21,524 bases of DNA from a virus. Shown here in pieces: positions 1-21,524 of this stretch (its first letter is position 1; every line of letters starts with the position of its first letter). The stretch spans positions 1-21,524 of the IMG/VR virus record IMGVR_UViG_3300031141_000049. The stretch is one strand, 5' to 3'. The notes below the pieces were generated by a model. It was given only the letters and a program-made list of their open reading frames with translations, was not told the origin of the DNA and searched no databases. The position numbers were made by a program, and so were the translations under genes.

Positions 1-104
1 ACCCAAGTGTCACCGTTTCTTGCAGTATAAAGGTCTGCGGCTCCACCATTGTGATGTGATATGTTGTCTTCGGCTATGCCATTGATCGTTGCTATAGTTG
101 CCAT
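1..104 (-). CDS. Partial phage tail/appendage protein (N-terminus only)
   Basis: Only the first 34 codons are in the window; the gene runs off the left edge. It starts at ATG (102-104) after an AAGGAG site at 116-121. The visible N-terminus, MATIATINGIAEDNISHHNG, has the style of short phage baseplate or tail-fibre proteins that begin with an 'ATINGVA.DNIA..NGV' strand pattern. It is the last visible member of the leftward tail module, 14 bp after the stop of the 264-aa fibre gene. A tail role is inferred from position and this short resemblance; no catalytic motif is visible. Confidence 0.6.
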   Translation of the reverse strand, partial: MATIATINGIAEDNISHHNGGAADLYTARNGDTW

Positions 105-118
105 TATAAATATTCTCC

Positions 119-913
119 TTATGCTAGCGTCACATAGTCAGATGAAGGAGCAAAAAAGATAATGTCAGCAGTTACTGCATATCCAACCGTTCTTACAATA
201 TCCCCACTGCCTGTTGGTTTTGTAGCTGTCATAGCTCCAAGCGTTCCACTGATATAGAGTGGTACACCCGGTGTCCAAGTCCATGTATCATCTCGAACAA
301 AACTTCCAGATAGAGCTACTGCCATAGCTTGCGTGTCAGTCTTCGCTTCTAGAGCAATACCCAACAAATTTATACTTGTGCCTGAAGCATCAGCATCAGC
401 TTCCAGCCACTTGCTGGCACTTCCAAGATAAACTAAGTCCATAACTGCTGAACTATATCCCGATGCTAAAGTATTTGTTTGTGGGCCAACTGCCGTATGA
501 TCCGCTCCCGGTGTAGCATCGAGCGAGAAGGCTCCTATAGTTTTATTAGTTAATGTTTCAGTACTAGAGGCTGTGATTGCATTAGAAACTAAAGTCCCAT
601 CACTCACGGCTGTATTTAACTGAGCTAATGTCGAGGTCAATGTATTATTAGCTAGGTTAATGGATTTATTTGTAAGCGTATCAGATGTTGCTGCACCAAT
701 ACCACCAATGTTAGTCAAAGCCGTTGCCGCAGTCCCGATATCGGATAAATTACTAGCAGCAATCAAATCTCCGGCAGGGAAACCACCTGCTGTAGAACCG
801 TCATGCACTACCAATACATCTTTATCTGTGTCCACAGTTACTTCTCTAAGCGCGCCAGTAAAACTGGAGTGTTCAGCAGTCGTGCCACCTCTTAGTTGTA
901 ATTTTTTTGCCAT
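119..913 (-). CDS. Tail fibre/receptor-binding-type protein with Mtd-like N-terminus
   Basis: The protein has 264 aa. Residues 1-45 (K-L-Q-L-R-G-G-T-T-A-E-H, then V-T-V-D-T, then V-V-H-D-G-S-T-A-G-G) match the N-terminal module found on many phage tail fibres and related to the major tropism determinant N-terminal domain, which docks the fibre to the tail. The middle (about 50-150) is Ser/Thr/Ala/Asn-rich with repeated 'TETLTNKTI'-type phrases typical of extended beta fibres. The last 100 residues form a compact beta-rich domain ending in DIVRTVGYAV and FFAPSSDYV, a common C-terminal module of marine phage fibres. Its start overlaps the stop of the upstream 495-aa gene by one base (TAATG). 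The tail-fibre assignment is strong; receptor binding is inferred. Confidence 0.75.
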   Translation of the reverse strand: MAKKLQLRGGTTAEHSSFTGALREVTVDTDKDVLVVHDGSTAGGFPAGDLIAASNLSDIGTAATALTNIGGIGAATSDTLTNKSINLANNTLTSTLAQLNTAVSDGTLVSNAITASSTETLTNKTIGAFSLDATPGADHTAVGPQTNTLASGYSSAVMDLVYLGSASKWLEADADASGTSINLLGIALEAKTDTQAMAVALSGSFVRDDTWTWTPGVPLYISGTLGAMTATKPTGSGDIVRTVGYAVTADIIFFAPSSDYVTLA

Positions 914-2400
914 TAACTTAGACCTCCAAAATCCATTTGTAAATTAGTACCACTTAGTGTGCCACAATTCGTAAAGTTATTATTTTGACCATCTAGCGCA
1001 CCACCTAACTGGGGTGATGTGTCCGATACTACATCTGAAATTCCCGGCGCGAGTGCGGCGAAAATAGAACCCGTGTAGTACTTAAGCACGTTAGCTGTGC
1101 TGTCATACCAAAGATCACCTTCTGTTGGTGAGCCGGGAGCCGAAGATGCAATCGTATATTCGTTTGCATATCTATTAACATCAGCTATTGAGGTAGCTAC
1201 AGTACTCATGGCAGTTACGTTGCCTGAGGTTCCTAGTACATTCATATCCGAAACTACGTCTGCTGTACCTAATGTATTTAAGTCAGCAACTACGTCTGCT
1301 GTGCCAAGAGTATTTAGGTCACTTACTACGTCTGCTGTGGCGAGTATATCTAGGTCAGTTACTACAGCGGCTGTACCTAAGAGTGCCATATCAGCGATTA
1401 CTGCGGCTGCTGCTAGTGTGTTTATGTTAGCTATTGCATCTGCAACGGTAGTAATGTCTCCACTACCACTTGAAGTAGTAAGAGCATCAGCTACCGAGCC
1501 TAGATCTTCGCTATAGACAACATCACCAGCAACGATATTAATATTAGCTATATTAGTAGCTACAATATTGGTATCGCCTTCTTTTGGGACTATCTTATGG
1601 TATCCATATGTATTTAGAGTAGAAGTACTAATCACCTGCATACCCAGACCATCAGCTATAGTAGTACTCTGATAAGTAGAAGGAATACCAGTAATAGTTA
1701 CAGTAGTTCCACCTACAGTTCTACCAGTAGTAGACTGGCCTGCACCATCAACTACAACTCCTCCTACATTTGCTATAGACACTACAGTACCAGCACCATC
1801 ATCAGGATCTGGGTGTGCATTCGGGAAGGTAACTTCAGTTGCAATAGCTACAAAACCACCTACAGCATTAACAATGGCTACAATGTCATCTCTGACCGCT
1901 TTAGATGTAGGTATGGCTTCATCAGAGCTAGATAGAGTAGTCTGCAATGTCACTTCTTCAAATGCACCTGACCCACCTGTAACTCGTCCTAATATCTTAT
2001 TAGTTGCGCTTGCAGATACTATCTTTGCAAACGTAATATTAGCATCTAATACTTTTGCAGTAGTAACCGCATCATCAGCAATCTTAGCAGTCGTTACATT
2101 TACATCTGCTATCTTAGCTGTGGTTATGTTTAAGTCTGCAATATGAATTGTATCTATACTACCATTTACATATTGACTTGAGTCGATATTACCAAGCTGA
2201 GTCTGTATATTAGACGTTACCCCCACCAGATAATTTAACTCAGCCGGGGTAGAACTTACGATAGCGTTAATGTTAGGGAAATCCCGCAATAGAACATCTT
2301 TAATATTGCGTATATGGTCATCACCTTCACTACGTGAATCCGTCAGTACAGGATTACTAGCAACTAAATCACTTATATGTGTAACACTTTCTAATGCCAT
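913..2400 (-). CDS. Long repeat-containing tail fibre/appendage protein (495 aa)
   Basis: Residues 1-65 (ISDLVASNPVLTD, then GDDHIRNIKDVLLRDFPN) share a module with the start of the next upstream gene (2410-3078), probably the tail-attachment part. Residues 87-128 contain about four 10-residue repeats of the type (I/V)TTAKIADxN, common in phage fibres. Residues 190-275 look beta-helical. Residues 341-400 are five consecutive 12-residue repeats (LGTADVVSDLNT type), which probably form a helical rod. Residues 419-446 (SAPGSPTEGDLWYDSTANVL) are a widespread fibre module. The C-terminus ends in a short segment carrying 'SPQLGGALDGQNNNFTN'. No lyase or chaperone domain is evident. Tail fibre is a confident class call; its receptor is unknown. 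Confidence 0.75.
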   Translation of the reverse strand: MALESVTHISDLVASNPVLTDSRSEGDDHIRNIKDVLLRDFPNINAIVSSTPAELNYLVGVTSNIQTQLGNIDSSQYVNGSIDTIHIADLNITTAKIADVNVTTAKIADDAVTTAKVLDANITFAKIVSASATNKILGRVTGGSGAFEEVTLQTTLSSSDEAIPTSKAVRDDIVAIVNAVGGFVAIATEVTFPNAHPDPDDGAGTVVSIANVGGVVVDGAGQSTTGRTVGGTTVTITGIPSTYQSTTIADGLGMQVISTSTLNTYGYHKIVPKEGDTNIVATNIANINIVAGDVVYSEDLGSVADALTTSSGSGDITTVADAIANINTLAAAAVIADMALLGTAAVVTDLDILATADVVSDLNTLGTADVVADLNTLGTADVVSDMNVLGTSGNVTAMSTVATSIADVNRYANEYTIASSAPGSPTEGDLWYDSTANVLKYYTGSIFAALAPGISDVVSDTSPQLGGALDGQNNNFTNCGTLSGTNLQMDFGGLS

Positions 2401-2409
2401 TTAATTATC

Positions 2410-3078
2410 CTATGCGACAACTGGGCCAGTAGACAGTCCACCCTGACCTACTACATACCAGACAGAATTAGTAAAAAGCAAATGCACTGAATCGCCAGCA
2501 TCTGCAAAGGTAATGTTAGTATACCCACCACCGCTAGTCGGAGTTAACGTGCCATCTCCACCATCCGTAATCAGAATAATAAAGAGATGCTGCCCCTCAA
2601 CTCCATCAGCTAAAGTACCCGCATCAGCTCCTGTGGTTGCCCACTCTACGATTGAATCCGTCAATGGCAATGCACCCGCCCCGGTCAGAGCAGCCGTTCC
2701 AGAGGTAATAAATCCGCCCTGAACGTCCACCTTACCTGTGCCGTTTGGAACTAGAAGTAGGTTACCATTAGCATTTGTACTAGAGATTGTATTTGCATCT
2801 ATTGTAATATTGTCTACTACCCATTGATTGACCTGACTAGATGAACCCACAATAACCGCTTTAGAAGCAGTAACTGTTCCGCCTGTCACACCCGTAATAT
2901 TAGACAATTCTGCTTGTGTTGCAGTACAGCCAGTAGTCGATGTGACAAAATTAGGAAAATCGGTCTTTAATGCAACCTTAATGTTCCTTAGATGATCATC
3001 CCCAGCACCCACTTCATCGGTCACAAGAGGATTGGTACTCACTAAATCTGATATGTTTAAAACTGTTTCCAAGCCCAT
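2410..3078 (-). CDS. Tail appendage protein, shares N-terminal module with 495-aa fibre
   Basis: The protein has 222 aa. The first 65 residues (ISDLVSTNPLVTDEVGAGDDH, then LRNIKVALKTDFPN) are clearly paralogous to the start of the neighbouring 495-aa protein. Residues 90-125 hold a 'TISSTNANGNLLLVPNGTGKVDV' strand-rich segment. The C-terminal 90 residues form a beta domain with GVEGQHLFIILITDGGDGTL and AGDSVHLLFTNSVWYVVGQ, a module found on many phage fibre and surface proteins. A related ending is seen in the 148-aa protein at 6574-7020. The gene begins right after the Trp-rich gene and precedes the 495-aa gene by 9 bp. It is likely a short fibre or an adaptor between tail and fibre; which of these cannot be decided. 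Confidence 0.7.
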   Translation of the reverse strand: MGLETVLNISDLVSTNPLVTDEVGAGDDHLRNIKVALKTDFPNFVTSTTGCTATQAELSNITGVTGGTVTASKAVIVGSSSQVNQWVVDNITIDANTISSTNANGNLLLVPNGTGKVDVQGGFITSGTAALTGAGALPLTDSIVEWATTGADAGTLADGVEGQHLFIILITDGGDGTLTPTSGGGYTNITFADAGDSVHLLFTNSVWYVVGQGGLSTGPVVA

Positions 3079-3276
3079 TTAAACCGCTCCCCACGAAAAT
3101 TTGAATATTGAGATCGAATCCCACGTGCCAACAACGTCTGCCCAGCTAGCACTGTAGTCTATAGACCATTGTGTTTTCTTAGATCCCCATGTACCTGTTT
3201 CAGCCGCCCAAGTGTTAGTGGATTGCGACCAATACTGCGTTTGAGATACATGAGTCCAAGTAGTCTTACCACCCAT
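3079..3276 (-). CDS. Small tryptophan-rich protein, unknown function (65 aa)
   Basis: I chose the ATG at 3274-3276 because it follows a GGAGAG site and gives only an 11-bp overlap with the end of the adaptor gene; a longer reading to 3360 lacks such support. The product has 65 aa and eight Trp, at about positions 7, 16, 23, 30, 37, 45, 52 and 62, so mostly seven residues apart, in a Ser/Thr/Gln/Tyr background with almost no charge. No signal peptide or known domain is visible. It sits between the adaptor and the tail-fibre genes, which suggests a small structural part of the tail or neck, possibly a repetitive beta structure with stacked indoles. Function is unknown. Confidence 0.6.
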   Translation of the reverse strand: MGGKTTWTHVSQTQYWSQSTNTWAAETGTWGSKKTQWSIDYSASWADVVGTWDSISIFKFSWGAV

Positions 3277-3910
3277 GATGCTCTCCAGTAATGTGTAAAG
3301 CTCCACCAGAATGCCTGTCACGCTGATCTGAAGTCTGTGCAGCTTCAATAGCCTTACCAAACATTAAGCCCCATTTCTGAGATTCAGCATCATCTCTTAA
3401 GTACGTCCATAGCTCAATTAAGGAGCCATATAGGTATATATCAGGGTTTTCTTCTAATAGAAGATTAGATTCATTTGAAGCACTGAGAGCGGTAGGAGCC
3501 TTGTAATAAAGAATTTCTAGTGTGTAAGCAGCGCTTGGAGTAGGTACAATTCTTATTTCATTAGATACAATTGTGTAGTATCTAGGAAAGCCAGATCCAC
3601 CCGCAAACTTCCTACCATTAGTAACATCCAACGCTTCAGGTGTTTGATACTCAAGATCAGCCGGTACTCCACCTTCTCCATCAACTAGCTTAAAATGTCT
3701 AGCTTGCTTGTAGCCGGGTGGCAATGCGTAGTAATCCTGCCCACCTACTGTAGACATTTGCGATCTAAATTCTAATGCCCTAATACGCAATTCACGCCCA
3801 ATACGAGCTTCTGCTAAAGCAATGAAATCAGGGATACGTGCCGTTAAGTCAGTACGATCAGCCCAATCTGCTAGAGCTGCTGTTAAGTCTGTATAGCTAG
3901 TTAAGGCCAT
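3266..3910 (-). CDS. Head-tail adaptor protein (SU10 adaptor family)
   Basis: The protein has 214 aa. The N-terminus (YTDLTAALADWADRTDLTAR, then IPDFIALAEARIGRELRIRALE) is the typical helical start of the phage adaptor family known from phage phiSU10 and many podo- and siphoviruses. It is followed by YYALPPGYKQARHFKL, EIRIVPTPSAAYTLEILYY and LYGSLIELWTYLRDDAESQKW, all in family order and at usual length. In this family the protein forms a ring below the portal and closes the head for tail attachment. Its place two genes after the capsid gene fits. The C-terminus ends with a His-rich tail (HITGEHHGW). The next gene starts inside its last codons. Confidence 0.8.
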   Translation of the reverse strand: MALTSYTDLTAALADWADRTDLTARIPDFIALAEARIGRELRIRALEFRSQMSTVGGQDYYALPPGYKQARHFKLVDGEGGVPADLEYQTPEALDVTNGRKFAGGSGFPRYYTIVSNEIRIVPTPSAAYTLEILYYKAPTALSASNESNLLLEENPDIYLYGSLIELWTYLRDDAESQKWGLMFGKAIEAAQTSDQRDRHSGGALHITGEHHGW

Positions 3911-4240
3911 TTAAACTACTCCTGCTGATGTTCGCCACATGTTGTTGTCTTGATCATTGAGCCATTTTTTCATGTACTTCTTGTCTTTCCATTGCCCAGT
4001 ACGCATCAATTGATCTACTATAATATTTGGTATTGTAGCAACCTTACGGAAGCTATCATTCCTCTGAAACTTGCTATTAAACCTTACACAAGACTCATTG
4101 TATTCACGCCTATTGCCAATTGCAATCTCATCTACCTTCTGTTTAGACTCAACAAAGATACGATTCTCATCTGTCCAAGCTTCTGTCTTAACTTGGTTAA
4201 ATCCCCAATCTGCGCTAAAAGGTACTTTCTTCTCTGCCAT
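3911..4240 (-). CDS. Small head/neck protein, unknown family (109 aa)
   Basis: The start was set at the ATG at 4238-4240, which follows GAAAGGATTT. A longer reading would extend back through the terminator stem at 4260-4275, so it is rejected. The protein begins MAEKKVPFSADWGFNQVKTE and is hydrophilic, Lys/Asn/Trp-rich, with no membrane segment or enzyme motif. It lies between the major capsid gene and the adaptor gene and its stop abuts the adaptor start, so it is probably a minor head, neck or decoration protein. It is the first gene after the capsid terminator, so its expression should depend on read-through or a local promoter. Confidence 0.6.
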   Translation of the reverse strand: MAEKKVPFSADWGFNQVKTEAWTDENRIFVESKQKVDEIAIGNRREYNESCVRFNSKFQRNDSFRKVATIPNIIVDQLMRTGQWKDKKYMKKWLNDQDNNMWRTSAGVV

Positions 4241-4259
4241 AAATCCTTTCAAAATCACC

Positions 4260-4275
4260 GGGGGCCGAAGCCCCC
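4260..4275 (-). terminator. UUCG-tetraloop hairpin after the major capsid gene
   Basis: On the minus strand the sequence reads GGGGGC-TTCG-GCCCCC, a perfect 6-bp G/C stem closed by the extra-stable C(UUCG)G loop. It lies 15 bases after the capsid stop codon and is followed by GGTGATTTTG, a weak U tract. This is the usual design and place of a partial intrinsic terminator that ends most capsid mRNA while allowing some read-through to the adaptor and tail genes. Confidence 0.75.
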
Positions 4276-4289
4276 AGATCATTGATCTC

Positions 4290-5288
4290 TTAGATAAGAG
4301 AAATTGTAAGATCAGCTACTTTTCCTGAAGCTGCTTCATTACGTGCTTCCAGTGCATACTCAACAAGCATCAATCGCTTCTCAGCATCACCAGTTTTAGC
4401 AAGCTCAAACACTTTGAAAGGTCTGAGGTATGCCACAGCCCACATATCCGTTTGGAGGACTGAAACAGTACGGTCACGACTAAAACGTGAAGGCACAACT
4501 TTCAACTCACCAAAATCAGAAACATACATATCAGAAGCACCAACAATAGTAGCTGGGCCATTCTCTGCTCCACGATACAAAGTCGCGATACCAGCGAACT
4601 GAGATGAAATGTTCTGCTTATTAACTGGGCCACAGAGAATTATATCCGGATCTCCACCACCTGTCCATGCTGCTTGAATCTGCGCTCTAACCAAGTCTTC
4701 AGTCAAATTACGCTGCGTACCATCAGTAACATCAGTGGTAGGAGTCGTAGGAGTAGCGCCAGAGCCATTATGACCCGCATTACTACTAATCCAGTTCTCC
4801 AAGCCACGTGTCTCAGCAGCAGTTCCAGAAGAAGCAACACCCTCACCAGCAGTACCGGTAGAGAGTACAAATTCAACGTCACGCTTCAATTCTTTACCTT
4901 TTTTAGCAATCTGATAAGCCAACTCAGATTTACGCCCAGCTTTAAGCAACGCTTCTGTCGTACCAGCAATTACAACAGACTTGTTAGAGATCTGTGTAAA
5001 ATTGGAAATACGTGAAGATGCACCCACAGCATCAATAGCGTTAGTAGTCGTAGTATCAAAGTTATGACCCTGATCTACGGCGTTAGCAGCAGCAGTAGCC
5101 AATGAATCGGTCTGCCACTCATGTCGAGTAGAGGTCGCTTTGGTCTTACCAATGTTACTAATAAAAGGTGTTTCAGTCGGACTAATGTTGTAAATCACAT
5201 CAGACAGATCTTCACGAACGCCCTTAACATCACCTGATTCTGTGGTTGATCCCGCAAAATATTCAGCGGTATTGGTCAAAATAGCCAT
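4290..5288 (-). CDS. Major capsid protein (SU10 MCP family, HK97 fold expected)
   Basis: The protein has 332 aa, a normal size for this family. The N-terminus, with VREDLSDVIYNISPTETPFI then SNIGKTKATSTRHEWQTDSL (about residues 24-63), is the signature of the SU10-type major head proteins. The middle holds RISNFTQISNKSVVIAGTTE and ELAYQIAKKGKELKRDVEFV (spine-helix region), and the end has FKVFELAKTGDAEKRLMLVEY. These proteins build the icosahedral shell, assisted by the scaffold encoded directly upstream (9 bp between genes). A good AGGAG site precedes the ATG. The gene is followed by a strong hairpin terminator, consistent with very high expression. Confidence 0.85.
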   Translation of the reverse strand: MAILTNTAEYFAGSTTESGDVKGVREDLSDVIYNISPTETPFISNIGKTKATSTRHEWQTDSLATAAANAVDQGHNFDTTTTNAIDAVGASSRISNFTQISNKSVVIAGTTEALLKAGRKSELAYQIAKKGKELKRDVEFVLSTGTAGEGVASSGTAAETRGLENWISSNAGHNGSGATPTTPTTDVTDGTQRNLTEDLVRAQIQAAWTGGGDPDIILCGPVNKQNISSQFAGIATLYRGAENGPATIVGASDMYVSDFGELKVVPSRFSRDRTVSVLQTDMWAVAYLRPFKVFELAKTGDAEKRLMLVEYALEARNEAASGKVADLTISLI

Positions 5289-5297
5289 TTGTAACTC

Positions 5298-6323
5298 CTA
5301 GAGTGTTTCAAAAATCAATTGCGCGGCATCATCTAGTTTGCCTGTTTTACGCAACTGCTTCATGTGTTGTTTAAGTGAACCCGGCTTCGCAGTACTTCTT
5401 CCCTGTGAATTGCCAGACTTTGCTGTTTTAGGAACTTTTGAAGTCTTTTTTAAGGTCTTCTTTTGAATAGCATCATATTTCATTGCCTTATCCAAAATCT
5501 TAAACGATCTGTGGTCAGTAACTGCCTGCATATCCCCATCTTCATATCCTTGAGTTAATGCGTAGTCAGTCCATCTCTGAGTCATTTTTGATTTCTTCTC
5601 TGGGTCGAGCCAATCAGGGAATGCTTGAACCATATACTCGCCCTCATCTTGCAACAAGTCATTACGTTGTCGCTGTGCTTCTTGATTCTGAGTAGCTCGC
5701 ATACGATCCTGCTCCATTGCAACCTGACCCTCCCTATCTTGAAGCTCCTTACGTTCCTGCTGCTTCAATACATAAGTTGTTGGATCTTCCTCTGCCAATG
5801 TCTGCCAGTCGATCTGATCGTATTGTGTCTTATTTTCAGCTAACAACTGCTGGAATTGGCCCAATGCGTTCTGATACTGTAACCGTTCCTGTACTATCGC
5901 TTGCCGTTCTACATCAAACTCCTTACGGTTTTTGGATAGCTCTTGCGTTTTTTGTGTGTAATCGCTACCTTTCTGGTAACCACTCTTAAGCTCATCTAGG
6001 GTGACCGCCTCATTTTTGCCGCCTGTTCTGACGGTATAAGTTGGTTCCTCAACTTGCTCATATTCATCATCATCTTCAGCTTCAGAATCCTCTTGAGGAT
6101 CTTCTTCAGCAGTATCGTCTTCTTCCCCCTCATCACTTGTAGGCTCGTCTGTTTTTATGTCCGCAGCGTGAATTCTAGGCTCATATTCTTCGTCTCCAGA
6201 ATCCGCCTCCGGTATGATTCCAGCCTGCAATATCTGCTGGGCTGCTTCATGTTCAGATGCAGTAGCTCTACTCATGTTTACTTGTTGTCCTGCCGGGACT
6301 TCCGATGGATTAGTCTCTGCCAT
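5298..6323 (-). CDS. Capsid assembly scaffolding protein
   Basis: The protein has 341 aa. Residues 30-90 are extremely acidic (runs of E and D). Next comes a short YTVRTGGKNEAVTLDELKSG motif and then about 110 residues of Gln/Glu/Lys-rich coiled coil (130-240). The C-terminus is basic (KKTLKKTSKVPKTAKSG) followed by a helix (LKQHMKQLRKTGKLDDAAQL). An acidic start, central coiled coil and basic C-terminal helix that binds the coat protein are the usual layout of podoviral scaffolds such as T7 gp9 and P22 gp8. The position just before the capsid gene supports it. It would occupy the procapsid interior and leave before or during packaging. Confidence 0.8.
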   Translation of the reverse strand: MAETNPSEVPAGQQVNMSRATASEHEAAQQILQAGIIPEADSGDEEYEPRIHAADIKTDEPTSDEGEEDDTAEEDPQEDSEAEDDDEYEQVEEPTYTVRTGGKNEAVTLDELKSGYQKGSDYTQKTQELSKNRKEFDVERQAIVQERLQYQNALGQFQQLLAENKTQYDQIDWQTLAEEDPTTYVLKQQERKELQDREGQVAMEQDRMRATQNQEAQRQRNDLLQDEGEYMVQAFPDWLDPEKKSKMTQRWTDYALTQGYEDGDMQAVTDHRSFKILDKAMKYDAIQKKTLKKTSKVPKTAKSGNSQGRSTAKPGSLKQHMKQLRKTGKLDDAAQLIFETL

Positions 6324-6381
6324 TCTTATCTCCTAAATGCCTTTGATCTTGTATCTCAGGCCATTTATATTGTGTTTGCGT

Positions 6382-6411
6382 TTGACACAGCTAGTTAATC
6401 TAGCGTATGTA
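6382..6411 (+). promoter_or_regulatory. Possible sigma-70 promoter, antisense to the head genes
   Basis: A perfect TTGACA (6382-6387) is followed after 18 bp by TATGTA (6406-6411) and then an A-run. The spacer holds the inverted repeat GCTAG-TTAAT-CTAGC (6390-6404), which could be an operator. It points away from the scaffold gene and into the structured element at 6413-6507. The -10 match is poor, so this is tentative. Confidence 0.25.
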
Positions 6412-6412
6412 T

Positions 6413-6507
6413 AAAAAAGAGGTTCAAATAATTTAGTTTAATCTTCTCTAAGAATAAAAGAAATAACTTCCTCTTGCGATGAGCAAGAGAGAGAAACAAA
6501 GTTTCTC
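6413..6507 (+). ncRNA. Structured RNA/leader element, copy A
   Basis: This 95-base stretch aligns with the minus strand of 19114-19214. Shared blocks in the same order are AAAAAGAGG(T/A)TCA, TAGT, TTAATCT(T/A)CTCT, and CCTCTTGCG(A/G)TGAGCAAGAGAGA. It can form a small stem TTCT-CTA-AGAA (about 6444-6454), a perfect 7-bp stem CTCTTGC-GATGA-GCAAGAG (6471-6489), and a perfect 7-bp stem GAGAAAC-AAA-GTTTCTC (6491-6507). AAGAGG (6417-6422) can also pair with CCTCTT (6470-6475), which would exclude the second stem. It lies in the 250-bp gap between the scaffold gene and the 148-aa gene. The strand is set by the match to copy B; the stems could also act on the minus-strand late transcript. Confidence 0.5.
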
Positions 6508-6519
6508 AACCTCTAACTC

Positions 6520-6565
6520 GGCACTCCCCAAAGACTCCGTTAAGAAGTCTAAGGAGAGTAGTGCC
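6520..6565 (-). terminator. Long imperfect hairpin after the 148-aa gene
   Basis: GGCACT (6520-6525) pairs with AGTGCC (6560-6565), and AGACT (6532-6536) pairs with AGTCT (6546-6550), with a partly paired C-rich/G-rich middle. It begins 9 bases after the stop of the 148-aa gene in the direction of late transcription. There is no clean U tract directly after it, so it may be an mRNA-stabilising or processing stem rather than a terminator. Confidence 0.4.
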
Positions 6566-6573
6566 TTAAGTTA

Positions 6574-7020
6574 CTAAGAAGTTGCGGATGTAATACCACC
6601 GCCAACAGAAGCTTGGCCTGAAACAAACCAAGACGATCCATCTGAAATAATATCTACAAAGTCTCCTATTTCAGCGAGAGTTGCATGAAACGAAATAACA
6701 TCGTCAGCGGCTCCATCAAACACAGCAGATGCTGCACCGTCAGCGGTTGACACACTACCAGCAAAGAATTCGCCAGTTGCATCAGCAGTAATCGTACAAG
6801 CTGTGGTTGCGTTATTTTCGTTCAGGATTATTTTTACATTAAATCCATCAAACGGAGGATCAGGGAGCGTAATATCTACTCCAGTTTTTCCCATGAAAAT
6901 AACCTTACCGGAATCCTCTGGCTGTAGCGTAGTATCTGCTGTGATTGTTTTTGTAGCCAGTTTTTCAACGTGTGCCGTTTCTTTCACACGCATCTTCCTA
7001 TAGAAAGGTGACATACTCAT
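6574..7020 (-). CDS. Beta-rich capsid surface/decoration-type protein (148 aa)
   Basis: After a basic N-terminus (MSMSPFYRKMRVKETAHVEK) the protein is almost entirely predicted beta: TLQPEDSGKVIFMGKTGVDI, FNVKIILNENNATTACTITA, and a final GDFVDIISDGSSWFVSGQ. This ending resembles the C-terminal module of the 222-aa tail protein (GDSVHLLFTNSVWYVVGQ), suggesting a shared fold. Its place between small portal-linked proteins and the scaffold suggests a head decoration or head-fibre protein. The RBS is AAGGAATTAAACT before the ATG. No enzyme motif is seen. Function is inferred from fold style and position only. Confidence 0.55.
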   Translation of the reverse strand: MSMSPFYRKMRVKETAHVEKLATKTITADTTLQPEDSGKVIFMGKTGVDITLPDPPFDGFNVKIILNENNATTACTITADATGEFFAGSVSTADGAASAVFDGAADDVISFHATLAEIGDFVDIISDGSSWFVSGQASVGGGITSATS

Positions 7021-7031
7021 AGTTTAATTCC

Positions 7032-7238
7032 TTATTTTGGGTATTTGGAGCCTTTAGCGTATCCGCCAGACTTACCGTAGTTAACCATTGAACGCATTTG
7101 ATCAGCGTCCTTACATCCTTCGTAATTCACGCCCTGCTTCATCATACTGTCATAACCAGATCCACCATCACGTGGCATCTCATAGCTCATAGGCTTACTA
7201 CCGTATGACATGTCCTTTTTGCCATATTTCATCTTCAT
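7032..7238 (-). CDS. Small Lys/Gly/Tyr/Met-rich protein, unknown function (68 aa)
   Basis: The protein has 68 aa with repeated 'Y-G-(K/S)' and 'M-S-Y' phrases (KKDMSYGSKPMSYEM) and a C-terminus YGKSGGYAKGSKYPK. It is basic and low in complexity, with one Cys, and is probably disordered. Similar short Gly/Tyr/Lys-rich proteins occur beside portal genes in many marine phages, but no function is known to me. The ATG overlaps the stop of the 108-aa gene by 4 bp (ATGA), so translation is probably coupled. A virion-internal, DNA-binding or portal-associated role is a guess from charge and position. Confidence 0.6.
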   Translation of the reverse strand: MKMKYGKKDMSYGSKPMSYEMPRDGGSGYDSMMKQGVNYEGCKDADQMRSMVNYGKSGGYAKGSKYPK

Positions 7239-7561
7239 TTACGTATTCCCCACTCTTTAAGTGTTTGTTTAACAATACCGGGACTATCTTCATATTCCGA
7301 CTCAATATCATCTAATTGCTTGGAAGACATTTTACCGGTTTCCAGAACTGTCGTTAAGTGAGCTTTTACATCACCTAAGTTCGCAATCATCATCCATAAG
7401 CGCTCTCTACCTTCGGAGTCCTTCATAGCGGTTTTCTCCCAAGCAGTTAAGTATAACTCTCGCAATTGTTCAAAAGACTCCTGAAATAGAGGGTCTGTGA
7501 GAATGACCTTAGCCTTATTCCCTCGATCTACTTCATTTGCTCTTTGTGCTTCATCTTCCAT
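7235..7561 (-). CDS. Conserved portal-adjacent helical protein (108 aa)
   Basis: The protein has 108 aa and is predicted all-helical and charged. The features EDEAQRANEVDRG, LTDPLFQESFEQLRELYLTA, DSEGRERLWMMIANLGDVKA and HLTTVLETGKM match a pattern often seen in podoviral small proteins encoded directly after the portal ('L..P...E....R......W......D...RE.LW......V...L...L..GK'). Its function has not been assigned to my knowledge. The start codon shares one base with the portal stop. A role in head assembly is suggested only by its constant place next to portal and scaffold genes. Confidence 0.65.
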   Translation of the reverse strand: MEDEAQRANEVDRGNKAKVILTDPLFQESFEQLRELYLTAWEKTAMKDSEGRERLWMMIANLGDVKAHLTTVLETGKMSSKQLDDIESEYEDSPGIVKQTLKEWGIRK

Positions 7562-9783
7562 TAGTTACCTATTTTTATGGGTCGCTCTTGAGTACGTTCC
7601 AATTCAAGCTCAGCTACCTTAAGAATCAATTCCTTCTCCTTAAGCATCTGCTCAGCCTGCATCTTAGCCATATCAGCCTGTACCTTCATAACCTCAATAT
7701 TAGACTTCTCATGCTCTAAAGCATTCTGTTGTTGCTCACCCTGTAACTGAGCCTGTAATTTAGCAACCTCAATTTGGTTCTTAGTGTCTTGATTCTGAGC
7801 TTCCATCTGCAATTTAGCCACTTCCATCTGACCACGCTGCTGCTCCATTTGAAGCTTCTGCTGCTGCAATTGTCCCTCAGCCTGCATCTTCTGTGTTTCT
7901 AGCTCAATCTTCTTCATTTCAAGCTGAGCCTTCATCTGCTCTGCTTTTTCTTTCGGGTCGGGCTGTGGCTTATATGGTTGAAGTTTTTTCGGATCTGTAA
8001 TAAAGTCTCCGACATTTTTATAGTCCATAGCCTTCAGCCCTTCCGAAAAAGTGTGGTATACGTTGTCACGTGTAACCATCTCTTTTAATTCAGGATCCTG
8101 TCGCATCATTCCAAACTGCTGACCTATCATTGCCATCTCTTGTACTCTCTTACCTTTATCACCATGCCCTAAGCCCGTCTGTACGGTCACATTACACTCT
8201 CCAGCCCAAGCTGAAGGATCTATAGGTGTCCACTTACCACGTAGCTTAACAACGTCCTCATGCTGCTGGTGGCGTACCATAGTTTGGTACATCTTAGTGA
8301 AGGTGTCTTTTACTCCAGTTTCTTTGAAATTTCTTGCATACAGACGAAGTCGCGCATTAGCAGCTTCCATCTGATTATCTACTGGGCCTGCCTTAGCGTT
8401 GTTCAAGAAGTCGGTATCTAAACCTGTGCGGAACTTAGAAATACCAGTTCTGCCATCTCTCATCTTATCTACAACGTCTAGCATCTCAAAACCCCCGTTG
8501 GGTAATGAGGGTGTATCTAAACGCCTAATAGCGCCCATTTGCTTAACTCTAATAACTCCGCCGGGGCGTGAAGTCAATAAATCATCGTAATTAACATTGC
8601 CGTCCAAAGCCTCAAATCGACCATGATTCAGGTTGTACATATTGTCCAAAATACCCCTTAATAGGGCAGATTTGGTAACCTGTAAGTCCATTGTAATATC
8701 AGCTAAACTCATACCAAACAGCTTATGTGGTATCTTGATAGGCGTTATCAAAGAGAACGGATGGTCATCTACTTCTTCATTTCCAAGTATTACATTGCCT
8801 ACCTTTGTAATCTTACGTAGCTCAGCAACACCGTCATTGTCCCAATCAACGTGCAAATAAGACTCGGTAATCCATATCTTCTTACCTAGCCAATTATCCG
8901 CATAATTACGCTCGCCAACGTAAACATCATCAAAATCATGCCTTGCATTATACTCTTCATCCCACTCCTGTTCATCATCTCCGATCATCCTACGCATCTC
9001 TTCCATGTCGGTATCAGGATACATAGCTGCTAAATCAGAGAGAGTTATGTGTATTCTTTGCCCTTTATACTCGGCATCGTCCAAGCCTTTTGCGCGTTTG
9101 GACACTAGAAATTCCTCAGGTGGAACTACTTCAACTCTAATCCTACCATTATCGTTTGTGCGCTCAATCTCAACATCATGCAGCATTAACTCCATACCCG
9201 GTTCTAATCCGAGGGCTTGCATTGTTTCTTGATCCGTAAGTGGAGTTGCGGTATGTGCCAAAACTTTAACAGAATCTTCTGATACCAATTTTTGAAACGA
9301 TGGATCATCTAAGCCACTATACTCCTCTCGTTTAACTTCAACTGTATCGTCCCACCATACCTTCGTAACGCCGGACTTCTGCATCAGGGCATCTTTGAAC
9401 ATATCATGGAATATTTCGTAACCTTTGTTCCGATTAAAAAACACATGGTTAATGTAATCTGTTGCTTGCTTAGCTTCCTGCTCATCCGCTTCTGAATTTG
9501 GAACGAATTGAGCTACAGCATCATCAGACGCAAATACGTCCATAAGCTCAGGCATAGCCCACTCCACAACTTCCATTACATCACGTGTAACTATGCGGGA
9601 ACGACCTGCTACCTCATTACCTATACTTTGCCCGTAATACGCACGAATAGACTTCCTGCGCTGCTCTGATAGCTCTCCATCATGTCTACCTAAAGCCTCA
9701 CGTACCTCAAAGTCCAGTATGGATTTCAGTACGTCTTCTGTTATCTTTTCCCCACGATGCGGAGACTTACCTCGTTGTGGCAT
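7561..9783 (-). CDS. Portal protein (P22-like, long C-terminal coiled coil)
   Basis: The protein has 740 aa, close to the P22 portal (725 aa). The N-terminal region (15-110) includes RRKSIRAYYGQSIGNEVAGR, SRIVTRDVMEVVEWAMPELM and VAQFVPNSEADEQEAKQATD, the usual start of large podoviral portals. The central region has FSLITPIKIPHKLFGMSLAD and MDLQVTKSALLRGILDNMYN (stem/crown). From about residue 600 to the end it is a long Gln/Glu/Lys/Met-rich coiled coil, which in P22 forms the barrel inside the capsid. As a dodecamer it forms the DNA entry and exit channel and docks TerL. The start directly abuts the stop of the 62-aa gene. Confidence 0.9.
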   Translation of the reverse strand: MPQRGKSPHRGEKITEDVLKSILDFEVREALGRHDGELSEQRRKSIRAYYGQSIGNEVAGRSRIVTRDVMEVVEWAMPELMDVFASDDAVAQFVPNSEADEQEAKQATDYINHVFFNRNKGYEIFHDMFKDALMQKSGVTKVWWDDTVEVKREEYSGLDDPSFQKLVSEDSVKVLAHTATPLTDQETMQALGLEPGMELMLHDVEIERTNDNGRIRVEVVPPEEFLVSKRAKGLDDAEYKGQRIHITLSDLAAMYPDTDMEEMRRMIGDDEQEWDEEYNARHDFDDVYVGERNYADNWLGKKIWITESYLHVDWDNDGVAELRKITKVGNVILGNEEVDDHPFSLITPIKIPHKLFGMSLADITMDLQVTKSALLRGILDNMYNLNHGRFEALDGNVNYDDLLTSRPGGVIRVKQMGAIRRLDTPSLPNGGFEMLDVVDKMRDGRTGISKFRTGLDTDFLNNAKAGPVDNQMEAANARLRLYARNFKETGVKDTFTKMYQTMVRHQQHEDVVKLRGKWTPIDPSAWAGECNVTVQTGLGHGDKGKRVQEMAMIGQQFGMMRQDPELKEMVTRDNVYHTFSEGLKAMDYKNVGDFITDPKKLQPYKPQPDPKEKAEQMKAQLEMKKIELETQKMQAEGQLQQQKLQMEQQRGQMEVAKLQMEAQNQDTKNQIEVAKLQAQLQGEQQQNALEHEKSNIEVMKVQADMAKMQAEQMLKEKELILKVAELELERTQERPIKIGN

Positions 9784-9972
9784 TTATCCAGTCGCTTTTT
9801 TTAGTGGCTTCTTCATAATCTTATCCATGATACCGGAACTTTGCTTATCGTCCTTAGCATCACCAATGGAGATTATTTCTTCCAATGATACGAGTCGTTG
9901 CTCCAACCGTTCTACCTTTAGTAACAATTTCTTATGTCTCTGCTCTATTGCCCAAAATTCGCTTACAGCCAT
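9784..9972 (-). CDS. Small coiled-coil protein before the portal (62 aa)
   Basis: The protein has 62 aa. Residues 8-36 (IEQRHKKLLLKVERLEQRLV, then SLEEI) have heptad-spaced Leu/Val/Ile and are predicted coiled coil. The rest is a basic tail (KIMKKPLKKATG). It lies 3 bp after the HNH gene and its stop abuts the portal ATG. No family is recognised. A DNA-packaging or portal-assembly accessory role is possible from its place. Confidence 0.6.
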   Translation of the reverse strand: MAVSEFWAIEQRHKKLLLKVERLEQRLVSLEEIISIGDAKDDKQSSGIMDKIMKKPLKKATG

Positions 9973-9975
9973 ATC

Positions 9976-10314
9976 TTACTCCTTATCTATTAGTTTATCA
10001 GTTATTGTAACTTCTGTATCCCTTTGTGCAACCTTTTTCTTATGTAGATTATAGTGTTCAGTCCTGTGGCAGTTTGCACACAATAATATACACTTATTGG
10101 CTTCTGTATATAAACTTGCTATGTTTTTAGTTAGATGAGCAATATCTAATGTGAATTTCTTTTTAGACGGGTCGAGATGGTGAAAGTCTAAAAGGTAGCC
10201 GTTCTCTCCTGTGTAGGAGAGCTTACAGTGAGCGCACTCACCCCCTTTATGCATAATGAGCATAGCCTTACGCTCATATCTAACCCGGTTAGTTCGCTCA
10301 GAAGCAGGCTTCAA
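9976..10314 (-). CDS. HNH endonuclease
   Basis: The protein has 112 aa. It carries the HNH/zinc pattern: C27-x2-C30 (ECAHC), the D-F-H-H motif at 43-46 (LLDFHHLDPSKKKF), and C79-x2-C82 with H83 and H87 (CILLCANCHRTEHYNL). The two Cys pairs bind zinc; the His in the HH pair and the C-terminal N/H bind metal and activate water. The ATG overlaps the TerL stop by 4 bp (ATGA), so it is co-translated with the large terminase. HNH proteins next to terminase genes are known to help terminase cut DNA in cos-type phages such as HK97. Alternatively it could be a free-standing homing nuclease. Confidence 0.85.
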   Translation of the reverse strand: MKPASERTNRVRYERKAMLIMHKGGECAHCKLSYTGENGYLLDFHHLDPSKKKFTLDIAHLTKNIASLYTEANKCILLCANCHRTEHYNLHKKKVAQRDTEVTITDKLIDKE

Positions 10315-11702
10315 TAATCTCCTAAATCTGGATATGCCAGTTTACTACTCCATGATGAGCTATTTCCTACACTTACATTGTTTGCTAGTGTTAAACAGAA
10401 GGCATCTGCTATATCAGGTGAGGCTAAGCCTCTTTTCTTCATATCATCCTTAGACTCGGCTTTTAGCTTACCTAATGAGGTATATTCGTACTTAACGGAA
10501 CATAACTCCTCAATTAAGTCCTCATCCTCCTCCATTGTTACATCTCTTCCGTCAAAGAACTCTTTGGCTCTGAACCAGAGTTCATCTCTAAGGCGATGGT
10601 ACAAAGCCTCGACAGACGCTGACTCTGCAACATTGATTCCTCGTGCGGGTAAGCCCATTTCACGTAGTCTATCCACGACTCCAGCTCCGACACCAATGCT
10701 ATCGACCATAATTTCAGCGGGTCTTTCTGGCTCATAATTTGCCACCTTATCGTATTTAGCTTTAATAATACCGGCTACCTGCATGGTATCCTTGTTCCTC
10801 CAAGTCTCTATCTTACCAATGATCTTTCGGCCTTTACGTATACATAAGGCTGTCTTATCTGATCCAAAACGTGCTACATCTAAGCCCCATATAACTGGCT
10901 CAGACTTATCAACGAATATGTCTCTCCCAATGGAAGCCTCAACTAAAGCACGTGAAACAATAGAATCATCATCATCCTTAGGAAAGTTACCTAATACACG
11001 CACTGAGTACACGTTAGACTCTGTACCCCACTTCTGGCCCATCTGCGTTACATACTCTTCTGTAGCTTGTGTAGAATCACTACACGAAACTGTGTAAGTA
11101 GTCCACCACTCACGCATCTTATGAAAAGCATCATAGAAATAACCACTTGTTCTAGTAGGATTGCCAGTCATCAGAGTTTTAGCTCCTGCTGTTGACATAG
11201 CACCTTCTCCTACCTCAAATATGATAGGATCTACGCCTGAAGCCTCATCTATCATAAACAGCATATTCTCTGAGTGAAAGCCCTGAAACGCTTCTGGCTT
11301 CTCTTTTCTAGCTGTTCGGGCTACTGCGAAACTTTCATTAGGAGCTGCATTAAGTACTACTTGGTCTGATTTAACCGTAATTAAGCTCTTTAAAGAAGGA
11401 TCTAGCCTTCTGTACCACTTAGCTACCTCACCCCATAATACGTCCTCTAATTGGTGAGAAGTAGGCGCAGTACAGGCTATTTTGGCAGGAAAACGTGTAA
11501 GTAGCCACCATAACATGATCCAAGCTAAAAACGCGCTTTTGCCTACTCCATGACCACTTTTAACAGCAACCCGGTCATTAATGGCAATAGATCGTAATGC
11601 GGTGACCTGCCATTTTTCTGGTGTTGCTCCTAAAGCTTGTTTAACAAACAAATCAGGTCGTTCACGCCACTTTTGTAACTGTGCAATTATATCCTTACTC
11701 AT
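10311..11702 (-). CDS. terL: Terminase large subunit (TerL), ATPase plus nuclease
   Basis: The protein has 463 aa. The packaging ATPase shows Walker A SGHGVGKSAF (49-58), Walker B with catalytic Glu MLFMIDEA (147-154) and the coupling motif TGNP (179-182). The RNase H-fold nuclease shows GLDVARFGSDKT (273-284, D275), IMVDSIGVGAGVVDRL (331-346, D334) and SPDIADAF (428-435, D430/D433), giving the acidic metal-binding set. It docks on the portal, pumps DNA and cuts concatemers. All key residues are present and the length is standard. It starts inside the last codons of the 58-aa gene (8-bp overlap). Confidence 0.95.
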   Translation of the reverse strand: MSKDIIAQLQKWRERPDLFVKQALGATPEKWQVTALRSIAINDRVAVKSGHGVGKSAFLAWIMLWWLLTRFPAKIACTAPTSHQLEDVLWGEVAKWYRRLDPSLKSLITVKSDQVVLNAAPNESFAVARTARKEKPEAFQGFHSENMLFMIDEASGVDPIIFEVGEGAMSTAGAKTLMTGNPTRTSGYFYDAFHKMREWWTTYTVSCSDSTQATEEYVTQMGQKWGTESNVYSVRVLGNFPKDDDDSIVSRALVEASIGRDIFVDKSEPVIWGLDVARFGSDKTALCIRKGRKIIGKIETWRNKDTMQVAGIIKAKYDKVANYEPERPAEIMVDSIGVGAGVVDRLREMGLPARGINVAESASVEALYHRLRDELWFRAKEFFDGRDVTMEEDEDLIEELCSVKYEYTSLGKLKAESKDDMKKRGLASPDIADAFCLTLANNVSVGNSSSWSSKLAYPDLGDY

Positions 11703-11871
11703 GCAATACCTTCATCCTATCCGCATACTCCTCTAATGCGCTTATTTGGGCCTGCATCTGGCAGATAGTGATCCAGAACTCCTGAGTACGCTCATCCACT
11801 AACGTCTCTAAATCATGGTGTCGGCCTGCTTCTATTTGTGTTCGCTGAGCAGCAGTCAACTTATCCGGCAT
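11695..11871 (-). CDS. Small helical protein upstream of TerL (58 aa)
   Basis: This 58-aa reading frame starts at ATG 11869-11871 and ends TAA 11695-11697. It fills the gap between the 262-aa gene and terL exactly, overlapping both (11 bp and 8 bp). It begins MPDKLTAAQRTQIEAGRHHD and ends QISALEEYADRMKVLHE, a probable helical/coiled-coil protein with two Cys-free helices around a central Trp. Such overlaps on both sides are typical of the real genes in this module. Function is unknown; a packaging accessory is possible from context. Confidence 0.65.
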   Translation of the reverse strand: MPDKLTAAQRTQIEAGRHHDLETLVDERTQEFWITICQMQAQISALEEYADRMKVLHE

Positions 11872-12649
11872 AGTCTAATAGTTCCTTTTTTAGTCTCTCT
11901 GGTAAATCCAAAGTCATTAATTGTTTAATACTGTATTTTTCACCTAAAGAATGCCTTATAAATGTCTGAGGCTCCCTTATAACCCCATAACGCTTCGTAT
12001 ACGCTACATCCATAGCACCATACTTAATCACTTGATCCTGAAACTTACATAAGGCTGAACTCTCAGGGATAGTCACCTCAATACCCATACCACGTGCTAC
12101 ACCTATCAAGTACTCAATATTAGCCCTCTGATACGACCACTCCTCATCAGGAGATACATCCACTCCATAAAGAGCTATCTCAGCTATTACTATTGCATCA
12201 TTAGCCTTAATCTCTGTAATAGCTAATGCTAGAGCATAAGCAATGCTACTCTGGAAGTAATCACAGCCAGTAACCTTAATTACACGCTTAAATGGATAAG
12301 TGATTAAGCCTTGACTATTCTTGACGTTACACTCCTCAATACCTGTCTGAGCATACACCTTATGTTTAGTACTGTGAGCAGCCTTTAATAAACGACCTTC
12401 TTCACCCTCTATAGGGTAGTAATCGTCTGGACGATGGCTCTTCCTGTGAAACTTGTCACCATCCCAAAACTCAATAAAAGGCTCTGCCATCTTAGAATCC
12501 CATAATACTGGAGAGTGCATCTCAAATAACCTGTCATAACGCTCCCAGCCTTTACCGTCCCAAGGCATACCCCACTTCTCCCACTTATCGTCCTCCCAAG
12601 GAGCATCATCATAACTAGATGCACTAAACCCCACAATAGCTATCTTCAT
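11861..12649 (-). CDS. Conserved phage protein of unknown function, Rossmann-like (262 aa)
   Basis: I chose ATG 12647-12649 because it overlaps the upstream stop by 4 bp (ATGA) and opens directly with a beta-strand/turn, MKIAIVGFSASSYDDAPWED. A longer reading uses a TTG start and is less likely. Features are the N-terminal IVGFSASS turn (nucleotide-binding-like), a Trp/Asp-rich stretch KWEKWGMPWDGKGWERYDRL with FEMH, a middle SSIAYALALAI helix, then IALYGVDVSPDEEWSYQRAN, IEYLIGVARGMGIEVTIPES. This pattern ('IVG.APSS....P.DD...E.WG......R.DR.FE.H' and 'YGVDM...EY.YQ') recurs in many phages, usually unannotated. Some relation to glycosyltransferase or DUF115-like folds is possible but unproven. 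It sits between the terminase genes. Confidence 0.7.
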   Translation of the reverse strand: MKIAIVGFSASSYDDAPWEDDKWEKWGMPWDGKGWERYDRLFEMHSPVLWDSKMAEPFIEFWDGDKFHRKSHRPDDYYPIEGEEGRLLKAAHSTKHKVYAQTGIEECNVKNSQGLITYPFKRVIKVTGCDYFQSSIAYALALAITEIKANDAIVIAEIALYGVDVSPDEEWSYQRANIEYLIGVARGMGIEVTIPESSALCKFQDQVIKYGAMDVAYTKRYGVIREPQTFIRHSLGEKYSIKQLMTLDLPERLKKELLDYAG

Positions 12650-12879
12650 ACCTTCACACCAGTGCGTAACAACCTCCAAGATCTTGGGCCTTCACTACCA
12701 TCTTTCATCGTGTCACCGACAAAGTACCATTCCTCGCCTGCACTGTTGATATGAGGAGCCTGAGGCATCGCTCTGGCCCTTTCAAACTCACGCCCTATAC
12801 TTCCCTTCAACATGAAGGCAAACGGAATACCCCATGCTAATGCAACCACACATAACCCTAGTAATATGCCCTCAATCAT
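12646..12879 (-). CDS. Small membrane-anchored protein (77 aa)
   Basis: The protein has 77 aa. Residues 2-25 (IEGILLGLCVVALAWGIPFA, then FML) form one hydrophobic segment followed by K/R residues. The rest (EFERARAMPQAPHINSAGEE, WYFVGDTMKDGSEGPRSWRL) is soluble and would face the cytoplasm if the positive-inside rule holds. It overlaps the terminase small-subunit candidate by 8 bp and the next gene by 4 bp (ATGA). A spanin, holin or superinfection role is conceivable but nothing specific supports it; the single N-terminal helix is the only clear feature. Confidence 0.65.
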   Translation of the reverse strand: MIEGILLGLCVVALAWGIPFAFMLKGSIGREFERARAMPQAPHINSAGEEWYFVGDTMKDGSEGPRSWRLLRTGVKV

Positions 12880-13261
12880 CTAACTCCCCTTCTCGGCCTA
12901 TAATGCCGTCAACGTCAATAATTACATCTTCTAGCTCTGCCTGAGATGTCTTTTCGTTCATCCTCATAAGAGTTTCAGCGAAACTAGCCTCACTCCTAGC
13001 CTCTTCTAACGGTGTAACTTCCTTAGGCACTAAAGTAGCCATCATCTTCACAAAGCCCAACGGGTCTTTATCCGCTGCCTTCCTTAAGAGTACTTGACCT
13101 CTCTTCTTGTACTGACCATCATCATCCTTCTTTATAGAGTTCCATAAGTCTAATAGATCCTCCTTAAAGGACGCTCCAAGCTTATTGCCAGAACCCTTCT
13201 GCCTACCATTGTGCTTAAGGTTCTTCAATGAATTAGGATTCATTAAACGCTTATCAGTCAT
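12872..13261 (-). CDS. Probable terminase small subunit
   Basis: The protein has 129 aa. It begins with a basic segment LKHNGRQKGSGNKLGASFKE, like the 'GRPKGS.NK' start of phage TerS and DUF5681-type proteins. A helical body follows: DLLDLWNSIKKDDDGQYKKR, GQVLLRKAADKDPLGFVKMM, ATLVPKEVTPLEEARSEASF. Its C-terminus is acidic (DVIIDVDGIIGREGELDD). The motif 'DP..F.K..A.L.PKE' is common in these small terminases, which bind pac/cos DNA and stimulate TerL. It lies three genes upstream of terL in the same operon. The call is based on pattern and position, without a search. Confidence 0.65.
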   Translation of the reverse strand: MTDKRLMNPNSLKNLKHNGRQKGSGNKLGASFKEDLLDLWNSIKKDDDGQYKKRGQVLLRKAADKDPLGFVKMMATLVPKEVTPLEEARSEASFAETLMRMNEKTSQAELEDVIIDVDGIIGREGELDD

Positions 13262-13436
13262 TAGAGTCCTTTATCATCTTATCTGCCATCCTATAGGCAT
13301 ATTTTGGAACATCAGTATCACGCCACTCAGCAGAAGCTATATAACCTTGCATAGCCATACCTGCTAACCAATCTCTATGGGATATATCTGTGAAAAAATC
13401 AGGGTGTGCTTCAATCTTCGCCTTTTGTTCGCTCAT
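13254..13436 (-). CDS. Small conserved phage protein (60 aa)
   Basis: The protein has 60 aa: a polar N-terminus, then RDWLAGMAMQGYIAS and YAYRMADKMIKDSND. The pattern 'D.LAG.A.Q......a...Y..AD.M(L/I)' is frequent in phage and prophage small proteins of unknown role. It overlaps the small-terminase candidate by 8 bp and the upstream secreted-protein gene by 4 bp (ATGA), so it is clearly part of the operon. No enzyme motif or membrane segment is present. Confidence 0.65.
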   Translation of the reverse strand: MSEQKAKIEAHPDFFTDISHRDWLAGMAMQGYIASAEWRDTDVPKYAYRMADKMIKDSND

Positions 13437-13633
13437 GTCGTTTGTCCATTTAATGGCACGCAGCCAAGGTTAACCCCATTGGGTAATGGGTTATCATCTT
13501 TCATTTTAACTAGAGTAGCGTCATGTACCTTCTGGCACTCCATAGCACTCTGATGAAAACTGATAACCTGCATATGATCTACATAAGGCACTGGGGCCGA
13601 TAATACTATGTGAATTAATACGAATAAATACAT
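13433..13633 (-). CDS. Small secreted protein with signal peptide (66 aa)
   Basis: A strong AAGGAGAAGGC site precedes the ATG. Residues 1-14 (MYLFVLIHIVLSAP) are a short hydrophobic signal-like segment. The mature part has two Cys, in AMECQKVHDATLVKM and VNLGCVPLNG, which could form a disulfide in the periplasm. The layout (signal, 'S..eCq', about 30 residues, 'C') is similar to that of the early protein at 17880-18158. It overlaps the next gene by 4 bp (ATGA). Possible roles are in lysis, periplasmic interaction or superinfection exclusion; none is shown by the sequence. Confidence 0.6.
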   Translation of the reverse strand: MYLFVLIHIVLSAPVPYVDHMQVISFHQSAMECQKVHDATLVKMKDDNPLPNGVNLGCVPLNGQTT

Positions 13634-13803
13634 GCCTTCTCCTTCTTACGTAACTCTATTAATCTGTCAACCATAATAGGCCAATTACTAGAAATACCAA
13701 TATCATCATCGTCAGCATACTCTATAACTCGCTCAGCCGCTGAACTAGATCGCTCCGGCTTTCTTTGTTCTTTAATACGTATGATTTGTAACTTTCTGTC
13801 CAT
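13615..13803 (-). CDS. Small basic/acidic protein, unknown (62 aa)
   Basis: The ATG (13801-13803) follows an AGAGG site seven bases upstream, which supports translation although the first 82 bp overlap the end of the 230-aa gene in another frame. The product is a charged protein: KLQIIRIKEQRKPERSSSAA, then VIEYADDDDIGISSNW and MVDRLIELRKKEKACIY. It may be helical and shows no recognised domain. It would be among the first genes read from the sigma-54-like sites. It ends 19 bp inside the start of the secreted-protein gene. Confidence 0.55.
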   Translation of the reverse strand: MDRKLQIIRIKEQRKPERSSSAAERVIEYADDDDIGISSNWPIMVDRLIELRKKEKACIYSY

Positions 13804-14414
13804 TCTGCATCCTCTAACTTAATTTCATTCCAATATTCTAACATCTCTACCACTCTAAAGCCAAAATCGGCATATGTCTCTTGAATGGAATTTTTTTTTG
13901 GGGAGATAGGTGAGTCAAGGTATGAGGGATCCTCAAATAAATTAAGTAGCGGCTTGTTTATACCCCCCCCCACCCCCTCACTTCTCCCTGCAATACCCGT
14001 GCCAGAATCCCCTTGCAAGTCCCGTGCCAGAGATGCGGCATCATCCTTGCACCTTGCAATGTCCGTGCCATTTGTTGCGGCATGATCGTTGCTTGCTTGC
14101 AAGTTACGTGCCAAACTTTCCCTGCCCAATTGGGCTAAGCCCATTCTGTCAGCTAATAGAGCAACGTCACACAATCCTATCGCACTCGCCATTGCTGATA
14201 TAATTCCCCGTCGCATTTCATTCGATCGAGACTTTAATTTCATTAACTGTTCTTCTAATGCTGGTAGTTGGTCGAAGGATAGATGATATAATTTAGAGAT
14301 AGGTTTACCTTTACTCACCGAAGCACCGACCGCTGTGTTTCTTGGAACATAACGCTTTATCCCTCTCACTTTTCCCTTGACATTTCCCCATATCTCGCAC
14401 CGCTCCCTTATCAT
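13722..14414 (-). CDS. Putative protein of unknown function carrying the repeat array (230 aa)
   Basis: This is the first leftward frame after the divergent region. The N-terminus is basic (NVKGKVRGIKRYVPRNT), followed by a helical segment (FDQLPALEEQLMKLKSRSNE, MRRGIISAMASAIGLCDVAL). Residues 100-155 are a low-complexity part encoded by the four sigma-54-like repeats and a G9 run. The C-terminus (YADFGFRVVEMLEYWNEIKL) looks like a normal folded region. The RBS is poor (AAAGGG 13 bases away). Reading-frame phase differs between repeat copies, so the middle is probably not under protein-level constraint. The gene may be real, may be two pieces, or may have been interrupted by a regulatory array. 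Confidence 0.5.
   Translation of the reverse strand: MIRERCEIWGNVKGKVRGIKRYVPRNTAVGASVSKGKPISKLYHLSFDQLPALEEQLMKLKSRSNEMRRGIISAMASAIGLCDVALLADRMGLAQLGRESLARNLQASNDHAATNGTDIARCKDDAASLARDLQGDSGTGIAGRSEGVGGGINKPLLNLFEDPSYLDSPISPKKNSIQETYADFGFRVVEMLEYWNEIKLEDAEWTESYKSYVLKNKESRSDLVQRLSEL
13989..14004 (-). promoter_or_regulatory. Sigma-54-type promoter box 1
   Basis: The minus strand reads TGGCACG-GGTA-TTGCA, an exact match to the RpoN consensus TGGCACG-N4-TTGC(A/T) with correct -24/-12 spacing. The start point would lie near 13978, at the G-rich run. It is the copy closest to the late genes. It needs host RpoN and an activator. Confidence 0.6.
14014..14029 (-). promoter_or_regulatory. Sigma-54-type promoter box 2
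   Basis: The minus strand reads TGGCACG-GGAC-TTGCA, preceded by CTC and followed by AGG. It is again an exact RpoN -24/-12 match in the same orientation, 25 bp upstream of box 1. The encoded peptide in the overlapping frame here is LARDLQ, in a different codon phase from box 1. Confidence 0.6.
14055..14070 (-). promoter_or_regulatory. Sigma-54-type promoter box 3
   Basis: The minus strand reads TGGCACG-GACA-TTGCA. The spacer bases differ from the other copies while all 12 consensus bases are kept. A further block, TGCGGCATCATCCTTGC (plus strand, 14034-14050), lies downstream and is almost repeated next to box 4. Confidence 0.6.
14098..14113 (-). promoter_or_regulatory. Sigma-54-type promoter box 4
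   Basis: The minus strand reads TGGCACG-TAAC-TTGCA. It is the most upstream copy, 43 bp from box 3. TGCGGCATGATCGTTGC (plus strand, 14076-14092) is a near repeat of the block beside box 3, showing a 41-43 bp duplicated unit. The palindromes at 14124-14143 are directly upstream. Confidence 0.6.
14124..14143. promoter_or_regulatory. Overlapping palindromes upstream of the promoter array
   Basis: GCCCAATTGGGC (14124-14135) is a perfect 12-bp palindrome, and TGGGCT-A-AGCCCA (14131-14143) is a second perfect palindrome sharing part of it. They lie 10 bp upstream of sigma-54-like box 4. Such symmetric sites could bind a dimeric activator or repressor. They also lie in coding sequence, so chance is possible. 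Confidence 0.35.
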
Positions 14415-14485
14415 CCATATAATGCATTTCCCTTTAATCGCTTGCGTTTATACCTATTCATCATAATATAGCATATTGTATAAAA

Positions 14486-14510
14486 GTTACACAAATAGTA
14501 ACACAGTTAC
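14486..14510. promoter_or_regulatory. GTTAC operator-like repeats in the divergent region
   Basis: GTTAC (14486-14490) and its inverse GTAAC (14498-14502) form an inverted repeat with a 7-bp centre. A third direct GTTAC follows at 14506-14510, and AGTTACAAA (14505-14513) recurs at 14571-14579. They lie in the AT-rich, gene-free stretch 14415-14681 between the leftward and rightward operons. A second inverted repeat, CCTAT-ATTC-ATAGG, is at 14557-14570. These are candidate operators for a phage repressor or switch protein. Confidence 0.35.
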
Positions 14511-14606
14511 AAAGTACACGCAATTCGCATGGTATATATCTATTGTTGACCAACTCCCTATATTCATAGGAGTTACAAACTAAATTAAATAATATACAAA
14601 TAAACA

Positions 14607-14635
14607 TTGCAATCTCAAATCATAGGGTTTATTAT
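14607..14635 (+). promoter_or_regulatory. Sigma-70-type promoter for the early rightward operon
   Basis: TTGCAA (14607-14612), a 17-bp spacer and TATTAT (14630-14635) match the -35 (4 of 6) and -10 (5 of 6) consensus. The start point near 14642 would give a leader of about 40 bases carrying AAGGAG before the first gene at 14682. Confidence 0.5.
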
Positions 14636-14681
14636 ATGGATAGTAAATCAGTATTCATTCTATAAATAAGGAGAAGCAACC

Positions 14682-14846
14682 ATGGAAAATACAATCACCG
14701 AAAAGCTACAAGAAATCAGAAGACGCTTCCCAGAAGATACCGAGCTTTTGGATGATGAAGACCTGATTTTATTCTCTTTACGTTTCTTCATAGAGAATTG
14801 CGAAATGGTTCAAGAAATGGATGATGATTCGATTTGGAGGTTCTAA
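14682..14846 (+). CDS. First early gene: small acidic protein (54 aa)
   Basis: The ATG at 14682 follows ATAAGGAGAAGCAACC, an excellent ribosome site. The product has 54 aa and begins MENTITEKLQEIRRRFPEDT; later segments are LLDDEDLILFSLRFFIENC and EMDDDSIWRF. It is acidic and helical, of unknown family. As the first gene after the rightward promoter it may act on the host early in infection, which is inference from position only. It is followed after one base by the tiny membrane peptide gene. Confidence 0.65.
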   Translation: MENTITEKLQEIRRRFPEDTELLDDEDLILFSLRFFIENCEMVQEMDDDSIWRF

Positions 14847-14847
14847 T

Positions 14848-14934
14848 ATGCTTATAACAGTTTTTATCATAGTGAGCATAGCGTTAGTCCTGATTATAGC
14901 TATTCCGCAATTATTTATCTTTAACGACAATTAA
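14848..14934 (+). CDS. Tiny one-helix membrane peptide (28 aa)
   Basis: A GGAGG site (14836-14840) lies inside the end of the previous gene, 7 bases before the ATG. The peptide MLITVFIIVSIALVLIIAIP then QLFIFND is almost entirely one hydrophobic helix. It is short, but the ribosome site and the exact fit between its neighbours (AAGGAG for the next gene starts at its stop codon) favour a real gene. Role unknown. Confidence 0.55.
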   Translation: MLITVFIIVSIALVLIIAIPQLFIFNDN

Positions 14935-14944
14935 GGAGCATACA

Positions 14945-15106
14945 ATGGAAACAATCACAATCACCACCAACACTCAACAAAATATATACCTTGCTACTTT
15001 TTCAGATACCGGCGATACTTACCCAACGCCATTCTTTCTAAGTATGCCATTGAATGAAGTCAAAGCAAAAATACAAGCGTTAAATCCTAACACTAAAGTT
15101 ATTTAA
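14945..15106 (+). CDS. Small early protein, unknown (53 aa)
   Basis: The ATG follows AAGGAGCATACA. The 53-aa product begins METITITTNTQQNIYLATFS and continues DTGDTYPTPFFLSMPLNEVK and AKIQALNPNTKVI. It is predicted as a beta-beta-alpha fold with no recognised family, no Cys and no membrane segment. It is part of the run of small genes, each with its own Shine-Dalgarno. Confidence 0.6.
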   Translation: METITITTNTQQNIYLATFSDTGDTYPTPFFLSMPLNEVKAKIQALNPNTKVI

Positions 15107-15122
15107 TAAAGGAGCATCAATC

Positions 15123-15332
15123 ATGGTAACAGGATACACAATAAACGGAGCATACAAAGACGGCCAACTCGTTAATACCTCATTCAATCCAAAGGAGTTT
15201 ACCAATGCCGCAATGGAATATAAGCGCCTATTATCCCTTAATAATAAATGTAAGGAGTCAGGCCAGCTTAATCACTTAAGCCTAAACAATGCCAGCGGTA
15301 AAATGATCCATCAATATACCAACCCCGCCTAA
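15123..15332 (+). CDS. Small early protein, unknown (69 aa)
   Basis: The gene has an AAAGGAGCATCAATC leader and an ATG start. The 69-aa protein begins MVTGYTINGAYKDGQLVNTS and has KEFTNAAMEYKRLLSLNNKC. It is polar, with a short central helix and one Cys. No family is recognised. Its ribosome site is nearly the same as that of the preceding gene (AAGGAGCAT), suggesting duplication of translation signals in this cluster. Confidence 0.6.
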   Translation: MVTGYTINGAYKDGQLVNTSFNPKEFTNAAMEYKRLLSLNNKCKESGQLNHLSLNNASGKMIHQYTNPA

Positions 15333-15347
15333 ACTCTTAAACCTTTT

Positions 15348-15363
15348 CAATCTTAAATAAGGA
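15348..15363 (+). repeat. 16-bp leader repeat, copy 1
   Basis: CAATCTTAAATAAGGA occurs here directly before the 91-aa gene and again at 15655-15670 before the 223-aa gene. It includes the Shine-Dalgarno core. A looser form (CTATAAATAAGGAGA) precedes the first early gene at 14661-14675. Confidence 0.7.
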
Positions 15364-15371
15364 ACAATACC

Positions 15372-15647
15372 ATGAAAATTAAACCAGAACATTTCAATCA
15401 TATCAAACAGGAAATAGACCATACTTTATCAGTACATGGTCGGGACAATCTCATTAAAGAATATGAAACGGGGCTATTTTCACGAAGTGATAAAACAAAA
15501 GACTTACAAAAACGCTTTTGCTTTGATTTAATGTTTGGGGCTGGTTTATCTAAATACGTTTGCAATACCCTGTATTCTTACCTTAACGATGATCATATTT
15601 ACACGGCACTTAAAGCAATTTGCCCGACTGTTACCCGACAATATTAA
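15372..15647 (+). CDS. Conserved small phage protein (91 aa)
   Basis: The 91-aa protein begins MKIKPEHFNHIKQEIDHTLS and has KDLQKRFCFDLMFGAGLSKY and VCNTLYSYLNDDHIYTALKA. The pattern 'MKI.P..F..(L/I)K', '..L..R...DL...AGL....C..LY.YL.DDHI.TAL..I' recurs in many small proteins of phages and plasmids, with no known function to my knowledge. It is probably an all-helical soluble protein. The gene has a TAAGGAACAATACC leader. It is grouped with the Cys-rich 223-aa protein, as often seen in phage early regions. Confidence 0.7.
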   Translation: MKIKPEHFNHIKQEIDHTLSVHGRDNLIKEYETGLFSRSDKTKDLQKRFCFDLMFGAGLSKYVCNTLYSYLNDDHIYTALKAICPTVTRQY

Positions 15648-15654
15648 TTTTAAT

Positions 15655-15670
15655 CAATCTTAAATAAGGA
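15655..15670 (+). repeat. 16-bp leader repeat, copy 2
   Basis: This is identical over 16 bp (CAATCTTAAATAAGGA) to 15348-15363 and continues into GGATAAACC before the ATG of the 223-aa gene. It probably reflects a duplicated translation-initiation leader. Confidence 0.7.
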
Positions 15671-15679
15671 GGATAAACC

Positions 15680-16351
15680 ATGGCGAATACATCGTTATTA
15701 TGGGCAGGTCAATCAGAATATACCAAAGATGATATCTATTCTACGTTAACAGAGAAATCAACTAACATCAAAACTGGTAACATCCCACAAATTACTATCC
15801 TTTGTTCAAACGAAAAACCTACCGATTCTTTGAAGTCTGGACTAGATCAAGCAATCTGTGGCAACTGCCCATTGCGTCCTCTATTACATAAGGATAAGCC
15901 AATTGAAGACCAACCATGCTATGTTAATTGCGGCTTTGCGGCTAATGCTATCCATAAAACAAAAAGCAAGTTACTAGTAACTAAACCGGATAAAGCCTAT
16001 AATTTAGGTCGTGACGGTGCCTACGGTGACCCAGCCGCAAGACCTGAAAAAGTAAGCCTATCTATTAGAGCTAAATTCAAACGATTGCTGGGATATACTC
16101 ATAATTGGCAAGATAAGAAGTCAAACTTCCTTAAATCTTGGTGCATGGCCAGCGTACATAATATAAATGATAAGATTAAAGCTAATAAACTAGGATTTAG
16201 AACATTTCGCACGGTTAAGTATGCCGCGAATAAACTCGCGTCCGATGAGATCGTATGCCCCAACTTTACCCATTCTATCCAATGTAAAGATTGCGGCCTT
16301 TGTTGCGGTACTGATAGTCAAGCCAAAAATATAGTTATCCCAATACACTAA
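15680..16351 (+). CDS. Cys-rich conserved phage/plasmid protein of unknown function (223 aa)
   Basis: The protein has 223 aa with a distinctive motif series: DQAICGNCPLR (57-66), PCYVNCG (79-85), RDGAYGDPAARP (111-122), GYTHNW (138-143), SWCMASV (153-159), GFRTFRTV (172-179) and a C-terminal cluster CPNFTHSIQCKDCGLCCG (193-210). I recognise this order as a widespread family in phages and plasmids (annotated only by a DUF number), with proposed metal-binding cysteines (C60/C63, C80/C84, C193, C202, C205, C208, C209). The reaction is unknown. It is the longest gene in the early cluster and is preceded by GGAGG. Confidence 0.75.
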   Translation: MANTSLLWAGQSEYTKDDIYSTLTEKSTNIKTGNIPQITILCSNEKPTDSLKSGLDQAICGNCPLRPLLHKDKPIEDQPCYVNCGFAANAIHKTKSKLLVTKPDKAYNLGRDGAYGDPAARPEKVSLSIRAKFKRLLGYTHNWQDKKSNFLKSWCMASVHNINDKIKANKLGFRTFRTVKYAANKLASDEIVCPNFTHSIQCKDCGLCCGTDSQAKNIVIPIH

Positions 16352-16367
16352 ATAGGAGGTTATAACA

Positions 16368-16541
16368 ATGAATGACATAGAAACCGAAAACGAATATTTC
16401 GACCAAGAAATCCAATTCTGTGAAGTCTGCAACGGTACTCTAAATATGTTAGGTATGTTAGGTCAATCGGCACACTATAACTGTCAACAATGCGGTATGG
16501 AAACTTCAATCACATTTAACCAAGGTGAAAGCAATGAATAA
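16368..16541 (+). CDS. Zinc-ribbon mini-protein (57 aa)
   Basis: The ATG at 16368 follows AGGAGGTTATAACA. The 57-aa product has two Cys pairs, FCEVC (C18, C21) and NCQQC (C39, C42), separated by a 17-residue loop NGTLNMLGMLGQSAHYN, which is a standard zinc ribbon. The flanks are acidic (MNDIETENEYFDQE). Such phage zinc ribbons often bind nucleic acid or host RNA polymerase, but nothing here proves that. The last 8 bp overlap the next gene. Confidence 0.7.
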   Translation: MNDIETENEYFDQEIQFCEVCNGTLNMLGMLGQSAHYNCQQCGMETSITFNQGESNE

Positions 16542-16785
16542 TCAGGAGATAATCAAAGCCGCCAATAAAGCTACACAAGCCATTATTAACGATATGTCAA
16601 TTACCTTAAAACCACACGTTAACAGGATAGAATCAAGCAATAAGACTGCCCACAGCCACCTTGAGCAATATTTATCTCTTATGTCACAATTCCCTGATAA
16701 AGATATGAAAAAAGTAATGGCGCAGGCATTAATCAAAGCAGGCGGCAATTCAAAACGTATTGCTACAGCTTTAAACCTAAGTTAA
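16534..16785 (+). CDS. Small helical protein with partial Fis-type HTH (83 aa)
   Basis: ATG 16534-16536 was chosen after the AAGGTGAAA site; an upstream GTG is less likely. The 83-aa protein begins MNNQEIIKAANKATQAIIND. The C-terminus, KKVMAQALIKAGGNSKRIAT then ALNLS, resembles the first helices of Fis/NtrC-type DNA-binding domains ('aL...GGN...aA..LgIs') but stops where the recognition helix should begin. Nine bases later, in the same frame, the next gene starts, with ATIEEKLKAHK resembling the missing part. Whether this is a coincidence, a split gene or a read-through product is unclear. Confidence 0.6.
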   Translation: MNNQEIIKAANKATQAIINDMSITLKPHVNRIESSNKTAHSHLEQYLSLMSQFPDKDMKKVMAQALIKAGGNSKRIATALNLS

Positions 16786-16794
16786 AGGATACCA

Positions 16795-17016
16795 ATGGCC
16801 ACTATAGAAGAGAAATTAAAAGCCCATAAAACCAATACCCAGACCCATTTGCTTCAGTTACACGTTGACCCTTTATTTTCTAAGGCGCTCGATATAGTTT
16901 GCAGGCACTACAAGATCGCGAGGGCAGAATATATTAGGCGATGTTTAAGCCTATGCTTGGCCAGCATACAAGACCCAAAACTGCTATCTAAACTCGATAA
17001 GGTGGTGAAACTATGA
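16795..17016 (+). CDS. Ribbon-helix-helix-like DNA-binding protein candidate (73 aa)
   Basis: The protein has 73 aa. After a short helix (MATIEEKLKAHKTN), residues 18-55 read as a strand (HLLQLHVDP), a helix (LFSKALDIVCRHYK) and a second helix (ARAEYIRRCLSLCLASI). This strand-helix-helix plan is that of Arc/MetJ-type ribbon-helix-helix repressors, which bind operators as dimers. It could act on the inverted repeats in the divergent region, which is inference. It has its own AAAGGA site. The stop overlaps the next ATG by 4 bp (ATGA). Confidence 0.6.
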   Translation: MATIEEKLKAHKTNTQTHLLQLHVDPLFSKALDIVCRHYKIARAEYIRRCLSLCLASIQDPKLLSKLDKVVKL

Positions 17017-17120
17017 GCATCAACCATCTAGCAGGCTTTCTATGCGGCTTAACTGCAATCGCTATAGTTTATTCAGCAATCAACTATTTTGCACTTTCAA
17101 TACTTGCGTTTATATTATAA
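17013..17120 (+). CDS. Tiny one-helix membrane peptide (35 aa)
   Basis: The start overlaps the RHH gene stop (ATGA), with GGTGGTGAAA upstream. The peptide MSINHLAGFLCGLTAIAIVY then SAINYFALSILAFIL is hydrophobic throughout and long enough for one membrane helix. It has no charged C-terminus. It could be an anti-host or membrane-active peptide; function unknown. Confidence 0.5.
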   Translation: MSINHLAGFLCGLTAIAIVYSAINYFALSILAFIL

Positions 17121-17132
17121 AAGGATTAAATT

Positions 17133-17204
17133 ATGGGTAAATATCTCTTAAGTATTCTAGTTTTAATAATGATCTTTGACCAATCAGGCAATAACCCTAA
17201 CTAA
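17133..17204 (+). CDS. Very short secreted/membrane peptide (23 aa)
   Basis: AAAGGATTAAATT precedes the ATG. The product MGKYLLSILVLIMIFDQSGN then NPN has a Lys followed by a 12-residue hydrophobic core and a polar end, like a signal peptide without a mature part. It fits exactly between its neighbours, but at 23 aa it may be only a leader or chance. Confidence 0.35.
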   Translation: MGKYLLSILVLIMIFDQSGNNPN

Positions 17205-17214
17205 GGAGAACACA

Positions 17215-17574
17215 ATGATTAAGCAAAAAGAACCCGCACCACTACGAAAAGCCAGACTTGAACTCAATGCCGAAAAATCAGCCCCAGAACCTAATCTACA
17301 GCTTATTAAGCATCTCAATATCCGGATCGACCGGCTAGAGGATCAACATCACTCCAAGCGCTGGCAGGTGGTTGAATACCAAGATATGCCAGTAGGACAG
17401 GTGTTTACATTTACACGCACTATGCATAAATCAGAATACGCTATGGAAATTCAACCAAAACGTCACCATGCTATGAAATCGCAGGGATGCGCCATAATCG
17501 TATCTAAGGGCATGGATCAAGGCTCATTGGTAAATTTAGCGCCACGAAGGCCAGTATATACAAAAGGTAGGTAG
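17215..17574 (+). CDS. Early protein, unknown family (119 aa)
   Basis: ATG 17215-17217 follows TAAGGAGAACACA; a longer TTG reading is rejected because it overlaps the short upstream peptide and lacks a ribosome site. The 119-aa protein is basic. It has a helical N-terminal part (PLRKARLELNAEK, then LQLIKHLNIRIDRLEDQHHS) and a beta-rich C-terminal part (RWQVVEYQDMPVGQVFTFTR, AMEIQPKRHHAMKSQGCAII). It has no recognised motif. It may be nucleic-acid binding judged by its charge. Confidence 0.6.
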   Translation: MIKQKEPAPLRKARLELNAEKSAPEPNLQLIKHLNIRIDRLEDQHHSKRWQVVEYQDMPVGQVFTFTRTMHKSEYAMEIQPKRHHAMKSQGCAIIVSKGMDQGSLVNLAPRRPVYTKGR

Positions 17575-17606
17575 TAAAACTTAATCTAATAATCGGAGGT
17601 TACATC

Positions 17607-17858
17607 ATGTATACAGTTTATAAAATGAAAGATTTCGATAAGCTAGCTAAAAAGGCAGTTGATAAACTATTAAAATATGGCGGCTTACTCTATTATAGGA
17701 GCGATAGCTGGGAGGTGTCAGACTACGATTTTACGATAAATATACCAGTAGAATTACCATCAGAGGAGGTATTTCCGATGCTCAATATAGAGGTAACGCT
17801 CAAACATATTACAAAAGCGGAACCCAATCAAACACTCACTTTTGCAGAATACTTATAA
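17607..17858 (+). CDS. Early protein, unknown family (83 aa)
   Basis: A strong GGAGGTTACATC leader precedes the ATG. The 83-aa protein begins MYTVYKMKDFDKLAKKAVDK, continues LLKYGGLLYYRSDSWEVSDY and DFTINIPVELPSEEVFPMLN, and ends TKAEPNQTLTFAEYL. It looks like an alpha/beta soluble domain with a helix followed by four strands. No family is recognised. It lies between two unknown genes in the rightward cluster. Confidence 0.6.
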   Translation: MYTVYKMKDFDKLAKKAVDKLLKYGGLLYYRSDSWEVSDYDFTINIPVELPSEEVFPMLNIEVTLKHITKAEPNQTLTFAEYL

Positions 17859-17879
17859 CTTAAATCAAGGAGTAGTACT

Positions 17880-18158
17880 ATGACAGCTTTTATTGCAGTA
17901 GCATCCATTATGTTCGGCAGCTTCATATCTAGCACGACATTATTAAACGATGGGCCTTATGCCTTTGTTCAAGAACATAGCTCGATAGAGTCCTGCCAGA
18001 TCGCTATACATGGCACTCGTGATATATGTACGCATGAAGGACTCATTGCTCAATATGTATTATCAACGGGTACTAAGACAAAGGAGAATTTAGGAGATTT
18101 GGAGTATATTGATTGTTCATATTGGGCTGGGTGTTATCTAGAAGGGAGGGCAGAATGA
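17880..18158 (+). CDS. Small secreted Cys-containing protein (92 aa)
   Basis: The ATG follows CAAGGAGTAGTACT. Residues 1-20 (MTAFIAVASIMFGSFISSTT) are hydrophobic and signal-like. The remainder has four Cys (SSIESCQIAIHGTRDICTHE, then YIDCSYWAGCYLEG) that could form two disulfides in the periplasm. The layout resembles the late small secreted protein at 13433-13633 (signal, 'S.e.CQ', spaced Cys). Its stop overlaps the next ATG (ATGA). It may alter the envelope or exclude other phages, which is inference. Confidence 0.6.
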   Translation: MTAFIAVASIMFGSFISSTTLLNDGPYAFVQEHSSIESCQIAIHGTRDICTHEGLIAQYVLSTGTKTKENLGDLEYIDCSYWAGCYLEGRAE

Positions 18159-18361
18159 TTGAATCAGCTAAGATTGCTCTATCAATGGGCTATACAATAG
18201 ACACAAAAGATGGTGGTAGGACGTTTATAAAAGGCAATCAGCATGTATGGCAATGTCACGGAGGTTGGAAGCGTGCCACCTATAAAGATGGTGAGTATTC
18301 AGACTGGCGCATTGAGTCCTATTTAGGAGATGCACTACTATACGAGGGGGAAAAAGACTAA
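18155..18361 (+). CDS. Small protein, unknown, last rightward gene (68 aa)
   Basis: ATG 18155-18157 overlaps the previous stop (ATGA) and follows GGGAGGGCAGA; a TTG-started longer form is rejected. The 68-aa protein begins MIESAKIALSMGYTIDTKDG and has HVWQCHGGWKRATYKDGEYS and DWRIESYLGDALLYEGEKD. It is a Trp/Gly/Tyr-rich beta-like small domain of unknown function. Its stop overlaps by 4 bp the stop of the convergent gene at 18358-18726. Confidence 0.6.
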   Translation: MIESAKIALSMGYTIDTKDGGRTFIKGNQHVWQCHGGWKRATYKDGEYSDWRIESYLGDALLYEGEKD

Positions 18362-18726
18362 TTCAAACTAACTTCATCGGGGAATAAGCGAGGGTCTAGG
18401 CCATTCAGGTCTAGGCCTTTCTTTTCTCCATTCTTGAGGTAAACCATTATAAAGTTTTTCGTGGTTTCCCAGTTATCACAAGCTATCACAAAATTACACT
18501 CCTGCGCGAGATCGTCCATTGTCTCTTCTATTCTCTTAGGTAGCTTATTCTTAGCATCAGGCTCCGGTATATAGATATACATAGCATTAAAGCGATCATC
18601 TGCTGACTGACACGCTAACCCTAAATTAGGAAATCCTTCCTTATCTATCTTATATAGTAGATGCAATTGAGGCTCTTCAGCGGCGTACATCTTAGCCCAT
18701 TCTATGACCTTTTCAAGAGTCTCCAT
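18358..18726 (-). CDS. VRR-NUC-like protein, probably catalytically degenerate (122 aa)
   Basis: The layout EKVIEWAKMYAAEEPQLHLL, YKI (6-27), then AMYIYIPEPDAKNKLPKRIE (48-67) and ETMDDLAQECNFVIACDNWE, TTKNFIMVYLKNG (68-100) follows the VRR-NUC nuclease family ('E.PQL.LLY.IPNGG', 'GL.IE.K......K..Q', 'L...GY.V.VC.GW..A...I..YL'). The catalytic parts are missing: the GVPD segment is replaced by LACQSADDRF, and the E-x-K strand reads YIPEP. It is therefore likely inactive or modified and might act as a partner or inhibitor. It overlaps the resolvase-like gene by 14 bp. Confidence 0.5.
   Translation of the reverse strand: METLEKVIEWAKMYAAEEPQLHLLYKIDKEGFPNLGLACQSADDRFNAMYIYIPEPDAKNKLPKRIEETMDDLAQECNFVIACDNWETTKNFIMVYLKNGEKKGLDLNGLDPRLFPDEVSLN
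18396..18425 (+). terminator. Terminator of the rightward operon
   Basis: CTAGGCC (18396-18402), loop ATTCA and GGTCTAG (18408-18414) form a 7-bp stem with one G-U pair, followed by GCCTTTCTTTT. It lies 35 bases after the stop of the last rightward gene, inside the 3' end of the convergent gene. The stem arises from two direct copies of GGTCTAGGCC (18393-18402 and 18408-18417). Confidence 0.45.
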
Positions 18727-19084
18727 GTATATTGCCCACCCTTTCTAAAAATAGCTCTATATCACCATGTACCCAATACCTCGCAGGGTCACGATCTAAT
18801 GCAAAAGGCATTATCACATGCCAATCATCTCTTGATTGACGGTAAAACAAAACAGGTTGTTTATTGAGATCCTTTGCTTGCCGCATTGCTTGCGCCCACC
18901 AGTCTTTGATATTTAATCGTTCTTGGCGTTTCACTTCTACTGCCCAATCTCCTACTATAATATCGCAACCTCCATCTCTAGTTTGATCTAGAGTACGAGA
19001 CAACGAAAGCCCCAAGGCATCGCCTAAGAGCTTACAAACTTCACGTTCACCTGATTGACCTTTGAGCCGAGCGGCTTTACTCAT
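18713..19084 (-). CDS. Holliday junction resolvase-like PD-(D/E)XK nuclease
   Basis: The protein has 123 aa. The N-terminal helix KGQSGEREVCKLLGDAL contains E13; then RTLDQTRDGGCDIIVGDWAV (D41) is followed by E50-V-K52 (AVEVKRQER), completing the E-D-ExK active site of archaeal Hjc-type and phage resolvases. A further WWAQAMRQAKDLNKQPVLFY helix-strand and DDWHVIM complete the fold. It would cut branched DNA during replication, recombination or before packaging. It is read from a promoter at about 19229-19257 through the structured leader at 19114-19214. The RBS is TGGAGAATTGTATCA. Confidence 0.75.
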   Translation of the reverse strand: MSKAARLKGQSGEREVCKLLGDALGLSLSRTLDQTRDGGCDIIVGDWAVEVKRQERLNIKDWWAQAMRQAKDLNKQPVLFYRQSRDDWHVIMPFALDRDPARYWVHGDIELFLERVGNIHGDS

Positions 19085-19113
19085 TGATACAATTCTCCAT
19101 TAACTACGGGATT

Positions 19114-19214
19114 AGATAAGTTGTACTTATCTCTCTTGCTCACCGCAAGAGGTATTTATACTTATACTACTTAAGAGTAGATTAAGCAGTTACTAGATTT
19201 ATGATCCTCTTTTT
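19114..19214 (-). ncRNA. Structured RNA/leader element, copy B
   Basis: This lies in the 275-bp gap upstream of the resolvase-like gene. On the minus strand it starts AAAAAGAGGATCA and contains three stems: CTACT-CTTA-AGTAG (19167-19180), CTCTTGC-GGTGA-GCAAGAG (19133-19151) and AGATAAGT-ACA-ACTTATCT (19114-19132). The last two are 19 nt each and directly abutting. It aligns with copy A (6413-6507), with conserved blocks in the same order. The middle stem differs at only one loop base, while the outer stems changed sequence but stayed paired. AAGAGG (19211-19206) can pair with CCTCTT, competing with the middle stem. It ends 14-20 bases before the ribosome site, the usual place for a leader switch. 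Confidence 0.55.
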
Positions 19215-19228
19215 CTCAGGTCTTGTTT

Positions 19229-19257
19229 AATATAACACAACTTTTTCATCCTGTCTA
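19229..19257 (-). promoter_or_regulatory. Sigma-70-type promoter for the resolvase-like operon
   Basis: On the minus strand TAGACA (19257-19252), a 17-bp spacer and TATATT (19234-19229) each match consensus at 5 of 6 positions. The start near 19222 would produce a leader of about 140 bases containing the structured element and leading to the gene at 19084. Confidence 0.5.
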
Positions 19258-19320
19258 CCAATGTGCAAATAAAAGCCTCAGATGCACAAAATAAATGAAA
19301 ATAAATGTACTTAATCCTTG

Positions 19321-19347
19321 ACAGGTTTTGCTAAACCACCTGTTTTT
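19321..19347 (+). terminator. Hairpin between two leftward genes
   Basis: ACAGGT (19321-19326) pairs with ACCTGT (19338-19343) around an 11-base loop, followed by T5 on the plus strand. In the leftward direction it stands 17 bases after the stop of the 139-aa gene and is preceded by an A-run, with no U tract after it. It could be a weak terminator for that gene; its polarity favours the plus strand. Confidence 0.3.
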
Positions 19348-19359
19348 GACTCGTTTATG

Positions 19360-19779
19360 CTAATATATGTTGCAGAAGTCAGACATTGGGAAATGCATTA
19401 CTGGCTCTACATCGCCTTCTATGCCACGATCTTTTCTTCCACCTACTGTTACCTTATAATCATAATCAGCCTTTATTAAGGTATACATGAGGCCATCTGT
19501 GAATCCTACCACGAAAAAGCACCTTGCTCCGACTAAATCCTTCAGATCCTTCATCATTAACAGCTTGGATAGACTTAATATCACAGTCGGATATTTACCC
19601 TTACTGACCGTCCTTTGTTTATGCTCTATGTAAACATTCTTTTCAGGTATCCACCAGTCTAAGCGATACAAAGGCTCGTACAAGTCTAAGATCTTACATT
19701 TCCATGCAATCTCAATCTTATCCTTAGCTGCGTTCTTATGGTTAATATCTGATTGCGTTTCTAACTTTGGCTTTGTCAT
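19360..19779 (-). CDS. Predicted PD-(D/E)XK-fold phage protein (139 aa)
   Basis: The protein has 139 aa. LYRLDWWIPEKNVYIEHKQR holds D41 and E52-x-K54, an arrangement typical of restriction-endonuclease-like folds. Then YPTVILSLSKLLMMKDLKDL, VGARCFFVVGFTDGLMYTLI and the C-terminal VGGRKDRGIEGDVEPVMHFP match a pattern common in phage proteins of unknown function ('D....D..A.vE.K.R...Y.T...S..K......G..FL.VV...D', '.GGR.DRGD..D.EP..HIP'). It probably acts on DNA, perhaps in recombination or host DNA breakdown. It lies 10 bp after the oxygenase gene. The reaction is not shown. Confidence 0.6.
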   Translation of the reverse strand: MTKPKLETQSDINHKNAAKDKIEIAWKCKILDLYEPLYRLDWWIPEKNVYIEHKQRTVSKGKYPTVILSLSKLLMMKDLKDLVGARCFFVVGFTDGLMYTLIKADYDYKVTVGGRKDRGIEGDVEPVMHFPMSDFCNIY

Positions 19780-19789
19780 ATCATTCCTT

Positions 19790-20407
19790 TCACCAAAACA
19801 TGATTAGAGAAGCTCCATCCCTGATAATATGCCCTTGTAATGTAATCCGATACTCGTCTGGGTGATACTCTTTATAGGATGAGATTCTATGGTTAGTTAA
19901 TCCATCATGTAGGACTAATTCGCCTACATTATAGCCGATATATTCATCCTTAGTATCAAGACCACCGCCACATTTAGGTAGCTCAATAGCTACTGTAAAG
20001 GCGTGTGCGTCCTCATCTCCCATGCCGAGAGTAGTATGAGGGTAATCTAAATGCCAATGTCCTGCTATACCTACCAGTTTTTCGTCTGATGGGAAAATAT
20101 GAAAGCCGGGTAACGCTAGGTTATCCCTCATCGTCACCCATTCACCAAAATGCTTGGACAACTTGCCAGCTACTTCTGCGTAAAGATCATTAAATAAATG
20201 TAGTAATATTGGATTGAGGATTCTTACCTCAGGGTAATATTTGCCGGATCTACCATCTAAATATGAGGCCTTGCCAACTGTATAAAAAGGAAAGTCTGCA
20301 CTCCTACTTTCCCAGAGTGTGCCTTTATTCTTTAAAGATTTGAGTCGTTTTGCAATGCTATCTGTATCAATATTGAGCGGCATTCTTACCAGTTTAATAC
20401 TTGTCAT
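19790..20407 (-). CDS. 2-oxoglutarate/Fe(II)-dependent oxygenase
   Basis: The protein has 205 aa. GHWHLDYPH gives the metal motif H119-x-D121. LVLHDGLTNHRISS gives the distal His (H173, or H167), and R187 in EYRITLQGH is placed to bind the 2OG carboxylate. The double-stranded beta-helix region spans about residues 110-195. Such enzymes hydroxylate or demethylate proteins or nucleic acids. In marine phages they are frequent, but the substrates are mostly unknown; nucleobase or protein modification are both possible here. The gene follows a large leader hairpin (20420-20471). GGGGTTAGGAA precedes the ATG. The first 100 residues are not recognised. Confidence 0.75.
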   Translation of the reverse strand: MTSIKLVRMPLNIDTDSIAKRLKSLKNKGTLWESRSADFPFYTVGKASYLDGRSGKYYPEVRILNPILLHLFNDLYAEVAGKLSKHFGEWVTMRDNLALPGFHIFPSDEKLVGIAGHWHLDYPHTTLGMGDEDAHAFTVAIELPKCGGGLDTKDEYIGYNVGELVLHDGLTNHRISSYKEYHPDEYRITLQGHIIRDGASLIMFW

Positions 20408-20419
20408 TTCCTAACCCCT

Positions 20420-20471
20420 AAAATCGGACTAGCCGCTTATCGGGGAGATTTGCGACTAGTCCTATGATTTT
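20420..20471 (-). terminator. Long hairpin in the leader of the oxygenase gene
   Basis: AAAATC-GGACTAG (20420-20432) pairs with CTAGTCC and GATTTT (20456-20471) with only a 3-base TAT bulge, giving 13 bp around a 23-base interior that can form a small extra stem. On the minus strand it ends CTAGTCCGATTTT, a terminator-like U tract, and then GGGGTTAGGAA-ATG. It may end transcripts of the upstream small genes or act as an attenuator of the oxygenase gene. Confidence 0.5.
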
Positions 20472-20509
20472 TAGACCTCTAAGTATTTAATTGTATCAAC
20501 CTTTCTGAA

Positions 20510-20536
20510 TTATATTGTTGTACTACCTTTAGGCAT
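20510..20536 (-). CDS. Possible 8-aa leader peptide
   Basis: A perfect AGGAGG followed by CAATA and ATG opens MPKGSTTI and then stops, about 40 bases before the hairpin at 20420-20471. A strong ribosome site on a tiny frame ahead of a hairpin is the design of a leader peptide in attenuation, but the remaining leader could equally be a remnant of a lost gene. In the gene-free stretch 20408-20613 nothing else is seen. Confidence 0.25.
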   Translation of the reverse strand: MPKGSTTI

Positions 20537-20613
20537 TATTGCCTCCTGCTATGTATTCGTTAAGGGTTCATCAGCCGCCCATCCCCATGAATTAAGCCGA
20601 ATCCCCCTATAAA

Positions 20614-20970
20614 TTACTCGGTAAGTCCTCTGATTTTCAGCATAGCTTCTCTTAAGCCTGCTAGATAACCTTTATCATAGCCTGAAGTGTATCTGGAGCA
20701 TTTATTCTTACACTCCTCTGTATCATCTTCATCCTCATCGTCATCTTCCTTAGCCCTTGCAGCTTTAGCCGCAGATACAGTAATAAACTCATCACTGTTA
20801 TCCATGATGTACTCTTCACAAACATCAAGTATAGAGCCTTTCTGGAAGCCAAACCCCAATAGAGCAGGTTCTATGAGTAGATTAAACACATCCTCTAACA
20901 ACACCTCATCATCAATGTGTTCCTGCTCAACGTGTACACTACTACCTTCTGACTCAATGCTAACAATCAT
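20614..20970 (-). CDS. Acidic small phage protein (118 aa)
   Basis: The ATG follows AAAGGAGAATCAA. The 118-aa protein has a beta-like N-terminus (MIVSIESEGSSVHVEQEHID), a helical part (LLEDVFNLLIEPALLGFGFQ, KGSILDVCEEYI), an extremely acidic linker (KEDDDEDEDDTEECKNKC) with two Cys, and a C-terminal helix (GYLAGLREAMLKIRGL). Similar 'ALLG.GF......EEYI' proteins occur in phages without known role. The acidic linker could mimic DNA. It overlaps the 55-aa gene upstream by 11 bp. Confidence 0.6.
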   Translation of the reverse strand: MIVSIESEGSSVHVEQEHIDDEVLLEDVFNLLIEPALLGFGFQKGSILDVCEEYIMDNSDEFITVSAAKAARAKEDDDEDEDDTEECKNKCSRYTSGYDKGYLAGLREAMLKIRGLTE

Positions 20971-21127
20971 TTGATTCTCCTTTGTAATTAGGGTTTATTC
21001 TATGTTTAGTATATTCCGCTGGGTATACAGTGCTTACATTTCCACACTGTATTAATATTGTCGGTTTAGCAACGGGTAGCGTTATCATACCCTCTAATAC
21101 TTTACTCTTAGACTTCTTCTTGTTCAT
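20960..21127 (-). CDS. Small basic protein overlapping both neighbours (55 aa)
   Basis: This 55-aa frame starts at ATG 21125-21127 (an in-frame ATG at 21131-21133 is also possible, with GGTGGTG before it) and ends TAG at 20960-20962. It begins MNKKKSKSKVLEGMITLPVA and continues KPTILIQCGNVSTVYPAEYT, ending in ESNDC. It fills the otherwise gene-free 137-bp gap between the 76-aa and 118-aa genes, overlapping them by 20 and 11 bp, which matches the packing style of this phage. The ribosome site is weak. Function unknown. Confidence 0.45.
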   Translation of the reverse strand: MNKKKSKSKVLEGMITLPVAKPTILIQCGNVSTVYPAEYTKHRINPNYKGESNDC

Positions 21128-21338
21128 TCTCATGCACCACCACCGATGCCTCGCAAGTCAGGGTTAAGATGGTATCACTACAAAGACTGCCCTTGTCATG
21201 TGGCGTGTCTAACTCCATCCTAAATTCTCCCTTGTAGCTCCGGTTTGAGCAATAAAATGCGTGAATATCCTGTGTATCTTCTGGAGTTTCGGATATGAGA
21301 AAAATGTTTCCTGATGTTGGGCATAATGTAATTTTCAT
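21108..21338 (-). CDS. Small Cys-containing protein, unknown (76 aa)
   Basis: A perfect AGGAGG (21344-21349) precedes the ATG. The 76-aa protein begins MKITLCPTSGNIFLISETPE and has AFYCSNRSYKGEFRMELDTP and GSLCSDTILTLTCEASVVVH, with four Cys; it is predicted mainly beta and acidic. There is no signal peptide or recognised family. The start overlaps by 4 bp (ATGA) the stop of the partial gene at the right edge, so they are co-translated. Confidence 0.6.
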   Translation of the reverse strand: MKITLCPTSGNIFLISETPEDTQDIHAFYCSNRSYKGEFRMELDTPHDKGSLCSDTILTLTCEASVVVHENEQEEV

Positions 21339-21524
21339 TTGTTCCTCCTTTTATAAGTGCGAACTGTTACGCCAGTCCAAGACCCTCTAACCATAACCGG
21401 TCTGCTAACGTCTGTCAAGTAGCAAACGGGTTGATTAGTAGATTTAGTTTTATACAACGTCCAACCTTGCTTAATTGCAACAGCATTACAGGGTACTTGC
21501 GTTGTACTGTAGCTTGCCTGTACA
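21335..21524 (-). CDS. Partial CDS at the right edge (C-terminal 62 aa)
   Basis: One minus-strand frame stays open from the window edge to a TGA at 21335-21337 that overlaps the next ATG. The visible 62 residues include VQASYSTTQVPCNAVAIKQG, WTLYKTKSTNQPVCYLTDVS, RPVMVRGSWTGVTVRTYKRR and a final NK. It is basic, mostly beta and has two Cys. The start lies outside the window. No family is recognised. Confidence 0.6.
   Translation of the reverse strand, partial: VQASYSTTQVPCNAVAIKQGWTLYKTKSTNQPVCYLTDVSRPVMVRGSWTGVTVRTYKRRNK

Follow-up and report, generated by a model that had tools for sequence, protein, structure and literature searches.

A tryptophan-rich mini-protein between the adaptor and fibre genes of a viral contig, a candidate stand-alone fibre dock

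Gene content of the window and the mini-protein gene

The window, meaning the whole stretch of DNA that was analysed, is a 21.5-kb viral record (21,524 nucleotides; IMG/VR record IMGVR_UViG_3300031141_000049) that carries an SU10-type structural module on its minus strand. Encoded there are terminase, portal, scaffold, major capsid protein, a 123-aa protein, adaptor, mini-protein and two fibres; another fibre-like gene has an Mtd_N domain. The portal is recognized by model SU10_portal (E 5.6e-194) and the major capsid protein by SU10_MCP (E 3.5e-87). The translation of fibre 2 contains tandem repeats of the form LGTADVVxDLNT, with a weak match to LED_rpt that stays under the cut-off of that model. 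The features around the mini-protein gene are as follows.

3266..3910, minus strand: adaptor (SU10_adaptor; Pfam PF24175, E 7.1e-38)
3079..3276, minus strand: mini-protein gene, proposed stand-alone fibre dock (open reading frame; Trp statistics; dN/dS 0.13; homologues)
3208..3258, minus strand: proposed first Trp triad, residues 7-23, gaps 9 and 7 (7/16/23 opening shared with L029, L035, L038 and L040; putative grouping)
3181..3213, minus strand: stretch TWAAETGTWGS, like TWAEESGSWGS of the nozzle loop in a twin contig (score reached by 12 of 5000 Trp-preserving shuffles)
3142..3189, minus strand: proposed second Trp triad, residues 30-45, gaps 7 and 8 (after the pattern of L034 and L030, where triads recur; putative grouping)
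3091..3123, minus strand: closing Trp pair at the C-terminus, residues 52-62, gap 10 (9 of 12 short-triad relatives end in a pair of gap 10-11)
2410..3078, minus strand: fibre 1, 222 aa (phmmer match to 9nxk, E 1.5e-6), anchor at 2899-3078 by anchor-profile match; proposed partner
913..2400, minus strand: fibre 2, 495 aa (tail-fibre PHROGs), anchor at 2227-2400 by anchor-profile match; proposed partner

The mini-protein, MGGKTTWTHVSQTQYWSQSTNTWAAETGTWGSKKTQWSIDYSASWADVVGTWDSISIFKFSWGAV, has 65 residues, with Trp at positions 7, 16, 23, 30, 37, 45, 52 and 62. Its gene starts inside the adaptor gene, sharing the last 11 bases of the latter, and a GGAG lies closely upstream of the ATG; the stop codon of the mini-protein gene abuts the ATG of the fibre 1 gene. 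The first-pass annotation had marked an open reading frame with eight Trp at 3079-3276, between the neck adaptor and the fibre genes. Those coordinates are exact and the coding strand is minus, the plus strand of the same interval having an internal stop; the setting is indeed a tight operon with an SU10-type adaptor and two fibres. At the Trp frequency of the 11 other proteins in the window (57/3614), the probability of at least eight Trp in 65 residues is 8.7e-6, and given eight Trp, 3 of 200,000 random placements put all seven gaps within 7-10 residues. The early description of Trp about every seven residues is fair as an approximation and fails as a strict period, because the gaps are 9, 7, 7, 7, 8, 7 and 10.

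Two IMG/VR contigs encode an identical mini-protein and three encode a version of 77% identity; in every case the gene sits between the adaptor and the same fibre. One of the 77% identical copies, in L004, was aligned. It gives a dN/dS of 0.13, with 10, 5 and 23 differences at codon positions 1, 2 and 3, and retains all eight Trp; the mini-protein gene is under purifying selection, and therefore real and conserved. A search for Trp-periodic homologues at the same locus had been suggested at the outset, and the Trp spacing is conserved there. Pfam gave zero matches for the mini-protein at E up to 1, PHROG gave no family match (best E 0.38), and tblastn against 50,697 phage records returned six matches only, all with E of 3 or worse. 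Sequence matches in PDB (best E 0.0034) are to designed repeat proteins, the domains scoring a few bits each; these reflect composition and were rejected.

An AF2 model of the mini-protein, built from four rows, has a mean pLDDT of 46 and is uninformative. The suggestion of a repeated strand, or of a helix with one aromatic face, finds no support in that model, and the Trp residues of the SU10 analogue lie in a loop gripped by a fibre.

Array proteins beside the adaptor in related phages

A scan with an adaptor profile was followed up at the best 80 loci among the matches listed. Downstream of the adaptor, 38 of these 80 loci have an open reading frame with at least four Trp spaced 6-12 residues apart, and 52 have a short-triad or decad array, with Tyr allowed in decads. 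Several of the remaining loci stop shortly past the adaptor. Besides the window type (L026), in 12 loci the adaptor is directly followed by a larger protein whose first Trp are closely spaced: at 6/13/20 or 7/16/23 in ten loci, at 5/12/18 in L037, and at 7/14 plus Tyr21 in L030. These 12 proteins are 143-273 aa long where complete and have a Trp-free middle stretch. Triads recur at 126/133/140 in L034 and at 46/53/63 and 152/159/166 in L030. Nine of the proteins close with a Trp pair of gap 10-11 and two with four Trp at gap 10, while L040 is cut by the contig.

The mini-protein of the window likewise lies directly downstream of an SU10-type adaptor. It has no residues to spare between its opening, second group and closing pair, and so no Trp-free middle stretch. 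The central beta stalk is absent as well; because 65 aa leave no room for it, against 143-273 aa in the relatives, the window form would be a variant without a stalk. The eight Trp are probably to be read as 3+3+2, two triads plus a C-terminal pair. Residues 45-62 might instead be taken as a triad with gaps 7 and 10, resembling the SU10 dock loop, and a total of eight, not being a multiple of three, counts against a reading in triads.

Several other small or oddly named genes were seen at such loci. A relative of the triad proteins at L028:2612-2836 has Tyr replacing Trp. Another stand-alone mini-protein, of 59-69 aa, lies directly after the adaptor at L039:1361-1570, L044:4127-4306 and L073:1198-1407; it has Trp near both ends and a middle like GY[IF]E[TV]E...LLATE, and is followed by a fibre that starts MATKK. 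Bradyrhizobium phage ppBeUSDA76-2 has an unannotated 79-aa open reading frame between adaptor and fibre (L022:4564-4803) that consists of two similar halves, both carrying Trp at either end (GFSPxGFSRxPR...AGLW). The array proteins at L016:6761-8287 and L014:4938-5768 are publicly annotated as "ribonuclease E" and "serine-rich adhesin", names that look like misannotation. No Trp array was seen in the fetched stretches of three capsid relatives in genome_contigs.

Many array proteins end in Trp decads, spaced almost exactly 10 residues apart, with the array ending 1-6 residues before the stop in nearly all. The number of decads is even in 45 of 47 array proteins (L009-L105; for example L066:4533-5294 and L105:4514-5479), namely six in 30, four in 14 and two in 1, and odd in 2; the count accepts Tyr or Phe as a decad position and leaves out L074, at a contig end, and L097, where the array is interrupted. 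With such even numbers the decads do not resemble triads, and a dock built of triads leaves them unexplained. The idea that Trp decads of gap 10 dock the T-type fibres (anchor TNLLLTKPE...TWGTK) was dropped. Among array loci of the best 80 that have one anchor type, the table of short triads with G anchors against decads alone with T anchors reads 8/0/0/23, and 7/0/0/8 of 53 after removal of adaptors of at least 90% identity. Decads also close the arrays of the Leu-Asp phages described below, 12 of which have no T anchor in the fetched stretch; for this reason decads probably bind something common, and the even-numbered decads may bind a part shared by all these tails.

A model of the decad-type array protein of L066 (23 rows) is confident in a beta region that starts at residue 18 and continues to about 130, with lower confidence as far as 195. 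Its ends, residues 1-15 and almost all of the Trp tail at 198-253, are mostly below pLDDT 50. Such ends fit strings that would become ordered only when gripped, low pLDDT being no proof of disorder. Foldseek against PDB gave a best E of 0.48 for the model, and the seven BFVD matches with E up to 0.001 are all unnamed or uncharacterised. For the stalk, the top structural match is the putative adhesin 3ljy (Z 15.4, rmsd 3.0 over 175 residues), from which no function is inferred.

Nozzle loops, fibre anchors and array types

The dock loop of the SU10 nozzle, gp17, is the nearest structural reference. According to PMC9509320, Trp839, Trp847 and Trp857 of the loop are arranged as a star with quasi-threefold symmetry. 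Every Trp is in contact with one chain of the trimeric short fibre gp16, whose chains each clamp the loop ahead of a Trp by means of Tyr23-Ile24-Tyr25. The gaps in this loop are 8 and 10. The dock loop of a Kuravirus relative is GPIWADFQEISWDDPSIKELVWRKD, and the last 22 residues of the mini-protein are SWADVVGTWDSISIFKFSWGAV. The likeness of the mini-protein to the SU10-type loop can be seen but is weak, its score being reached by 219 of 5000 Trp-preserving shuffles for the window and 43 of 5000 for L004.

The phage's own nozzle gives a closer comparison. The window ends before the nozzle gene, which was therefore read from the twin contig G004, where the mini-protein is identical. The G004 nozzle is 33% identical to that of Clew-1 (E 9.1e-91), itself near-identical to the solved chain 9nwi_Y. 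It has the loop TWAGGGTWAEESGSWGS, and at the dock-loop position reads SPTWAGGGTWAEESGSWGSTN, with Trp gaps of 6 and 7. The stretch TWAAETGTWGS of the mini-protein stands beside TWAEESGSWGS of this loop. The score of 58 for the pair is the top of its row and its column in a comparison of 11 loops with 12 arrays. Of 5000 shuffles that preserve the Trp positions, 12 reach the score for the window; for L004 the figure is 10 of 5000. Trp triads at the loop position also occur in the nozzles of L112, L113, Clew-1 and VP1, the VP1 stretch being WDNFVGGWESTGLW. Set side by side, the gaps are 9,7 / 7,8 / 7,10 in the mini-protein, 8,10 in SU10, 7,7 in Clew-1, 7,6 in VP1 and 6,7 in the twin nozzle, so that the mini-protein too places three Trp about 6-10 residues apart within a polar stretch. 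Being encoded by a separate 65-aa gene, and not as an insertion in the nozzle beta-propeller, it is classed as working like the SU10 loop and not as a nozzle protein.

Both fibres of the window start with the SU10 short-fibre anchor, and for either fibre none of 5000 shuffles reaches the alignment score. The window thereby encodes two fibres with gp16-type anchors in the same genome as the mini-protein. A profile was built from 12 anchors of the window and its relatives, with SU10 and LUZ24-like rows left out. Against PDB it matched 9nxk (3.6e-23), VP1 gp13 8zkk_p (3.4e-7) and SU10 gp16 7z47_I (7.1e-6), and beyond these only weak, unrelated entries (0.024 and 0.44). The nozzles of all three phage kinds carry a Trp triad at the loop, and entry 8zkk contains three gp13 chains together with the VP1 nozzle. 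The SU10 clamp Tyr-Ile-Tyr is replaced by Glu-Val-Gly in fibre 1 and by Ser-Arg-Ser in fibre 2; since this clamp, known for SU10 only, is not kept here, the SU10 contact is transferable only so far.

All 14 records chosen from the Trp-triad group and its kin matched the anchor profile, a result that is partly built in, as eight of the records supplied profile rows and L003 and L005 are near twins of suppliers; L029, L035, Kuravirus and Clew-1 supplied none. Of 13 records from phages that lack short Trp triads, none matched (11.3-35.8 kb, with the L036 record as positive control; L069 and L104 among the 13 have no array and L105 is of Leu-Asp type), where absence is no proof because the records are often fragments. 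L041 and L048 have the fibre anchor and no array was seen. The number of triads, nozzle plus array, was tried as a predictor of fibre number and rejected: it equals the number of anchors in 3 of 5 records (G002, Clew-1 and Kuravirus), with three triads against two anchors in G001 and G004, both fragments.

Nozzles in this group differ in the type of their dock loop, and the N-termini of the array proteins differ with them. Some nozzles have Leu-Asp triads in the dock loop, such as GYTLEALDAAFGALDILPASLDG in L080, whose array protein opens with the similar motif PTLEQLDNWGTLDTLPYSLDS. In a third group there is no insertion at the dock loop, in 8 of 8 nozzles recovered (14 records searched; L115-L122), and the seven phages of this group with an array protein have a Tyr/Gly-rich opening with neither triad. 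The third-group nozzles start ...PPGVYRNGTEYQ...

By one fixed rule, the N-terminal type of the array equals the loop type of the nozzle in 18 of 19 pairs (3 Trp, 8 Leu-Asp, 7 neither), a figure reached by 0 of 100,000 label shuffles; because the lineages are few, the 19 pairs are not independent events. They comprise the cases in which both proteins were to hand, leaving out L043 and L053, where the nozzles are cut short. The sole mismatch is L105, whose nozzle stretch LEGLDAYGTVDSIQTSWDD fails the rule though it is Leu-Asp-like in look. The window, read via its twin contig, pairs a Trp array with a Trp nozzle loop. Applied to open reading frames of at least 120 aa, arrays included, the rule flags 28 of 783 N-termini; a stricter Leu-Asp pattern finds 7 of 12 Leu-Asp arrays and 0 of 93 control frames. 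Alignment scores of arrays with their own nozzle loops are high (z 8.7 to 11.9) in L014, L093, L072 and L080. They are middling (z 3.5 to 5.2) in the window, L009, L051 and L061, the Leu-Asp pair of L061 being weaker than most at 3.5, and near chance in L042 (z 0.1) and L036 (z 2.0), both of Trp type, and in L086 (z -0.7), of Leu-Asp type.

Proposed function, alternatives and known systems

We estimate at roughly 70% the probability that the mini-protein is a stand-alone, multi-site fibre dock, a detached and repeated copy of the nozzle loop. The protein would be an extended, Ser/Thr-rich strand that does not fold alone, and its phage a short-tailed one whose structural module is of the SU10/LUZ24 kind. 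A trimeric tail fibre would hold on to each run of three Trp through its N-terminal anchors, every chain taking one Trp, in the manner of the SU10 nozzle dock loop. Two triads plus the C-terminal pair could then hold fibres beyond the nozzle's own dock. We infer its incorporation into the virion, the contact of Trp with fibre, the 3+3+2 grouping, the stoichiometry and the attachment to the tail. The first-pass idea of an unrecognised tail part is favoured on indirect grounds, by the SU10-type adaptor, the podophage-type fibre anchors and the Trp pattern like that of a dock loop.

A virion protein whose Trp residues staple adaptor, nozzle or capsid vertex together, and do not touch fibres, would also account for a gene that overlaps the adaptor gene. 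All three array classes include proteins that end in a Trp pair or in decads, regardless of fibre type, which is what contact with a common tail part predicts. We nevertheless consider this unlikely for the mini-protein, as the N-terminal motifs of arrays follow the fibre-dock type of the nozzle and the fibre anchor is missing from the 13 records in which short triads are missing. Aromatic repeats are often glycan binders, and the gene sits among fibre genes, so the Trp might form an aromatic ladder on host surface sugars. That reading appears quite improbable: the mini-protein keeps eight Trp and most residues at 77% identity with a dN/dS of 0.13, unlike a fast-changing receptor binder, it matches no carbohydrate-binding family, and the same motif lies within nozzle loops.

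Little more can be said for an assembly factor, acting on fibre trimers as a chaperone or scaffold and lost before the virion matures, and we judge it improbable to the same degree. A small gene immediately ahead of fibre genes is suited to such a role, and a dock motif would also suit an aid to trimerisation; the relatives, however, are fused to a long beta stalk, a better fit for a structural part, and the same motif persists in the mature SU10 nozzle. Short Trp-rich peptides can act on membranes, but a membrane-active or lysis peptide is scarcely credible for a sequence that has few basic residues, no hydrophobic segment and stalk-bearing homologues at the same locus.

The fibre dock thus preferred would be the minimal form, all dock and no stalk, of a broader arrangement to which we give about even chances. 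In SU10/LUZ24/P22-like podophages, nozzle loops and separate arrays would share Trp or Leu-Asp triad motifs as a modular dock code, and detached, multiplied copies would let one tail hold more fibres, and more kinds, than the nozzle docks. Holding several kinds of trimeric fibre on a short tail bears on host recognition. If the arrangement is true, many nameless phage genes become readable as fibre docks (52 of the best 80 loci), and the assignment of fibre to dock becomes predictable from short motifs.

We know of no search for such array proteins in virions. The cultured relative OANV2, an Octadecabacter podophage, has a gp11 that ends in six Trp decads; in the text of its paper the terms "proteom" and "mass spectrometry" are absent (PMC9239159). 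The open literature, among the matches listed and with most subscription papers outside it, gave no description of stand-alone Trp or Leu-Asp fibre docks, and the mini-protein is probably a minimal, stalkless member of a fibre-dock protein family of which we found no description there.

Among known systems, the SU10 nozzle gp17 (PDB 7z47; PMC9509320) is alike in having a three-Trp loop, which holds a trimeric fibre with an anchor of the window type. The SU10 loop is one triad inside a 1000-aa nozzle, whereas the window has a separate 65-aa protein with eight Trp. The nozzle loops of Clew-1 (LUZ24-like; close to 9nwi_Y) and VP1 (8zkk_O) have triad gaps of 7,7 and 7,6, near the window spacing, and their fibres have the same anchor; these triads are nozzle parts, known here from sequence, with a putative fibre contact. 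Near its adaptor Clew-1 has no Trp-rich gene, and the two small proteins after the adaptor are without Trp and have no significant PDB match. Array proteins of related phages (C72C1 WJE88089.1; ct2t2046 UOF77096.1, annotated as a serine-rich adhesin) share locus and dock motifs with the window, but are 143-321 aa long with a beta stalk in those read, while the window form is stalkless. The anchor gp6 of receptor-binding proteins in staphylococcal phage Andhra is likewise a separate Trp-motif protein that fixes such proteins to the tail; its WxW lies in an alpha helix, and the likeness to the mini-protein is one of proposed function (PMC9710869). What is known is the principle of the Trp contact, from SU10; what is new is the proposed detached, repeated dock and its match to the nozzle's own dock type.
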